Positions 1-64,000 of a DNA stretch of 64,000 nucleotides are shown piece after piece. The DNA lies in the NCBI RefSeq assembly GCF_002999235.1, contig NZ_CP027236.1, positions 1,302,001 to 1,366,000 on the forward strand. Reading direction: 5' to 3'. The notes beneath the pieces were generated by a model. It made no database searches. It was not told the DNA's origin and saw only the letters and a program-made list of their open reading frames with translations. How positions within the stretch are numbered: the stretch's first letter is position 1; each line of letters starts with the position of its first letter. Source of the stretch: Actinomyces sp. oral taxon 897. Lineage in GTDB: Bacteria; Actinomycetota; Actinomycetes; Actinomycetales; Actinomycetaceae. A program made the translations under genes and the position numbers.

Positions 1-88
1 GAGCGAGCCGCCCGCGACACAGGGCCCGCGCCCAGGCCCGGCGCCGGCCGGGGCTGCGCGCCGCGGGGCGTCTGCGGCACAATCGGCC

Positions 89-1327
89 GTGACAGCAGCC
101 CGTACCGACCCTGCGGAGGCGTTCGTGGAACACGCCGCGCCCTTGGCGCCCTCGGTCATTGCCGACGACCGCCTGCGCCCTCTCAGCCGGGCCGAGCTGG
201 AGCGCTACCGTCGCAACGCCCTGGTACCCCAGGTGGGGGTGACCGGCCAGCAGCGCGTCCGCGCCGCCCGCGTCCTGCTCGTAGGCGCCGGGGGCCTGGG
301 CTCCCCGGCGGCCCTGTACCTGGCGGCCGCGGGCACGGGCACCCTGGGGGTCGTGGACGACGACGTCGTGGACGTGTCCAACCTGCAGCGCCAGGTCGTC
401 CACACCACCGCCGCGGTGGGCGCCCCCAAGGCGGACTCCGCGGCCGCGGCGGTCCGGGCCCTCAACCCGGACGTGGAGGTCGTTATCCACCGCGAGCGCC
501 TCACGGCCGCCAACGCCCTGGGGCTGCTGGAGGGCTGGGACGTGGTCGTCGACGGCTCGGACAACTTCCCCACCCGCTACCTGGTCAACGACGCCTGCGT
601 CATGCTGGGGCTGCCGCTGGTCCACGGGGCGGTGCTGGGCGTCAACGGGCAGGTCGGGGTGTTCGACGCCGCCCGCGGCCCCTGCTACCGCTGCCTGCAC
701 CCGGCTCCCCCGCCGCCCGGCTCGGTGCCCTCCTGCGCCCAGGCCGGGGTGCTGGGGGTGCTGCCGGGGGTCGTCGGCTCCATGCAGGCGGCCGAGGCCC
801 TCAAGCTCGTTATCGGCGGCGCACGGCCGCTCATCGGCCGCCTGGTGATGCTCGACGTCTGGGGCGGGAGCGTGCGTGAGCTCACCGTCTCGCGCAACCC
901 GGCCTGCCCGGTGTGCGGGGAGCACCCGAGCATCACGACCCTGGCCGACGCCCCGGGGGCCGGCTCCTGCGCCACCGCCCCGGGCCGGCGGGCGGGCTCT
1001 ACGGGCGCCACGTCGGCACCGGGTACCGGGGTGGCGTTAGTGACGCCCGCGCGCTTAAAGGAGCTGCTAGAGGCCCCTGAGCCCCCGGCGCTGCTGGACG
1101 TGCGCGAGGAGGTGGAGGTGGCCCTGGACCCGTTCCCCGGCGCGCGGAACATCCCCCTGGGGCAGGTGGTGGACCGCGCGGGCGAGCTGGACGCGGGCCG
1201 GACCACGGTGGTCGTGTGCGCCTCCGGTCTCCGCTCGGCCCAGGCCGTCCAGGCCCTGCGGGAGGCGGGGTACCCCGGGGAGCTCCTCAGCCTGGCAGGC
1301 GGGGCCCGCGCCTACCAGCCCGCCTGA
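89..1327 (+). CDS. moeB: MoeB/ThiF-type adenylyltransferase fused to a rhodanese domain
   Basis: An E1-like enzyme that adenylates the C-terminal glycine of a sulfur-carrier protein (MoaD or ThiS type), with a rhodanese domain that can supply sulfur. The protein is 412 aa. The nucleotide-binding GAGGLG is at residues 66-71, followed by the DDDVVDVSNLQRQ stretch. Two zinc-ribbon pairs are seen (C199/C202 and C273/C276), and the catalytic-type cysteine is C216 in SCAQAGVLG. A Thr/Gly/Ala-rich linker (about 288-315) leads to the rhodanese domain, with active-site CASGLR at C377. The start is GTG with no clear ribosome site; CACAAT at 78-83 fits a -10 element of a leaderless transcript. No other molybdopterin or thiamine gene is adjacent, so the carrier partner cannot be named. 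The family assignment is sure; MoeB rather than ThiF is the likelier role because the rhodanese fusion is usual there. Confidence 0.9.
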   Translation: MTAARTDPAEAFVEHAAPLAPSVIADDRLRPLSRAELERYRRNALVPQVGVTGQQRVRAARVLLVGAGGLGSPAALYLAAAGTGTLGVVDDDVVDVSNLQRQVVHTTAAVGAPKADSAAAAVRALNPDVEVVIHRERLTAANALGLLEGWDVVVDGSDNFPTRYLVNDACVMLGLPLVHGAVLGVNGQVGVFDAARGPCYRCLHPAPPPPGSVPSCAQAGVLGVLPGVVGSMQAAEALKLVIGGARPLIGRLVMLDVWGGSVRELTVSRNPACPVCGEHPSITTLADAPGAGSCATAPGRRAGSTGATSAPGTGVALVTPARLKELLEAPEPPALLDVREEVEVALDPFPGARNIPLGQVVDRAGELDAGRTTVVVCASGLRSAQAVQALREAGYPGELLSLAGGARAYQPA

Positions 1328-1653
1328 GCGCGCCTGGCCTGGGGCAGGGCGACGTCGAGGGCGGCGGGTACCTGAGCCCGCCCGGGACAGCCTGCCCGCC
1401 CGGGACCGCCCGGGCGCGCCTACCTCTGAGCCCGCCCGGGACTGCGGGAACCGTGAAACCTGCCTCTACCTGGTCTTATACCTGACCGCACGGTGTGAGC
1501 TACTACCTATAACGGGCCCCGCGTTCATAGTACGTACCTATGGCGTCCTGTACGAGCAGCTGCTAGCCTGCCCGTGTCCAGGTCGTTATTCACGGCTCCT
1601 ACCGGATTATCCCCTGGCTCCCCAGTACACCTGTTGAACACCGAGGAATGCCC
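1328..1653. other. Intergenic region with repeats and a likely promoter for the surface-protein gene
   Basis: No gene is seen. The first half holds three copies of a GCCCGCCCGGGAC-like word (about 1376-1455). The second half is markedly less GC-rich, as expected of a promoter region, and contains the near-palindrome CATAGTACGTACCTATG at 1526-1542 and a TATAAC at 1508-1513. A GAGGA ribosome-binding site lies at 1643-1647. No promoter pair with good spacing is convincing. Confidence 0.4.
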
Positions 1654-3147
1654 ATGTCACTCCCCGCCCACGGCGCCCGCTGGCGCGCACAGGCCCTGAC
1701 GTCCCTGGTCCTGGGACTGCTCCTGGCCCTGGTCAGCGCCACCACCGCCCAGGCCCTCACCCTCCCGGCCTCCCCGCCGCCCGGCGGCCACGCCGAGATC
1801 ACCTCCTCCGGCCCCCTGACCAGTATCGCGATCGGCAGGACCCTCAACGCGAGCGTCTACCACACCGGCGACTCCAGCAGCCAGTGGTACGGCGACTACG
1901 CCAGCGGCACCTACGTGTTCGCCGACGGCAGGCTCTACAGGCCCACCGACACGCCGGCGTCGGGCTACTACGACTCGACCACGACGGCCTACACCCCGGT
2001 GTCACAGGAGGGGCCGACCGGCAGCGGGACCGCCGCCGACCCCTTCAAGGTCACCACCACCGTGGCCCTGGGGAGCACCGGCCTGACCCTGACCCAGGTG
2101 GACACCTACGTCACCGGCCGGGAGTCCTACAACACGTCGGTCATCCTGAGCTCCACCGGCGCCACCCCCATCGACGTGCGCGTCTACCGGGCCGGGGACT
2201 GCTACCTCCAGGACAGCGACTACGGCACCGGCACCGTGCTGGACGGCGTCGCCCCCACCTGCATGGCCAAGCCGAACTCGCCCAACCCCAACCGGTACAT
2301 CAGCCTCTACCCGGGCAGCGCCAGCTCGACCTACCTCGAGGCCTACTACGGCGACGTCTGGCGGGCCGTGGCCTCCGGGCAGCCCCTGAACAACACCACC
2401 GTCAGCCACGACCACGACAACGGCATCGCCATCGCCTGGCCGGTCACGGTGCCCGCCGGCGGCTCCGTCAACGTGAGCAACGTCAACGTCTTCTCCCCTG
2501 AGGGGGTCCGCCCCCTGTCCACCGCCGCCACCGCCGACGCCGACCAGAGCGAGGCGGGCGCCCAGAACGGCTACACCGTGACCGTCACCAACCCCAACAC
2601 CTCACCGGTGGCCCTGTCACAGGTGAGTGTGGAGCTGCCGGACGGCTTCTCCTACGTGCCCGGCACCACCACCGGGGCCACCACCACCGACCCTGTGGTC
2701 AGCGGCCAGAAGCTGACCTGGTCCGACCTGACCGCCCCCGCCTCGGGCTCGGTGAGCCTGGCCCTGAAGGTGAAGGTCTCCGACACGCCAGGCACCTACA
2801 CCATTGACGTCACCGGGGAGTCGGCCACCGCCACCGTGCTGGAGGGGGTCGACCAGGCGCCCATTACCGTCACGGCCACTGGCCCCGTGGTCCCTCCGGC
2901 CCCCGGCCCGGCGCCGGCACCCGAGCCTGAGCCCGCCCCGGCCCCGGCGCCCGAGCCAGCACCCGAGCCTGAGCCGGCCCCGGCCCCGGCCCCGGCCCCG
3001 GCGCCCGAGCCCTCCGCCTCGCCGAGCCCCTCGGCCTCCCAGCCCCTGGCCAAGACGGGTACCTCCCTGACGGCGCTCGTCCCGGCCGCCTGCGGCCTCG
3101 TGCTCGGCGCCGGTCTCCTGGTCGCCCGCCGCCGTCGGCACGGCTGA
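1654..3147 (+). CDS. Secreted cell-wall-anchored surface protein (LAKTG sorting signal)
   Basis: A 497-aa exported protein. An N-terminal signal peptide (about residues 1-32) has a hydrophobic core and an Ala-x-Ala-type end (TTAQA). The large extracellular region has no domain I can name up to about residue 290. A DUF11-like beta-sandwich follows (about 291-400; YTVTVTNPN, LPDGFSYVPG). Next comes a Pro/Glu/Ala wall-spanning stretch of repeated PAPEPEP units, and a C-terminal sorting signal: LAKTG at 465-469, a hydrophobic helix and RRRRHG. LAxTG is the motif preferred by class E sortases of high-GC Gram-positives, so covalent wall anchoring by such an enzyme is inferred. I chose ATG 1654 over ATG 1648 because GAGGA at 1643-1647 is then 6 nt upstream. 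It is probably monocistronic, closed by the hairpin downstream. Ligand unknown. Confidence 0.82.
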   Translation: MSLPAHGARWRAQALTSLVLGLLLALVSATTAQALTLPASPPPGGHAEITSSGPLTSIAIGRTLNASVYHTGDSSSQWYGDYASGTYVFADGRLYRPTDTPASGYYDSTTTAYTPVSQEGPTGSGTAADPFKVTTTVALGSTGLTLTQVDTYVTGRESYNTSVILSSTGATPIDVRVYRAGDCYLQDSDYGTGTVLDGVAPTCMAKPNSPNPNRYISLYPGSASSTYLEAYYGDVWRAVASGQPLNNTTVSHDHDNGIAIAWPVTVPAGGSVNVSNVNVFSPEGVRPLSTAATADADQSEAGAQNGYTVTVTNPNTSPVALSQVSVELPDGFSYVPGTTTGATTTDPVVSGQKLTWSDLTAPASGSVSLALKVKVSDTPGTYTIDVTGESATATVLEGVDQAPITVTATGPVVPPAPGPAPAPEPEPAPAPAPEPAPEPEPAPAPAPAPAPEPSASPSPSASQPLAKTGTSLTALVPAACGLVLGAGLLVARRRRHG

Positions 3148-3159
3148 GTCCCTGACACC

Positions 3160-3190
3160 TGACGGGCGCCCCTTCCAGGGGCGCCCGTCA
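3160..3190. terminator. Bidirectional hairpin terminator
   Basis: A perfect 13-bp stem (TGACGGGCGCCCC paired with GGGGCGCCCGTCA) closes a 5-nt TTCCA loop between the surface-protein gene and the convergent permease remnant. No long T run follows, which is common for GC-rich terminators. Confidence 0.75.
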
Positions 3191-3224
3191 GCCCGTTGCG
3201 GGCCCAGGTAAGCGCGCCACGGAC

Positions 3225-3881
3225 TCAGGGGCGCCCGGAGGAGACCACCAGCAGCCAGACGAGGTAGAGGCCGCCCAGCGCGGCGGACAGCAGCCCCACC
3301 GGGATCTGGAAGGGGGCGAGCAGGCGCTGGGCCAGCAGGTCGGCCCCCACCAGGACCAGGGACCCCATGGCCGCCGAGGCCACCAGGGCGACCACGGCGG
3401 CCGTGGCCGAGCCCCCCAGGATCGTGCCCGTGGCTACCTGGAGGGTGGTCGAGGTGGCGCTCAGCAGGATCACCACCAGCCCCCCGGTGGAGGCGCCGGT
3501 GGTGAAGCCGACAATGTCGGGGCTGCCCAGGGGGTTGCGCGACAGGCTCTGGAAGACCGCGCCCGACAGGGCCAGCATCGCCCCCACCAGCGCGGCCGCG
3601 AGCGTGCGCGGAAGACGCTGGCCGAGCACGATAAAGCGGTCCAGGTCGCTCCCCTGCCCGCCCAGGGTGCGCAGGGCGCCGCCCGCGGAGATCTCGTAGG
3701 CCCCGGTCAGTACCGTGACCACCATGAGCACCACGGTGGCCGCGACCAGCAGGCAGGTGACCACCAGGGTGCGACGGTGGAGCAGGAGGGAGCGTCCGCC
3801 CCCCAGGGACAGGGGCCGCTGTGAGGCCGGCGGGCCCAGGCGGCCGGCGACCGGGCGCGCACTCCCGCGCCTTAGGCTCAT
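3225..3881 (-). pseudogene. FecCD-type siderophore permease with a large internal deletion
   Basis: The frame is open for 218 aa, but members of the iron-siderophore permease family (FepD/FepG/FecCD) are normally about 330-350 aa. The N-terminal half is recognisable (first membrane helix, RLPRTLAAALVGA, RNPLGSPDIVGF). The chain then jumps from the fourth or fifth helix straight to the family's C-terminal block (LVGADLLAQRLLAP, FQIPVG), so roughly 110-120 central residues are missing in frame. The ATG at 3881 overlaps the stop of the upstream permease remnant (ATGA), the usual operon coupling. With the neighbouring permease and binding protein also broken, this is almost certainly non-functional. 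Confidence 0.75.
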
Positions 3882-4272
3882 AGCACGCCCCTTCCCGAGC
3901 GCCAGATGACCGCGGCCAGCAGGACCGGCCCGCCGATAAAGGCGGTGACCACCCCGGCCTCCATCTCGCCGGGGCGGATGATCACCCGCCCGACGACGTC
4001 GGCCACCAGCAGCAGGACCGGCCCGGCGATGAGGGAGACGGCCAGCAGGCGTCTGTGGTCGGCGCCGAGGGTCAGGCGCAGCACCTGGGGCACCACCAGT
4101 CCGACGAAGGAGATGGGGCCGACGGCGGCCGTGGAGGCACCGCACAGCAGCGTGATGGAGACCAGGACGAGGAGGCGCGCACGTGCCGGGCTGACCCCCA
4201 GGGCCCTGGCCTGCTCCTCCCCCAGGGCCAGGGCGTTGAGGGTGAGTCCGCAGGCCAGGGACAGCAGCAGGC
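3878..4272 (-). pseudogene. FecCD-type siderophore permease, C-terminal fragment
   Basis: Only the last 125-130 residues of a second FecCD permease remain: GLLLSLACGLTLNALALGEE, ARALGVSP, GPISFVGLVVPQVLR, ADHRRLL, and the end GRGVL. Homology stops abruptly near 4270. On the other side, on the opposite strand, lies the C-terminus of a siderophore-binding protein. The simplest reading is that this permease and the binding protein were once divergently transcribed, and that one deletion removed the shared promoter region and the 5' ends of both genes. No start codon belongs to this fragment. Confidence 0.78.
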
Positions 4273-4465
4273 CGACGCCGACTGGCTCCTGTACGCCGTC
4301 CAGGGCGGCAAGGAGGAGGAGCTGACCTCCATGGACCTGTGGCCCGCCCTCAAGGCCGTCTCCAACCAGCACGCGGTGGCGGTTGACGACGACCCCTTCT
4401 TCCTCAACGCGGGCCCGACGGCGGCGCGCACCGTGCTCACCAAGGTCTCCGAGACGGTGAGGTAG
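4268..4465 (+). pseudogene. Siderophore ABC substrate-binding protein, C-terminal fragment
   Basis: About 65 residues match the end of a FepB/FhuD-like periplasmic-binding lipoprotein: ADADWLLYAVQGG, then LWPALKAVSNQHAVAVDDD and a GPTAARTVL helix before the TAG stop. In this family the last lobe has just this layout (target protein, 'AVxxGxVYxVDD', then the closing helix). The signal peptide, lipobox and N-terminal lobe are absent. The stop is directly followed by the GTG of the ATPase gene, so the two were presumably translationally coupled. Confidence 0.72.
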
Positions 4466-5383
4466 GTGGCCGCGCCCCCCACCCCGTCCCCGCACGCCAG
4501 CGGCACCCCGGGCCTGGACGCTGGCACCACCCTGTCCCCGCACGCCAGCGGCACCCCGGGCCTGGGCGTGCGGGGCGTCCGCCTGTCCTACCACCCGGCC
4601 CACCCCGTCATCGAGGACCTGACCACGGCGGTCACGCCGGGGGCGGTGACCATGATCGTGGGCCCCAACGCCTGCGGGAAGTCCACGCTGCTGCGCGCCC
4701 TGAGCCGGGTCATCTCCCCGGACGCGGGGCAGGTGGTCCTCGACGGCCGGGACATCGCCACCCTGGCCCCCAAGCAGCTGGCCCGGCGCGTGGGGCTGCT
4801 GGCCCAGTCCTCGATCGCCCCCGCCGGCATTACGGTGCACGAGCTGGTGGCGCGCGGGCGCTACCCCCACCAGTCGATCCTGCACCAGTGGTCCGCCGCC
4901 GACGACGAGGCGGTCAGCGAGGCCATGGAGCGCACCCACGTGGACGTCCTGGCCGCCCGTCGCGTCTCCTCCCTGTCCGGCGGGCAGCGTCAGCGGGTGT
5001 GGGTGGCCATGGCCCTGGCCCAGCGCACCGACGTCCTCCTGCTGGACGAGCCCACCACCTACCTGGACCTGGCCCACCAGGTCGACGTCCTGGAGCTGTG
5101 CCGCGAGCTGAACGCCGAGCTGGGCACGACGATCGTGGCCGTGCTCCACGACCTGAACCAGGCCTGCCGGTACGGTGACGAGGTCATTGCCATGCGTGCG
5201 GGCGCCATCGTGGCCCACGGCGCCCCGAGCGAGGTGGTCACCGCCCAGGTGGTGGAGGAGGTGTTCGGCCTGCCGGTCCAGGTCATCTCCGACCCCCTGA
5301 CCGGCACGCCCCTGGTGCTCCCGCTGCCGCGCCCGCACCTAAGCCGCCGTGGAAGTACCTTAGTCACTGGCGACGTACCTTAG
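4466..5383 (+). CDS. Iron-siderophore ABC transporter ATP-binding protein
   Basis: A 305-aa ATPase of the FepC/FecE family that would power ferric-siderophore import with two FecCD permeases. The Walker A motif is GPNACGKST (66-74), the signature LSGGQ (170-174), Walker B VLLLDEP (190-196), and the H-loop lies in VAVLHDLNQ. All catalytic residues look intact. The first 33 residues hold a duplicated SPHASGTPGL segment (a direct repeat in the DNA at about 4488 and 4536) that is not part of the ATPase fold; a start near VRGVRLSY is possible but no better start is visible. The last residues, DVP-stop, are encoded by a unit of the 20-bp repeat array. Its permease and binding-protein partners here are broken, so it is either orphaned or works with permeases encoded elsewhere. 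Confidence 0.88.
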   Translation: MAAPPTPSPHASGTPGLDAGTTLSPHASGTPGLGVRGVRLSYHPAHPVIEDLTTAVTPGAVTMIVGPNACGKSTLLRALSRVISPDAGQVVLDGRDIATLAPKQLARRVGLLAQSSIAPAGITVHELVARGRYPHQSILHQWSAADDEAVSEAMERTHVDVLAARRVSSLSGGQRQRVWVAMALAQRTDVLLLDEPTTYLDLAHQVDVLELCRELNAELGTTIVAVLHDLNQACRYGDEVIAMRAGAIVAHGAPSEVVTAQVVEEVFGLPVQVISDPLTGTPLVLPLPRPHLSRRGSTLVTGDVP

Positions 5384-5516
5384 CTGACGGCAACGTACCT
5401 TAGCTGACGGCGACGTACCCTAGTCATACGTCCCCGCCGACTAAGGTACGTCCGCGATCCCTAGGGTACGTCCCGGATCCCTAGGGTACGTCCCGGATCC
5501 CTAGGGTACGTCCGCG
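5351..5516. repeat. Mirrored array of a 20-bp repeat (family A, copy 1)
   Basis: Four forward units with core CGTACC(T/C)TAG start at 5354, 5374, 5394 and 5414 (the first begins with A). Four inverted units (GGTACG) follow at 5445, 5465, 5485 and 5505, with a degenerate CATACG at 5425. Every unit lies on an exact 20-bp grid. The central pair can fold into a 14-bp stem with one mismatch. The array sits between two convergent genes, and its GACGTACC(T/C)TAG supplies the final Asp-Val-Pro-stop of both. Likely a bidirectional terminator or a phased protein-binding array. Confidence 0.8.
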
Positions 5517-6421
5517 GCGGGCGGCACGAGCTGGCTCCCCACGACGTCGGCCAGGGAGGGGAAGCGCCCGGTGGCGGCGAAGTCCTGGGAGCGGGCCCAG
5601 TCGGCCAGTGCGGCCAGGCGCTCGTGGGCGTCCGTCCCCGCCTGGGGGCCGTAGACGGTCACGCCCGTGCCCGGCACGCCCGGGAGGGTGAGCACGTCGT
5701 AGGTCAGAGGCAGGTCCCCGACGGCCGGGTGGTGGTAGGTCTTGGTCCCGCTGCGGTGCTCGTGGACGTCGTGGCGCCCCCAGGCGGTACGGAAGTCCTC
5801 GGAGTCCTCGGTGAGCTCGGCGACGACAGCGGCCAGGGCCGGGTCGGCGGGGTGACGGGCGGACTCCATGCGCAGCATGGCGGCGATAATCACCTGGGCC
5901 CGGTCACGGCGCCCCCCGTAGAACTCCGGGGCGGCCGCCCCGGTGAAGGCGAAGCGGGCCAGGTTCGGGGTCCGGCCGGGGTACTCCTGGTACACGGCGT
6001 CGTACAGGGCACGTCCCAGGAGGTTCGCGCCGATAATGTCCTGCGCGGCGGTGGTCGCCAGCGCCGGGGCCGCGACGTGGGCCAGGACCGCCCGCAGGGA
6101 GGGCGCCGGATCCCGGGGCTCCGGGGTGTCCTGGCCCCCGTGGGCCAGGGCGAACAGGTAGGCGCGCTCGACGTCGTCCAGGCGCAGGGCCCGGGCCAGG
6201 GCGTTGAGGACGGAGTCGGAGGCGCCCCGGATGCGGCCGCGCTCCAGGCGCGTGTAGTAGTCCGGGTTCACCCCCGCCAGCGCGGCCACCTCCTGGCGGC
6301 GCAGGCCCGGGACGCGCCGGTCCTCCCCGAGGTCGGGCAGCCCGACGTCCCGGGGCGTCAGCCGGGCCCGCCGGGAGGTCAGGAAGCCGGAGACGACGGC
6401 GCGCTGCGGGTCGGTGGGCAT
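5501..6421 (-). CDS. Helix-turn-helix regulator with MmyB-like ligand-binding domain
   Basis: A 306-aa transcription regulator. The N-terminal XRE-type helix-turn-helix is seen at about residues 30-70 (LRRQEVAALAGVNPDYYTRL, then ERGR). The rest fits the MmyB-like ligand-binding fold of actinobacterial regulators, with 'FALAH' near 90 and the aromatic-rich core (YEYPGRTPNLARFAF-like) near 145-160. Such regulators usually sit divergent from the oxidoreductase they control, as here with the flavoprotein gene 350 bp away. The start is ATG at 6421. The C-terminal ADVP-stop comes from the repeat array. Confidence 0.85.
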   Translation of the reverse strand: MPTDPQRAVVSGFLTSRRARLTPRDVGLPDLGEDRRVPGLRRQEVAALAGVNPDYYTRLERGRIRGASDSVLNALARALRLDDVERAYLFALAHGGQDTPEPRDPAPSLRAVLAHVAAPALATTAAQDIIGANLLGRALYDAVYQEYPGRTPNLARFAFTGAAAPEFYGGRRDRAQVIIAAMLRMESARHPADPALAAVVAELTEDSEDFRTAWGRHDVHEHRSGTKTYHHPAVGDLPLTYDVLTLPGVPGTGVTVYGPQAGTDAHERLAALADWARSQDFAATGRFPSLADVVGSQLVPPAADVP

Positions 6422-6774
6422 GGTGTGAGGCTATCGCCCTACCCGGCCGAGATCCGCGAGCTGACACGGATTCGGCTGGCAGCGAGGGGGCTGGCAGGTA
6501 CCGGCGCGCCCGCCAGGCCCCGGCCCACCTGCCAGGCCCCAGCGCACCCGGCAGCCCCCAGCACGCCCGCCAGGCCCCGCCAGTACCCCCCTGCCCGCCA
6601 GGCCCCGGCCTGGATCCTGCTGGCCGGGGCGCTAGGCTCCCGGCGGAGGGCGCGCCCCGCCAGGCGCGCCACCGCCGTCGGACGCCCCGCCAGGTGCCCC
6701 AGACACCCCGCCGTCGGACGGCACATCGGCCTCAGGGACCGGCCCCACCCCACCACCTTAAGGAGATCAGAGAC
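6422..6774. other. Divergent intergenic region with C-rich repeats
   Basis: No gene is seen. It contains several imperfect copies of GCCCGCCAGGCCCCG (about 6500-6610) and a CCGCCGTCGGACG word twice (about 6673 and 6709). Promoters for the regulator and the flavoprotein must lie here, but I cannot place them. A strong ribosome site (AAGGAGAT, 6760-6767) precedes the flavoprotein gene. Confidence 0.4.
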
Positions 6775-7299
6775 ATGCAGACCCTCGTCATCGTCGTCCA
6801 TCCCCGCTTCAGGTCCTCGCGCGTCAACGCCGCCCTCGCCGCGGCCGCCGAGCGCACCCGGGACGTGACCGTGCGCTACCTCTACGACCTCTACCCCGAC
6901 GGCCGTATCGACGTCGCCGCCGAGCAGGCCGCCCTGGCGGCCGCTGACCGGATCGTGCTGCAGTTCCCCATGTACTGGTACTCCTCGCCCGCGCTGCTCA
7001 AGCAGTGGCAGGACGACGTCCTGACCTACGGCTGGGCCTACGGCTCCACCGGCAGGGCGCTGGCGGGCAAGGAGCTGCTCGTCGCCGTGTCCACCGGCGC
7101 GGACAGCTACGGCAGAGGGGACTCCTACTCCGTCAACGAGCTCCTGCTCCCCTTCCAGGCCACCGCGGACCTGTGCCACCTGACCTACCTGGAGCCCTTC
7201 GCCACCACCGGCGCCCTGTCGATCCCGGACGAGGCCCTGGCGGCGCGCGCCCGGGAGTACGCCAACGTCCTGACGGCCCCGCGCCCTGCGGCCCGGTGA
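6775..7299 (+). CDS. NAD(P)H-dependent flavoprotein oxidoreductase (flavodoxin-like fold)
   Basis: A 174-aa protein of the NAD(P)H quinone-dehydrogenase family (MdaB/KefF/NQO type), predicted to bind FMN or FAD and reduce quinones or similar electrophiles in the cytoplasm. It has the N-terminal TLVIVVHPRFRSSRVNAAL phosphate-binding region, the LQFPMYWYSSPALLKQWQDD motif (about 62-81, held over two stretches here) and VAVSTGADSYG near 103-113. Length and motifs are normal. The start is ATG at 6775 with AAGGAGAT 7 nt upstream. It is divergent from the MmyB-type regulator, which probably controls it. Confidence 0.87.
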   Translation: MQTLVIVVHPRFRSSRVNAALAAAAERTRDVTVRYLYDLYPDGRIDVAAEQAALAAADRIVLQFPMYWYSSPALLKQWQDDVLTYGWAYGSTGRALAGKELLVAVSTGADSYGRGDSYSVNELLLPFQATADLCHLTYLEPFATTGALSIPDEALAARAREYANVLTAPRPAAR

Positions 7300-7310
7300 G
7301 CGGACCCCGC

Positions 7311-7470
7311 GCCGGGGACGTGCTCTAGCCACCGGCGACGTACCCTGGCCGGCGAGAACGTACCCTGACCACCGGGAACGTACCTTAGCCATCGGGGACG
7401 TGCCTCAGAGGTACTCTAACGTACGTTACCGGCGGCTAAGGTACGTCACCGACGTCGCACATACGTCACC
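7311..7470. repeat. Mirrored array of a 20-bp repeat (family A, copy 2)
   Basis: Forward CGTACC-type cores lie at 7319 (degenerate), 7339, 7359, 7379 and 7399 (CGTGCC). Inverted GTACG cores follow at 7420, 7440 and 7460 (CATACG). The period is exactly 20 bp. The arrangement matches the array at 5351: forward half, then inverted half, lying between two convergent genes (flavoprotein and DUF559 protein). Confidence 0.75.
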
Positions 7471-7493
7471 GCACCGGGCACCCCGGTGGCCCC

Positions 7494-8543
7494 TCAGGCG
7501 ATCACCTGCCGGGGCCGCACCGGGAAGGGCCTCCCGGGCGGGACCTTGCGGAGGATCCGCCCCACCAGGGCCTGGACGTCCTGGAGATCCTCAAAGGACA
7601 CGCGGGTCAACCGCCACCCCGCCTCCTCGATCTCGTCGCCACGCCGCTTCTCGCGGTAGTAGGCACCGGGCTCGGCGTACTTCCCCCTCCCGTCGAACTC
7701 CACCCCGAGCCGCAGGTCAGGCCAGGCGAGGTCGGGGAAGTACAGGCTCCCGCCGACACGTACCCCGACCTGGGCGGCGGGCTCCGGCAGTCCCGCCCGC
7801 AGGAGGAGGTAACGCAGCTCGCTCTCACCAGGGGACTCCGCCCAGGGGCTCAGCAGGGGCAGCAGGGCCCGGGCCCGCCTGACGTGCTGGCGCGGCCCGG
7901 CGCGGCGCAGCTGCTCACCGACCTGTGCGAGCACCTCGGCGGTGCGCGCGCGTTCCGGACCGGGGGCGAAGCGGTCGGGCAGGACCGCCCCGCGGAGGAG
8001 GGAGTCCGCGCTCACGACGGCGTCCCGGGGCGGCAGGTCCAGCAGGCAGTCAGCGATCGTGCGGGGCACGGTGGTCACCGAGAGACCTGCGACAGCAGTC
8101 ACCTCGTCGTCCGGGAGCCTGCGGCGGTGCCTGCGCAGGTGACAGGAGGCGCCCCGCTGGAGCCGGTGTCCCCGCGGAGGGGGAGCCCCCTGACGGCCCC
8201 AGACCAGGGGCGCCCCGTAGACGACGCGCGGGAGGGGAAGGGTCGAGCGGCGTGCCGCACAGGGCTGGGTGACGTGCACGTCGGGCTCGTGGTCACGGAC
8301 GAGGGCCCCGTGGAGAAGGGCCGCGGAGCTGTGGGTGAAGGCGCTCAGGGACGGGTGGGTGCGGTGGACGGCGAGGATCCGGGCCAAGCTGACCTCGTAC
8401 TGCTGGTGCCACACAGGCGGGGGGACCGTCGGCAGGAGGTACTGGCCCCTGGCGAGGCGGACCGCGGTCCTGGGCAGGGTACCCGGGCCCCGGGCCGCCG
8501 TGACGACGGGGAGCGGTCCAGGAGGTGACGGGAGGGCTGTCAT
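7494..8543 (-). CDS. AbiEi/DUF559-like protein with C-terminal nuclease-like fold
   Basis: A 349-aa protein. The N-terminal part resembles the wing and linker regions of actinobacterial AbiEi-type antitoxin-domain proteins (LARGQYLLP, HSSAALLHG, VTTVPRTIADCL near 165). The C-terminal 100 residues carry a DUF559/Vsr-like endonuclease-fold core: ESELRYLLLRAGLP, then FPDLAWPDLRLGVEFDGRGKY and RGDEIEEAGWRLTRVSFEDL. In this core the D...E(F/Y)DG residues are those expected at a PD-(D/E)XK site. The family is common and uncharacterised in Actinobacteria. No AbiEii toxin gene is adjacent. The gene is flanked on both sides by family A arrays. Confidence 0.7.
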   Translation of the reverse strand: MTALPSPPGPLPVVTAARGPGTLPRTAVRLARGQYLLPTVPPPVWHQQYEVSLARILAVHRTHPSLSAFTHSSAALLHGALVRDHEPDVHVTQPCAARRSTLPLPRVVYGAPLVWGRQGAPPPRGHRLQRGASCHLRRHRRRLPDDEVTAVAGLSVTTVPRTIADCLLDLPPRDAVVSADSLLRGAVLPDRFAPGPERARTAEVLAQVGEQLRRAGPRQHVRRARALLPLLSPWAESPGESELRYLLLRAGLPEPAAQVGVRVGGSLYFPDLAWPDLRLGVEFDGRGKYAEPGAYYREKRRGDEIEEAGWRLTRVSFEDLQDVQALVGRILRKVPPGRPFPVRPRQVIA

Positions 8544-8668
8544 GGGCCCAGGGTGCGGCCGGAGGGGGGCAGGGCGCCAGGGGTGACGACCCGCCTGTGG
8601 ACAACCTGCGCCTGTCGGGCGCCTGTGGGCTGAGTGAACCCCTGGGACACCTGGAGGACCTCACCGTA

Positions 8669-8745
8669 GACGTACCTTAGTCGGCGGGGACGTATCTTGG
8701 AAGTACGTCCCCGACGACTAAGGTACGTCCCCGCCGACTAAAGAA
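8669..8745. repeat. Family A repeat, copy 3: 26-bp hairpin
   Basis: Positions 8669-8694 pair with 8704-8729 in a 26-bp stem with one mismatch and a 9-nt loop. The units are CGTACC at 8671 and CGTATC at 8691 (forward), then AGTACG at 8702 and GGTACG at 8722 (inverted), again 20 bp apart. It lies just downstream of the alcohol dehydrogenase gene and upstream of the DUF559 gene on the same strand, so it could end dehydrogenase transcription. Confidence 0.78.
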
Positions 8746-9798
8746 TCAGCCCCAGGGGCGGAGCATGACCTTAATGTCCCTGCGCTCGTCCATGGCCCGG
8801 TAGCCGGCGGCGGCGTCGGCCAGGGACAGGCGGGAGGTGAAGACCCTCCCGGGGTTGATCTCGCGCCTGAGGACGCGGTCAATGAGGTCGGGCAGGAAGC
8901 GGCGCACGGGGGCGGGGCCGCCCAGGAGGCTGACCTCGGAGAAGAAGAGCCGCTGCCCGTCCAGGCTCACCCCGTGGGAGACGCCCACGTAGCCCACGTG
9001 CCCACCCGGACGGCAGCTGGCAATGGCCTGGTCCATGGAGACCTGGTTGCCCACGGCCTCCACCACGCCGTGGGCGCCGTAGCCGCCGGTGAGCTCCCTG
9101 ACCCTGGCGGCGCCCTGCTCCCCCCGCTCGGGGACGACGACGTCGGTGCCGAACTCGCGGGCGAGCGCCGCCCGGTCGGCGTGGCGGGAGAAGGAGATGA
9201 CCTGCCTGGCCCCCAGGGCCTTAGCGGCCAGGACCGCACACAGCCCGACGGCGCCGTCGCCGACCACGGCCACGGTCCGCCCCGGGCCGGCCTCGGCGGC
9301 CACGGCCCCGAACCACCCGGTGCCCAGTACGTCGGAGGCGGCCAGGAGGGAGGCCAGGACGTCCTCGTCGTCCGGCATACCGCCGGGGACCGGCACGAGG
9401 GTGCCGTCGGCCAGGGGCACGCGCGTGTACTGGGCCTGGGTGTCGCCCATGAAGCCGCCGTTAACGCAGCGGGACTGGAAGCCAGAGGCGCAGATCTCAC
9501 AGGTGTTGTCGCTGGTGCAGAAGGAGCCCACCACCAGGTCCCCCACCGCGACGCCGTGCACCTGGGCCCCGACCTCGACCACGGTGCCCACGTACTCGTG
9601 GCCCATGGGACGGCCCCCTGGAGGGAACTCGGCGTCGATACCGCGGTAGGGCCACAGGTCCGAGCCGCAGATACAGGCGGCCTCCACGCGCAGGACGGCG
9701 TCGGTGGGCTCAATGACGTGGGGTACGGGACGCTCCTCGACGCGGACGTCGCCGGGACCGTACATGACGACGCCGCGCATGGTGGTAGGGGTGCTCAC
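8746..9798 (-). CDS. Zinc-dependent alcohol dehydrogenase
   Basis: A 350-aa cytoplasmic medium-chain dehydrogenase. The catalytic zinc site is shown by ACICGSD and GHEYVGTV; structural-zinc cysteines lie in SFCTSDNTCEICASGFQSRC, slightly irregular in spacing. The Rossmann motif is VAVVGDGAVGLCAVLAAKALG, followed by an 'SRHADR' basic stretch that fits NADP better than NAD. The substrate is unknown. The start is GTG at 9798, with GAGGAG upstream on this strand; an upstream in-frame start at 9861 lacks a ribosome site. It is monocistronic, ending at a family A hairpin. Confidence 0.88.
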   Translation of the reverse strand: MSTPTTMRGVVMYGPGDVRVEERPVPHVIEPTDAVLRVEAACICGSDLWPYRGIDAEFPPGGRPMGHEYVGTVVEVGAQVHGVAVGDLVVGSFCTSDNTCEICASGFQSRCVNGGFMGDTQAQYTRVPLADGTLVPVPGGMPDDEDVLASLLAASDVLGTGWFGAVAAEAGPGRTVAVVGDGAVGLCAVLAAKALGARQVISFSRHADRAALAREFGTDVVVPERGEQGAARVRELTGGYGAHGVVEAVGNQVSMDQAIASCRPGGHVGYVGVSHGVSLDGQRLFFSEVSLLGGPAPVRRFLPDLIDRVLRREINPGRVFTSRLSLADAAAGYRAMDERRDIKVMLRPWG

Positions 9799-10190
9799 GG
9801 CTCTCTCCTCGGTGGGTAGGCTTGCGGTAGCCCCAGGGTAGGAGGCGCTACCGGGGACCACCAGGGACTGTCAGGGCCACCCGGGCCCCGTGCGGTACGG
9901 GCCCCGTGCACCGGCCGGAACCGTACGCCGGGCCCGTGGGCCGAGGCACCTGGCCCGTGGGCCACCGGCCCGTCGACCGTGCCTGCTCCGACCTCTTGAC
10001 CCGCGCCACCCGGACCACAGGCCCACACGCCACAGGCCCGTGCGCTCCCGCCGCGCGCCCCAGGCTCCGCACCCCGCGCCCCGCTCCCGCCGCGTACCCG
10101 GAGTCAGCCCCGGTAGCGTGACCGGCGGCCTGCCGCAACACTCCGCCCGCCCAGGGGCCGCCCGGAGGGGCCGGACGGTAGGTTAGGGTC
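9799..10190. other. Divergent intergenic region with short palindromes
   Basis: No gene is seen in about 390 bp. The palindrome GGCCCGTGGGCC occurs twice (near 9947 and 9973), and GCTCCCGCCGCG occurs twice further right. It separates the alcohol dehydrogenase and hisN start sites and must hold their promoters, which I cannot place. Confidence 0.4.
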
Positions 10191-11021
10191 ATGAGCCTCC
10201 CCCCTCCCTCTGAGCGCCGCTGGCGCGACGACCTCTTCCTGGCCCACACCATCGCCGACCAGGTGGACCGCCTCACCGCCACCCACTTCGACGCCCAGGA
10301 CTTCGAGGTCGAGTCCAAGCCCGATCTGTCCCCGGTCACCACCGCCGACCGTGAGGCCGAGCGCATGATCCGTGAGCACCTGAGCCGTGCCCGGACCCGT
10401 GACGCTATCTACGGGGAGGAGTACGGCGGGCACGCCGCCCGCAGCGCCGCAGAGCACTCCGGGCGCCTGTGGGTGATCGACCCCATTGACGGTACGAAGA
10501 ACTTCGTGCGGGGCGTGCCGGTGTGGGCCACCCTCATCGCCCTGGTGGAGGACGGCGAGGTGGTTATCGGCACCGTCTCCGCCCCGGCCCTGGGGAGGCG
10601 GTGGTGGGGCATGAGCGGCAACGGGGCGTGGACCGGCCGCTCCCTGCCCACCGCGCGCCGCCTGCACGTCAGCGGCGTGAGCGACCTGGACGACGCCTCC
10701 CTGTCCTACTCCTCCCTGCCGGGCTGGGTGCGGCGCAAGCGCCTGCGCGGGATGCTGGGGCTCATGCAGTCGTGCTGGCGCACACGCGCCTACGGCGACT
10801 TCTGGTCCTACATGCTCCTGGCCGAGGGGGCGGTGGACGCCGCCGTCGAGCCCGAGCTGGACCTGTACGACATGGCGGCGCTGGTGCCCGTGGTCACCGA
10901 GGCGGGCGGGAGCCTGACCTCCCTGGCCGGGGTGCCCGGCCCCTGGGGAGGGGACGCGCTGGCCACCAACGGCCTGCTGCACGAGGCGGTCCTGGAGCAC
11001 CTGGGGCAGGAGACCGACTGA
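10191..11021 (+). CDS. hisN: Histidinol-phosphatase, inositol-monophosphatase family
   Basis: A 276-aa Mg-dependent phosphatase of the IMPase superfamily. It has GEEYG (75-79), the metal-binding DPIDGTKNF (97-105) and the C-terminal DLYDMAALVPVVTEAGG block. The YGDFWSYMLLAEGAVDAAVEP segment is the form seen in actinobacterial HisN enzymes, which dephosphorylate L-histidinol phosphate, rather than in generic inositol phosphatases. The start is ATG at 10191. It lies about 90 bp upstream of uppP on the same strand, and co-transcription is possible. The HisN call is likely; the superfamily is certain. Confidence 0.85.
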   Translation: MSLPPPSERRWRDDLFLAHTIADQVDRLTATHFDAQDFEVESKPDLSPVTTADREAERMIREHLSRARTRDAIYGEEYGGHAARSAAEHSGRLWVIDPIDGTKNFVRGVPVWATLIALVEDGEVVIGTVSAPALGRRWWGMSGNGAWTGRSLPTARRLHVSGVSDLDDASLSYSSLPGWVRRKRLRGMLGLMQSCWRTRAYGDFWSYMLLAEGAVDAAVEPELDLYDMAALVPVVTEAGGSLTSLAGVPGPWGGDALATNGLLHEAVLEHLGQETD

Positions 11022-11108
11022 GTTCGGCGTCACACCGGCCAACGCGGTAGCGACCCTCGCGCACCGGCTACTGTTCCTGACGCACGTTCCACACCACAGG
11101 GAGTCCCA

Positions 11109-11972
11109 TTGAACTGGCTGCACGCCGTCGTCCTCGGCATCGTGGAGGGCATTACCGAGTTCCTGCCCGTCTCCTCCACGGGACACCTCAATATCGTGGA
11201 GAAGCTGATGGGCTACAAGATCGACGACAAGGGTATGACCGCCTTCACGGCCGTCATCCAGATCGGCGCGATCCTGGCGGCCATCGTCTACTTCTGGCGT
11301 GACATCGTCCGCATCGTCACCGCCTGGTTCAAGGGCCTGGTCAGACACGAGGCACGTGAGGACCCCGACTACACGCTGGGCTGGGGCATTATCCTGGGCT
11401 CGGTGCCGGTCGCGGTCGTGGGCCTGCTGCTCAAGGACTTTATCGAGGTCACGGCCCGCTCCCTGTGGGTCATTGCCGCGGCCCTGGTGCTGTGGAGCGC
11501 CGTCATGTGGTGGGCGGACCAGCACTCCGGGGGCCCGCCCGGGGCCGCGCACGCCTCCCTGGGCAAGGGCATGAGCCAGGTAGGGATCAGGGACGCCCTG
11601 GTCATCGGCTCCTTCCAGGCCCTCTCCCCGGTCCTGCCGGGTATCTCCCGCTCGGGGGCCACCATCTCCGCGGGCCTGCTGCGCGGCTTCGACCGGGTGA
11701 CGGCCACCCGCCTGTCCTTCTTTATGGGCATCCCCGCCCTGGTGGCGGCGGGTCTGCTGGAGGCCGTCACCGCGGCCGGGGACATTGCCTCCGGGCCGGG
11801 CTGGGTCTCCACGGGCGTCGCCACCGTGGTCTCCGGCGTGGTGGCCTACGCGACCATCGCCTGGCTGCTGCGCTTCGTGTCCTCCAACAAGTTCACCGGG
11901 TTCCTGGTCTACCGCGTCGCCCTGGGCATGGTCATTGTGGGCCTGGTCCTGGGGGGCCTGGACCCGGCCTGA
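11109..11972 (+). CDS. uppP: Undecaprenyl-diphosphatase
   Basis: A 287-aa integral membrane phosphatase that recycles undecaprenyl pyrophosphate to the monophosphate carrier for cell-wall synthesis; it also confers bacitracin tolerance. The two family signatures are present: EGITEFLPVSSTGH near residues 14-27 and LPGISRSGATISAGL near 177-191, with several hydrophobic helices between and after. The start is TTG at 11109, preceded by GGGAG. No better start exists, because family homology begins at the first residues. It fits with the wall-polymer genes in the window, but is not in an operon with them. Confidence 0.93.
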   Translation: MNWLHAVVLGIVEGITEFLPVSSTGHLNIVEKLMGYKIDDKGMTAFTAVIQIGAILAAIVYFWRDIVRIVTAWFKGLVRHEAREDPDYTLGWGIILGSVPVAVVGLLLKDFIEVTARSLWVIAAALVLWSAVMWWADQHSGGPPGAAHASLGKGMSQVGIRDALVIGSFQALSPVLPGISRSGATISAGLLRGFDRVTATRLSFFMGIPALVAAGLLEAVTAAGDIASGPGWVSTGVATVVSGVVAYATIAWLLRFVSSNKFTGFLVYRVALGMVIVGLVLGGLDPA

Positions 11973-12060
11973 GCCGGTGGGCGCCCCGGCACCGGCAAGC
12001 GCCCCGACGCCGGCTCGGGCCTGTGTCGGGGCACCGCCGGGGCGCCGTGAAAGGGTTGCC

Positions 12061-13491
12061 ATGAGGATCCTGCACACCTCCGACTGGCACCTGGGACGTA
12101 CCTTCCACGGGCGCCTCCTGGGCGAGGACCACGCGGCCTTCGCCGACCACCTGGTGGACCTGGTGCGCACGGAGTCGGTGGACGCGGTCCTGGTGTGCGG
12201 GGACGTCTACGACCGGGCGATCCCGCCCAACGACGCCGTGGCCCTGCTGGACGAGACGCTACGGCGCCTGAGCGAGCGCACCCGGGTGGTCCTGACCCCC
12301 GGCAACCACGACTCCGCCCGCCGTCTGGGGTTCGCGGCGGACCTCATGCGCGAGGGCCTGGTCATCCGCGCCCGCACCGCTGGGCTGGACCGGGGCATTA
12401 TCCTGCCCGACTCCCAGGGGCGTGAGGCCGCCGTCGTGCACGCCCTGCCCTACCTGGACCCCGACGCCGCCCGGGAGATCCTGCCGCCGCTGCTCCAAGA
12501 GCGCCTGGGCGAGGTGGTGCCCGCCGGCCGGGGCGCCGACCAGGACGCGCCCGGGGAGCAGGGCCACCCGGCCGCCACCGGTGGGAGTCGGGCGGGCGGA
12601 GGGGCCGAGGCCGCACCGCGCGCACCCCTGCTGCCCCGCTCCCACGAGGCGGTCGTCTCGGCCGCCCTGCGCCTGGTGGCAGCCGACCTGCGGCGGGTGC
12701 GCCGCGGGCGCAGCCGGCGCCTGCCCAGCCTGCTCATGGCGCACGCCTTCGTGGTGGGCGGCAGGGCGAGCGAGTCCGAGCGCGACATCCGCGTGGGCGG
12801 CGTGGACTGCGTCCCCTCAGAGATCTTCACCACCATGGGCGGATCACCGCTGGCGTCCCAGTGCGGCGGCCTGGACTACGTGGCCCTGGGCCACCTCCAC
12901 CGCCCCCAGGAGGTGGGCCCCCACCGCGGAGGGGAGCGCGGAGAGCAGGACCAGCGCACCGGTACCGGCGCACCGGGTGCCCCGGGTGGCGGCACCCCGG
13001 GTGCCCCAGGGGGCGGGCCGCGCCTGGTCTACTGCGGCTCCCCGCTGCCCTTCTCCTTTGACGAGGCCGAGGACGCCCGCCCCAAGTCCTCGGTCCTGCT
13101 GGACCTGTCCGCGGACGGGGTCACGTCGTTGGAGCGCATAGCGGTGCCGGTACACCACCGGGTGCGTACCGTGGAGGGCACCATGACCGAGCTGCTCTCC
13201 GGCACCTTCGACGACGCCCGGGACGCCTGGGTGCGCGTCGTCCTGCACGGTCGGCGTCCGCCGGGGGCGCTGGCCGTCCTCAAGGACCGCTTCCCGGGGC
13301 TGCTGGCCTTCCACCACCAGGCACCCTGCCAGCCCGGACGCCAGGTGGCGGTCACCGCGGCGGCGGACCCGCTGCGGATCGCCGAGGACTTCCTGGACGA
13401 CGTCGGGGCCCACCCGCCCGGTGACGCCGAGCGCGCCGTCCTGCGTCAGGCCTACGAGTCCGCCCTGGCGGCACAGCGGAGCGAGAGATGA
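12061..13491 (+). CDS. sbcD: Exonuclease subunit SbcD
   Basis: A 476-aa nuclease subunit of the SbcCD (Mre11-Rad50-like) complex that cleaves hairpins and blocked DNA ends. The calcineurin-type phosphoesterase motifs are intact: TSDWHLGRTF (7-16), GDVYDRAIPP, GNHDSARR, and GHLHRPQ with YCGSPLPFSFDE further on. Two Gly/Ala/Pro-rich insertions interrupt the fold (about residues 155-190 and 290-320); they are in frame and look like loops. The start is ATG at 12061, with AAGGG upstream. The stop overlaps the sbcC start by 4 nt, so translation is coupled. Confidence 0.93.
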   Translation: MRILHTSDWHLGRTFHGRLLGEDHAAFADHLVDLVRTESVDAVLVCGDVYDRAIPPNDAVALLDETLRRLSERTRVVLTPGNHDSARRLGFAADLMREGLVIRARTAGLDRGIILPDSQGREAAVVHALPYLDPDAAREILPPLLQERLGEVVPAGRGADQDAPGEQGHPAATGGSRAGGGAEAAPRAPLLPRSHEAVVSAALRLVAADLRRVRRGRSRRLPSLLMAHAFVVGGRASESERDIRVGGVDCVPSEIFTTMGGSPLASQCGGLDYVALGHLHRPQEVGPHRGGERGEQDQRTGTGAPGAPGGGTPGAPGGGPRLVYCGSPLPFSFDEAEDARPKSSVLLDLSADGVTSLERIAVPVHHRVRTVEGTMTELLSGTFDDARDAWVRVVLHGRRPPGALAVLKDRFPGLLAFHHQAPCQPGRQVAVTAAADPLRIAEDFLDDVGAHPPGDAERAVLRQAYESALAAQRSER

Positions 13492-16400
13492 GGATCCACC
13501 ACCTGACCATGACCGGCGTCGGCCCCTACGCCGGCAAGGAGCGCATTGACTTCGACGCCGTGGGCGCCTCGGGCCGGTTCCTGCTCACCGGGCCCACCGG
13601 GTCGGGCAAGACCACGATTATCGACGCCATCGTCTTCGCCCTGTACGGGGAGGTGGCGGACCCGGCGGACTCCTCCCGGGAGCGCATCCGCTCCACCCTG
13701 GCCGGGCCGCAGGATCCCACCGCCGTCGAGCTGGTGTTCTCCACCAGCGCGGGGGTGTACCGGGTGCGCCGCACCCCCGCCTACGAGCGGGCCAAGCGGC
13801 GCGGCCAGGGCACCACCACCCAGAACGCCACGGTCAGGCTGTGGCACCTGGCCCGGGTGGGCGGGGAGCCGCTGGACGAGCCGGTGACCCGGGTGGGGGA
13901 GGCCGACGCGCAGATCGCCCGCGTGGTGGGCCTGAGCCGGGAGCAGTTCACCCAGACGGTGGTCCTGCCGCAGGGGAAGTTCGCCCGCTTCCTGCGGGCC
14001 GAGTCCTCCCAGCGCCAGGGCCTGCTCAGGGACGTGTTCGGCACCGGGATATACGACGCCATCCAGGACTGCCTCATCCAGGCCTCCCGTGCCAGGAACA
14101 GGCAGGTGGACCAGGCCGCGACGGATCTGCGCGCCCAGGTGGGCGTCCTGGTCAGGCACCCTCGCCTGGCCGACCGGGAGGCGGAGGGCCAGGACGGCCA
14201 GGGGCCCCGGCGCCTGGACACCGAGCTCATGGCCGCCCTGGAGCACCCCGTCCCCGACCTGGAGGCGCTCGGCCGCGCCACCGCCCGGGCCCGCGAGGAG
14301 TCCGGGCAGGCCCTGAGGTGCTGCCAGGCCCTGGCGCTCCAGGCCGCCGACGCCCTGGAGCGGGCCCGGGAGGACCACGAGCGGGCGCGCGAGGTCCACG
14401 ACCGTCTGGAGCGGCGTCGGGCCCTGGTGGAGGAGTGGCGGTGCCTGGAGGAGCAGGCCGACCAGGACGCCCGGGACGCCGAGCGACTGCGGGCCGCGGA
14501 GCGGGCCGAGCGCGTCAGGCCCCTGGTGCGGGCCGAGCGCGCCGCCCGGGCCCGGGCCGAGCAGGCCGTGGCGGCGCTGGCCGGTATAGCCGCCGGACGG
14601 CCCGAGGGAGCCGGGCCAGACGGACCCGAGGGGACCGAGCCCGTCAGGCCCGAGAGGACCGAACCAGACGGATCTAAGGGAGCCGGGCCCAGGCGGCCCG
14701 AGGAGGCACCCGACGGGCCGGAGGACAGTATCCGTCAGGCCGTGAGCGCCCTGGTCGGGCCCGTGCACGACCGGGCCCGGCGGGTGCTGGAGGACCTGGC
14801 GGGCGCGGGCGACCACGCCGCGGCCCTCCTGCCCGACCGTCCCCCGGGCCCGGGGCCCCAGCAGGCCGCGCCAGCCAGCACGCCCGGTACCGCACCGGCT
14901 GGCACGCCCGGTACCGCACCGCCCAGCACGCCCGGTACCGCACCGGCTGGCACGCCCAGCACACCCGGTACCGCACCAGCCAGCACGCCCAGCACACCCG
15001 GTACCGCGCAGCTCGACGCCCTGGCGCACCGCTGCCGCCGTGAGCACGGCCAGCTGGAGGGCCTCATGGAGCTGGAGGCGGCCCTGCCGGAGCGCTCCCG
15101 GGCGCTGGACCGGCGCGGCCAGGAGCTGGCGGACGCCGAGAGGCTGATATCGCGACGTCTGACGGACCTCGACCAGCGCACCGCCCAGCGGGCCGACCTG
15201 TCCCGGCGTCTGGAGGAGGCCCGCCTGGGCGGTCAGCGTGAGGGCCTGGAGGACCGCCGCACCCGGGCCCACGAGCGGCATCGGGCGGCGCTCAGCGTCC
15301 AGGAGCTGACGCACCAGCAGGAGCGCTGCCGCCAGGAGTGCGCCCGGGCCGCGCAGGCGGCCCAGGAGGCGGCCCAGGACGTCCTGGACACCCGCCTGAG
15401 GTGGATCTCCTCCACCGCCGGGGCCCTGGCCGGTGAGCTGAGGAGCGGCGAGCCCTGCCCGGTGTGCGGCTCGCGGGAGCACCCCCTCCCCGCCTCCGGG
15501 GACGCCCCGGGCGCCAGCCGGGCGCAGGTGGAGCAGGCCGAGGTCCTCCAGGGCCAGGCCGACAGGGCGCTCACCGCGGCCCGCGGGCAGCTTGAGTCCG
15601 TCACCGAGCGCCTGGCCCGGGCGCGCCACGACGCCGACGGCATGGACGTCGCGCAGGCCGCCAGGGCCCGGCAGGAGGCCGACGCCGCCGTGGACGCCGC
15701 CCGTCAGGCGGCCCAGGAGGCGGAGGACCTGGCGGCCCGGCTCAAGGCCCTCGACGCCGCCACCGCCCAGGAGCACCAGGCCGTGGACGCCGCCCGCCTG
15801 GACCGCCAGGCGGCCCTCTCCCGCCTGGAGGCGGACCGGGAGGCCCTGGAGCGGGACGTCGTACGCTGTGAGCAGGGGCGCGGGACCTGGCCGAGCGTGG
15901 CCGCCAGGGGCGCCGCGCTGCTGGCCGGGGCGCTGGAGGCGGAGGCGGCCAGCAGGGAGGTGGCCGAGGCTGGCTCGGCCCTGGAGCAGGACGGCAGCGC
16001 CCGTGCCGAGCTGGCCGAGGCCCTGGGGCGGGAGGGCTTCACCGACGTCGGGCAGGCTGAGGCGGCACGGTTGGACCATGACGCCCGACAGGCCCTGGAG
16101 GAGGCCGTCAGGCAGGCCGACGCCGCCCGGAGGCGCGTCCGGGCGGGGCTGGAGGCCCCGGATCTGGAGGACCTGGACGGACAGGACCACCTGGGGCCCG
16201 CGGCCCTGGCCCTGGAGAAGGCGCAGGCCGCCGCGGAGCGGGCCGGTGAGGCCCGGGCACGCACCGAGGCCTCGCACGCCCAGCTGGACCGGGCCTGCAC
16301 CGAGGTGGAGCAGGCCGCCAGCGCCTACCAGGCCGCCGTCGGCTCCAGCGCGGCCCTGCTGGAGGTGACCGCCCTGGCCCGGGGCGACAACCCGACGGGC

Positions 16401-16907
16401 ACGCCCCTGGCCACCTGGGTGCTCCAGGCCCGGTTCGACGAGGTCCTGGTGTTCGCCAACGAGCGCCTGGCGCAGATGTCCTCGGGACGCTACGAGCTGG
16501 TCCGGGTCGACCAGGAGGCGGGGCAGCGCGGGCGCCGCCAGGGCCTGGGCCTGGCCGTCACCGACAACCTCGGGGTCGGGCGCAGCCGGGATCCCCGGAC
16601 GCTCTCGGGCGGGGAGACCTTCTACGTCTCGCTCGCCCTGGCCCTGGCCCTGGCCGACGTCGTCTCGGCGGAGTCCGGGGGTGTGAGCCTGGACACCCTG
16701 TTTATTGACGAGGGGTTCGGCACCCTGGACCCGCAGACCCTCCAGGACGTGCTCGCCGAGCTCGGACGCCTCCAGGAGGGGGGCCGCACCGTGGGCATCG
16801 TCTCCCACGTGGCCGAGCTGCGCCGCCAGATCCCCGACCGGATCGAGGTGCGTCGGGGGAAGACCGGCTCCACCGTCCGGACCACCGCCACCTACGACGT
16901 CCCCTGA
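13488..16907 (+). CDS. sbcC: Exonuclease subunit SbcC (Rad50-like ATPase)
   Basis: A 1139-aa SMC-type ATPase partner of SbcD. The Walker A motif is GPTGSGKTT (35-43). Long Glu/Arg/Ala-rich coiled coils flank a zinc hook, CPVCGSREHP (C657/C660). The C-terminal half has the signature LSGGETFYVSLALALALADV and Walker B LFIDEGFGTLD. Two low-complexity stretches interrupt the first coiled-coil arm: a Gly/Pro/Glu/Arg stretch (about 369-410) and a run of TPGTAPAG/TPSTPGTAPAS-type repeats (about 459-508). These would break a helix and are not typical of the family. The long open frame opposite it is only a GC-driven shadow. Confidence 0.93.
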   Translation: MRIHHLTMTGVGPYAGKERIDFDAVGASGRFLLTGPTGSGKTTIIDAIVFALYGEVADPADSSRERIRSTLAGPQDPTAVELVFSTSAGVYRVRRTPAYERAKRRGQGTTTQNATVRLWHLARVGGEPLDEPVTRVGEADAQIARVVGLSREQFTQTVVLPQGKFARFLRAESSQRQGLLRDVFGTGIYDAIQDCLIQASRARNRQVDQAATDLRAQVGVLVRHPRLADREAEGQDGQGPRRLDTELMAALEHPVPDLEALGRATARAREESGQALRCCQALALQAADALERAREDHERAREVHDRLERRRALVEEWRCLEEQADQDARDAERLRAAERAERVRPLVRAERAARARAEQAVAALAGIAAGRPEGAGPDGPEGTEPVRPERTEPDGSKGAGPRRPEEAPDGPEDSIRQAVSALVGPVHDRARRVLEDLAGAGDHAAALLPDRPPGPGPQQAAPASTPGTAPAGTPGTAPPSTPGTAPAGTPSTPGTAPASTPSTPGTAQLDALAHRCRREHGQLEGLMELEAALPERSRALDRRGQELADAERLISRRLTDLDQRTAQRADLSRRLEEARLGGQREGLEDRRTRAHERHRAALSVQELTHQQERCRQECARAAQAAQEAAQDVLDTRLRWISSTAGALAGELRSGEPCPVCGSREHPLPASGDAPGASRAQVEQAEVLQGQADRALTAARGQLESVTERLARARHDADGMDVAQAARARQEADAAVDAARQAAQEAEDLAARLKALDAATAQEHQAVDAARLDRQAALSRLEADREALERDVVRCEQGRGTWPSVAARGAALLAGALEAEAASREVAEAGSALEQDGSARAELAEALGREGFTDVGQAEAARLDHDARQALEEAVRQADAARRRVRAGLEAPDLEDLDGQDHLGPAALALEKAQAAAERAGEARARTEASHAQLDRACTEVEQAASAYQAAVGSSAALLEVTALARGDNPTGTPLATWVLQARFDEVLVFANERLAQMSSGRYELVRVDQEAGQRGRRQGLGLAVTDNLGVGRSRDPRTLSGGETFYVSLALALALADVVSAESGGVSLDTLFIDEGFGTLDPQTLQDVLAELGRLQEGGRTVGIVSHVAELRRQIPDRIEVRRGKTGSTVRTTATYDVP
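14866..15010 (+). repeat. In-frame minisatellite within sbcC
   Basis: Six or more imperfect copies of a word reading Thr-Pro-Gly-Thr-Ala-Pro, with DNA units like CACGCCCGGTACCGCACCGG. They are arranged so that the reading frame is kept. They encode a flexible Pro/Thr/Ala stretch inside the SbcC coiled coil. Copy number is likely to vary between strains. Confidence 0.75.
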
Positions 16908-16991
16908 CCGGGCCGGCACGCAGGCGGCGGCGTCCCACCCACCTCCCTGCGCGCCGTGACCTCGGTGAGACGGAGGAGACACCACCAGGAG

Positions 16992-17020
16992 TTCACTTTT
17001 CCTGTCTTGCTCGCTATCCT
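16992..17020 (+). promoter_or_regulatory. Putative promoter of the phosphocholine locus
   Basis: TTCACT (16992-16997), a 17-nt spacer and TATCCT (17015-17020), each matching 4 of 6 consensus positions, lie in a locally AT-richer stretch upstream of the LicC-LicA fusion. This would give a short leader to the ATG at 17055. Confidence 0.4.
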
Positions 17021-17054
17021 CGAACGCGCAAGAAACCACTCCCTTACTGAACGG

Positions 17055-18905
17055 ATGGTGGTGCCAGTGCCTGAGGCACTCTCCCAGCCCCAGTTCGACG
17101 TCCTCTACTGTCTGCTACGAGCCAGCTCCCCCCTGACCCAGCGCCAGATCCACGCCGCCACCGGCATGTCCCTGGGCAGCGTCAACACCGTGGTCCGCGA
17201 GTGCGAGGCCCTGGGCCTGGTCGCCGACCGCGTCCTCACCCAGGCCGGCCGGGCCGCGCTGGAGCCCTACCGGGTGGACAACGCGGTGATTATGGCCGCC
17301 GGGCTCTCCAGCCGCTTCGCCCCCATCTCCTACGAGCGCCCCAAGGGCACCCTGCGCGTACACGGGGAGATACTGGTCGAGCGGCAGATCAAGCAGCTGC
17401 GCGAGGCCGGGATCAACGACATTATCCTCGTGGTGGGCTACAAGAAGGAGTACTTCTTCTCCCTGGCCGAGCGGCTCGGGGTGCGGATCGTCGTCAACGA
17501 CGACTACGTCACCCGGAACAACAACGGCTCCCTGTGGGTGGTACGCAAGGAGCTGGGCAACACCTACGTGTGCTCCTCCGACGACTACTTCACCACCAAC
17601 CCCTTTGAGTCCCACGTGTACCAGGCCTACTACTCGGCCCAGTACGTGGCGGGCCCCACCTCCGAGTGGTGCCTGGTCACCGGCGCGAACGGCCGGATCA
17701 CCGGGGCCACCGTGGGCGGGGCGGACGCCTGGACCATGCTGGGCCACGTCTACTTCGACCGCGCCTTCTCCACCACCTTCCGCCGCATCCTGGAGGAGGT
17801 CTACACGCTCCCCGAGACCGCGCCCAAGCTGTGGGAGTCGATCTACATCGAGCACGTCAAGGAGCTCGACATGGTGATCCGCCGCTACCCCGAGGGCGTC
17901 ATCAACGAGTTCGACTCGGTCAACGAGATCCGTGACTTCGACCCCATGTTCCTGGAGAACGTGGACTCGGAGGTGTTCGACAACATCTCCTCCGTCCTGG
18001 GGTGCCCCAAGACGGAGATCCACGACTTCTACCCGCTCAAGCAGGGCATTACCAACCTGTCGTGCCACTTCTCCGTGGGCGACCAGGAGTACGTCTACCG
18101 CCACCCGGGTATTGGGACGGACAAGATCGTCAACCGGGGCGCCGAGCTGGAGGCCCTGCGCCTGGCCGCCAAGCTGGGCCTGGACCACACCTTCCTGGCG
18201 GGCGACCCCACCAAGGGCTGGAAGATCTCCCGCTTCATCACCGACGCACGCAACCTCGACATGACCAGTGACGACGAGCTCCGTCGGGCCATGACCATGG
18301 ACCGCGAGCTGCACGACAGCGACGCACGGCTGTCGAGGACCTTCGACTTCATTACCGAGGGCCTGAAGTACGAGCGGCTCCTGGAGGGGCACGGACCCAT
18401 TGACGTCCCCGGCTACAGCACGCTGCGCTCCAAGGTCCTGCGCCTGAAGGACCACGCCACCGCCGACGGGTTCCCCGTGGCACCCAGCCACAACGACTTC
18501 TTCCCCCTCAACTTCCTGGTGGGCACCGACGGGCACATCGACCTCATTGACTGGGAGTACTCGGGCATGTCCGACGTCGCCAGCGACTTCGGGACCATGG
18601 TCGTGTGCACCCAGATCTCCGGGGAGCGCGCCGAGGACGCCCTGGGCTACTACTTCGGCCGTACCCCCACCCCCCAGGAGCGGCGCCACTTCTGGTCCTA
18701 CGTGGTGTTCGCCGGCTGGTGCTGGTACGTGTGGGCGCTGCTGAAGGAGGCCGAGGGCGACGACATCGGGGAGTGGCTGTTCATCTACTACCGCCACGCC
18801 GCCTACTACGTGGACGCCCTCCTGGAGTCCTACGAGTCCGACACGCCCCTGGAGCACGCGCCGGCCGCGCGCACCGGGCGCACCAATGTGAGGAGCGACT
18901 CATGA
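17055..18905 (+). CDS. Fused winged-helix / choline-phosphate cytidylyltransferase / choline kinase (LicC-LicA)
   Basis: A 616-aa three-part protein. Residues about 7-70 form a MarR-like winged helix (LTQRQIHAATGMSLGSVNTV). Residues about 75-315 are a sugar-nucleotidyltransferase domain with AAGLSSRFAP (81-90) and ERPKGTL, as in LicC, which makes CDP-choline. Residues about 325-590 are a choline/ethanolamine kinase with LKQGITNLS (about 328), the catalytic HND at 478-480 and DWEY from 499, as in LicA. So one chain could phosphorylate choline and activate it as CDP-choline. Its stop overlaps the LicB start by 4 nt, and a flippase follows. I chose ATG 17055 because the promoter lies upstream of it and the region before it is not coding-like; GTG 16956 is the longer option. 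The HTH part may regulate the locus or sense choline. Confidence 0.85.
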   Translation: MVVPVPEALSQPQFDVLYCLLRASSPLTQRQIHAATGMSLGSVNTVVRECEALGLVADRVLTQAGRAALEPYRVDNAVIMAAGLSSRFAPISYERPKGTLRVHGEILVERQIKQLREAGINDIILVVGYKKEYFFSLAERLGVRIVVNDDYVTRNNNGSLWVVRKELGNTYVCSSDDYFTTNPFESHVYQAYYSAQYVAGPTSEWCLVTGANGRITGATVGGADAWTMLGHVYFDRAFSTTFRRILEEVYTLPETAPKLWESIYIEHVKELDMVIRRYPEGVINEFDSVNEIRDFDPMFLENVDSEVFDNISSVLGCPKTEIHDFYPLKQGITNLSCHFSVGDQEYVYRHPGIGTDKIVNRGAELEALRLAAKLGLDHTFLAGDPTKGWKISRFITDARNLDMTSDDELRRAMTMDRELHDSDARLSRTFDFITEGLKYERLLEGHGPIDVPGYSTLRSKVLRLKDHATADGFPVAPSHNDFFPLNFLVGTDGHIDLIDWEYSGMSDVASDFGTMVVCTQISGERAEDALGYYFGRTPTPQERRHFWSYVVFAGWCWYVWALLKEAEGDDIGEWLFIYYRHAAYYVDALLESYESDTPLEHAPAARTGRTNVRSDS

Positions 18906-19894
18906 GGTACGGGATCCTCAGCGGTGCCCTGTGGGGCCTGGACACCGTCGTGCTCGCCGTCGCCACGGCCCTGGTGCCCTTCCTGGGCGCCGACGAGGCC
19001 TCCCTGGCCAGCGCGGTCCTGCACGACGTGTCCTGCGCCCTCATCCTGCTGGTCTACATGGGCGTGCGCGGCCGCCTGGGCGACACCTGGAGGGCGGCGC
19101 GCACCCGCTCCGGGCTGGCCGTGGTCCTGGGCGCGCTGCTGGGCGGGCCCATTGGCATGAGCGGCTACCTGGTCGCGATCAACAACATCGGCCCGGGCTA
19201 CACGGCCATTATCTCCACCTTCTACCCGGCGGTGGGCACCTTCCTGGCCTTTGTCTTCCTCAAGGAGCGGATGCACCTGCACCAGGTCGTCGCGCTCGTC
19301 ATCGCCCTGGCGGCCATTGTCTACATCGGCTACTCCTCCACCACCGACGACGCCACGAGCGGCTCGTCCTTCATTGGCGTCCTGGGGGCCCTGGCGTGCG
19401 TCCTGGGGTGGGGCTCGGAGGCGGTCATCCTGGCGTGGGGCATGAAGAACGACGTCGACAACGAGACCGCCCTGCAGATCCGCGAGACGACCTCCGGACT
19501 GGTCTACCTCCTGGTCGTCGCGCCCCTCGCCGGGGTCCTGGACTTCACCTTCCACGCCTCGACGTCGCTGGGCACCGGGGTGCTCGCCCTGGCCGCCGTC
19601 GCGGGTACGGCCTCGTACCTGTTCTACTACAAGGCCATTGACACCATCGGCGCCTCCCGGGGCATGGCCCTGAACATCTCCTACTCGGCGTGGACGGTGG
19701 TCTTCACCCTGGTCCTGACGGCCCTCGCCCCCACCCTGCTGGACCCCACGGCGACAGAGCCGGCCTCGCTCCTCACCTCCGACACCCTCCGGCAGGTCGG
19801 CTGCTGCGTGGTGATCCTCGTGTCCACCGTCCTGGCGGCCACCCCGGACTGGAGGGAGCTGCGCTTCCGCCGGCAGACGGCCCCGGTCGGGTAG
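18902..19894 (+). CDS. licB: LicB-like choline permease (EamA/DMT family)
   Basis: A 330-aa membrane protein with about ten hydrophobic helices in two EamA halves (for example GALLGGPIGMSGYLVAINNI in the first and GTASYLFYYKAIDTIGASRG in the second). In lic loci of pneumococcus, Haemophilus and others, this family imports choline for cell-surface phosphocholine. The start overlaps the end of the LicC-LicA gene (ATGA), so the two are coupled. Its identity rests on both family and context. Confidence 0.83.
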   Translation: MRYGILSGALWGLDTVVLAVATALVPFLGADEASLASAVLHDVSCALILLVYMGVRGRLGDTWRAARTRSGLAVVLGALLGGPIGMSGYLVAINNIGPGYTAIISTFYPAVGTFLAFVFLKERMHLHQVVALVIALAAIVYIGYSSTTDDATSGSSFIGVLGALACVLGWGSEAVILAWGMKNDVDNETALQIRETTSGLVYLLVVAPLAGVLDFTFHASTSLGTGVLALAAVAGTASYLFYYKAIDTIGASRGMALNISYSAWTVVFTLVLTALAPTLLDPTATEPASLLTSDTLRQVGCCVVILVSTVLAATPDWRELRFRRQTAPVG

Positions 19895-19911
19895 ACCCCG
19901 CCCCGTCCCTA

Positions 19912-20125
19912 CCGGCCGGGCCCCGGCACCCTGCCGGGCCCGGCCGGCCCCGTCCCCGGCTCCCTGTCCCCGTCCTTCCCGGCCTCCGGGGGCACCGGCC
20001 CGCGACCGTACCTCTACGCAGTACCGGGAACCGTCCTTCCCGGCCCTGGGGGCACCGGCCCCAGGACGCCGACGGGTGAACGCGCACGCCGGGTACCCCA
20101 GCCCCCCGGGGCACCGGCCCCAGAC
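19912..20125. repeat. Hairpin followed by tandem GC-rich repeats
   Basis: Positions 19912-19928 pair with 19932-19947 (CCGGCCGGG...CCCGGCCGG with one bulge), a strong hairpin after licB. Then a word CCGTCCTTCCCGGCC...GGGGGCACCGGCCC appears at about 19971 and 20032, with a partial copy at about 20099, about 61 bp apart. The hairpin could attenuate transcription into the flippase gene. Confidence 0.6.
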
Positions 20126-20150
20126 CACCGTCGTTAAGGAGTGCGGGCAG

Positions 20151-21440
20151 ATGCACCAAGCACGCTCCCAGACCAGCCGCGACTACCTGTGGAACACCGC
20201 CTCGTCGTTCATGACCGCCCTGGCGACCGTGGTCATGCTCCTGGTGGTCACCCGCACGGCGGGGATCCGGGCGGCCGGCGTCTACTCCCTGGCCATTGCC
20301 GTGGGCCAGCAGTTCCAGACCCTGGGCATGTACGAGGTCAGGGCCTACCACGTCACCGACGTCACCCACCGGTTCACCTTCGGCACCTACCTGGCCACCC
20401 GCATTGTCACCGTGGCCCTCATGCTGGTGGGTATCACCACCTACGCCGTCCTCTCCAGTAGCGACGTCCACCACTGCGTCCTGGTGACGCTCGTGGCCTC
20501 CCTGCGTGTGTTCGACGCCTTCGAGGACGTCTACGTGTGCGAGCTCCAGCGGGTCGGGCGCCTGGACCTGGGGGGCCGGGCCTGCTTCTGGCGCGCGCTG
20601 TCCACCACGGTGGTCTTCTCCCTCACCCTGGCCCTGACCGGCAGCCTGCTCACCTCCACCGTGACGACCCTGGTCCTGTCCGTGCTCACCACTGTCCTGG
20701 TCTACCTACCGCCGTCCCGCGGGCTGTTCCCGCTGCGGCCCACCTGGGACCCCGGGCCCGTGGTCCAGGTGCTCCTGGCCTGCCTGCCGCTGTTCGGGGC
20801 GTCCTTTATATCCATGTACCTGTCCAACGCCCCCAGGTTCGCCATCGACCGCTACCTGGACCCCACCCAGCAGGGCTACTTCGCGATCCTGTTCATGCCC
20901 GCCGTCACCATTAACCTCATGTCCCTGGTCATCTTCCGGCCCCTGCTGACGCCCATGGCGGCGTTGTGGGCCAGGGGCGCGCGCCCGGCGTTCACCCGGC
21001 TCGTCAGGCGCGGCCTGGTCAGCGCCCTGGCGGCCTTCGGGGTCGTGGCGCTCATTACCTACGTGGCCGGGCCCCCGCTGCTCGCCCTCGTGTTCGGCAA
21101 GGACGTGTCCGCCTTCTCGGTCGAGCTCATGGTGCTCGTGGCCGGCGGGGCCATGAACGCCGCCAGCGTGGTCCTCTACTACGCCCTGGCCACCATGCGC
21201 CTGCAGAGGACCATATTCCTGGGGTACGCCCTGGCCGCCCTGGTCATGACCGCGCTGTGCCTGACCCTGGTGCCCGCCCACGCCCTGCTCGGGGCGGCCC
21301 TGGCCTACAGCGGCGCCATGGGCGTCCTGACCCTGAGCTTCGCCGCCGTCCTGCACTACTGCCAGGCCAGGGCGGGCGGGGCGGACGGTGGGGCCGGGGC
21401 AGGCAGTGCGGGCAGCACGACAGGAGTGGGAGAGGCGTGA
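20151..21440 (+). CDS. TacF-like polysaccharide/teichoic-acid flippase
   Basis: A 429-aa membrane protein of the MOP/MATE flippase superfamily, with about 12-14 helices (for example SSFMTALATVVMLLVVTRTA near the start and GYFAILFMPAVTINLMSLVI mid-protein). In pneumococcus the lic cluster includes TacF, which exports choline-bearing teichoic-acid chains. The same neighbourhood here, directly after LicC-LicA and LicB, supports that role. The start is ATG at 20151, with AAGGAG upstream; an earlier GTG at 20076 lies inside the repeats. The Gly/Ala-rich C-terminal tail is unconserved. No LicD phosphocholine transferase is in the window. Confidence 0.8.
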   Translation: MHQARSQTSRDYLWNTASSFMTALATVVMLLVVTRTAGIRAAGVYSLAIAVGQQFQTLGMYEVRAYHVTDVTHRFTFGTYLATRIVTVALMLVGITTYAVLSSSDVHHCVLVTLVASLRVFDAFEDVYVCELQRVGRLDLGGRACFWRALSTTVVFSLTLALTGSLLTSTVTTLVLSVLTTVLVYLPPSRGLFPLRPTWDPGPVVQVLLACLPLFGASFISMYLSNAPRFAIDRYLDPTQQGYFAILFMPAVTINLMSLVIFRPLLTPMAALWARGARPAFTRLVRRGLVSALAAFGVVALITYVAGPPLLALVFGKDVSAFSVELMVLVAGGAMNAASVVLYYALATMRLQRTIFLGYALAALVMTALCLTLVPAHALLGAALAYSGAMGVLTLSFAAVLHYCQARAGGADGGAGAGSAGSTTGVGEA

Positions 21441-21474
21441 GGGCGGTCCGGGACGTGCCCTGAGGACGCCGCGG

Positions 21475-21951
21475 CTAGGGGCGCCGGGTAAGGCCAGCCG
21501 CCAGGTGCTCCCGCTCGCAGACGTCGTACCAGAGCAGGTCCGCCTCGGCGGCACGCTCGAAGGCGGCCTCGTCCCCTCCCCGGGCCGCCCGTACGTCCGC
21601 CTCGGCGGCGGCCTCGTCCACCAGGAGGGAGGCGACATCGTCCCAGGGCACCGGCGCGGTCACCTGGACGGTGCCGGGGAGCACGTCCTCGTCAGGGGCT
21701 AGCTCCCTGACGTGCTCAGGGACGACGTCGGCGGCGACAACCACGCGCCGGTCCGCCAGGCCGTCGGCCTCCGGGCGGGACAGGCGCACGAGGGAGGAGT
21801 CGGCCGCGCACAGGCTGGCGGAGACCTCCAGGCCCTCCTGGTCCTCCTCGGGCAGGGCGGCAGCCAGGGCGGCGGTGGGGGCGTGGGCCGTCCGCGGTGA
21901 GAGAGCCGGTGCCGTCAGGTCGGCGGCGGTAGCAGGCAGGTAGACACGCAT
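21475..21951 (-). CDS. DUF6912 family protein
   Basis: A 158-aa cytoplasmic protein of unknown function found across Actinobacteria. Family features seen are the opening MRVYLPATAADL, the central DRRVVVAADVVPE strand and the C-terminal DLLWYDVCEREHL. The start is ATG at 21951. It is convergent with the flippase gene and about 90 bp beyond the stop of the next minus-strand gene. No catalytic motif is evident. Confidence 0.78.
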   Translation of the reverse strand: MRVYLPATAADLTAPALSPRTAHAPTAALAAALPEEDQEGLEVSASLCAADSSLVRLSRPEADGLADRRVVVAADVVPEHVRELAPDEDVLPGTVQVTAPVPWDDVASLLVDEAAAEADVRAARGGDEAAFERAAEADLLWYDVCEREHLAAGLTRRP

Positions 21952-22045
21952 GACCCCAGTCTGCCAGGCGCCCCCCGTGGCATCCTGCCACGACGCCCGG
22001 GGCGGGGCCCGCAGCCAGCACCCGTAGACGGCAGGCAGCCGGTTC

Positions 22046-24160
22046 CTAGTGACGGCGACGGCGGTCCCTCTTACCGGCCCGGGAGGCGCGGTGACGGGCT
22101 GACCGTCGGGAGGAGCCGGGGTCCTCGGGGGCCGGGGCCGCCCCGGTCGGCGGGGGCGGTGGGGGCGGCTCCTGGGCGGTCCACCCGGGCGGGGCCGGGA
22201 CCCAGCCCGGCACCTGGGGCGCCGACCCACCTGGCACCTGGGGCGCTGCCCCACCCGGCAGCGCAGGTGCTGGCGGCGGGAGCGGGCTGCGGGCGGGGCC
22301 GGGCACCTGGGCAGGGAACTGGGCCTGCTGGGCCGCGGCCGGCTGGGCCGGGCCCCCGGGCGTCCTGCGGGCCGGCCTGCGTACCACCGTGTCCTGGAGC
22401 TCCGGCGGGAGGGCGGAGGCTCCCGGGCCCTGCGCACCCTGGGCCGGAGCCTGCTGAGGCCCACGGGCCAGAACCTGCTGCACCCCCTGGGGCAGTCCCT
22501 GCTGCGCGCTCTGAGCCGGAGTCTGCGCCCCTTGGGCCGGAGTCTGCTGCGGTCCACGAGGCGGGAGCGGCACCGCCCTCTGGTCCCGGCCGTCCCGGCC
22601 GCCTTGGGCGTCCTGACCGACCTGGGGGTTCCGACCGGCCTGGGCGTCCCGGGGGTCCCGGCCGCCTTGGGCACCCCGGCCACCCCGACCGTCCCGGGTG
22701 CGGGCAGGCTCCGTCTTCCTCCCGCCGCCCCGGCGTCGCCACAGACCCCGACGTGAGCGTGACAGGGAGTCAACGCACCGCGCCCCGGGATCCACCCGGT
22801 CCACGAGCGCCGCCAGCGCCGCGCCGAGCGCGCTGCCGGGGGCGCCCTCCAGGACGCTGGAGCCCTCCAGCAGGCAGCGGTCGGCGCTGGCCTGGTCGTC
22901 AGGCAGGAGGACGGGGCTGACCACGCCCCCAAAACGGCCCAGGGCCTCGCGGACGGCCCGCTCGGGCGAGGGGCCCGCCACGGAGGCGCGCACCCGGTTG
23001 ACGACGACCTCGACCCGTCCCCTCCACGTCCCGGTCTCGGCGTCCGCCAGGTGCGCAATGAGGCGGCGGACCCCCACCGGGTCACCGGCCCCCACCACCA
23101 CCACGACGTCGGCCTCCTTGAGCAGCGCGGCGACCATGGCCGTGCGCCCGGGCTCCAGGGTGAAGTCGTCGACATCGTCCACGGCCTGGCCCCCGGCCAC
23201 GTCCACGACCGTCCAGGGGGCGGTCTGCCGGCACCGGCGCCAGACCTCGGCCATGGAGGCGGGAGGGAGCTCACGCCAGCGTCCGCCGCGTCCCAGGCCC
23301 GACAGGAGACGTGTCCCTGGTCCGGCAGGGGCCAGGATCCGCTCGAAGGCCTCCGCGTCCAGGCGCGCGTGGGTGGCCAGCCGGGCGGCGGTGGCCAGCG
23401 CCGAGGAGTCCTCCGGCATGCCCAGGACCTGTACCAGGCTCGGGGCCTCCAGGTCGGCGTCCACCAGCAGCGCCTGGCCGCCGCGGGCCAGGCCGTGCGC
23501 CAGCGAGGCCGCCACCGTGGTCCGGCCCGGCGCGCCGTGCGGCCCCCACACCACCACCAGGCGACCGCCCTGACCGGGCCGGCCGTCGGCGCTACCGGCA
23601 GGGAGCCGACCGGGTGCGGGACCTCCCGGGAGGCTGCCGCCCCAGGGGAGGCCGCCGATGTCGTCGTCGTCACCAACGGAGGTGCGCCAGGTCTCCTCCC
23701 ACTGCTCCACCCAGGGGTCGGTGGGGGCCGGAGGCGAGGCCGTCCCCGTCGGAGTGGTCACCACGTCCCCGGGGCGTGCGGACGCCGGGGGCGCGAGAGC
23801 GCCGTCCTGACGCACCAGGCCCTGGAGCCGGGAGCGGATCTGCTGGGGATCCGCCCCCCGCCACATGGCGACCCAGCCGTCGTCGAGCACGGGCGCGCTG
23901 TCGGGATCGGGCACCAGGAGGACGCCGCGCATCCCGGCACGCCCCAGGCGGTCCAGGACGGTGCGGTCCACGTCGGCGAAGGCGGCGTCCACGACGGCCA
24001 GGCAGGCCAGGCCGGCCAGGCCGGCGCTGAGGAGCTCGGGCAGGTCCGCGCACCGGCGCACGACCCGCAGGCCGCTGCCCGTGGCGTCCAGGGAGCGCAC
24101 CAGCGGGGCGTCCTCGCCGCTGAGCGCGAGCAGGACCCCCTGGTCCACCGCGGCGCTCAC
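22046..24160 (-). CDS. CpaE/TadZ-like ATPase with long Pro/Gln-rich tail
   Basis: A 704-aa protein. Residues 1-120 look like a degenerate receiver-type domain. Residues about 200-440 are a ParA/MinD-like P-loop ATPase resembling CpaE/TadZ, proteins that localise pilus or secretion machinery. The nucleotide motif reads GPHGAPGRTT, with Arg213 where the catalytic-loop Lys is expected and no leading Lys. The switch region VDADLEAPSLVQVLG and VVDVAG are present. The last 240 residues are low-complexity Gln/Pro/Ala (QQAPAQGAQ-like words) and end in a basic RAGKRDRRRRH tail. GTG 24160 overlaps the stop of the SAF-domain gene, so the two form an operon. No pilin or TadA gene is nearby, so the role is open. 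Confidence 0.75.
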   Translation of the reverse strand: MSAAVDQGVLLALSGEDAPLVRSLDATGSGLRVVRRCADLPELLSAGLAGLACLAVVDAAFADVDRTVLDRLGRAGMRGVLLVPDPDSAPVLDDGWVAMWRGADPQQIRSRLQGLVRQDGALAPPASARPGDVVTTPTGTASPPAPTDPWVEQWEETWRTSVGDDDDIGGLPWGGSLPGGPAPGRLPAGSADGRPGQGGRLVVVWGPHGAPGRTTVAASLAHGLARGGQALLVDADLEAPSLVQVLGMPEDSSALATAARLATHARLDAEAFERILAPAGPGTRLLSGLGRGGRWRELPPASMAEVWRRCRQTAPWTVVDVAGGQAVDDVDDFTLEPGRTAMVAALLKEADVVVVVGAGDPVGVRRLIAHLADAETGTWRGRVEVVVNRVRASVAGPSPERAVREALGRFGGVVSPVLLPDDQASADRCLLEGSSVLEGAPGSALGAALAALVDRVDPGARCVDSLSRSRRGLWRRRGGGRKTEPARTRDGRGGRGAQGGRDPRDAQAGRNPQVGQDAQGGRDGRDQRAVPLPPRGPQQTPAQGAQTPAQSAQQGLPQGVQQVLARGPQQAPAQGAQGPGASALPPELQDTVVRRPARRTPGGPAQPAAAQQAQFPAQVPGPARSPLPPPAPALPGGAAPQVPGGSAPQVPGWVPAPPGWTAQEPPPPPPPTGAAPAPEDPGSSRRSARHRASRAGKRDRRRRH

Positions 24161-24867
24161 GTGCCCTGCCCCGTGGGGACCAGGACGAGCGGGGCGCCGC
24201 TGCCGACCGCGGTGAGGACCTGCTCCAGGGACTCGGGGGGCACCAGGACCTCCACGGTGGTGGTGGCCGCGCCAATGAGGCTGGAGCCGGACTCCTTGAC
24301 GGTGACGACGACGAGCCCGGAGGCGACGGACTGCGCCTTGACCGGGGTGGACCCCTGGGTCTGGTCGGCCGAGGCCTCCTGGGCGGCGGAGGGGACCCGG
24401 CTGTTCTCCTGCACGGTGGGCAGGCGCCACAGCTCCACCGTGTCACCGGTACCGGTCGTGGCGGGCAGACCGCCCGCCACGGTCAGCACCACCGACCGCA
24501 GGGAGACGTCGGAGGCCCTGCCCACCCCCGCGGTGGGCAGGAGCTCCCCGGCTACCATGGAGCGGGTGGCGACGGCCTCCTGGGGCAGGTCACCCTCCTT
24601 GACGTAGGAGCCGCTGCCCGGGTGGGAGGCGACCAGGGTCAGGACGCCCTCGGCGGTCAGGTCGGTGCCCGGGGCGACGTCGCGGGCCAGGACGTAGATC
24701 TGCTGGGTGTCGGAGGCGGCGTCCACCGCCCAGGCCCCCAGCGCGACGGCGCAGCCCACGAGGGCCAGGCCGCCGGCCAGGCGGGGGTCGCGCCACGTCG
24801 CACGGCGCCAGCGGACGGTCGGGGTGGATGGGACGGGGGTGCGGGATCCCGCAAGGCTGGTGGTCAC
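24157..24867 (-). CDS. SAF-domain membrane protein (CpaB/RcpC-like)
   Basis: A 236-aa protein with one N-terminal membrane helix (about residues 31-51) and an SAF domain (YVLARDVAPGTDLTAEGV near 58-75, VATRSMVAGELL near 98-109). CpaB/RcpC proteins of Tad pilus systems have this layout, and pairing with a CpaE-like ATPase fits. The start is GTG at 24867, preceded by AGGAGAG. It is the first gene of a two-gene operon and is divergent from the BldC-like gene. Confidence 0.8.
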   Translation of the reverse strand: MTTSLAGSRTPVPSTPTVRWRRATWRDPRLAGGLALVGCAVALGAWAVDAASDTQQIYVLARDVAPGTDLTAEGVLTLVASHPGSGSYVKEGDLPQEAVATRSMVAGELLPTAGVGRASDVSLRSVVLTVAGGLPATTGTGDTVELWRLPTVQENSRVPSAAQEASADQTQGSTPVKAQSVASGLVVVTVKESGSSLIGAATTTVEVLVPPESLEQVLTAVGSGAPLVLVPTGQGT

Positions 24868-24977
24868 GTTCTCTCCTGAGCCACTGCACGGACCTCAACG
24901 TCCGTTGCCGGGGTTTGGGTATCCACAGATTACGTCAGAGGTGGCGCGTAGGGCTAGAACTATGGGAATATTGGTTC

Positions 24978-25199
24978 ATGGCACGGAACTTTCTGACAAT
25001 CGCCGACGTCGCCGAGAGCCTCCAGCTCTCGACGCAGGCCGTACGCGCGCTCATCCACTCCGGGGACCTCCCCGCGATCCAGGTCGGAGCCCGCCACCTG
25101 TGGCGCATCGAGGACACCGCCCTGGATGAGTACATTGAGCGGCAGCTGGCCAGTACTCGTACCAAGGTCACCGCAGGTGGCCTGCCGGACGAGGCCTGA
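24978..25199 (+). CDS. BldC/excisionase-like helix-turn-helix protein
   Basis: A 73-aa MerR-like single-domain DNA-binding protein: FLTIADVAESLQLSTQAV, then HSGDLPAIQVGARHLWRI, the excisionase/BldC winged helix. It is close in size to Streptomyces BldC, a developmental regulator that binds direct repeats. The start is ATG at 24978; no ribosome site is visible, so the transcript may be leaderless. No integrase is nearby, so a phage excisionase role is unlikely. Confidence 0.85.
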   Translation: MARNFLTIADVAESLQLSTQAVRALIHSGDLPAIQVGARHLWRIEDTALDEYIERQLASTRTKVTAGGLPDEA

Positions 25200-25248
25200 C
25201 CCGTCCTGGTCGCGGGCCCGCCGGGCCCGTGACGTGTCCTGATCCACA

Positions 25249-25286
25249 GCCTCCTGTCTGGCACACCACTGTGCCAGACAGGAGGC
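25249..25286. terminator. Strong 17-bp hairpin terminator
   Basis: Positions 25249-25265 pair perfectly with 25270-25286 (GCCTCCTGTCTGGCACA and its complement) around a CCAC loop. It lies between the BldC-like gene and a convergent hypothetical gene, so it can serve both. Confidence 0.82.
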
Positions 25287-25368
25287 CGACTCTGTCTGTC
25301 CGGACCAGGATTTTCATCTATGAGCGAACGCTTTTGCACCTGTGATTAATAAGACAGAGTTATCGGTG

Positions 25369-25926
25369 CTACCGGCTGCGCATGACCTCGATGCTCTCCA
25401 GGAGCACACTCACACGCCGCCGCACCCCCGGGGCCGAGGAGCCGGGGGCCCACGCCCCGCGCCCGCCCACGCCGTCGACGATGACGTCGAGGTGGTCCGC
25501 CCCGACCCAGGCCAGGCGGCCCACGACCTCCCCGCCCAGGAGGACCACCCGCACCCGGGTGCCGCGCCTGACCATCTCCCGCAGGGCCATGGGCAGGCTC
25601 ACGGCCCGACGCCCCTGCACCCCCGGGGCCGGCCTGCCTAGCGGGGAGACGACCGCCAGGGCCGCCACGGGGACGAGGGCCTGGAGGCCCACCTCCTCCT
25701 CCAGGAGCAGGTAGGCGCTCTCGCACCGGCGCAGCACCCCCTCCAGCTGCGCCCCCGAGCGGGTCCGCAGGCTGAGGCACTGCCCGGTAGCGGCCCGCAG
25801 CCGGTCCACCAGGCGCACGGCAGAGGCCTCCGCCTCCGCCAGGTCCAGGCTCTGGGCCACGACCTGCGTGCGCTGCTCGGCCTCAAAACGGTTCTCCAGG
25901 TCCGCGAGCATGACATCCCAGTCCAC
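25369..25926 (-). CDS. Hypothetical actinobacterial protein
   Basis: A 185-aa protein with no named domain that I recognise. It starts DWDVMLADLENRFEAEQR (helical), followed by ASAVRLVDRLRAATGQCLSL and a beta-rich core (LLLEEEVGLQALVPVAAL), then a second beta segment (RVRVVLLGGEVVGRLAWVGA, then DHLDVIVDG). This resembles a widespread family of short actinobacterial proteins encoded near BldC-like genes. I chose GTG 25926; ATG 25911 is also possible. No signal peptide or membrane helix is seen. Confidence 0.6.
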   Translation of the reverse strand: MDWDVMLADLENRFEAEQRTQVVAQSLDLAEAEASAVRLVDRLRAATGQCLSLRTRSGAQLEGVLRRCESAYLLLEEEVGLQALVPVAALAVVSPLGRPAPGVQGRRAVSLPMALREMVRRGTRVRVVLLGGEVVGRLAWVGADHLDVIVDGVGGRGAWAPGSSAPGVRRRVSVLLESIEVMRSR

Positions 25927-26048
25927 AGGCCTAACCTCAGCACAGTTCGCCCACAGGGACAAGATGCCTAAACATGACGTAAACGCTTGACAGAACCTCT
26001 AGACTCAGGCATGCTCTTCTCACACCACCACCGTCGTTGGAGCCCCTC

Positions 26049-27002
26049 ATGAGCGCCCGTCCTCGTCTTCTGGTCCTCGCCACCGCCGCCTCGCTGCTGG
26101 CCCTCGCCCTGGTCCTCACCTGCCTGCAGGCGGTCTCCGCGCTGGTCGCCGTCCCCACGTCCTGGTGGGGCCCCAGCCAGCTCTCCGCCGCCCTGGTGGC
26201 CCTGGCCAGCGCCGCCGGGGCGGCGGGAGCCGCCTGGCACGCCCTGTCCGCCCTCCTGGCCCTGCTGGTCCTGCCCGCCCGCGGGCGACGTCGCGCGGCA
26301 GCACCCGCCCAGCGTCTCCTGGCGCGGTGGGGCGCCCCGTGGGTACGGCGGATCCTGGTGGGCACGCTCAGCCTGAGCGCGGTCACCGCACCCGCCCTCG
26401 CGGCGGTGCCCACCCCTGACGACCTCGGCTGGCGGCCTACGCAGTCCGCGCCGGCGCCCGCCCCGCAGGCCGCGGACGACGTGGCTACCGGGGATCCTGC
26501 CGCCGGGGATCCTGCTACCGGGCCGGCCCCTGAGGACACCGCGGGCCCCTCCCCCGCCGACCCGGCGGCCCCGGGGACGGCCCCGGGCGGGGCCGCGCCG
26601 CCTGGGGGCGTCCCGTCTGGGACCGTCACCTCAGCGCCCACCGCCCCGGGGCCGCAGGGCGCCCCACCCGGGGCACCGGGGGCACCGGGGTATCCGGGGG
26701 CATCGGGTGCACCGGGGGCACAGGGGTCGCCCGCCCCCGGGGCCGAGGAGGAGGCCACCGCGTCGGCGCCCGCGGGAACCGGGGCGTCCCACGGCACCCG
26801 GGCCACCGGCTCGCACACGGTCCGTCCCGGGGAGTCCCTGTGGTCCATTACCGCCGACCTGCTGCACACCACCGACCGGGGTGCCATTGCCTCGGCCTGG
26901 CCCACGCTGTGGGCCGCCAACCGGGTGGTGGTCGGGCGCGACCCCGGGCTCATCCGCCCCGGCACGGTCCTCCAGGTCCCCGAGGCCCTCCTCCCGGCCT
27001 GA
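26049..27002 (+). CDS. LysM-domain membrane protein with collagen-like linker
   Basis: A 317-aa protein. It has two or three N-terminal membrane helices (about 8-30, 45-75 and 100-120) and a long Pro/Ala/Gly linker with a GAPGAPGYPGASGAPGAQG-type collagen-like stretch. A C-terminal LysM follows (SHTVRPGESLWSITADLL near 258-275, ending VLQVPEALLPA), predicted to bind peptidoglycan outside the membrane. The start is ATG at 26049; TTGACA (25987) and TAGACT (26000) lie upstream but are not properly spaced as a pair. It is upstream of the Rv3235-like gene on the same strand. Confidence 0.8.
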   Translation: MSARPRLLVLATAASLLALALVLTCLQAVSALVAVPTSWWGPSQLSAALVALASAAGAAGAAWHALSALLALLVLPARGRRRAAAPAQRLLARWGAPWVRRILVGTLSLSAVTAPALAAVPTPDDLGWRPTQSAPAPAPQAADDVATGDPAAGDPATGPAPEDTAGPSPADPAAPGTAPGGAAPPGGVPSGTVTSAPTAPGPQGAPPGAPGAPGYPGASGAPGAQGSPAPGAEEEATASAPAGTGASHGTRATGSHTVRPGESLWSITADLLHTTDRGAIASAWPTLWAANRVVVGRDPGLIRPGTVLQVPEALLPA

Positions 27003-27069
27003 GGACCGCGACCGGGACCTTACGTCCGCCGCCCCGGCCTCTGGCCTGGGCCTGGGGCCACCCGGTCCC

Positions 27070-27235
27070 CCCCACCGGCCCGGGAACAACGACCCCCTCG
27101 CGGGCGCAGCCGCCCGCCGCCCGCCCCACCGGCCCGGGAACGACCCGGCCACCCACCGACCGACCACGCACCACCAGCGGCCTATGAGCTGGCCGCCGTC
27201 CTGTTCGCGACCGACCACGCACCACCAGGAGCTGT
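27070..27235. repeat. Imperfect direct repeats upstream of the Rv3235-like gene
   Basis: CCACCGGCCCGGGAAC occurs near 27073 and 27128, and ACCGACCACGCACCACCAG occurs near 27159 and 27211, each about 52-55 bp apart. No gene is seen in this stretch. Confidence 0.5.
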
Positions 27236-27236
27236 C

Positions 27237-27860
27237 ATGAGCGCCGTCACCACCGCCACCCCCCGTCTGTCACGTCGCCCCGGCGAGGCCAGGGGCCGCC
27301 GTCGCGCCCCGGCACCACGACCAGCCGCCCCGTCCCGGGGCACCGCCCGCCCCGGGGACGGGCGGCCCCTGAGGCGCGAGCCCCTCAGCGGGGCCCAGGC
27401 CCCCGGCTGGAACGTCGTACGCCTCCACCCGCCCCGGACCTGTCTCTCCCCGGCGCCCGCCAGGCGGTGGCCCGGCCCGTCCCCGGAGGCCGCCCTGGGC
27501 CCGGGGGCGGCCCTGGAGCAGCCCACGCGCCCCCTGCCGGACGTGGCCCGGCACGCCCGGGTGGTGGTGTGCGCCGCCTGCGAGGTGCTGGCCGGACGCC
27601 GCCCGGTCGAGCACCTGGCACGCTGGACGACGCCGGCGCTCATGGAGGCCCTGACCCGGCGCGCCGGACTGGCCCGCAGGATCCTGGGCCGGGAGGCGGC
27701 GCCCCGTATGCGGGCACGCTCCACCCATGTCCAGGCCCTGGCCGGGGGCGCCAGGGAGGTCGTGGTGGTCCTCGACGACGGCACCCGGGTCCACGCGGCC
27801 GCGGCGCGCCTGGAGCCCTGCAACGGGCACTGGCTGCTGACCAACCTGGAGATGGCCTGA
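27237..27860 (+). CDS. Rv3235 family protein
   Basis: A 207-aa protein. The first 90 residues are Arg/Pro/Ala-rich and likely disordered. The conserved part is VVVCAACEVLAGRRPVEHL, then LARWTTPALMEAL and the closing beta strands with LEPCNGHWLLTNLEMA. The family is found next to secA in many Actinobacteria, as here, and its function is not known. The start is ATG at 27237, with AGGAGCTGTC upstream. Confidence 0.78.
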   Translation: MSAVTTATPRLSRRPGEARGRRRAPAPRPAAPSRGTARPGDGRPLRREPLSGAQAPGWNVVRLHPPRTCLSPAPARRWPGPSPEAALGPGAALEQPTRPLPDVARHARVVVCAACEVLAGRRPVEHLARWTTPALMEALTRRAGLARRILGREAAPRMRARSTHVQALAGGAREVVVVLDDGTRVHAAAARLEPCNGHWLLTNLEMA

Positions 27861-28028
27861 GGGCCCTCGTCCCCGCCTCCGCCGGTCCTTCCCAGGTCAC
27901 CCAGGGCATCACCGCCCTCGTCCTCACCTTCACCGGCCTCTAAGGAGGAGCTGGCGCAGTCGGCGAGGAGGGCGCCCGGTGCAGGAGGCCGGGCCCTCAC
28001 GCCCCACTACGTCCACGCGCCCCAGGGG

Positions 28029-28117
28029 CCCGGCCACTGCCCGCGGGCTTCGGCACCACGCGTACGCGCCGACCACCACAGGCCACGGCCCGGCCACTGC
28101 CCGCGGGCTTCGGGCCG
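28029..28117 (+). repeat. Two copies of a 25-bp direct repeat
   Basis: GCCCGGCCACTGCCCGCGGG, continuing with CTTCGG, occurs at about 28029 and 28088, 59 bp apart, in the 400-bp gap between the Rv3235-like gene and secA. No gene is seen there. Confidence 0.6.
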
Positions 28118-28178
28118 TTCACCTGGACTGCGTCCACGCGCTCAGGGTCCCGGACCTGAGCGCCTCCGCCCTGGCGGC

Positions 28179-28242
28179 GAACAAGTACCGTTCTCGCGAC
28201 GAACAAGTACCGTTCTCGCGAGCAATAAGTACCGTTCTCGCG
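28179..28242. repeat. 22-bp-period repeat (family B, copy 1)
   Basis: Three same-orientation units, each with AAGTACCGTTCTCGCG and a 6-nt variable part; GTACCG begins at 28185, 28207 and 28229, an exact 22-bp period. The array lies between convergent genes, about 20 bp from the secA stop. The same unit occurs in the opposite orientation near 60.9 kb. Confidence 0.78.
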
Positions 28243-28261
28243 GTGGGGGGCGGCGGGGCCC

Positions 28262-31159
<2,898 letters not shown>

Positions 31160-31417
31160 GCTGGCTTCTCCCTGGCTGTTGACGTGTGGTGCGGCGGTGG
31201 GCCGGGCGCCGGGGCGCCGTGGGCGCGCACCGGCCTCATGCTAGTAGACGTTACCGCCCTCGTGGTGCGCCCCCGCCCCGCCCCGCGGGCCGCCCGCCCT
31301 TCGAAGCGGCGTCGTTCCGGGGCCCGCTCAGCCCACAGGAGGCCCCGCTGAGGCTGGCCTCACAACGTTCTGTGGACAGTCGCGGCGCGCGGGGGCCGGC
31401 GGGTCCACCCTGGAGGC

Positions 31418-32422
31418 GTGCGCCGCTACCTGTCCTGGCTTCGCGCCTGGTGGAACCGTCTGGCGGGACCGTGCCTGAGGCTGGTCCTGCCGTCCTCCTG
31501 CGCGGGCTGCGGGACCTGGGAGACCCGCCTGTGCCCTTCCTGCCGCGCCGTGCTGGCCGGCCCCCTGCGGCCGGTGCCGCACGCCCAGGCCCTGGGGGAC
31601 CTGCCCGTGTGGGCCCTGGCCAGCTACCGGGGCGTGGCCCGCCGCCTGGTCCTGGCCTGGAAGAACGGGGCCCGTGAGGATCTGGAGGAGGCCATGGTCG
31701 GTGCCGGCCGGCGCGCGGGGCTCACCTGGGCGGCGGGGCTGGACCCGGGGACCGTGGACCTCCTGGCCGGGTGCGGCGGGCTGCTGGTGGTGCCCGCCCC
31801 CTCGGGGCTCAGACGGCGCCTGGCCGGACGCCTGGTCGCCTCCCGCCTGGCTGACGGCGTCGCCCGCGGGGTGGCCCACGGGCTGACCGGCACGAGGCTG
31901 AGGGTGTGCAGCGTCGACCTCCTGCGCCGCCCCCTGCTGGGCGCGGGACGGGCCCACCAGGCGGGCAGCTCCAGCCGGGGGCGGCGGCGCAACCGCTCCG
32001 GGGACCTGCGCCTGCTCGCCGGCGTGGAGGGCCGGGCCGTCCTGCTGGTGGACGACGTCGTCACCACCGGGGCGACCCTGGCCGCCTGCCAGCGCGCCCT
32101 GACCCGCGGCGGCGCCCGGGTCCTGGCGGCCCTGACCCTGGCCGCCACGCCCGCGCCCCGGCGACGCCGCAGCCTGCTGGCGCCGGTGGGGACGGTACCG
32201 GGTGGCACCGCGTCCGCCGACGGCGATAACGCCTCTGACCAGCGGTGTAATGCGTGCACAGCCCCGGGAGATAGTGTAGTTTGTGTGTCACAGGACACAC
32301 GGAAGTCGTGTGGGGACGGGCCTTCCGTCCCTGTCGCCGAGGAGGTGGTCAGGCACTCCCAGGGCCCGCCGCACCGAGGCGACGGGCACCCGTCCCAACG
32401 ATCCGCTGAGCCCGGATCATGA
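31418..32422 (+). CDS. comF: ComF family phosphoribosyltransferase-like protein
   Basis: A 334-aa frame. The N-terminal zinc ribbon is CAGCGTWETRLCPSC. The central VPAPSGLRRRLAGRLVASRL and the PRPP-binding VLLVDDVVTTGATL (about 210-223) match ComF-type proteins, linked to DNA uptake and to phosphoribosyl transfer of unknown substrate. Homology ends near residue 260. The remaining 70 residues have no counterpart and run over the hpf leader, so the true end is uncertain. GTG 31418 has GGAGG only 1-2 nt upstream, an awkward spacing, but no better start exists. Confidence 0.8.
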   Translation: MRRYLSWLRAWWNRLAGPCLRLVLPSSCAGCGTWETRLCPSCRAVLAGPLRPVPHAQALGDLPVWALASYRGVARRLVLAWKNGAREDLEEAMVGAGRRAGLTWAAGLDPGTVDLLAGCGGLLVVPAPSGLRRRLAGRLVASRLADGVARGVAHGLTGTRLRVCSVDLLRRPLLGAGRAHQAGSSSRGRRRNRSGDLRLLAGVEGRAVLLVDDVVTTGATLAACQRALTRGGARVLAALTLAATPAPRRRRSLLAPVGTVPGGTASADGDNASDQRCNACTAPGDSVVCVSQDTRKSCGDGPSVPVAEEVVRHSQGPPHRGDGHPSQRSAEPGS

Positions 32423-32444
32423 CTTACAGAAATGAGGGTCCGTC
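32255..32444 (+). promoter_or_regulatory. Putative promoter and structured leader of hpf
   Basis: TGCACA (32255-32260) and TAGTTT (32277-32282), 16 nt apart, could form a promoter in a locally AT-rich stretch. Three short hairpins follow: GTGTGTC/GACACAC (32283-32300), GGGACGG/CCGTCCC (32313-32331) and GACGG/CCGTC (32381-32394). All lie inside the 3' end of the comF frame. A regulated 5' leader for hpf is inferred. Confidence 0.4.
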
Positions 32445-33089
32445 ATGGACGTCACCGTCGTCGGTCGCAACGCCGAGATCAGCTCTCGCCTGCGCGACTA
32501 CGTCGAGGAGAAGACCGCCAAGGTCGAGCAGTTCGACCCCCGCGTCCAGCGCGTGGAGGTCGAGGTCACCCACGAGCGCAACCCGCGCCAGGCCGACACC
32601 GCCGAGCGCGTCGAGATCACCGTCATCTCCAAGGGCCCGGTCATCCGGGCCGAGGCCAGCTCCTCGGACCGCTACGCCGCCGTGGACATCGCCATGGGCA
32701 AGCTGACCGAGCGCCTGCGCCGCGCGCGCGACCGCGTCAAGGACCACCACCGCTACGCCGTGGTCCTGCGCCCGGAGGAGGCCGCCGTGGCACCGGTGCC
32801 CGAGCCCGAGATCCCCGACACCGACGACGCCCCCATCGAGGACTCCCCCCACGCCCCCACCGAGCGCGGGGTGGCGGTGGAGGCCCAGCTGGGCGACTCC
32901 CCGGTGATCGTGCGCCAGAAGCTCTACCCGGCCAGCCCCATGACCATCGGCGAGGCCCTGGACCAGATGGAGCTGGTGGGCCACCCCTTCTACCTGTTCA
33001 TTGACAAGGAGACCGGGCAGCCCTGCGCGGTCTACCGCCGCCACGGCTGGACCTACGGCGTCATCCGCCTGGACGTCACCGTGAGCTAG
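32445..33089 (+). CDS. hpf: Long-form ribosome hibernation promoting factor
   Basis: A 214-aa HPF that dimerises and silences 70S ribosomes in stress or stationary phase. The N-terminal domain has VVGRNAEISSRLRDYVEEK and ERVEITVISKGPVIRAEASS. An acidic linker (about 120-148) follows, then the C-terminal dimerisation domain (VIVRQKLYPASPMTIGEALD, YLFIDKETGQPCAVYRR). Length is normal for the long form. The start is ATG at 32445. It is transcribed with or behind comF and ends at a strong hairpin. Confidence 0.95.
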   Translation: MDVTVVGRNAEISSRLRDYVEEKTAKVEQFDPRVQRVEVEVTHERNPRQADTAERVEITVISKGPVIRAEASSSDRYAAVDIAMGKLTERLRRARDRVKDHHRYAVVLRPEEAAVAPVPEPEIPDTDDAPIEDSPHAPTERGVAVEAQLGDSPVIVRQKLYPASPMTIGEALDQMELVGHPFYLFIDKETGQPCAVYRRHGWTYGVIRLDVTVS

Positions 33090-33094
33090 GCGCT

Positions 33095-33138
33095 CCCCGG
33101 GGCCGCGCCCTGTCCCCGGACGCGGCGCGGCCCCGGGG
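33095..33138. terminator. Bidirectional hairpin terminator
   Basis: Positions 33095-33109 (CCCCGGGGCCGCGCC) pair perfectly with 33124-33138 around a 14-nt loop, between the convergent hpf and lpqB genes. Confidence 0.78.
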
Positions 33139-33216
33139 CCCGGGCTCCCGCCCAGAGGCGGAGCGCCCAGAGGCAGGGCTCGTCCCGGGCAGGTCGCTAT
33201 CCCCGGGGCGACGCGC

Positions 33217-34932
33217 TCAGGGAAGCGGGTAGGACAGGTCCGTCAGGTCGGTGTCCACCACGCGCCAGGTGGCTCCCGAGCGCTGCCAGACCTGCTGGGA
33301 GGCGTCCGTCAGGCTCAGCGTGCCGTCCACCCGGTTGGCCGCGACCTGGGTGGCGCCCAGGGCGCCGGTCTGGTCACTGCTCAGGCCCCCCACCTGGAGG
33401 TGGTGGATACGGGGGGCGCCGCCCTCGTCCTGGGCGGGCAGGAGCAGGGCCACGTTGACCGGGTCGTACCAGCACGGGGCCCCCAGGACGGTCGGGGCCC
33501 CCTCGGGGAGCAGCGCCAGGGCCCGGCCCAGGGCGGTAGGGCGCCCGCTGGCGTCGCGCACAATGACGGCCACGTCCACCTGGTCCTGGCCCTCCCCCCG
33601 GTGGTGCACCACCAGGCGCTCGCCCTCGGCGGAGACGTCCACGGCCAGGACCGTGCGTCCCTGGAGCCAGGTGGCCGTCAGGGGCGCCCGCAGCCCGGCG
33701 GCGTCCACGGCCACCAGCACCCCGTCCTCGGCGGTCCACACCCAGCCGGTCCGGTCCGCCACGGGGGCGGTCAGCCCGCCGCCGGTGCCGGTACCGGCCG
33801 ACAGGATCACCGAGGCGCTCCCGGCCCCGGAGGGGACCTGGACCAGGCTGGGCCCGGAGACGACCGTGAGCCGCCCGTCCTGGCCCAGGAAGGGCCAGCG
33901 CCCGCTGGCGCTGCCCAGGACCTGGGCCCGGGCCAGGACGGTGCGGGCGGTCCCGGTACCGCGTACGACGTCGCCCCCGCTCATACCCAGCACGTCACCC
34001 GGGGCCCTCAGGACGGCCTGCAGGCTGGCGCCCGAGCCCAGGTCCCGGTCCTCGGCCAGGACCCGCACGGAGCTGACGGAGCTGACCTGGAGCAGGGTCT
34101 CACGCAGCTGGGCCACGGCCAGGTCGCCCCGGGCGCCCTCCAGGGCCGACCCCGTGCCGGTCAGCCGCACCGTGACCACCTGCCCGGACTGGCTGACCTC
34201 GGCCGTGGTCCCGGCGGGGAGGGCGCTGTCCACACCCTGGGCCAGCCAGTCCGAGGGGCCGGCCACCACCAGCTCCACGAGCCGTTCCAGCTCGCAGCCC
34301 GACGGGACCCAGCGCAGCTCGGGGACCAGGCGCCGCCCGTCCCAGGACGGGAAGCACAGCCACCGGGCGGCGTAGCTCAGGCGGACCGTGGAGTCGGCGA
34401 GCAGGGTCCCCTCGGGGGGCTCGGCCACGCGCCACTGGCCGGCCACGTCCCGGGCCAGGGAAAACCTGGTCTCGGTGTGGGTCAGCGGGGCCCGGGTCAT
34501 GGCCCCCGAGGGCGCGATCGTGCCGATGACGGTGGTGCTGACGCTCACCGAGCCGTCCGGGGCCCGGGCCACCACCGGCGCGTCGGCCTCCTGGTAGACG
34601 CGCACCAGGTCGCGCGGGCTCCAGCGGGCGGCGACGTCAGGCAGCAGGAAGGACCTGGCGGTGGCGAAGTCGTCGGAGAAGCCCGCGGTGCACGCCCGCA
34701 GGAAGCCGGTGACAATGAGCTCGGGGCCCGCCCCCTCGGTGGGTCCGGGGGCGGTCTGGACCAGGGAGTCGGGGTCGGCCCCCGGCACGGTGGCGGTGTG
34801 GACGGCCCCGGAGGTGGGCAGGCGGGCGCAGCCGCAGGCCAGGGCGCCCAGAGCCGCCAGCAGGGCGCGACGGCTCAGGTGCCGGACGGCCCCGCGGGCC
34901 CGGCCGGGCGCGTACCGGTCCACCGGGCTCAC
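33217..34932 (-). CDS. lpqB: Lipoprotein LpqB
   Basis: A 571-aa extracytoplasmic lipoprotein that modulates the MtrB sensor in Actinobacteria. The N-terminal hydrophobic signal ends in ALACGCARLPTSG, with the lipidated Cys probably the first of the two. A GerMN domain (about 200-320; STTVIGTIAPSGA, LTHTETRFSLARDV) is followed by a beta-propeller-like C-terminal half. GTG 34932 overlaps the stop of mtrB by 4 nt (GTGA), the usual mtrA-mtrB-lpqB operon layout. Confidence 0.92.
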   Translation of the reverse strand: MSPVDRYAPGRARGAVRHLSRRALLAALGALACGCARLPTSGAVHTATVPGADPDSLVQTAPGPTEGAGPELIVTGFLRACTAGFSDDFATARSFLLPDVAARWSPRDLVRVYQEADAPVVARAPDGSVSVSTTVIGTIAPSGAMTRAPLTHTETRFSLARDVAGQWRVAEPPEGTLLADSTVRLSYAARWLCFPSWDGRRLVPELRWVPSGCELERLVELVVAGPSDWLAQGVDSALPAGTTAEVSQSGQVVTVRLTGTGSALEGARGDLAVAQLRETLLQVSSVSSVRVLAEDRDLGSGASLQAVLRAPGDVLGMSGGDVVRGTGTARTVLARAQVLGSASGRWPFLGQDGRLTVVSGPSLVQVPSGAGSASVILSAGTGTGGGLTAPVADRTGWVWTAEDGVLVAVDAAGLRAPLTATWLQGRTVLAVDVSAEGERLVVHHRGEGQDQVDVAVIVRDASGRPTALGRALALLPEGAPTVLGAPCWYDPVNVALLLPAQDEGGAPRIHHLQVGGLSSDQTGALGATQVAANRVDGTLSLTDASQQVWQRSGATWRVVDTDLTDLSYPLP

Positions 34933-36749
34933 TGCCCCTCCTCCTGCCCGGGCCGGCCCTCCTGGGGCCGGGCCCCGTCCTGGCCCGCGCCGCCGTCCAG
35001 GGGCTGGAGGGGGCCCCGCCGGCGCACGGCCGGGTCCGGCAGGGTGGAGTTCAGGCGTCGGGCGCTCTTGCCGGGCTGCCCGGTCCGCCGGGAGACGGGC
35101 CCGGGCCACTGGCCCGCGCTGGTGTGCCCCGCGCTGGTGCGCGCCACGGCGGGGGCGTCGGGCGGCACCACCTCCAGGGGCGGGGCCCCCGTCAGGGTCC
35201 CCGGGGTCCCGTCCTCCCCCAGGACCCGGGGCAGGACCAGCAGGAAGGAGGAGCCGTCGGCAGGCCACCCCCAGGCCGTCAGCGTGCCGCCGTGGAGGTG
35301 GGCGTCCTCCAGGGCGATGGACAGCCCCAGCCCGGTGCCTCCCAGGGTGCGTCGGCGCGAGGGCTCGGCCCGGTAGAAGCGGTCGAAGACCTTGGCCACG
35401 ACGTCGGGGCTCATACCCACCCCGTGGTCACGTACCCGTAGGGCGACGGCGTTGGAGGAGGTGGCCACGGTGACGTCGATGACGCTGCCCTCGGCGTGCT
35501 CAATGGCGTTGGTGACCAGGTTGCGCACGATCCGCTCCACGCGGGTGACGTCCATCTGGGCGGTGGCGGGCTGGTCGCCCAGGTCGAGGTGGACCTGGGC
35601 CCCTGAGGCGGTGACGTGGACCTCGACGGCAGACAGGACCCGCCGGACCACCTCACGCAGGTCCTCCTGGCTGACCCGCAGCTCCACCCGGCCCGAGTCG
35701 ATCCGGGAGATCTCCAGCAGGTCGGTCAGCATGGTCTGGAAGCGGTCCACCTGGTCGTTGAGCAGCTCGGCCGAGCGCCGCGCCAGGGGGTCCTCGATCT
35801 CGGTGCGGGCGGCGTAGAGCTGGTCGGAGGCCATGCGGATGGTGGTCAGGGGGGTGCGCAGCTCGTGGGAGACGTCGGAGACGAACAGGCGCTGCACGGT
35901 GGACAGGGCGGCGTAGCGCTCGATCTGGGCCTGGAGGGAGGCGGCCATGGTGTTGAAGGAGGTGGCCAGCCCCGCCAGCTCGTCCTCGCCGCGGACCTCA
36001 ATGCGCTCCGAGAGCGTGCCCGAGGCCAGGCGCTGGGCGGCCAGGGAGGTCTGGCGCACCGGCCGCAGGACCCTGGCGGTGACGGTCCAGACCCCCAGCA
36101 CGGTCACCAGGGCGAAGCCGACGCCCGCGGTAATCACGGCGCGGGAGGCCACGGTCACCAGGCGCTGCTCGGGGGCCAGGGTGTACAGGACGTAGACGTC
36201 GTACTGGCCGGCCACGGGCAGGCTCAGGCGGGTGCCCACCAGGACCCCCGGCTCCTGGCCCGACCCGCCCTGCGTGCCGATGCTGGCGGGGACCTGCGTG
36301 GGCCGCCAGGCCAGCGTCCCGGCGGGGGCGTCCTCCACGGCCTGGGTAATGTCGTGGGTGACCAGGGCGTCCATGGCCGCGTCCGTGGACAGGTCGTTAA
36401 TGGCCACCGAGGAGGACTCGCTGCCGCTGCGGCGCAGGGCGACGCCGACCCCGCCGGCCCCGGCCGAGGAGCCCCGGATGGAGGTCACCTGCGTCTGGGC
36501 CAGGAAGGCCACCTCGTCGGGGCTGGTGACGGTGGCGGCGTCCAGAACCGCCTGGGCCGTCCTGACCCGCTCCATGGCGTCAGCCAGCACGGCGTCACGC
36601 TTGTCGCTGAAGACCGACTCGCGGATGGTGACCGTGACCACCCCGAGCAGGACGGTGATGAGCACGGCCCCCGCCACCAGGGCCGCCACGGTGACCCGCA
36701 GGATAAGGGAGCGCCGCATGAGCGCCCGCAGGCCCGCCAGGCCGGCCAC
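34929..36749 (-). CDS. mtrB: Sensor histidine kinase MtrB
   Basis: A membrane kinase of the MtrAB system that links cell-wall state to division and osmotic response. It has a first membrane helix (VTVAALVAGAVLITVLLGVV), a periplasmic sensor region, a second helix (AVITAGVGFALVTVLGVWTV), a HAMP linker and HisKA with VSHELRTPLTTIRM. HATPase motifs are NLVTNAIEHAEG, DHGVGMSPDVV and GTGLGLSIALE. The tail after LVLPRVLG is Pro/Gly-rich and variable. I chose GTG 36749 (606 aa), which avoids overlap with mtrA; TTG 36785 and ATG 36720 are alternatives. Confidence 0.93.
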   Translation of the reverse strand: MAGLAGLRALMRRSLILRVTVAALVAGAVLITVLLGVVTVTIRESVFSDKRDAVLADAMERVRTAQAVLDAATVTSPDEVAFLAQTQVTSIRGSSAGAGGVGVALRRSGSESSSVAINDLSTDAAMDALVTHDITQAVEDAPAGTLAWRPTQVPASIGTQGGSGQEPGVLVGTRLSLPVAGQYDVYVLYTLAPEQRLVTVASRAVITAGVGFALVTVLGVWTVTARVLRPVRQTSLAAQRLASGTLSERIEVRGEDELAGLATSFNTMAASLQAQIERYAALSTVQRLFVSDVSHELRTPLTTIRMASDQLYAARTEIEDPLARRSAELLNDQVDRFQTMLTDLLEISRIDSGRVELRVSQEDLREVVRRVLSAVEVHVTASGAQVHLDLGDQPATAQMDVTRVERIVRNLVTNAIEHAEGSVIDVTVATSSNAVALRVRDHGVGMSPDVVAKVFDRFYRAEPSRRRTLGGTGLGLSIALEDAHLHGGTLTAWGWPADGSSFLLVLPRVLGEDGTPGTLTGAPPLEVVPPDAPAVARTSAGHTSAGQWPGPVSRRTGQPGKSARRLNSTLPDPAVRRRGPLQPLDGGAGQDGARPQEGRPGQEEGQ

Positions 36750-36768
36750 GGGGGACCGGCGCCCGGGC

Positions 36769-37452
36769 TCAGACCGCGTCGCCAATGCGGTAGCCCACGC
36801 CCCGGACCGTCACCACGATGCGGGGGCGCTCCGGGTCCGGCTCCACCTTGGAGCGCAGGCGCTGGACGTGGACGTTGACCAGGCGGGTGTCCGCGCCGTG
36901 CTGGTAGCCCCACACCGCGTCCAGGAGCTCCTCGCGGGTGAAGGCCTTCCAGGGCGAGCGGGCCAGGGTGGTCAGCAGGTCGAACTCCAGCGGGGTCACC
37001 GCAATGGTCTGGGCCCCGCGCAGGACGCGGTGGGCGGCGACGTCAATGTCCAGGTCCCCGGCGCGCAGCACCTCCGGGGTGACGGCGGTGGACAGGTGGC
37101 GCAGGCGCGCCCGCACCCGGGCCAGGAGCTCGGTGGTCTGGAAGGGCTTGGTGACGTAGTCGTCGGCCCCGGCCTCCAGCCCCGCCACGACGTCCTCGGT
37201 GTCGGTACGGGCCGTGAGCATAATGACCGGGACGTCGGACAGGCGGCGGATCTGGCGGCAGACCTCCACCCCGTCGATCCCCGGGAGCATGAGGTCAAGC
37301 AGGACCAGGGAGGGGTGGTGGGCGCGGAAGAGGGCCAGAGCACCGTCACCGGTGTCACAGGTGACTGGCGTGTACCCCTCGCTCTCCAACAAGATGCTCA
37401 GCATCTCGGAGATCGCGGGGTCGTCGTCAACAACGAGGATACGCACGGTCAT
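36769..37452 (-). CDS. mtrA: Response regulator MtrA
   Basis: A 227-aa OmpR-type regulator, the first gene of mtrA-mtrB-lpqB. The receiver domain has the acid pocket VVDDDP (8-13), phospho-acceptor D53 in LVLLDLMLPGIDG and the switch Lys in VTKPF. The winged-helix C-terminus includes FTREELLDAVWGY and GADTRLVNVHVQRLRSKVE. In relatives it controls cell-wall hydrolases and division genes. The start is ATG at 37452. It is divergent from the membrane-protein gene at 37622. Confidence 0.96.
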   Translation of the reverse strand: MTVRILVVDDDPAISEMLSILLESEGYTPVTCDTGDGALALFRAHHPSLVLLDLMLPGIDGVEVCRQIRRLSDVPVIMLTARTDTEDVVAGLEAGADDYVTKPFQTTELLARVRARLRHLSTAVTPEVLRAGDLDIDVAAHRVLRGAQTIAVTPLEFDLLTTLARSPWKAFTREELLDAVWGYQHGADTRLVNVHVQRLRSKVEPDPERPRIVVTVRGVGYRIGDAV

Positions 37453-37621
37453 GTGTCCTATCTTGGCACGCCGGGCACGCTACGTCAGTCACAACGGGTC
37501 CCAGGCCCCTCACCTGGTCGGCTCTCCCCCGATCGGCCCCTGGCCGGCGGGGTACCCCCCAGGGCCGATCTCCTCCTGGAGGGGGAGGACCCCGACCCCC
37601 CTGACGTGTCAGCATGGGGCC

Positions 37622-38752
37622 ATGAGCGCACCGCCCCCCGACGGCTGGCAGCCCCCCTCCCAGCCGCTCGACGACCAGCCCCCCCAGGAGCCGGAGGCCC
37701 CGGCAGAGAACGTCCAGGGGATGAGGCCGGAGCGGGCACCCGCCTTCGGGGTCCCGGGCTACGGCGTCCCCACCGACTTCCTCCTGGCCCCCAAGCCCGG
37801 GATCATCCCCCTGCGCCCCCTGACCGTCTCGGAGATCATCGGCGGGGCCTTCGCCGCCCTGCGGGCCAACCCCCGGGCCATGTTCCTGCCCGCCCTGCTG
37901 GTCATGGGCGTCCTGGGCGGGGTCAGCGCCGTGCTGACCTACGCCCTGCAGAGCGCCACTCTGATCAACCTGGACGGCCGCACGACGCAGGGGGCGGCCG
38001 AGACGCTCCTCATCCTGCCGGCCCTCGTCACGCTGAGCCCCTCGACCCTGATCGCGACCGTCGTGTCCATTGTCGCCAACGGGCTGCTGACCGGCCTGCT
38101 CATCGTCACGGTCTCACGGGCGGTCCTGGGGCGGGTGGCCAGCCCGGGCCAGGCCTGGGCGCAGACCAGGGGACGCATCTGGGCGCTGCTGGGGCAGGCG
38201 CTCCTGATCACCCTCATCGAGACGGTCCCACCCGCTGGCGCCACCCTGGGCGCCACGGCGCTGCTGCGCCAGCTCCTGGGGGACAGGACGGTCGACACCG
38301 GCTCGTCGGGGGAGGTCCTCCTGGTGATCCTCGTCATCCTGCTCGTGCTGCTGGTCTGGGTCCTCATCACGGTCTTCCTCGTGGTCCGCCTCTTCCTGGC
38401 CCCCGCCGCGCTCATCCTGGAGAACACCTCGGTGGCCAGCTCGATCCGGCGCTCCTGGACCCTGACCCGGGGCTCCTTCTGGCGGGTCCTGGGAGCCCTC
38501 GTGCTCATGGGGCTCATCGCCTGGCTGGTGGCCGGGGCCATCGGCATCGTGGCCGGGGTCGGAGCTGGCGTGGTGACGGTCCTCCAGCCCGGGTCCGCCA
38601 CCGTGGCCGCCTCGGTCGTCATGCTCGCCTCCACCCTCGCCACCGCCCTGGTCATGCCCTTTACCGCCTCCGTGGCCGCCCTGATCTACATCGACCTGCG
38701 GATGCGCAAGGAGGGCCTGGACATTGAGCTGCGTCGTGCCGCCGCACAGTAG
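37622..38752 (+). CDS. Membrane protein with glycerophosphodiesterase-type membrane domain
   Basis: A 376-aa membrane protein. A Pro/Gln-rich cytoplasmic N-terminus (1-55) is followed by PLTVSEIIGGAFAALRANPR and six or so helices. The motif IRRSWTLTRGSFWRVLGAL near 275-295 is typical of the GdpD membrane domain. There is no phosphodiesterase catalytic domain. Such genes commonly open the actinobacterial DUF4129-DUF4350-MoxR-DUF58 cluster, as here. The start is ATG at 37622. The end overlaps the next gene. Confidence 0.8.
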   Translation: MSAPPPDGWQPPSQPLDDQPPQEPEAPAENVQGMRPERAPAFGVPGYGVPTDFLLAPKPGIIPLRPLTVSEIIGGAFAALRANPRAMFLPALLVMGVLGGVSAVLTYALQSATLINLDGRTTQGAAETLLILPALVTLSPSTLIATVVSIVANGLLTGLLIVTVSRAVLGRVASPGQAWAQTRGRIWALLGQALLITLIETVPPAGATLGATALLRQLLGDRTVDTGSSGEVLLVILVILLVLLVWVLITVFLVVRLFLAPAALILENTSVASSIRRSWTLTRGSFWRVLGALVLMGLIAWLVAGAIGIVAGVGAGVVTVLQPGSATVAASVVMLASTLATALVMPFTASVAALIYIDLRMRKEGLDIELRRAAAQ

Positions 38753-39455
38753 CGCCGGCGGCAGCCGTCGGGGGACGCCGGGCCTCCTGGCGGCCTGCCT
38801 GGCCCTGACGCCCCTGGCGGCGCCCGGGCCCGTGGACGTGCCCGCCACCCCCAGCGCGGAGGAGGCCCGGCGCGCCGCCCAGGAGGAGCTCTCCAAGGCC
38901 GTCTACCAGGAGCGCCCCAGCCTCGCCCAGCTCATCTGGGACTGGCTCCAGGAGCACCTGTCCCCCACCCACCTGGTGCCCGGGGTGCCAGCCTGGGTCT
39001 CGGTGGTCGTCACCCTGGTCGCGGCCCTGGCCCTGCTGGCCGGCCTGGTCTACGTCCTCAGGTACCTGACCTGGGCCAGACGGGCCCGGCTCGGCTCCAG
39101 GCGCCTCTTCGAGGACCCCCGTGACGCCGCCTCCCTGACCCGGGCCGCCGACGCCGCGGCCGGGACGGGCGACTGGGCCACCGCCGTCGTCGAGCGCTTC
39201 CGGGCCATTATCCGCTCCCTGGACGAGCGCGGGCTCATTGAGGACTACCCCGGTATGACCGCCCGGGAGGCCGCCACCCTGGCCGCCCGGGCCCTGCGGT
39301 CGCTGAGGCAGGAGCTGCTCCAGGCCGCCGCCCTGTTCGACTCGGTGCGCTACGGGCACGTCCAGGCCACCAGGCAGCAGGACGAGTGGATACGCCAGCT
39401 GGCAGGCCAGGTGGCCTCCCTGCGCCCGACGCAGACCCAGAAGGGACAGGTATGA
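38724..39455 (+). CDS. DUF4129 domain membrane protein
   Basis: A 243-aa protein with a signal-like N-terminus (LLAACLALTPLAAPG), one membrane helix (about 93-115) and a cytoplasmic DUF4129 domain (AVVERFRAIIRSLDERGLIE, YPGMTAREAA, ALFDSVRYG). It overlaps the upstream gene: TTG 38724 has AAGGAGG 10 nt before it, and GTG 38736 is the alternative. The stop overlaps the next gene (ATGA). Its role is unknown; the cluster is thought to act in envelope protein assembly or transglutaminase-related processing. Confidence 0.85.
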   Translation: MSCVVPPHSSAGGSRRGTPGLLAACLALTPLAAPGPVDVPATPSAEEARRAAQEELSKAVYQERPSLAQLIWDWLQEHLSPTHLVPGVPAWVSVVVTLVAALALLAGLVYVLRYLTWARRARLGSRRLFEDPRDAASLTRAADAAAGTGDWATAVVERFRAIIRSLDERGLIEDYPGMTAREAATLAARALRSLRQELLQAAALFDSVRYGHVQATRQQDEWIRQLAGQVASLRPTQTQKGQV

Positions 39456-40696
39456 GCCCGGCCCCCGCTACCGACACCAGGACCGCTCCCGCCGCCGGGG
39501 CCGGGACGAACCGGCCAGCAGGTACCAGCCAGGCCGTGGGCGACCCCCTGGGCACCCGCCTGCGCCGCGCCCGTCCCGTGGTCCTGGCCCTGCTCCTGCT
39601 GACCGCCGTCGTCCTGGGCACCCTGAGCCTGCGTCCCCAGGTCTCCAAGGTCCCCCTGGCGATCGACAACCCCACCTCCACGGGCGCCATGGCCCTGGCC
39701 GAGCTCCTGCGCGCCCAGGGCGTCTCGGTGCGCTCCACCAGCTCCTGGTCCGACGCCCTGACCGCCTCCCAGGACGGGGCCACGCTCGCACTGGTCTCAC
39801 CTAAGTCCCTGAGCCCCGACGAGCGGGAGGACCTGGCCCGCGCCGGCGGGGACGTCGTGGTCCTGTCCGACCTGTACCAGAGCCTGGCCGGGCTCACCCA
39901 GGCCACCGTCACAGGGGCCTCGACATCCAAGGACACCGTCCTGGAGGCCGGCTGCCAGGACCCCGACGCCCTGGCCGCCGCCCGCCTGCCGGGGGTCCGC
40001 GGCTCGGTGACCGCCACCGACACGTCCGGCCACCAGATCCCCGGCGCCACCGGCTGCTTCCCCCTGGGCCCCTCCGCCGGCTCCTCCCAGCACTCCTACG
40101 CCTACCTCACCGCCCCCCTGCCCTCGGGCGCGACGCTGCGGGTCATCGCCGACAACCAGCTGGTCACCAACGCCACCCTGGCCCAGCAGGGCGCGGCCGC
40201 CCTGGCCGTACGGGCCCTGGGGCACCACCGTGAGGTCGTCTGGTTCGACGCCGACTACCGTGACGCGACCAGCCTGTGGGACTCCCCCGACCTGCCCCGC
40301 CAGCTGCCCGTCCTGGTCCTGCTGTCCCTGGCGGTCCTGGCGGCGCTGGCCGGGGTGCGGGGGCGACGCATGGGGCGTCTGGTGCCCGACCCCCTGCCGG
40401 TGGTCGTGCGCTCCACCGAGACCACGCTGGGGCGCGGGCACCTCTACCGGCGCGCCCACGACCACGCCCACGCCGCCGGGGTCCTGCGGGCCGGTACCCT
40501 GGCCCGGCTCCGTCCCCGCCTGGGCCTGCCCCGCCACTGCGAGACGGCCCTCGTGGCCCAGGCCGCCGCCCGGGTCACCGGCCTGCCCGAGCCCTACCTG
40601 GACCAGCTCCTGGCCGGTCCCCCACCACACGACAACCAGGCCCTGACCGACCTGGCCTCCCAGCTCGACCACCTTGAGAGCGAGGTTCACTCATGA
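39452..40696 (+). CDS. DUF4350 domain membrane protein
   Basis: A 414-aa protein with a cytoplasmic N-terminus, a first helix (ARPVVLALLLLTAVVLGTLS), an extracytoplasmic DUF4350 domain (NPTSTGAMALAELLRAQGV, ALVSPKSLSPDEREDLARAG) and a second helix near 285-305. A cytoplasmic tail follows. The start ATG 39452 and the stop at 40696 both overlap their neighbours by 4 nt, so the DUF4129-DUF4350-MoxR genes are translationally coupled. Confidence 0.85.
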   Translation: MSPAPATDTRTAPAAGAGTNRPAGTSQAVGDPLGTRLRRARPVVLALLLLTAVVLGTLSLRPQVSKVPLAIDNPTSTGAMALAELLRAQGVSVRSTSSWSDALTASQDGATLALVSPKSLSPDEREDLARAGGDVVVLSDLYQSLAGLTQATVTGASTSKDTVLEAGCQDPDALAAARLPGVRGSVTATDTSGHQIPGATGCFPLGPSAGSSQHSYAYLTAPLPSGATLRVIADNQLVTNATLAQQGAAALAVRALGHHREVVWFDADYRDATSLWDSPDLPRQLPVLVLLSLAVLAALAGVRGRRMGRLVPDPLPVVVRSTETTLGRGHLYRRAHDHAHAAGVLRAGTLARLRPRLGLPRHCETALVAQAAARVTGLPEPYLDQLLAGPPPHDNQALTDLASQLDHLESEVHS

Positions 40697-41709
40697 GCTC
40701 CACCCCCTACGGGCAGGACCCCGACGCCCACCCCGCCGCACCGCCCGACGCCCCGGGCCGGGCCGACCCGCGCGGGCGGCTGGTGGCGGTACGCGGTGAG
40801 GTCTCCAAGGCGGTCGTGGGCCAGGACGCCGCCGTCACCGGCCTGGTCATCGCCCTGCTCTCCGGCGGCCACGTGCTCCTGGAGGGGGTGCCGGGGGTGG
40901 CCAAGACCCTCCTGGTGCGCGCCCTGGCCCGGGCCCTGGAGGTGGGGACCACCCGCATCCAGTTCACCCCCGACCTCATGCCCGGTGACGTGACCGGCTC
41001 CCTGGTCTACGACGCCCGCAGCGCCGAGTTCTCCTTCCGCCCCGGGCCGGTGTTCACCAACCTCCTCCTGGCCGACGAGGTCAACCGCACCCCTCCCAAG
41101 ACCCAGGCCGCCCTCCTGGAGGCCATGGAGGAACGGCAGGTGTCCGTCGACGGCCGCCCCCGCCCGCTGCCCGACCCCTTCATGGTCATCGCCACCCAGA
41201 ACCCCGTGGAGTACGAGGGCACCTACCCCCTGCCCGAGGCCCAGCTGGACCGGTTCCTGCTCAAGCTCGTCCTGCCCGTGCCCGAGCGGGCCCAGGAGGT
41301 CGAGGTGCTCTCCCGCCACGCCTCCGGCTTCGATCCGCGCGACCTGGCCGGGGCCGGGCTGGGGCCCGTGGCCTCGGGGGCGGACCTGGCCGCGGCCCGC
41401 GCCCAGGTGCGCACCGTGGGGGCCTCCCCGGAGGTCCTGGGCTACATCGTGGACCTGGTGCGCGCCACCCGCAGCTCGCCGTCGGTGGCCCTGGGGGTCT
41501 CCCCCCGCGGGGCGACGGCGCTGCTGGCCTCCGCCCGCGCCTGGGCCTGGCTGGGGGGACGGGCCTTCGTGACCCCCGACGACGTCAAGGCCCTCGCCCT
41601 GCCCACCCTGCGCCACCGCATCACCCTGCGCGCCGAGGCGGAGATGGAGGGGGTCACCACCGAGTCCGTCGTCAACGGGGTCCTGCGCACCGTCACCGTC
41701 CCCCGCTGA
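40693..41709 (+). CDS. MoxR family AAA ATPase
   Basis: A 338-aa AAA+ chaperone-like ATPase. Walker A is in LLEGVPGVAKTLLVRALA, Walker B in LLADEVNRTPPKTQAALLEA, and sensor 1 in FMVIATQNPVEYEGTYPLPE. The C-terminal lid has SPRGATALLASARAWAWL. MoxR proteins usually work with DUF58/VWA partners to assemble or activate envelope or metal-containing complexes; the partner here is the next gene. The start is ATG at 40693, overlapping DUF4350. Confidence 0.92.
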   Translation: MSSTPYGQDPDAHPAAPPDAPGRADPRGRLVAVRGEVSKAVVGQDAAVTGLVIALLSGGHVLLEGVPGVAKTLLVRALARALEVGTTRIQFTPDLMPGDVTGSLVYDARSAEFSFRPGPVFTNLLLADEVNRTPPKTQAALLEAMEERQVSVDGRPRPLPDPFMVIATQNPVEYEGTYPLPEAQLDRFLLKLVLPVPERAQEVEVLSRHASGFDPRDLAGAGLGPVASGADLAAARAQVRTVGASPEVLGYIVDLVRATRSSPSVALGVSPRGATALLASARAWAWLGGRAFVTPDDVKALALPTLRHRITLRAEAEMEGVTTESVVNGVLRTVTVPR

Positions 41710-41775
41710 CCCCCTGGCCCCGCGGGGCCGGCCGTCGCCGCGGCGACGGCGTCGAACCACCTGTGAGGAGGAGCC

Positions 41776-43062
41776 GTGTTCCTCAGGATGCGCACCGTCT
41801 GGCTGCTCGCCGCCGGCGCGGTCCCCGTCCTGGCCTGGCCGCGCCCGCTGACCGTGGGGATCTGGGTGCTGGTGGTGCTCACCGCCGTGGCGGTGGACGT
41901 CATCCTGGCCCCCTCCCCGCGTGAGCTGCGCGCCGAGCGGCGGGTCTCGCGCTCCGTGCGCCTGGGGCAGTCCACCACGGACACCCTGACCCTGCACAAC
42001 CCCACGGCCCGGGCGTTCCACGTGGAACTGCGTGACGCCTGGGTCCCCTCGGCAGGGGCCGTCGGGGAGCGCGCCACCGTCAGCCTGCCGCCCGGCCAGC
42101 GGCGTCGGCACCGCACCACGCTGACCCCCACGCGCCGCGGGGACCGCCAGGCGGACCTGGTGACCGTCCGCAGCCGGGGGCCGCTGGGGCTCGCGGGCCG
42201 CCAGGTCTCCCTGAGCTGCCCCGCCCGCCTGCGGGTCCTGCCCGCCTTCTCCTCGCGCCGCCACCTGCCCAGCCGCCTGGCGCGCCTGCGCGAGCTCGAC
42301 GGGCGCAGCGCCGTCATGGTGCGCGGCGCCGGCACCGAGTTCGACTCCCTGCGCGAGTACGTGGTAGGCGACGACGTACGCTCCATCGACTGGCGCTCGA
42401 CGGCGCGGCGCGGGGACGTGGTGGTGCGCACCTGGCGCCCGGAGCGGGACCGCCGGGTCCTCATCGTGGTGGACACCGGCCGCCTGGCCGCCGCCCGCCT
42501 GGGGGACGCCCCCCGGCTCGAGGCGCAGATCGAGGCCGCCCTGCTCCTGGCCGCCCTGGCCACCCACGCCGGGGACCGGGTCAGCATCCTGGCCATGGAC
42601 ACCCGGGTGCGTGCCCGCCTCAGCGGCCAGGCGGGACCGGCCCTCATGAGCGCCCTGGCCCAGGCCCTGGCCCCCCTGGACAGCGAGCTGACCGAGACGG
42701 ACTGGCGCACCGTCAGCGCCACGGTGCGCCAGGCCCTGCCCCAGCGCGCGCTCGTGGTCGTCCTGGCGGGCCTGGACGGCGCGGGGGTGGGCATGACGCG
42801 GGCCCTGGCGCCCCTGGCCCGCGAGCACACCCTGCTGGTGGCCTCCGCCACCGACCCCGACCTGGAGGTCCTGCGCTCGCGGCACTCCACCGCCGAGGAG
42901 GTCTACGTGGCGGCAGCCGCCCAGGCCGAGCAGCACGAGCGCGACCGGGTGGCCGAGCTCCTCCAGCGCGCAGGTGCCAAGGTGGTCCAGTCCGACCCCG
43001 ACGCCCTGGCCCCGTCCCTGGCGGACGCCTACCTGGCGCTCAAGGCCGCGGGGCGCCTGTGA
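41776..43062 (+). CDS. DUF58 domain (VWA-like) membrane protein
   Basis: A 428-aa protein with two N-terminal membrane helices (about 8-40), an extracellular-type beta region and the DUF58 core FDSLREYVVGDDVRSIDWRS (about 193-212) leading into a VWA-like fold (VLIVVDTGRLAA). It is the usual partner of MoxR ATPases. The start is GTG at 41776 with AGGAGGAGCC upstream; 66 bp separate it from moxR. It is convergent with the SpoIIM-like gene 17 bp away. Confidence 0.9.
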   Translation: MFLRMRTVWLLAAGAVPVLAWPRPLTVGIWVLVVLTAVAVDVILAPSPRELRAERRVSRSVRLGQSTTDTLTLHNPTARAFHVELRDAWVPSAGAVGERATVSLPPGQRRRHRTTLTPTRRGDRQADLVTVRSRGPLGLAGRQVSLSCPARLRVLPAFSSRRHLPSRLARLRELDGRSAVMVRGAGTEFDSLREYVVGDDVRSIDWRSTARRGDVVVRTWRPERDRRVLIVVDTGRLAAARLGDAPRLEAQIEAALLLAALATHAGDRVSILAMDTRVRARLSGQAGPALMSALAQALAPLDSELTETDWRTVSATVRQALPQRALVVVLAGLDGAGVGMTRALAPLAREHTLLVASATDPDLEVLRSRHSTAEEVYVAAAAQAEQHERDRVAELLQRAGAKVVQSDPDALAPSLADAYLALKAAGRL

Positions 43063-43079
43063 GGGCGGTAGCGCGGCCC

Positions 43080-44075
43080 TCAGGCCGCCACGGGGAGCTG
43101 GTAGCCGGCGTCGTGCTCGTCCAGGTCACCGGTCACCCCGGTGGCCACGGCGCGCCGGCCCAGGGCGATGGTGTAGGCCCACAGCAGCGCCAGGGCCAGG
43201 ACGCCCACCGCGACCTTGACCGCCCACGGAATGGGCGCCGGGGTCACGAAGGCCTCAATGAGCCCGGAGACGGCCAGGGCCACGGTCAGGGCCACGGACA
43301 CCGTCATGAGGGAACGGGCCTCGCTGGCCAGGGCCCGGCCCCGGGGGCGCGGGCCCGGGACCAGGAGGGTCCAGAACAGCTTCAGGCCGGCGCCCCCGGC
43401 CACGAAGACGCTGGTGAGCTCCAGCAGCCCGTGGGGGGCGATGAGGGAGAGGAACTGGGGCAGGGCGTGGTGGTCGGCCATAATGGCCGCCACCTGGCCG
43501 AGGTGCACGACATTGAACCAGAGCACGGCCGCCGGCAGCACCCCGGTGATCCCCCCGGCCACGCACAGGGCCGCGATACGGGCGTTGTTGGTCCACACCT
43601 GGGCGGCGAAGTCCTGGGGGTCGTAGGTGGAGTAGTAGGAGGAGAAGGCGTGGTCCGCGTAATGGTCGAGCTTGGCGGGACTGCCCAGGGAGGCCATGGC
43701 CTCAGGCGAGTGCAGGGTCCACAGGGCCGTGACCACCGCCAGGGCGAGGCCCACCGCGCTCACCCCCAGCGTCCACCAGCGCACCCGGTACAGGGCCGCG
43801 GGCATGCTCACCGCCACCAGGTGGGTCAGACCCGTGACCCACGAGGAGGAGGCGGCGGTCACGCGCCCGCGCGCCCGCACCACCCGGGTGGAGAGCTCGG
43901 CGAGCACGACGGGGTCGGGGGCCTGCGCCGTCACCTGCGCCAGGTGCCGGGCGGCGGCCCGGTACAGGCCCACCAGCTCGTCAGCCTGCGCCCCGCTCAG
44001 ACGGCGTCTGTCTACCAGGGTGTCAAGGCGCTCCCACTGGTCCTGGTGCGCCGCGACGAAGGCATCGATATCCAC
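43080..44075 (-). CDS. Stage II sporulation protein M-like membrane protein (DUF95)
   Basis: A 331-aa membrane protein. A cytoplasmic helical N-terminus (MDIDAFVAAHQDQWERLDTL) precedes five or six helices, including AALCVAGGITGVLPAAVLWF and the SpoIIM-type FLSLIAPHGLLELTSVFVAG. Despite the name, the family is widespread in non-sporulating Actinobacteria beside RDD and MoxR genes, as here, and its role is not established. The start is ATG at 44075. It is divergent from the RDD gene by 17 bp, so both promoters must overlap. Confidence 0.87.
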   Translation of the reverse strand: MDIDAFVAAHQDQWERLDTLVDRRRLSGAQADELVGLYRAAARHLAQVTAQAPDPVVLAELSTRVVRARGRVTAASSSWVTGLTHLVAVSMPAALYRVRWWTLGVSAVGLALAVVTALWTLHSPEAMASLGSPAKLDHYADHAFSSYYSTYDPQDFAAQVWTNNARIAALCVAGGITGVLPAAVLWFNVVHLGQVAAIMADHHALPQFLSLIAPHGLLELTSVFVAGGAGLKLFWTLLVPGPRPRGRALASEARSLMTVSVALTVALAVSGLIEAFVTPAPIPWAVKVAVGVLALALLWAYTIALGRRAVATGVTGDLDEHDAGYQLPVAA

Positions 44076-44092
44076 CTCAGGAGTGTGACACC

Positions 44093-44923
44093 GTGAGTAC
44101 CGAACCGTCCTCCTCCGAGCGGAGGATTGAACAGGATCTCATGGTCATCGGGGAGGCCGTGGCCCTGGAGGTCGTCCCGGCCTCTCTCGGGTCGCGCCTG
44201 CTGTCAGGGATCATTGACTACGGCACGATGCTGGTGGGGCTGGTCCTGTCCCTGGCGACGTTCTCGCTGGCCGTCGAGAACGACTACTCCATGACCACGG
44301 CGCGCCTGGCCGCCGTGCTCTCCCTGGTGGTCTTCACCTGGCTGGTCGCTCTGCCCCTGCTCATTGAGTCGGCCAGCAACGGGCGCAGCCTGGGGCGCCT
44401 GGTCATGGGCACCCGGGTGGTGCGCGACGACGGCGGGAGCGTGCGGCTGCGCCACAGCCTGGTGCGGGTCCTGCTCAGCGTCATCGAGGTGTGGTTCACC
44501 CAGGGGGTCCTGTGCCTGATCACGTGCGTGGCCACGAGGCGGAACAAGCGCCTGGGTGACGTGCTGGCCGGCACCTACGTCATCCAGGAGCGCGCCGCCG
44601 CCCGCCGTACCCCGCCCGTACTCATGCCCCCCGAGCTGGCGGCGTGGGCCCGTCAGGCCGACATCCGCGGGCTCCCGGGCCACCTCGCCCTGGTGGTGCG
44701 CACGTTCCTGTCGCGGACCACCTCCTTCCAGCCGGCGGTGCGGGCGCACCTGGCCACCGAGCTGGCGGCGCAGGTCGCCACCTGCGTGAGCCCTCCCCCG
44801 CCGCCGCGCACCCACCCCGAGCGCTTCCTGGCCGCGGTCCTGGCCGAGCGCCGGGACCGCGAGCTCCTCATGGAGCTCCAGGAGCGGCAGGCCGAGGAGG
44901 AGACCGTCCCGTCCCTGCTGTGA
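44093..44923 (+). CDS. RDD family membrane protein
   Basis: A 276-aa membrane protein of the RDD family. The GSRLLSGIIDYGTMLVGLVL segment begins the first helix. The conserved second half has SNGRSLGRLVMGTRVVRDDG and NKRLGDVLAGTYVIQER. The cytoplasmic C-terminal 100 residues are extra to the RDD core. The start is GTG at 44093. It is the usual neighbour of SpoIIM-like genes; function unknown. Confidence 0.87.
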   Translation: MSTEPSSSERRIEQDLMVIGEAVALEVVPASLGSRLLSGIIDYGTMLVGLVLSLATFSLAVENDYSMTTARLAAVLSLVVFTWLVALPLLIESASNGRSLGRLVMGTRVVRDDGGSVRLRHSLVRVLLSVIEVWFTQGVLCLITCVATRRNKRLGDVLAGTYVIQERAAARRTPPVLMPPELAAWARQADIRGLPGHLALVVRTFLSRTTSFQPAVRAHLATELAAQVATCVSPPPPPRTHPERFLAAVLAERRDRELLMELQERQAEEETVPSLL

Positions 44924-45096
44924 GCCGGGTGCGTACCACGGCGGGCTCACCGGCGTCCGGGCCAGCCTGGCTCCCCGCGACGCTACCGGGGGGCGCCGCG
45001 CCGGGTACTACCGGGGGGCGCCGGGGCGGCTGGCGGCCCCGCTCGACTACTCCTGCTCGGCCAGCTCCTGCTGGGCCGGCCCCCGCTCAGCTGTGC

Positions 45097-45363
45097 TCAG
45101 GCGGCCCCTGCTCGGCTGGCTCCCGCTTGGCCGGCCCCCGCGGGCGCGGGCAGGGCCTGGTCGACCAGGAGCACCGGCACGCCGTCGCGCACCGGGTAGG
45201 CCAGGCGGGCACCGGGTGACAGCAGGCAGGGCCCCGCACCGGGCAGGACGACGTCGAGCAGCTCCTGGCCGGTGACCGGGCAGCGCAGGAGGGCGCGCAG
45301 CCAGGGGGCCACGGCCTGCCCCGGCTGGGGCACCGAACCGGCCCGGGACGTGACGTCTCCCAC
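45097..45363 (-). CDS. Trm112-like zinc-ribbon protein
   Basis: An 88-aa protein with the Trm112p-like core: WLRALLRCPVTGQELLDVV, then LLSPGARLAYPVRDGVPVLL. Only one of the usual zinc-binding pairs is obvious, so the metal site may be lost. The start is GTG at 45363, directly after the DUF3499 stop, with the ribosome site AGGGCTGAGG inside that gene's end. Trm112 activates methyltransferases in other organisms; the partner here is unknown. The last residues are a Gly/Ala-rich tail. Confidence 0.75.
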   Translation of the reverse strand: MGDVTSRAGSVPQPGQAVAPWLRALLRCPVTGQELLDVVLPGAGPCLLSPGARLAYPVRDGVPVLLVDQALPAPAGAGQAGASRAGAA

Positions 45364-45364
45364 C

Positions 45365-45826
45365 TCAGCCCTCCTTGTGTCCGCGCAGTACGCGCAGGTG
45401 CCCGCGGCGGATGATCTCGTCCTCGCTGCCGGGGGAGGTGATCCCCGGCATGTCCCGGACCTGGCAGGGGAGGGTGTCAGCCACCTCGGTCAGCGGCACG
45501 GGGGAGATCCCGCCGCGTGAGCTGCGCTCGGCGCGCCTGGGCACGGGGCGGGGGGTCCGGGAGGCCTCCCGGACGGCGTCGGCCAGGGCCAGGAGGTCGT
45601 CCTCACTGGGCGGGGCCGGGGCGAGGTCCGTGGCCAGGCGGATGACCTGCCAGCCGCGGGGGGCGGTAAAGGAGTCCACGTGCTTCTGGCACAGGTCGTA
45701 GGCCTCCGGCTCACGTTCGGTGGACAAAGGCCCCAGGACGATTGTCGAGTCGGCGTAGACGCTGGTGAGGGTCGCCACAGCGGGGTTCTCACAGCCGGAT
45801 CGTCGGCACGGTCTGACACTTCGCAC
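45365..45826 (-). CDS. DUF3499 family protein
   Basis: A 153-aa actinobacterial protein. The conserved block is CRRSGCENPAVATLTSVYAD, then STIVLGPLS and EAYDLCQKHVDSFTAPRGW, with Cys residues arranged like a small zinc-binding fold. The second half is variable. The start is GTG at 45826; a -10-like TAGCCT lies 6 nt upstream on this strand, suggesting a leaderless mRNA. It is divergent from the zincin-like gene and co-directional with the Trm112-like gene 1 bp on. Confidence 0.85.
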   Translation of the reverse strand: MRSVRPCRRSGCENPAVATLTSVYADSTIVLGPLSTEREPEAYDLCQKHVDSFTAPRGWQVIRLATDLAPAPPSEDDLLALADAVREASRTPRPVPRRAERSSRGGISPVPLTEVADTLPCQVRDMPGITSPGSEDEIIRRGHLRVLRGHKEG

Positions 45827-45919
45827 TCTAGCAGGCTACCGTGTACGCAGGGTGGAGGCCCTACCGACGCCCCAGTATGAAGGCCAGGAGCGAACCGCGG
45901 AGCGAATAGGGTGTGCACC

Positions 45920-46357
45920 GTGCCGTCCTCCCCCGCTCCGGTCCCCACCTCGCCCGCCGTCCACCGTCGTGACCGGCACGGCCGGGGCCTGCGGGGACCC
46001 CTGCTGCCGCCCGCGCTGCCCGCCTGGCGCACCCGCGCCGAGCGCTTTGACGAGATGGTGGTAGCCAGTGCCAGCGAGCTGGCCAGGCGCTGGCCGCAGG
46101 TGGAGGCCGTCCAGTTCGCCGTCGAGGACGTCCCGCCCTCGGACCCGGCGCCCTGGGAACGGGGCGTGGTCCTGGGGCGGGGCTTCCAGGCCGAGCCGCG
46201 GGCGGGCCTGCCCGCGCGGGTGGTGCTCTACCGGCGTCCCATCACCTCCCGGGCGCGGGGGACCCAGGACCTCCCCGCCCTGGTGCACCAGGTGGTCGTG
46301 GAGCAGGTGGCGCTCATGCTGGGACGCCGTCCTGAGGAGATCGACCCTGACGCCTAG
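45920..46357 (+). CDS. Zincin-like metallopeptidase family protein (motif degenerate)
   Basis: A 145-aa protein of the small zincin-like family paired with DUF3499 genes in Actinobacteria. The core is RFDEMVVASASELARRWPQ, then VQFAVEDVP and VVLYRRPI. Where the family's HExxH zinc motif is expected, the sequence reads VHQVVVEQVALML, lacking both the Glu and the second His, so peptidase activity is doubtful. GTG 45920 follows TAGGGT by 7 nt, a plausible leaderless start; GTG 45911 is the longer choice. Confidence 0.75.
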   Translation: MPSSPAPVPTSPAVHRRDRHGRGLRGPLLPPALPAWRTRAERFDEMVVASASELARRWPQVEAVQFAVEDVPPSDPAPWERGVVLGRGFQAEPRAGLPARVVLYRRPITSRARGTQDLPALVHQVVVEQVALMLGRRPEEIDPDA

Positions 46358-46428
46358 GGCACGCCGGCCCTGGCGCGTGGGGCTGCCGAGGCTGGCGCAC
46401 CCTGGTCCCGGCGCTGGTCACGGCGGCC

Positions 46429-47940
46429 CTAGCGCATGAGGAGGGTGCGCTGGGCCAGGACGGCGGAGTCCGGTACGGCCGGCAGGGCGGCAATGAGCGT
46501 CCCCGGCACGTCCCCGCCGACCTCCTGGGTGGTGACCACGGCGGCGCTCAGGGAGGGGCCCTGCGCCGGGGAGGACAGCGTCAGCGCCGCCACGGTGGTG
46601 GGGACGTCGGGCACGAGGGTGGTGGAGGCGGGGACGGTCACGTCCTGGCTCCAGGTCCCGTCGGCCGAGGTCAGGGTCACCGTGGCCTCCGTGGTGGCGC
46701 TGTTGGTCACCACCACCTGGCTCGTCAGCCCCTCACCCTGGGGGACGACCAGGGTCCCGGAGGTGACGGCGCCGTCGTGGCCGGCCTGGATCCAGGCCAC
46801 GTCACCGGCCAGGGCACCGGACTTGGCCGGGTACTCCCCCGCGCTGCGCACCAGGCGCACGGCGGCCCCCACCGGCTGGTCGGAGGTGACACGCACACCG
46901 TAGGGCCCGGGGGCCGAGCCGGCCAGGGAGGTGTCGAAGACGGCACCGGGGTCGATACGCACCTCCTGGGCCCCGGGCAGGGGGGTCTGCCCGTCAGCCC
47001 CCACCAGGGACACCGACACGGTGGCGGTACCCGTACCGGGGTTGACCACCCGCAGCACGGGGGCCTGGGAGGAGACGGCCCCGGTGGTGGCGTCGGCGAC
47101 CTCCCCCTGGCTCTCGGGGGCGGTCAGGACGACGCCGGGGACGGTCTGGTCGGTGGAGGGGGCCGGTCCTGGGGTGAGGACCTCGACCCCGGTGGGGGTC
47201 TCCCCGTCCAGGGACTCGGTGACCATGACCACACCCAGGGAGCCGCCGGTGGCCTCCACGGACACGGCCAGGCGCTCGTCAGCCCCGGCCGTCTCCAGGA
47301 GCACCGAGCCGCTCTTGCCGGCGGCCAGGCTGATCTGGCCGCGGGCGGGCAGCGGGCGCTCACCGGTGGAGCCGTAGAGCCTGATCCGGGCGGTGACGGT
47401 GGTGGTGCCGGGGTTGGTCAGGCGCAGCTCGGCGGAGGAGCCCACGGCCCCCGAGCCGCCCACGATCCAGGAGACGGTGGAGGGCGGCACGCAGGCTGCG
47501 GCGGTGAGCCCGCGCAGGTCCCCGTCGGGCGTGGAGGTGGTCACCAGGCCCAGGGCGCCGGAACCCGTGCGGTGGGCCGCCGGGACGGTCAGGACGCCGC
47601 CCCTGGCGGTGTCGGTGGAGGTGGGGGCGCCCACGGCCAGGGCGCTGCCGTCCAGGTTCACCTGGGAGTCCCCCAGGGGCGTGACGGTGGTGCGGGTGGT
47701 GGTGGTCCCCAGGTTGACCGCCTCCAGGGTGTTGGCGGGGGCGGCCGGGCAGGTCAGGAGGACGTCGGTGCTCGGCGCGTCCAGGGTCAGGCCGCCGACG
47801 TCCGCCCTGGGGGCTGCCGGGGCGGCGCCCCACCGGGTCAGGACGGCGGCGGCGGACAGGAGCACGAGCGCCGACACCACGCGGAAGGCCTGGTAGAGCC
47901 GGTGCCGCCAGGCGGGGGCGGGTGGTCGCGTACTGCTCAT
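46429..47940 (-). CDS. DUF5719 family secreted or membrane protein
   Basis: A 503-aa protein with one N-terminal membrane helix (FRVVSALVLLSAAAVLTRWG) and a large extracytoplasmic part made of repeated beta-sandwich-like segments (AVNLGTTTTRTTVTPLG, ELRLTNPGTTTVTARIRLYG, VVNPGTGTATVSVSLVG, VVTNSATTEATVTLTS). It matches the actinobacterial DUF5719 proteins encoded directly after the giant glycosyltransferase. ATG 47940 overlaps that gene's stop (ATGA), so the pair is coupled. Role unknown, likely envelope. Confidence 0.83.
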   Translation of the reverse strand: MSSTRPPAPAWRHRLYQAFRVVSALVLLSAAAVLTRWGAAPAAPRADVGGLTLDAPSTDVLLTCPAAPANTLEAVNLGTTTTRTTVTPLGDSQVNLDGSALAVGAPTSTDTARGGVLTVPAAHRTGSGALGLVTTSTPDGDLRGLTAAACVPPSTVSWIVGGSGAVGSSAELRLTNPGTTTVTARIRLYGSTGERPLPARGQISLAAGKSGSVLLETAGADERLAVSVEATGGSLGVVMVTESLDGETPTGVEVLTPGPAPSTDQTVPGVVLTAPESQGEVADATTGAVSSQAPVLRVVNPGTGTATVSVSLVGADGQTPLPGAQEVRIDPGAVFDTSLAGSAPGPYGVRVTSDQPVGAAVRLVRSAGEYPAKSGALAGDVAWIQAGHDGAVTSGTLVVPQGEGLTSQVVVTNSATTEATVTLTSADGTWSQDVTVPASTTLVPDVPTTVAALTLSSPAQGPSLSAAVVTTQEVGGDVPGTLIAALPAVPDSAVLAQRTLLMR

Positions 47941-50900
47941 GGGATCCTCCGGGAGCGACGACGGGGCCTGGCCAGGACCGCCACCACGGCCGTCAGCGCC
48001 CAGGTGGCCCGCACGAGCCAGGATGCCAGGGAGGTGGTCGGGCGGTCCGGGGTGACGACGAGCTGGCCGCCGGAGGCCGGCACGGTGAAGGCCTGCCGCC
48101 AGGCCCCCTCCCGCAGGGTGGTGGGCTCCAGGGCGACGCCGTCGAGCGTGGCCCGCCAGCGCCAGCTGGTGCGCTCAGCCAGTACCAGGGTGCGCCCGGC
48201 CGCCCCCGCCTCAATACCGGTACGCACGGCGGTGCCGTTAAAGGGCAGGGTCAGGCTCGTCCCGTCGGGGCCGACCAGGGCCGCGCGGGCCACCTCGGCG
48301 CCGTCGGGCGAGACCCGCCAGGCGGTGCCGGTGGCGGTACGGGCGAGGTCCTCCATGCCGGGGGTCGAGCTCAGGGCGGCCCTGGTCGTGGAGGTGAGCT
48401 CGTCACCGTCGCGGTCGGCCAGGACCACCACGGAGATGCCGTGCCTGGCCAGCGCCCCCGCCGCGTCCTTGGCGGAGGTCGTGGTCATGCGGGTGACCAG
48501 GTGGGCGAGCTCGGCGTCGGCGGCGTCGCTGAGCTCCTGGCGCACCAGGCCCGGGGAGCCGGAGACGTCGGCGGCGTCCGGGGAGCCCGCGTCCTTGATC
48601 CTGTCGGTGAGCTGGGAGGCCAGGACCCCGGGGACGACGTCGGTGACCTGGGTGCCCGCGCCCCGCCACAGGGAGACGCTCAGGACGGTCCCCTCGGAGG
48701 TGTCGGTGCTCGCCAGCGCCAAAACGCGGCCCGCGGCCGGGGCGGTCTCCATCTCCAGGGCGATCAGGGGCACCTGGGACGTGGCCGGGCGCAGGAGCAT
48801 CAGGGGGGAGGAGGCCCGTGTGGCCACGGCTACCGCCCAGCCACCTCCCAGCGCCAGGGGGGCCACCAGGACCAGGGTGCCGACGCCACGTACCAGGGCG
48901 GTGCGCCACCACGCCCGGGCCTCCAGGAGCCTGACCCCGCCGGCGTCCAGGCCCACCGCGCCGGCCCCCAGGAGCCCGGCCAGTGCCAGGGAGGCACCCG
49001 GTCCGGGCCAGGCGGCCACGAGCTGGCTGCCGGTCCCCTCCAGGCCGGTGCCCAGGGCCACCACGACGCGGGGGGCCACCAGGGCCAGGGCCAGCCCTCC
49101 CAGGAACAGCAGGACGCCGCCGCGGGCCCGCGCCCCCAGGCGGCCGGGGGCAGCCAGTCCCACCAGCGCCAGGACGTGGGGGACGGCCAGGAGCACCATG
49201 ACGACCCCGGCCAGCCAGGAGGCCGGGAGGAGGGTGTCCAGGCCCTGGGGCAGCCCCAGCAGGGCCTCGGTGGCGCTGGGGGCGGGGGCGCCCAGCGGGA
49301 CGCCGGTGTCCGCCAGGAGCAGGCGGGCGGTGCCGGTCAGGGAGTGGGCAATGTGCCAGGCGCCCCACCACACCGGCAGGGCGGTCACCAGGACGGGCAG
49401 GACGGTCAGGGCCAGGCGCCCGGCCCGTCGGGGCAGGCGCACCATGAGCAGGACCAGGGCTGGCAGCAGCACGACGGCGGTGGCCGGCACGGCGGCCACG
49501 ATCCCGGCCCCCAGGAGCCCGGCCAGGGCGGCGGCGCGCGGGGAGCCGGGCCCGTACTGCTCGGTGGCGGCGGCCCGTACGGCGGCGGCACGGGCCAGGG
49601 AGCGCTCGCTGGGGGACTCGTCCTCCTGCGCGGCGGGATCCTGGTCGTCCTCCTGGTCCCCCCGGGCGTCCGGCCCGGCGCCGGACTCGGCGGAGTCGGC
49701 GCCGGCGGGCTCGGGGGACTCAGCCGACTCAGCACCGGCGGGCTCGGGGGACTCGGCGGACCCGGTGCTGGTGGGCTCGGCGCCAGCGGGCTCGGCGTCG
49801 GCTGACGCCTGGCGCTCCTCGTCCTCGTCCCAGGAGATGGTCGCGGGCGCCTCCTGGTCCAGGTGGTCCGCGCCCCCGTCGTGGCCTGTGCTCCCGTCGT
49901 GGTCCGCCTCGGCCGGCACCCCGGTCAGGGCCCGGGCGGCGCGTGCCTCGGCCCGGGAGGCGTCCCGGGGCTCCCCGGGGCTCCCCGGGGTGGTTCCTGC
50001 GTCCAGGGTGGTTCCTGCGTCCGGGGCCTCGGCGGTCCCGGTGCCCGTCACGTCCCCGCCGTCCTCGGCAGCCTCCTCGGCGCCGTCGCCGTCCTCGCCG
50101 TCGGGCTCAGCGCCCCTGACGCCACCGTCCTCAGCGCCGTCGGGCTCGGTGCCCCTGAGGCCGTCGGCGTCAGTCCCCTGGGCGCCGGCCGCCCCCTGTC
50201 GGGGGAGGTCGGCCGGGAGGGAGAGGCGGTCGAGCTCGGCGCGCTCGCTGTCGGTCAGGTGGTGGGCGCCGACCATCCCGGAGAGGACCACGTCGCGCCG
50301 GTCCGCCCCCAGGCCTCGCATGAGGGCCGTCAGGGCCCAGGGCAGGAGGACGTGGACCAGGAGAGGACCCAGGCGCCCCTGCCCCACGGCCAGCAGCCCG
50401 GCCGGGGCCAGGGCCCAGGTCAGGGCCACCCAGGCCCTCAGGTGGGTCCGCCGGGTCACGGTCCCGGCCGCGGCCCAGGCGCCCAGAGCCCCCAGCGGCA
50501 CCGCCACCAGGACCAGGGCGTGGAGCATGAGGGGCCCGTCCAGGCCCACGACCCGTCCCAGGGCCACCGGCAGGGCCAGGACCGCCAGGAAGGGGCTCAG
50601 GGGGGAGTCGTAGCCGTCCCCGGAGGCAGCCCAGGTGCTCCAGGCCGCCTCCCACAGACGGCCGGGAGCGGTGTCCAGGCTGGGCAGGGCGCCCCCGGTC
50701 AGGCCCCGGCTGGCCAGGGTCCCCCCCAGGGCGAGCAGCCCGGCCCCCGCCGTGAGAAGCAGGACCGCCGTCAGCACGTAGCGGCGTCGGCGGGCCAGGG
50801 CCCGCAGCTCGTGGAGCTCGAGCTCGCTGGGGGCCTCCTCGCGGGCGGCCCGCTCCCGCTCCTGACGCACCAGGTCACGGCGCAGGGCCCGGATCTCGGC

Positions 50901-51983
50901 GCTGTCCACGTACAGGCGGGTCAGCACGGAGCGGGGGACGGTGGCGTGGGCGGCCAGACGGCGTCGTCCTCGGCGGATCAGGCCGGGGCGGGAGGCCACG
51001 GCCAGGGCCGCGCCCATCTCGTCGCTGGCGCGGACCACGGAGTTGGTCAGCAGGCGCCAGGGGGCCCGCAGGCAGGCCAGGAGGAGGAACCAGGACAGCA
51101 GCAGCCACACCGGGCGGGAGGAGAAGGTGGCCCAGGCGCGCAGCTGGGCGGTGCGGCGGGCGCGGTAGCTGCGCGCCGTCGCCTCCTGCCAGGAGAGCCC
51201 CTCGGTGTCCTGCGGGTCCCTGCGCAGGCCGTGGCGCACGCCCCGCCGCCCCAGGAAGGCGGCCCGGCGGTGGGCGACCACGGCGTCGGGGACCACGACC
51301 ACCCGGTGCCCGGCCAGACGGACGGCACGAGACAGCTCCAGGCCGTCACCGAAGGCACCGAAGGCCGGTGATATGCCACCTATCTCGTCGAACACCGCGC
51401 GGTCGACGAGCGCCCCGGCAGTGCCTACCGCCAGGACGTCGGAGCGGCCGTCGTGCTGGCCCTGGTCGATCTCCCCCGGGACGATGTCGTTGGCCCGCCG
51501 CGCCGAGGCGGTGGTGCGCAGACCCACCTCGAGCAGCTGCTCGGGGTTGTCCCAGTCCACCTGCTTGGGCCCGGCCAGGGCCACCGAGCGGGCCGAGGTC
51601 ACGGCGTTGAGCAGACTGGCCAGGCACCCGGGGGCGGGGGCGGAGTCGTCGTGGAGCAGCCAGAGGTAGGGGTGGGAGGGCGCTGGCAGGCGCCCGTCCT
51701 CCTGGAGGGCGAGCAGGCCGCGACGCACGGCGTCACCGAAGGAGAAGGCCTCGCTGACGTGGAGGATGCGCGCCCGGCTGACCGCGTCGATCCCGGAGAG
51801 CTCGACCACGTCCTCCACCGGGGTACCGTCCCCCAGGCCGTTGCGCCGGGAGGCGACGTCCACCACCAGGACCGCGCTGGCCGGCACCTCCTGGCGGGCC
51901 AGCGCGACCAGGGTACGCCGTAGGTAGGGGGTGTTGCCCGCCGTGACCAGGACGGCGAGGACGCCCGTGCGCCCTGAGCTCAT
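47937..51983 (-). CDS. Giant family 2 glycosyltransferase membrane protein
   Basis: A 1348-aa protein. Residues about 1-270 are a GT2 domain (VLVTAGNTPYLRRTLVALAR, YLWLLHDDSAPAPGCLASLL, AVGTAGALVDRAVFDEIGG). The rest has about 12-14 membrane helices. A long acidic, low-complexity loop (about 595-800, with repeated SAESPEPAGA units) interrupts the membrane part. Relatives in Actinobacteria sit between whiB and DUF5719 genes, as here, and are thought to act in cell-envelope glycan transfer; substrate unknown. The start is ATG at 51983, 24 bp after whiB. Confidence 0.85.
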   Translation of the reverse strand: MSSGRTGVLAVLVTAGNTPYLRRTLVALARQEVPASAVLVVDVASRRNGLGDGTPVEDVVELSGIDAVSRARILHVSEAFSFGDAVRRGLLALQEDGRLPAPSHPYLWLLHDDSAPAPGCLASLLNAVTSARSVALAGPKQVDWDNPEQLLEVGLRTTASARRANDIVPGEIDQGQHDGRSDVLAVGTAGALVDRAVFDEIGGISPAFGAFGDGLELSRAVRLAGHRVVVVPDAVVAHRRAAFLGRRGVRHGLRRDPQDTEGLSWQEATARSYRARRTAQLRAWATFSSRPVWLLLSWFLLLACLRAPWRLLTNSVVRASDEMGAALAVASRPGLIRRGRRRLAAHATVPRSVLTRLYVDSAEIRALRRDLVRQERERAAREEAPSELELHELRALARRRRYVLTAVLLLTAGAGLLALGGTLASRGLTGGALPSLDTAPGRLWEAAWSTWAASGDGYDSPLSPFLAVLALPVALGRVVGLDGPLMLHALVLVAVPLGALGAWAAAGTVTRRTHLRAWVALTWALAPAGLLAVGQGRLGPLLVHVLLPWALTALMRGLGADRRDVVLSGMVGAHHLTDSERAELDRLSLPADLPRQGAAGAQGTDADGLRGTEPDGAEDGGVRGAEPDGEDGDGAEEAAEDGGDVTGTGTAEAPDAGTTLDAGTTPGSPGEPRDASRAEARAARALTGVPAEADHDGSTGHDGGADHLDQEAPATISWDEDEERQASADAEPAGAEPTSTGSAESPEPAGAESAESPEPAGADSAESGAGPDARGDQEDDQDPAAQEDESPSERSLARAAAVRAAATEQYGPGSPRAAALAGLLGAGIVAAVPATAVVLLPALVLLMVRLPRRAGRLALTVLPVLVTALPVWWGAWHIAHSLTGTARLLLADTGVPLGAPAPSATEALLGLPQGLDTLLPASWLAGVVMVLLAVPHVLALVGLAAPGRLGARARGGVLLFLGGLALALVAPRVVVALGTGLEGTGSQLVAAWPGPGASLALAGLLGAGAVGLDAGGVRLLEARAWWRTALVRGVGTLVLVAPLALGGGWAVAVATRASSPLMLLRPATSQVPLIALEMETAPAAGRVLALASTDTSEGTVLSVSLWRGAGTQVTDVVPGVLASQLTDRIKDAGSPDAADVSGSPGLVRQELSDAADAELAHLVTRMTTTSAKDAAGALARHGISVVVLADRDGDELTSTTRAALSSTPGMEDLARTATGTAWRVSPDGAEVARAALVGPDGTSLTLPFNGTAVRTGIEAGAAGRTLVLAERTSWRWRATLDGVALEPTTLREGAWRQAFTVPASGGQLVVTPDRPTTSLASWLVRATWALTAVVAVLARPRRRSRRIP

Positions 51984-52007
51984 GCCCGCCTCACCACTCC
52001 GGGGCGC

Positions 52008-52322
52008 TCAGACCGCACGGCGCTTGAGCTTGCGGCGCTCCCGCTCGGACAGGCCCCCCCAGATGCCGAAGCGCTCGTCGTTGGCCAGGGCGTAGGCCAG
52101 GCACTCCTCACGGACCTCGCAGGCGGCGCACACGCGCTTGGCCTCACGGGTGGAACCGCCCTTCTCCGGGAAGAAGGCCTCCGGGTCGGTCTGGGCGCAC
52201 AGGGCCCGCTCCTGCCAGGCCAGCGGGCCACTCTCCCTGACCTCACCAAAGATCGCCAGGATCTCGGCGTCGGCGGCGGGCTCAGGCCGGGTGAGCGGAC
52301 CGTCGCCGAGAATGTTCCACAC
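52008..52322 (-). CDS. WhiB family iron-sulfur transcription factor
   Basis: A 104-aa WhiB-like (Wbl) protein that binds a [4Fe-4S] cluster and acts with the primary sigma factor. The four cluster cysteines are C42, C65, C68 and C74; GIWGG is at 86-90, followed by a basic RRKLKRR tail that contacts DNA. Its place beside the giant glycosyltransferase and DUF5719 matches WhiB2/WhmD-type genes, which control division and septation in relatives. The start is GTG at 52322, with GAAGGGA upstream. Confidence 0.92.
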   Translation of the reverse strand: MWNILGDGPLTRPEPAADAEILAIFGEVRESGPLAWQERALCAQTDPEAFFPEKGGSTREAKRVCAACEVREECLAYALANDERFGIWGGLSERERRKLKRRAV

Positions 52323-52365
52323 GATGGCGTCCCTTCGCAGTATTGAGGACAACGAACTACTGAGA

Positions 52366-52394
52366 ATTACACGGGCGCCGACCGGTTTCGTCAA
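52366..52394 (-). promoter_or_regulatory. Promoter of the whiB gene
   Basis: On the minus strand TTGACG (52394-52389) and TGTAAT (52371-52366) are 17 nt apart, each matching 5 of 6 consensus positions. They lie in the only AT-rich part of the whiB / TIGR03089 divergent region, giving a leader of about 35-40 nt. Confidence 0.65.
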
Positions 52395-52552
52395 GCCAAG
52401 GAGGGGCGTCTCACGCAGCGGCTCCGGGTGGTCCCCGGGCCGCTCAACAGCCCCCACCATACCCTGGCGCAGGTCACAGTATGGTCACAAAACCGCAGGC
52501 CGACGCGGTTCCGTCTCCGGGTTCAGGGGCGCGGTCGTGCTTGAATCAGGCC

Positions 52553-53362
52553 ATGGGACCCGACCTGCTCGCCTCACAGATTCCGTCCAAAGCGGACAAG
52601 GACCGACCCTGGCTGGTGTGGTACGGGCCCGGCGGGGAGCGCGTGGAGCTGACCGGTCACGTGGCCGCCATGTGGGTGTGCAAGGCGGCCGGGCTCCTGG
52701 AGGAGCAGACCTGGCCCGGCAGCGCGGTCCACGTGGGCGGCGCGACCCACTGGAGGACCGTCCTGTGGTGCGCCGGGGCCTGGTGGGCGGGCCGCGAGGT
52801 GGTCCTGGGCCGGGCCGGGACGGTCACCCGGGCGGTGGACGCCGGCGTGGTGGAGGTGGGCCTGTCGGTCGCCCTCGTCCCCGACGACCTGGCGCAGGCC
52901 GAGCTCCAGGTGCTCCTGCCCGGCTCGCCGCTGGCCCTGCGCTGGGACGGCGGCGGGGGCGAGGTGCGTGAGCTGCCGCCGCTGGTGCTCGACGGCGTCG
53001 CCGACGTCATGGCCTACCCCGACTACTGCCCGCCAGCAGCGGCGCAGGGCCGGGCGCCCGCCCTGACCGTGCTGGCCGACGCCGGCGCCGGCCCCGGGGC
53101 TGGTCCCGGCCCCCTCGCCGGCTCCGGGGCTGGTCCCGGGGACGCCCCGCCCCGGGCCGTCACCCGGCTGGACCGCGCGACCCTGGCGCAGGGGCCGTCG
53201 GGGGGCCCGGAGCGGGTCCCCCTCACCCGCACCGGCCCCCTGGACCAGGCGCTGCCCCTGGTCCTGGGCGCCTGGCGGCAGCGGCGCGCCGCCGTCCTGG
53301 TGTCGCCCCAGGCCGGTGAGGACGTCCTGGCAGCAGCGCGTCGCCAGGAGCTGGTGGGCTGA
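52553..53362 (+). CDS. TIGR03089 family protein
   Basis: A 269-aa actinobacterial protein distantly related to the acyl-CoA synthetase N-terminal region but lacking the AMP-binding core. Family features seen are the opening PDLLASQIPSKADKDRPWLV, WYGPGGERVELTG, HWRTVLWCAGAWWAGREVVL and the C-terminal LPLVLGAWRQRRAAVL. A Gly/Pro/Ala-rich insertion with repeated AGPGAGPG words lies at about 185-205. The start is ATG at 52553. Function unknown. It is convergent with manA. Confidence 0.82.
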   Translation: MGPDLLASQIPSKADKDRPWLVWYGPGGERVELTGHVAAMWVCKAAGLLEEQTWPGSAVHVGGATHWRTVLWCAGAWWAGREVVLGRAGTVTRAVDAGVVEVGLSVALVPDDLAQAELQVLLPGSPLALRWDGGGGEVRELPPLVLDGVADVMAYPDYCPPAAAQGRAPALTVLADAGAGPGAGPGPLAGSGAGPGDAPPRAVTRLDRATLAQGPSGGPERVPLTRTGPLDQALPLVLGAWRQRRAAVLVSPQAGEDVLAAARRQELVG

Positions 53363-53502
53363 GCCGGGGCGGGGGCAGCCTGAGCGATCACCAAGGGGCA
53401 GGCGCTGATCGGTGACGGCTGACCCCCGGGCAGGGGGCAGGCTGACCCCCGGGCGGGAGGCAGACTGGCCCGGGCAGGGCCCCAGGAGGCCGGGGACGGC
53501 GC

Positions 53503-54711
53503 TCACGGCACGTCGGCCTGGACCACCGTCCCCTGCCCCTCGACGGCCAGGGTGCGCTCGTCGGCACCCACGAACACCGCCTGGCCGCGGGCCAGGACCT
53601 CCTGGCCCGACGGCGTCGTCACCGTCACGCTCCCGGCCAGGCCCAGGACGATGCGGGGCCCGCGGCCGGGGACCTGCACCCGCCCGTCAGCCTGGACCAC
53701 GTCGGTGACCAGCAGCTCGAAGTCGTCCACGGGGGCGTAGTAGGCCCGGGTGGCGTGGGAGAGGTACTCGGGGGCGGGGCGCACCGGCGGGGCCGCCACG
53801 TAGTCCACGCAGGCCAGCATGGCCGGGACGTCGACGTGCTTGGTGGTCAGGCCCGCGCGCAGCACGTTGTCCGAGGAGGCCATGATCTCCACGCCCAGGC
53901 CGGAGACGTAGGCGTGCACGCTGCCGGCGGGCACGAACAGCGCCTCACCGGGCCGCAGGGTGACCGGGTTGAGCAGGAGCGCCGCCGCGATTCCGGGGTC
54001 GCCGGGGAAGGTGCGGGCCATGGCGACGGCGTTGGCGTCCACCCGCCGGGAGGGGGACTCCCCCCGCCCCAGACGTCCCGCGAGCTCGGCGGCCAGGTCG
54101 TCGACCTCCTGGCTGGTGGGCCGCGACCCGACGGAGACCAGGTCGGAGAAGACCTGGCGGATGCCGAAGCGGGTGGGGTTGAGGACGAGGGAGCGGCGCA
54201 TCCGCCGTGCCAGGCGCGACTCCAGGCCCGCCAGGACCTCCGCGGCACGCCGTGGCGCCCGGAACCCGGCCACGGCCTCGAAGTGCTCCAGGGCCAGGAC
54301 CATCTCGGGCTTGTGGTTGGGGTCCTTGTAGTTGCGCAGAGGGTGGGAGGGGGCTATCCCGGCCTCGTTCTCCAGGGCGTAGCCCTCGGCGGCCTGCTCC
54401 AGGGAGGGGTGCACCTGGAGGGAGAGCACCTGGCCGGGGGCGATCACCTTGAGCAGGTAGGGCAGCTGGGGGCCGAAGCGGCGCACCACGTCGGCGCCCA
54501 GGAGCCGCTGGGGCTCGGCGGCGACGAGCTGCTCCAAGGTGGTGGGCGAGGCGTGCCCCGAGGCGTCCACCAGGTGGGTGGGCCCGTTGGGGTGGGCGCC
54601 CAGCCACAGCTCGGCCCACGGCTGGCCGTCCGGCTCCTGGCCCAGGAAGTCGAAGACGGCCGTCGTCGAGCCCCAGTCGTAGCGCTGGCGGGCTCCGGCA
54701 AGTCGTTCCAT
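53503..54711 (-). CDS. manA: Mannose-6-phosphate isomerase, class I
   Basis: A 402-aa zinc-dependent isomerase interconverting mannose-6-phosphate and fructose-6-phosphate, feeding GDP-mannose for glycans. Zinc-site segments are SLQVHPSLEQA, DPNHKPEMVLAL and the cupin-type VPAGSVHAYVSGLGVEIMAS; DNVLRAGLTTKHVDV is the conserved follow-on. The start is ATG at 54711; the upstream GTG is less likely, since homology begins at MERLAGARQRYDWG. In Actinobacteria manA often lies near whiB and TIGR03089, as here. Confidence 0.94.
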   Translation of the reverse strand: MERLAGARQRYDWGSTTAVFDFLGQEPDGQPWAELWLGAHPNGPTHLVDASGHASPTTLEQLVAAEPQRLLGADVVRRFGPQLPYLLKVIAPGQVLSLQVHPSLEQAAEGYALENEAGIAPSHPLRNYKDPNHKPEMVLALEHFEAVAGFRAPRRAAEVLAGLESRLARRMRRSLVLNPTRFGIRQVFSDLVSVGSRPTSQEVDDLAAELAGRLGRGESPSRRVDANAVAMARTFPGDPGIAAALLLNPVTLRPGEALFVPAGSVHAYVSGLGVEIMASSDNVLRAGLTTKHVDVPAMLACVDYVAAPPVRPAPEYLSHATRAYYAPVDDFELLVTDVVQADGRVQVPGRGPRIVLGLAGSVTVTTPSGQEVLARGQAVFVGADERTLAVEGQGTVVQADVP

Positions 54712-54775
54712 GGGCGCCACCGTAACCTACTGCCGGCACGTCCCAGGATCCGGGGCGGCAGCCTCAGCCACCACC

Positions 54776-54915
54776 GGCCCCGCCAGCGGCCCCGGGAAGC
54801 CGGGGTGACCTGAGCGTGCGCCAGCCACACAGTGTAGGCCCCGCCAGCGGGGCCGGGGAGCCGGGCGGTCAGGATGCGGCCTGGAGGCCGGCAGGGGCCC
54901 CGCCAGCGGGCCCGG
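54776..54915. repeat. Three ~60-bp-spaced GC-rich repeats
   Basis: GGCCCCGCCAGCGG(G/C) occurs at 54776, 54837 and 54896. The second copy (GGCCCCGCCAGCGGGGCC) is itself a 7-bp hairpin, and the first two share about 35 nt. The copies fill the gap between manA and the PQQ-like gene, both on the minus strand. Confidence 0.65.
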
Positions 54916-54919
54916 GGCC

Positions 54920-57094
54920 TCAGTCGCTGCCGGGTCCGGGGGTGTAGACCTCCACGCTGCCGTCCGGTCTGCCACGGAGCATAATCCAGGTGCTGAACCT
55001 GTCGGAGTGGTCGGCCGAACGGTCCAGCCCGCACATAATGTCGCCGGACCGGTAGGGGCCCTCCTGGACGATCTGGGAGGCGTCACCGGCACGGATCGAG
55101 GCCTTGCGGCCGTTGCCGAAGTACACGGTGCTCATGCCGAGCATGTTGGGCGACCCGACGGCGGGCAGGAGGATGCACTCCCCGACCGTGGACCCCTTCG
55201 GGAAGTAGGACTCCCGGACGGTGAAGCCGCTGTAGGGGGCGTTGCGGTCCAGGGCGCTCATGAGACTCGGTACGGCCCACTGCGCGGCCCTGGCGTCGTC
55301 ATGGGCGACCACCGCGTCCACGAAGTCCTGTACCGCCTCCAGGCGGGGCAGGCGCACGTCGCCCTGCCCGGTGTGGAAGACGAGGTCGGTGGCCACGAAC
55401 CTCTGTCCGTCCCAGACGAAGTCGCCGTCGGCGCTGCCGGACTTGCGGCTGGCGTGGTAGTCCTCGTCCCCGTACAGGGCGATATTGTTCCAGGACAGGT
55501 GGAGGGACCCCCCGAACACGCTCAGGGAGGTAATGGTGAAGTCGGAGATACTGCCGCCGAGCTCCTGCTTGTGGGGGACGGGGTCCAGGGCGGCCACGAG
55601 CTTGTGGTCGGGGTCGTAGACCATAATGAAGTCGTCCTCGTAGGCGCCGCCGTAGGAGCAGTTGGCCCGGACCACCGCCGCGGGCCGCCCCTCGAAGACC
55701 GTGGTGACGACCTCCTTAATGGTCGTCCTCGCGTTCTGCTGGGAGCCGCCGGAGGCCTGGCCGTCCACGAAGGTCACCCGCTCCCGGCCCTGCTCGGAGG
55801 CCTGGCTGGGTGAGACCCGCAGGCCGCAGCGCTCGGGGACCTCCAGGGTGGCGTTCCTCAGCTCCTCGGCGCTCGGGGCCCGGTCCGGCTCCCCCTGGTG
55901 CTGGGCGACGGCAGTGACCTGGGTGACCGAGGCGTCGACGGGCCGGGTCAGGTCGGCAACGCTCAGGGAGCTGTGGGACCACAGGTAGAGGTACTGGTCG
56001 TCCGAGGTCCACGACCTCAAGGGGACGTCAACCCTCCAGGACTCACTGCCGTCGGCCAGGTCCCGGGCCACCACGCCCGAGGGTGTGCCCACCACCAGGG
56101 TGTCACCCACCAGCCAGTGCGGGGAGCCGCCCTCGGTGAACCCGCTGACCTGCGCCGTGCCCTCGGGCAGGGTGACCGTCCACAGCACGTCGGCGCCCTC
56201 GAGCGCGGCCAGGGTGGTGCCGTCGCACACGACCCAGACGTCACGCTTCCCCGGCAGGGGCACGGCTCCCAGGCTCCGCGGCGCCTGGGCCGGCAGCACC
56301 CAGGCGGGGGATCCCAGCCTCAGGCCGCTCACGACGGCGCCTGACCGGTCCGTCACCGAGCCGTCGGCCCCCAGGGCGTAGGGGACCTGGTCGCTGGCCG
56401 CCCCCGCCAGGGTGGCGCTTCCCGGGACTACCGGGGCCGGAGTAGCGCTTCCCGGGGCTGAAGTAGCGTTGCCGGAGGCTGCCGAGGCGGGGGTGGAGCT
56501 GCTGGCAGCCGTCGGGACGGAGGGCGCATGGCGCGGAGCGGGGGTGGAGCTTCCGGGGGACGTTGGGGCGGAGGCGTTACCACCAGAGGCCTGGGGGCGG
56601 CCCCTGTCCACGTCCAGGGCAAAGCCCTCGCCGCAGCGCACGACCGTCCCGTCCAGCGCGCACGGGCCCGCGTTCGCGGGAAGGGGCGCGGTCCACCGGG
56701 GGTAGCTGGTTAAGCCCGCCACGTCCACGGCGCTGAGCAGATCCCGCTCGCCGTCGCGCAGACGCATGACCGCGGTGCTCCCTGAGCGCAGCACCGGGTC
56801 ACCGGTGGCCTCGATCTGCTCGCCGTCTCCCACCATGGAGAAGTCGACAATGGAGACCACGGTGGGCGGGTCCTGGAGGCTGCCCCGGGGCACGAACCTG
56901 CCCACCAGCCAGCCCGTGCCCGCTCCCAGGCCGGCGAGCAGCGCCATGACCAGGACCACCACCAGCGGCCTGGGACGACGTCGACGCCGTCTGCGGGTAT
57001 CGGACGCCGACGCGGCCTCCGCGATGAGGTGGTCAAGGGACTGCTCAGCCGTCTGCCCGGGACCGGTTGAGCCGGGGATGTGGGTCATGGGCAT
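54920..57094 (-). CDS. PQQ-like beta-propeller membrane protein
   Basis: A 724-aa protein with a cytoplasmic N-terminus with an Arg-rich stretch (about 36-42), one membrane helix (LVVVLVMALLAGLGAGTGWL, about 45-64) and a large extracytoplasmic part. That part has PQQ-like propeller strands (DVWVVCDGTTLAALEGADVL, WLVGDTLVVGTPSGVVARDL), a Ser/Ala/Pro low-complexity linker (about 175-225) and a C-terminal domain with paired cysteines (for example GECILLP, DIMCGLD). No signal peptidase site is evident, so it is membrane-anchored. ATG 57094 and ATG 57088 are both possible; no ribosome site is clear. Function unknown. Confidence 0.72.
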   Translation of the reverse strand: MPMTHIPGSTGPGQTAEQSLDHLIAEAASASDTRRRRRRRPRPLVVVLVMALLAGLGAGTGWLVGRFVPRGSLQDPPTVVSIVDFSMVGDGEQIEATGDPVLRSGSTAVMRLRDGERDLLSAVDVAGLTSYPRWTAPLPANAGPCALDGTVVRCGEGFALDVDRGRPQASGGNASAPTSPGSSTPAPRHAPSVPTAASSSTPASAASGNATSAPGSATPAPVVPGSATLAGAASDQVPYALGADGSVTDRSGAVVSGLRLGSPAWVLPAQAPRSLGAVPLPGKRDVWVVCDGTTLAALEGADVLWTVTLPEGTAQVSGFTEGGSPHWLVGDTLVVGTPSGVVARDLADGSESWRVDVPLRSWTSDDQYLYLWSHSSLSVADLTRPVDASVTQVTAVAQHQGEPDRAPSAEELRNATLEVPERCGLRVSPSQASEQGRERVTFVDGQASGGSQQNARTTIKEVVTTVFEGRPAAVVRANCSYGGAYEDDFIMVYDPDHKLVAALDPVPHKQELGGSISDFTITSLSVFGGSLHLSWNNIALYGDEDYHASRKSGSADGDFVWDGQRFVATDLVFHTGQGDVRLPRLEAVQDFVDAVVAHDDARAAQWAVPSLMSALDRNAPYSGFTVRESYFPKGSTVGECILLPAVGSPNMLGMSTVYFGNGRKASIRAGDASQIVQEGPYRSGDIMCGLDRSADHSDRFSTWIMLRGRPDGSVEVYTPGPGSD

Positions 57095-57245
57095 ATCCAA
57101 GCACCCGCCCAGAGCGGAATCGAGCCCCTGGGGAGACCAGTTCCTGCCCCCCGCGCGACGTGGGCCGCGCATCCTGAGCCTGCCCAAGCTGCGCCAGCAC
57201 TATCCTGCCCTGCGCGACGTGGGCCGCGGGTGGACCGGCCCCGTC

Positions 57246-58160
57246 TCAGCCCTGGTCGCGGCTGGCCAGGCGACGCTCGGCGGCCTCCACCACATTGGCC
57301 AGCAGCAGGGCCCGGGTCATGGGCCCCACCCCGCCCGGGTTGGGGGAGAGCCAGGCCGCGACCTCGTCCACGCCGTCGGCCACGTCCCCGGCGATCCGGC
57401 CCCTGCCGGTGGCCGGGTCCACGACGCGTGAGACGCCCACGTCCAGGACCACGGCACCGGGCGCCACCATGTCCGCCGTCACAATACCGGGCCTGCCGGC
57501 GGCCGCGATGACGACGTCGGCCCGGCGCACGTGGGCGGCCAGGTCCCGGGTCCCGGTGTGGCACACGTCCACGGTGGCGTTGACGTCCTTGCGCCCCAGC
57601 AGCAGGCCGATGGAGCGGCCCACGGTGATCCCGCGCCCCACGACGCACACGTCCGCCCCCGCCAGGTCGATGCCGTGGCGGGTCATGAGCTCGATGCAGG
57701 CCCGGGGCGTGCACGGCAGGGGCGAGGTAATGGGGCCGGAGGACCGCAGCACCAGGCGTCCCAGGTTGGTGGGGTGCAGCCCGTCGGCGTCCTTGGCCGG
57801 GTCGACGCGCTCCAGGACGGCGTTGGTGTCGATCCCCGCGGGCAGGGGCAGCTGGACGATGTAGCCGGTGCAGGCGTCGTCGGCGTTGAGACGGTCGACG
57901 GCGGCCTCCACCTGGGCCTGGGTGGCGGTGGCGGGCAGGTCGGTACGGATGGAGGCGATGCCCACCTCGGCGCAGTCGGCGTGCTTGCCGGCCACGTACT
58001 TGAGGCTGCCGGGGTCCTGGCCCACCAGGACCGTGCCCAGGCCCGGGGTGAGACCACGCTCGCGCAGCGCCTCCACGCGGGTGCGCAGCTCGGCCTTGAG
58101 GGCGGCGGCGGTGGCCGCCCCGTCCAGGACCCGGGCCGGACCGGCCCAGGGGGCCCTCAC
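57246..58160 (-). CDS. folD: Bifunctional methylene-THF dehydrogenase / cyclohydrolase
   Basis: A 304-aa cytoplasmic enzyme converting 5,10-methylene-THF to 10-formyl-THF by way of methenyl-THF, using NADP. It has [20 protein letters not shown] (active-site Tyr-Lys), [25 protein letters not shown], the cofactor motif [16 protein letters not shown] and [18 protein letters not shown] 58160 overlaps the glyA stop by 4 nt, so glyA and folD are translated together, feeding serine-derived one-carbon units into folate. Confidence 0.95.
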
Positions 58161-59467
58161 TGGCCCAGTCCCGGGTAGAGGGGGAAGGCGTCGGTGAGTG
58201 TCCTGACCCGCCCGCGCAGGCCGGCCAGGACCTCCTCGTCGGCCCTCCCGGCGGCACCGGCCACCAGGGTGGTGGCGATAATGTCGGCGACCTCGGTGAA
58301 CTCGGCCTCCCCGAAGCCGCGGGTGGCCAGCGCCGGCGTACCGATGCGCAGCCCGGAGGTCACGCGCGGGGGGCGGGGGTCGAAGGGGACGGCGTTGCGG
58401 TTGACGGTAATGCCGGCGGCGTGGAGCAGGTCCTCGGCCTGCTGGCCGTCCAGGGCGGCCTCGCGCAGGTCCACGAGCACCAGGTGGACGTCGGTGCCGC
58501 CGGTGACCAGGCGGATCCCGGCGGTGCGCACGTCGTCGGCCCCCAGGCGCTCGGCGAGGAGGCGGGCGCCGCGCACGGTGCGCTCCTGGCGCTCGCGGAA
58601 CTCCTGGGTGCCGGCGATCTTCATGGCCACGGCCTTGGCGGCGATGACGTGCATGAGGGGGCCGCCCTGCTGGCCGGGGAAGACGGCGGAGTTGAGCTTC
58701 CTCCCCCACTGCTCGGCCCGGTTGGACAGGATCATGCCGGAGCGGGGGCCGCCCAGGGTCTTGTGGACGGTGGTGGACACCACGTCGGCGTAGGGCAGCG
58801 GGGAGGGGTGCAGTCCAGCGGCCACGAGCCCGGCGAAGTGGGCCATGTCCACCCACAGGGCGGCGCCGACCTCGTCGGCGATGGAGCGGAAGGCGGCAAA
58901 GTCCAGGTGGCGGGGGTAGGCGGACCACCCGGCGATGAGCACGGTGGGGCGCTCGCGCAGGGCGGCCTGGCGCACCTGGTCCATCTCAATGCGCATGCTG
59001 GTCTCGTCCACGCCGTAGGCGGTGGCGTGGTAGTTCTTGCCGGAGAAGTTGATCCTCATGCCGTGGGTGAGGTGGCCGCCGTGGGCCAGGGACAGGCCCA
59101 GGAGGGTGTCGCCGGGGGTGGCCAGGGCGTGGAGGACGGCGGCGTTGGCCTGGGCCCCGGAGTGGGGCTGGACGTTGACGTACTCGGCGTCGAAGACGGC
59201 CTTGGCGCGCTCGATCGCCAGGTTCTCGGCCACGTCCACCACCTCGCAGCCGCCGTAGTAGCGCCGCCCGGGGTAGCCCTCGGCGTACTTGTTGGTCAGG
59301 ACCGAGCCCTGGCACTCCAGGACCGCGCGGGGCACGAAGTTCTCCGAGGCGATCATCTCCAGGGTCTCGCGCTGGCGGGTGAGCTCGCCGGTGAGGACCT
59401 CGGCGATCTCGGGGTCGAGCTCGGCCAGGGGCTGGTTGTTGACAGGACTGTTGCCGGAAGCGGTCAT
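58157..59467 (-). CDS. glyA: Serine hydroxymethyltransferase
   Basis: A 436-aa PLP enzyme converting serine and THF to glycine and 5,10-methylene-THF. It has [33 protein letters not shown], the PLP Lys in [16 protein letters not shown], and [15 protein letters not shown] near the end. ATG 59467 has AAGGAG upstream; the longer frame to 59629 is not conserved. It is the first gene of a glyA-folD operon and is divergent from purU, which uses formyl-THF, so the region handles one-carbon traffic. Confidence 0.95.
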
Positions 59468-59984
59468 GGTTCTCCTTGGTGACTCGCGGCGGGCCTCGGC
59501 CCAGGCGGGCGGCCAGGTACCCCGGTGCACGGGCACGGCCAGGCGCCCCCGCTGCCGCCGCTCCCCGGTGGTGGACCACCCTCGCCAGTCGCGCCGGCAG
59601 GGCCATCCTAGCCTCAGGGGCGGGGGCACAGGGTATCGCGTGTCACGGGGCGCCCGACGGCGGCCGGCTCATCCTGCCAGCGGCCCGTCCGGCCGAGCTG
59701 GGCGCCCGACGGCGGCCGGCTCACGCTCCGCGACCAGGAGGACGGCAGCGTCGGGCCTGCGCCCCGGGGCCCGAGGGCGACTGCCGCGTGCATGGTCAGG
59801 CCCGCCTCCCCCAGGGCCCAGCCCGCGGGGCCGAGGGCGACCGCCGCCGACCCCAGGCAGAGGGCCTCTCTGCGGCCCTGCACCCCCGACTGCGAGGGCC
59901 CACCCAGCTGCGTGCCCCCTCCCTGGCCAGCCCCCGGGGCCCGCGGGCGACTGACCACGCAGCGGGACGGATAGGCTTAGGGCC
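59468..59984. repeat. Divergent glyA/purU intergenic region with direct repeats
   Basis: No gene is seen in about 515 bp. CGCCCGACGGCGGCCGGCTC occurs at 59651 and 59703, 52 bp apart; the two copies share 21 bases. Related words (GGGGCCCGAGGGCGACTGCC and GGGGCCGAGGGCGACCGCC) occur near 59766 and 59828. Promoters for glyA and purU are not obvious, and no riboswitch fold is recognised. Confidence 0.5.
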
Positions 59985-60839
59985 ATGTCTGACCCCGCCT
60001 GCCACCTGGTCCTGTCACTGTCCTGCCCTGACCGGCCCGGCATCGTCCACGCCGTCTCCGGGGCCCTGGCCCGCCGTGGCGGGAACATTACCGAGTCCAA
60101 GCAGTTCGGCGACGAGGACTCCGGCCTGTTCTTTATGCGCGTCCAGGTCCTGACCACCGTGCCTCGCGCAGAGCTGGAGAAGGACCTCGCCGAGCTCGCC
60201 GGGGCCTACCAGATGACCTGGAGCCTGGACGAGGTCGGCCGCCCCCTGCGCACCCTGGTCATGGTGAGCAGGGAGGGGCACTGCCTGACCGACCTGCTGT
60301 TCCGGGCCCGCAGCCAGGGGCTGCCGATTGACGTGGTGGGCGTGGTGGGCAACCACGAGGACCTGCGGGACGTCGCGGAGTTCTACGGGGCGCCCTTCAC
60401 CTGCGTGCCCGTCACGCGGGACACGAGGGAGGCGGCTGAGGCCGAGCTGCTGGGGCTGGTGGACGGCCTCGGCGTCGAGCTGGTGGTCCTGGCCCGCTAC
60501 ATGCAGATCCTCTCCCCCGCCCTGTGCGAGCGGCTGCACGGGGGCGTGATCAATATCCACCACTCCTTCCTGCCCAGCTTCAAGGGCGCCAACCCCTACC
60601 GTCAGGCCCACCAGCGGGGGGTGAAGCTCATTGGGGCCACCGCCCACTACGTGACGGCGGACCTGGACGAGGGCCCCATTATCGAGCAGGACGTTACCCG
60701 GGCCACCCACGAGGACTCGGTGGCGTCCCTGCGTGCCAAGGGGCAGGACGTGGAGCGCCGGGTGCTGGCCCAGGCGGTGCGCTGGCACGCCGAGCACCGC
60801 GTGCTGCTCAACGGCCAGCGCACCGTCGTCTTCGCCTGA
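59985..60839 (+). CDS. purU: Formyltetrahydrofolate deformylase
   Basis: A 284-aa enzyme hydrolysing 10-formyl-THF to formate and THF, balancing one-carbon pools. An N-terminal ACT domain (LSCPDRPGIVHAVSGAL) precedes the formyltransferase-like domain with VLARYMQILSPALCERL, the catalytic region INIHHSFLPSFKGANPYRQA and GATAHYVTADLDEGPIIEQD. Length is normal. The start is ATG at 59985. A family B array follows its stop. Confidence 0.95.
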   Translation: MSDPACHLVLSLSCPDRPGIVHAVSGALARRGGNITESKQFGDEDSGLFFMRVQVLTTVPRAELEKDLAELAGAYQMTWSLDEVGRPLRTLVMVSREGHCLTDLLFRARSQGLPIDVVGVVGNHEDLRDVAEFYGAPFTCVPVTRDTREAAEAELLGLVDGLGVELVVLARYMQILSPALCERLHGGVINIHHSFLPSFKGANPYRQAHQRGVKLIGATAHYVTADLDEGPIIEQDVTRATHEDSVASLRAKGQDVERRVLAQAVRWHAEHRVLLNGQRTVVFA

Positions 60840-60880
60840 GGGCGACCGCCCGCCCCGCCCCCTCCTCCCGCCCCCTCCTC

Positions 60881-60940
60881 CGCGAGAACGGTACTTATTC
60901 GCCGCGAGAACGGTACTTATTGCTCGCGAGAACGGAAGGG
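60881..60940. repeat. 22-bp-period repeat (family B, copy 2, inverted)
   Basis: CGGTAC begins at 60889 and 60911, and a degenerate CGGAAG at 60933, an exact 22-bp period. The units CGCGAGAACGGTACTTATT are the reverse complement of those at 28179-28242. The array lies after purU, facing the minus-strand tetR remnant, again between 3' ends. Confidence 0.78.
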
Positions 60941-60966
60941 GCGTCGGGTGCCCGCCGTGTCTCCCG

Positions 60967-60985
60967 GCATAAGCCTGGTTTATGC
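60967..60985. repeat. Short inverted repeat GCATAA/TTATGC
   Basis: GCATAA, a 7-nt GCCTGGT spacer and TTATGC, in an AT-richer segment. It could be a small operator or recombination site; too short to assign. Confidence 0.3.
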
Positions 60986-61035
60986 GGCACCTCGGGTATT
61001 TTCCCACGCGCTTGCCGCCCCGGATCCGCATGCGT

Positions 61036-61164
61036 GTCGCAATCTGAGGATCAGGGAGGTAGGCACCCTCAGGCGTGTCGAGGCTCAGGCTTCTGACCTG
61101 CGTGGACATTGGGCGCACAAAGCCTGGGACGGGGTGGGGTCGGCTCTGATCCTCAGATTGCGAC
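61036..61164. repeat. 19-bp perfect inverted repeat bounding a 91-bp segment
   Basis: GTCGCAATCTGAGGATCAG at 61036-61054 is exactly inverted at 61146-61164. The enclosed 91 bp encodes nothing recognisable. The right end abuts the point where the tetR gene loses homology. It is MITE-like or the scar of a mobile element; no target duplication is evident to me. Confidence 0.6.
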
Positions 61165-61430
61165 AAAACATCCGCCCGGCACCGCCAGGGCAGGACCGTC
61201 GTAGGGAAGCCGACCATAGCCAGAACCCGCTCCACGACGTGCTGACGCAGCAGCTCCTGCCCGCCGACGTGGTGGTACAGCGTCGAGGTGGCCACACCGA
61301 GGCGCCCGGCCAGATCGCGCACCGACCACGAATCGAGCCCGGTACCGCGCGTGGCCTCGACGGCGACGTCGATAATCGCCGTAGGCGTGAGGCCGACGTG
61401 GTAGGGCCTTCTGGCTCCGGTCCTGGTCAT
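61165..61430 (-). pseudogene. TetR/AcrR family regulator, N-terminal fragment
   Basis: About 85 residues of a TetR regulator: TGARRPYHVGLTPTAIIDVA, then LDSWSVRDLAGRLGVATSTLYHHVGG, the typical helix-turn-helix, and LRQHVVERVL. ATG 61430 has TCAGGAG upstream. The ligand-binding domain is missing. The frame stays open beyond the break because of GC content, but the following residues come from the inverted repeat and other non-coding DNA. Probably inactive, unless the short form binds DNA. Confidence 0.75.
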
Positions 61431-61668
61431 CAGCTCCTGACTCCGCCCTGAGCGCCCGCACCGGATACCGCCCCGGTCACGGGTCGGAGATCCACGGTAC
61501 CAGGATCCGCAGAGGTGCGACCATCGGGCTGACCTCGGGCAAACTGGACGACGGCGCGCAAGCACCCCCGCAGCCCGGGCGAGCGCGCCAGCGGCGTGAG
61601 CGTGCGGTGGCGACCGAGCAGCCCTCCCGCAGCCCGGGCGGGGACAACGGTACCGCGCGCCCAGCGGG

Positions 61669-61776
61669 GGTGAACGCGCTGCCACCCAGGTGAACGCGCC
61701 TCAGAGCAGGTGAACGCGCTGTCGCTGGGGTGAACGTGCCTCCTGGCAGCGTTCATATACGCAAGAGCACGTTCAC
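61669..61776. repeat. 20-bp-period TGAAC array
   Basis: TGAACGCGC or TGAACGTGC begins at 61671, 61691, 61711 and 61731. Inverted GTTCA follows at 61751 and GTTCAC at 61771. All six are on an exact 20-bp grid, so two helical turns separate each site on one DNA face. Period 20 is not a multiple of 3, so it is not a coding repeat. It lies in an 800-bp gene-free region. Confidence 0.75.
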
Positions 61777-62257
61777 CCGGCCTTAAGCGCGTCCAGCTCG
61801 AGCGAGCCCGGCGCGAGCGGCCCCGGCGCACGCCCAGACGTCCACAGACTGAGGAGGACCATACCCAGGGCGACGCCGGACCCCTGGCGGACGCGGCGCG
61901 AGACCCATGACGAGGAGCGCACTCAGCAGGACAGCCCCGAAGCCGACCCCGCGCCAGCATCCGAGCCGAGTTCGCGGGCGAGGGCGGACGGCTGTCGCGC
62001 TGGCGGCCACCACCCCACGGGCGAGGGCGGACCGACGGCCGCCCGGGCCTGGCCGACCTGCGCGAGCCGACCGCCCCGCGAACGAATACAGGCCTCCAGG
62101 GCGGCGGCCAGCGGCGGCCAGCCGGGGGCGGCGGCCCGCCAGCGGCAGTCAGCCAGCCAGGCGGCCACCACCCCACGGGCAAGGGAGGACGCACCGTATA
62201 CAGGCAGACCACCTCGACACGCCCGACCCACCATCTCAATATGTCACATCTCACACT
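61777..62257. repeat. Gene-free region with a 31-bp direct repeat
   Basis: GGCGGCCACCACCCCACGGG, continuing with GCGAGGGCGGAC, occurs at 62002 and again from about 62160 with two or three differences. No credible gene is seen between the tetR remnant and fda. This may be decayed coding DNA. Confidence 0.5.
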
Positions 62258-62285
62258 TTGCTCGATAATGATTATCAACTATACT
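62258..62285 (+). promoter_or_regulatory. fda promoter with an embedded Fur/Zur-type palindrome
   Basis: TTGCTC (62258-62263) and TATACT (62280-62285), 16 nt apart, form a promoter. GATAATGATTATC (62264-62276) fills the spacer. With its flanks it matches 14 of 15 positions of the 7-1-7 consensus TGATAATnATTATCA bound by Fur-family repressors, and has the AATGATT centre seen at actinobacterial Zur sites. A bound repressor would block RNA polymerase. Confidence 0.65.
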
Positions 62286-62336
62286 GATGGTATCCACACC
62301 GTCACCCACTCGACACCACGTCGCACAGGAGGAACC

Positions 62337-63224
62337 GTGAACACCCAGCAGCTGGACCGGATGCGTACCGGCGCCGGCTTTATCGCAGCCCTGGACCAGT
62401 CGGGAGGATCCACGCCCCGCGCCCTGAAGGGGTACGGGATCGGCCCGGAGCGCTACTCCACGGACGAGGAGATGTTCGCCCTGGTCCACGCCATGCGCGC
62501 CCGCGTCATCACCAGCCCGGCCTTCACCTCTAAGCGCATCCTGGGGGCGATCCTGTTCGAGCGCACCATGGACTCCCAGGTCGAGGGCCGCCCGACGGCC
62601 GACTACCTGTGGGACGTCAAGGGCATCGTGCCCTTCCTCAAGGTGGACAAGGGCCTGGCCGACCCCGAGCACAACGTCCGCCTCATGCGTCCTATCGAGG
62701 GCCTGGACGCCCTGCTGGAGCGGGCCGTGGCAGCCCACATCTTCGGCACCAAGATGCGTTCGGTCATCCTGGGGGCCGACCCCGCGGGCGTGGACCAGGT
62801 GGTGGACCAGCAGTTCGAGGTGGCCTCCCAGATCCTCGACGCGGGTCTGGCACCCATTATCGAGCCGGAGGTGGACATCCACGCCCCGGACAAGGCGGAG
62901 GCCGAGGAGCTGCTGCGCGCGGCCATTACCAGGCACCTGGACGCCCTGCCCGAGGGCCGCGACGTCCTGCTCAAGGTCTCCATCCCCACCGTGGACGGCC
63001 TCTACACCCCGCTCATGGAGCACCCGCGGGTGGTGCGCGTGGTGGCGCTCTCCGGCGGCTACCCCCGTCAGGAGGCCAACGAGCGCCTGGCCCGTAACCC
63101 CGGCCTCATTGCCAGCTTCTCGCGGGCGCTGCTGGAGGACCTGGCCGACTCCCAGGACCAGGAGACCTTCGACGCCGCCCTGGCCTCCACCATTGAGAGC
63201 ATCTACGCCGCCAGCACGACCTGA
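62337..63224 (+). CDS. fda: Class I fructose-bisphosphate aldolase
   Basis: A 295-aa Schiff-base aldolase that splits fructose-1,6-bisphosphate in glycolysis without a metal. It has [68 protein letters not shown], the active-site Lys in [14 protein letters not shown] and [17 protein letters not shown]. The start is GTG at 62337, with AGGAGG upstream; an earlier in-frame start near 62241 lies in the promoter. Metal-responsive control by the upstream palindrome is inferred. Confidence 0.94.
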
Positions 63225-63294
63225 GGCCCTAGGGCGCGGGGCTGGCGAGCACAGTCGTGGCGTGCGGACACATCCGGGGTTGTCCGCGCACCAC

Positions 63295-63339
63295 CCCGGC
63301 GTCGGTCAGATTCTGTAGGGGAGGCTGACCGACGCCGGG
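63295..63339. terminator. Hairpin terminator after fda
   Basis: Positions 63295-63309 (CCCGGCGTCGGTCAG) pair perfectly with 63325-63339 around a 15-nt loop, about 70 bp beyond the fda stop. Confidence 0.7.
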
Positions 63340-63439
63340 CCTCGCCCGGTGGTACAGCGCGAACAGGCCTGGCCGCCCCGGCGAGCAGGCGCCAGACCGG
63401 TTCCGGCTGGTCCGGCCTCAACCTCCGGTCTCAACCCAT

Positions 63440-63640
63440 GGTGACGACCCCGGTAGGCGCAGGCGCCCCCCACACCGACGCGATCATCCGCCCGGCTTCC
63501 ATGACGACCCCGGTAGGCGCAGGCGCCCCCGGGCTGGTCCTAGCTGGCCAGGGGCTCCTGGTCTGGCGCAGACAACAGCAGAGCGTCCTGAGCCGTCCCC
63601 GGCCCCGGCAGCGTCGCGACCCCGCCAGCGGCGTCGCGAC
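63440..63640. repeat. Direct repeats before the DinB-family gene
   Basis: ACGACCCCGGTAGGCGCAGG, continuing with CGCCCCC, occurs at about 63445 and 63503, 58 bp apart, and GCGTCGCGACCCCGCC is repeated in tandem near 63610-63640. No gene is seen between fda and 63677. Confidence 0.5.
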
Positions 63641-63676
63641 CCCGCCCAGTGGCACGGATCTCCTATGGTTGGTCCC

Positions 63677-64000
63677 ATGAGCCTTAAGAACGTCCTCATT
63701 GACTCCCTGTCCCGCTCCCGGGAGCGCCTGGGCCGGGCGCTCGACGGGGTGACCGCCGAGCAGGCGAACACCCAGCCCGAGCCCCTGAAGGCACCCCGGA
63801 TCGACTCCCTGGCCTGGCTGGCGTGGCACACCGCCCGCGAGATCGACCTCCAGGTCAGCGACCTGCGAGGCACCGAGCCGCTGTGGACCGCCGCGGGGTT
63901 CAGTCAGCGCTTTGCCCTCCCCCTGCCCGACGACACCGAGGACTGGCACCACACCCCCGACCTGGCGGCCCAGGTCCGGGTCACCAGCACCTCCCTCCTC
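63677..64000 (+). CDS. DinB-family / mycothiol-dependent metalloenzyme-like protein (partial)
   Basis: The first 108 residues of a DinB-like four-helix-bundle protein: KNVLIDSLSRSRERLGRALD, TAEQANTQPEPLKAP and the metal-ligand-type SLAWLAWHTAREIDLQ helix, where His is one of three expected metal ligands. Relatives are mycothiol- or bacillithiol-dependent transferases or maleylpyruvate isomerases. The gene runs off the right edge, so the other ligands are not seen. The start is ATG at 63677. Confidence 0.75.
   Translation, partial: MSLKNVLIDSLSRSRERLGRALDGVTAEQANTQPEPLKAPRIDSLAWLAWHTAREIDLQVSDLRGTEPLWTAAGFSQRFALPLPDDTEDWHHTPDLAAQVRVTSTSLL

Follow-up and report, generated by a model that had tools for sequence, protein, structure and literature searches.

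The genome of Actinomyces sp. oral taxon 897 (the source genome) carries a dispersed family of mirrored arrays, in which short sites built on the hexamer CGTACC recur in steps of 20 bp and the two arms meet in a preferred helical phase. The word that is repeated is constant within a genome and differs between species, while the geometry is kept. It is tempting to regard each array as a dyad-symmetric row of sites for a candidate DNA-binding protein, with a roadblock or insulator role in the source species; from genome comparison we give this reading a little less than an even chance.

Mirrored arrays in the source genome

The window, i.e., the whole stretch of 64 kb that was analysed, contains the array from which this work started, between a gene for a FepC-type iron-siderophore ABC ATPase (4466-5383, forward strand) and a gene for an XRE/MmyB-type regulator (5501-6421, reverse strand). 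Direct reading, a repeat search and a site scan all confirm the repeat array that the original prediction had placed at 5351-5516, and extend its sites over 5334-5510. The left, forward arm (5334-5423, forward strand) consists of 10-mers CGTACCYTAG starting at 5334 (two mismatches), 5354 (one mismatch), 5374, 5394 and 5414, and the right, inverted arm (5441-5510, reverse strand) of 10-mers starting at 5441, 5461, 5481 and 5501, both with a period of 20. The four forward sites originally counted are thus those from 5354 onwards, joined by the degenerate one at 5334; among the five inverted sites claimed, four are full 10-mers and the fifth probably corresponds to an incomplete site, CATACGTC, at 5425-5432. 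A single 20-bp grid had also been proposed: each arm does follow an exact 20-bp grid, but the arms form two mutually offset grids, separated by 25 bp between their exact hexamers. Random spacing, the outcome named beforehand as speaking against the array, is refuted by the exact 20-bp steps. Read by eye, the inner border of the arms contains a degenerate dyad, GACGTACC-CTAGT-CATACGTC, with a 5-nt centre (5412-5432). Two further mirrored arrays of the same word lie nearby, one at 7319-7445 between convergent genes (five forward sites, two inverted), the other at 8671-8740 (two forward sites and one inverted counted, another degenerate inverted one seen by eye). Allowing one mismatch at most, the 64-kb window holds 17 matches to the word, as compared with 3.4 ± 1.7 in 100 shuffles, whose maximum was 7.

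At the scale of the source genome (3.25 Mb, two contigs), ACGTACCNTAG has 75 exact occurrences, its reversed control none; likewise, 103 pairs of the word at 20 bp, of which a part was listed, were found with up to three mismatches and none for the reversed control. From fetched loci and the window we assembled 33 arrays. Both orientations are present in 27, one locus (L072) being a single site, and in 27/27 mirrored arrays the forward sites precede the inverted ones, with one to five sites per arm. Among 166 units, every position of CGTACC retains its letter in 145-164, partly by choice since 10-mers were admitted with up to three mismatches, and the spacers of the same units are only.57 identical between loci; the admission rule favours the core, yet the contrast between core and spacer is large. 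Spacer identity within arms (.60, as compared with.57 between loci) led us to reject recent tandem duplication in the source genome, whereas some homogenising within arms is seen in the genome G011 (.70 within arms,.62 between loci). A phage or plasmid origin was likewise rejected, as the array pattern had no match among viral contigs or plasmids, and so was a known RNA family, the window giving no match to Rfam models at gathering thresholds. The two-copy pattern of the window word was absent from 212 other genomes of the family, and a search of a genome collection with the window-word pattern returned one match, Actinomyces oris.

The original prediction that both neighbouring genes end in Asp-Val-Pro-stop holds: fepC ends GAC GTA CCT TAG (5372-5383, forward strand), its final codons and stop lying inside the array, and the regulator gene (5501-6421, reverse strand) ends GAC GTA CCC TAG inside the outermost inverted unit. 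The claim that the array supplies stop codons is therefore true of the window locus and fails as a rule, for it applies to 4 out of 47 array-facing gene ends; the other two are L054 R (GDVP*) and L066 L (NVP*, GTA CCG TAA). As outer units of the G011 arrays also lack a stop, a stop-codon cassette was rejected as the function. Among 18 of 240 homologues whose C-termini were read, the FepC relatives P0001 and P0003 end in TGDVP and ADGNVP, and P0002, P0004, P0013, P0015, P0018 and P0030 have no array-type ending. The regulator homologues P0121, P0123-P0125 and P0127 end in PAADVP (P0121 may be the source genome's own), P0126 ends in VADVP after a frame change, P0122 reads on, by eye, into more repeat units, and P0128, P0130 and P0131 have no PAADVP-type ending. 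Near relatives have therefore kept the array of the window locus, and it codes for the last residues. At another locus, the ispF gene of G003 (taken as A. oris) ends GTC GTA CCG TAG; in the 15 of 30 ispF loci read out, arrays, partly degenerate, were found in G003, G022, G023 and G024 and none in G025, G033, G037 and G041.

Helical phase and word turnover among genomes

A loose search for CGTACC triples matched 13 of 49 genomes of the genus, the reversed control giving zero to two matches per genome and strand. CGTACC is embedded in different words in the mirrored arrays of G003 (TTCGTACC), of G011 and G019 (GGTCGTACC), of G036 and G026 (GNTTCGTACC) and, with steps of 20 and 22 bp, of G014; G012 has a similar word and no clear mirror, and the triple matches of G018, G027, G029, G038 and G042 are different repeats. 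When the search was widened to the order, 13 of 396 genomes, the source genome included, gave any match; most of the other matches read out were devoid of this mirrored architecture, and G523 (L240), which belongs to a different family within the order, contains a perfect mirrored GGTCGTACC array with three forward sites, two inverted sites and a 5-bp centre. It is worth mentioning here that G016, G020, G022, G024, G033 and G041, six genomes classed as different species, share a region (L291-L296) of 1.8-3.0 kb, bearing one array, at 96-99.8% identity; by comparison with the other loci, L294 is short of exactly one 20-bp unit.

The geometry is strict. In the 27 mirrored arrays of the source genome, where sites with up to three mismatches were taken, the inner gap between CGTACC and GGTACG is 5 (10 arrays), 15 (9), 25 (7) or 86 (1) bp. 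When the hexamers had to be exact, this genome gave 31 gaps between successive forward and inverted sites, of which 30 equal 5 modulo 10 and one is 16; the step from one such hexamer to the next on the same strand was 20 bp for 64 of 70 and 40 bp for two. In other genomes, the inner gap is 5, 15 or 25 in 13 of 14 array-supported cases, the exception being G455 with a gap of 1; this count excludes an unsupported pair in G012 with a gap of 10. A second set, made of 27 loci of G011, 5 of G026, 2 of G036 and 1 of G012, and overlapping the 14 array-supported cases in its G011 and G026 loci, gave gaps of 15 (19), 25 (5), 35 (5), 75 (1), 10 (3) and 2 (1), that is 30 of 34 equal to 5 modulo 10, and same-strand steps between successive hexamers of 20 (87), 21 (12), 41 (10) and 40 (4), with eight others. 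We also scanned 213 genomes of the family, independently of arrays, for the pattern GTACCTTAG-N{1,20}-CTAAGGTAC. Nine genomes match, and of 19 distinct places listed, which do not hold every G011 match, 17 have 7 nt between the halves and 2 have 17 nt; among the nine genomes are the six that have the L291-L296 region in common, and these are not independent.

The DNA helix makes one turn in about 10.5 bp. The 20-bp steps together with gaps of 5 modulo 10 are therefore explained by placement of the sites on the same face, and the sites stand in helical register in the source genome, in the other genomes and in the second set, apart from the gaps of 86, 16, 10, 2 and 1. The arrays may share descent, in which case the phase could be partly inherited rather than selected. 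In the mechanism that we propose, each unit of about 20 bp (core CGTACC, here GACGTACCYTAG) would bind one protomer or dimer of the candidate protein; the step of about two turns would align each arm's sites along a single helical face, where binding might be cooperative; and the inner inverted pair, whose hexamer starts lie 11, 21 or 31 bp apart, would link the two arms symmetrically. At gene ends of the source species, the filled array would then form a roadblock or insulator effective from both sides, by which transcription is stopped or kept separate.

Gene ends, and the choice between RNA stems and individually read sites

Genes were called with our own codon-usage script. Of the 33 arrays of the source genome, 16 are flanked by convergent genes, 15 by tandem genes and 2 by divergent genes; among the other adjacent pairs of the same loci, obtained by subtraction, 18/120 are convergent (p = 2e-4) and 27/120 divergent (p =.04), and with the window alone as background, where 11/47 pairs are convergent, p is.03, the convergent and divergent p-values assuming that arrays are independent. 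The median distance to the array is 45 bp for gene ends (47 genes) and 127 bp for gene starts (19 genes). The enrichment at 3' ends that the original prediction called for is thus present in the source genome, and it is missing from the second set, which is mostly G011: of 32 classed arrays (four more were unclassed), 5 are convergent, 21 tandem and 6 divergent, against 11 convergent, 59 tandem and 13 divergent among 83 background pairs, i.e., without convergent bias. The arrays of this set often lie farther from genes, and four G011 loci that were read out show long intergenic stretches. It follows that a role as "terminator" is not general, and the use of gene ends may be a trait of the source species or be linked to how short its intergenic spaces are.

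These placements bear on another explanation, which we consider rather unlikely, namely that the arrays work as RNA: the transcript of either strand would form a long hairpin, serving as a bidirectional intrinsic terminator without U-tract or as a stabiliser of 3' ends. Proximity to gene ends in the source genome is in its favour, and so is the fold of the window array, the only one folded, whose RNA (5351-5516) reaches -87.3 kcal/mol as compared with -57.7 ± 4.2 for shuffles (z = -7.0); a strong fold is expected from any mirrored repeat. Intrinsic terminators are inverted repeats downstream of genes that yield a stable RNA hairpin. The window array has the stable hairpin, but the T-run that should follow it is absent: in our own scan of the source genome, 0/31 array-associated gene ends carry a hairpin with a T-run. 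Such structures are rare here anyway (10/249 other gene ends), so this comparison is not informative on the idea, which we dropped, that arrays replace T-run terminators. Other differences from intrinsic terminators are the repeated 20-bp units and arms that do not co-evolve. Besides, folding offers no reason for gaps of 5 modulo 10, and the lack of convergent bias in the second set also runs against a terminator.

Selection for a long stem would be expected to leave facing arms more similar than arms drawn from different loci, and they are not. Over the 27 mirrored arrays of the source genome, facing-arm spacers are.587 identical, against.585 ±.014 when arms are swapped between loci, and the facing 10-mers.828 against.822 ±.010. 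Pairability that tolerates G-U is.720 for facing spacers and.701 ±.012 for swapped ones (p =.06), a weak hint towards an RNA stem. In G011 the facing arms tend, if at all, to be less similar than swapped ones (.596 against.633 ±.017; 21 loci with both arms, from 22 true centres). G000, G011 and G019 have in common a central hairpin TTAGA-N5-TCTAA, its loop being variable, which would suit an RNA function; however, in 18 true G011 centres the two halves pair at 4.33 of 5 positions as compared with 4.27 for shuffled partners (p =.22), and an apparent centre-stem signal in 26 mixed G011 centres (3.96 against 3.35) was gone with these true centres. In neither of the two genomes, then, do facing arms resemble each other more than swapped ones do. 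This result speaks against selection for a long RNA stem and favours sites that are read individually, the simplest candidate reader being a DNA-binding protein. The original prediction had hesitated between a protein-binding array and a folded bidirectional terminator; the former is better supported, by the phase, the absence of co-evolution between arms and a word that stays constant within a genome and differs from species to species, while the latter keeps the fold and the placement at gene ends in its favour.

Dispersed repeats, related systems and significance

One may also wonder whether the arrays are an old dispersed family, similar to MITEs or REPs, spread by a transposase or by recombination and devoid of host function, the bias towards gene ends being the outcome of insertions tolerated away from promoters. 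We hold this as unlikely. Among the best 20 locus pairs of the source genome, stretches of 61-120 bp are 80-92% alike, the second set has no orientation bias and includes the long intergenic stretches of G011, the distribution within the genus is patchy, with some of the 13 matching genomes matching through other repeats, and exactly one 20-bp unit was lost from one of six near-identical loci, all of which would fit such a family. Against it, the arrays have no fixed ends, arms varying from one site to five; in the same best 20 pairs the matches begin no farther than 7 bp outward from the first site and no two whole arrays are nearly identical; the core is conserved against diverged spacers; and the geometry is kept across species while words change. 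Relatives without an array carry other intergenic DNA, and no clean insertion point was read at the prsA, murB and ispF loci (prsA, 30 loci, of which 7 without reading and 1 in a wrong frame; murB, 30 loci, of which 1 without reading, 4 in a wrong frame and 1 incomplete).

REP/BIME elements (PMC2817692) are dispersed, extragenic and present in many copies, with inverted units and proposed protein binding. The arrays resemble them in all these respects: they are dispersed, extragenic and multicopy, contain inverted units and are proposed to bind protein. REPs are palindromic and alternate in orientation; by contrast, the array unit (GACGTACCYTAG and spacer) is not palindromic by eye, and an arm is a direct run with one mirror point. 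The Y1 tyrosine transposase (RAYT, PF01797) has no match in the source genome, as compared with 5 matching genomes among 14 controls. A REP/BIME system with RAYT was consequently rejected, on this ground, on the non-palindromic unit and on the order of forward run then inverted run in every mirrored array. Iterons of plasmids are direct repeats of about two helical turns, bound by protein on one face; the arrays share the direct repeats and the spacing, unlike iterons being chromosomal, dispersed, mirrored and near genes. In mouse rDNA, the short Sal-box sites downstream of the gene are bound by TTF-I, which makes a block to transcription; that system is eukaryotic, polar and restricted to one type of locus, whereas the present arrays are bacterial, mirrored and found at many loci. 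Among the papers listed from the open-licence literature, taken by title and the beginning of abstracts, no description of such arrays was found.

The CGTACC family is not the only one. A de novo scan of 864 kb (the window, 400 kb of the source genome and 200 kb each of G019 and G026) gave 105 candidate clusters, block-shuffled DNA giving 19; coding repeats make up many of the 105, and several are mirrored arrays of other words. A polar set with a 22-bp period and the core GAGAACGGTACTT, present in the window at 28183-28239 and 60884-60918, counts 277 exact adjacent pairs in the source genome and none in 212 relatives of the family. Leaving out one array too close to an edge, 29 of these polar arrays were placed: 23 have the orientation of a gene ending at that place and 3 are antisense, 2 have no such gene and 1 lies within an ORF call. 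A mirrored family GTGAACGYGCTC of period 20/21 is found in the window at 61667-61780 and in L180 at about 11660-11870 and 13090-13300; a transposon with array ends was considered for the two W4 arrays of L180 and rejected, as the ORF between them is lipoprotein-like and no transposase. The prsA array is directly followed by a mirrored array GACATTTTGTGC of period 19/20 (L065, about 2845-2945; L181, from 7542), and L182 contains at 1108-1191 a 21-bp array of CCTCACT(C/G)TA with inverted copies. In G026, single-orientation 23-bp arrays CGTACCGAGGTCGGTAGATCTTA occupy many loci, together with mirrored GTTGGACCGC arrays (L198-L205); a sample of 12 did not confirm that the 23-bp arrays share the sense of W2. 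G019 has 22-bp mirrored arrays GAGATCGGTC (L188, L189, L193 and L159), one of them behind murB.

If the arrays were only repeats, they would still be a dispersed repeat class of unusually strict geometry. If a protein fills them, they would represent a genome-wide, sequence-specific termination or insulation that relies neither on hairpin and U-tract nor on Rho, and whose word changes between species; the array words make the candidate factor directly fishable with array DNA. A wider proposal, which we regard as doubtful, is that in Actinomyces and some relatives many gene ends are organised by protein-bound, phased and mirrored arrays acting as factor-dependent bidirectional terminators or insulators, with species-specific co-evolved words, binder and word turning over together, and with the polar 22-bp set serving single gene ends in the source genome. 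Should this be true, the organisation of gene ends in these bacteria may be viewed, by analogy, as a bacterial counterpart to eukaryotic roadblock termination.
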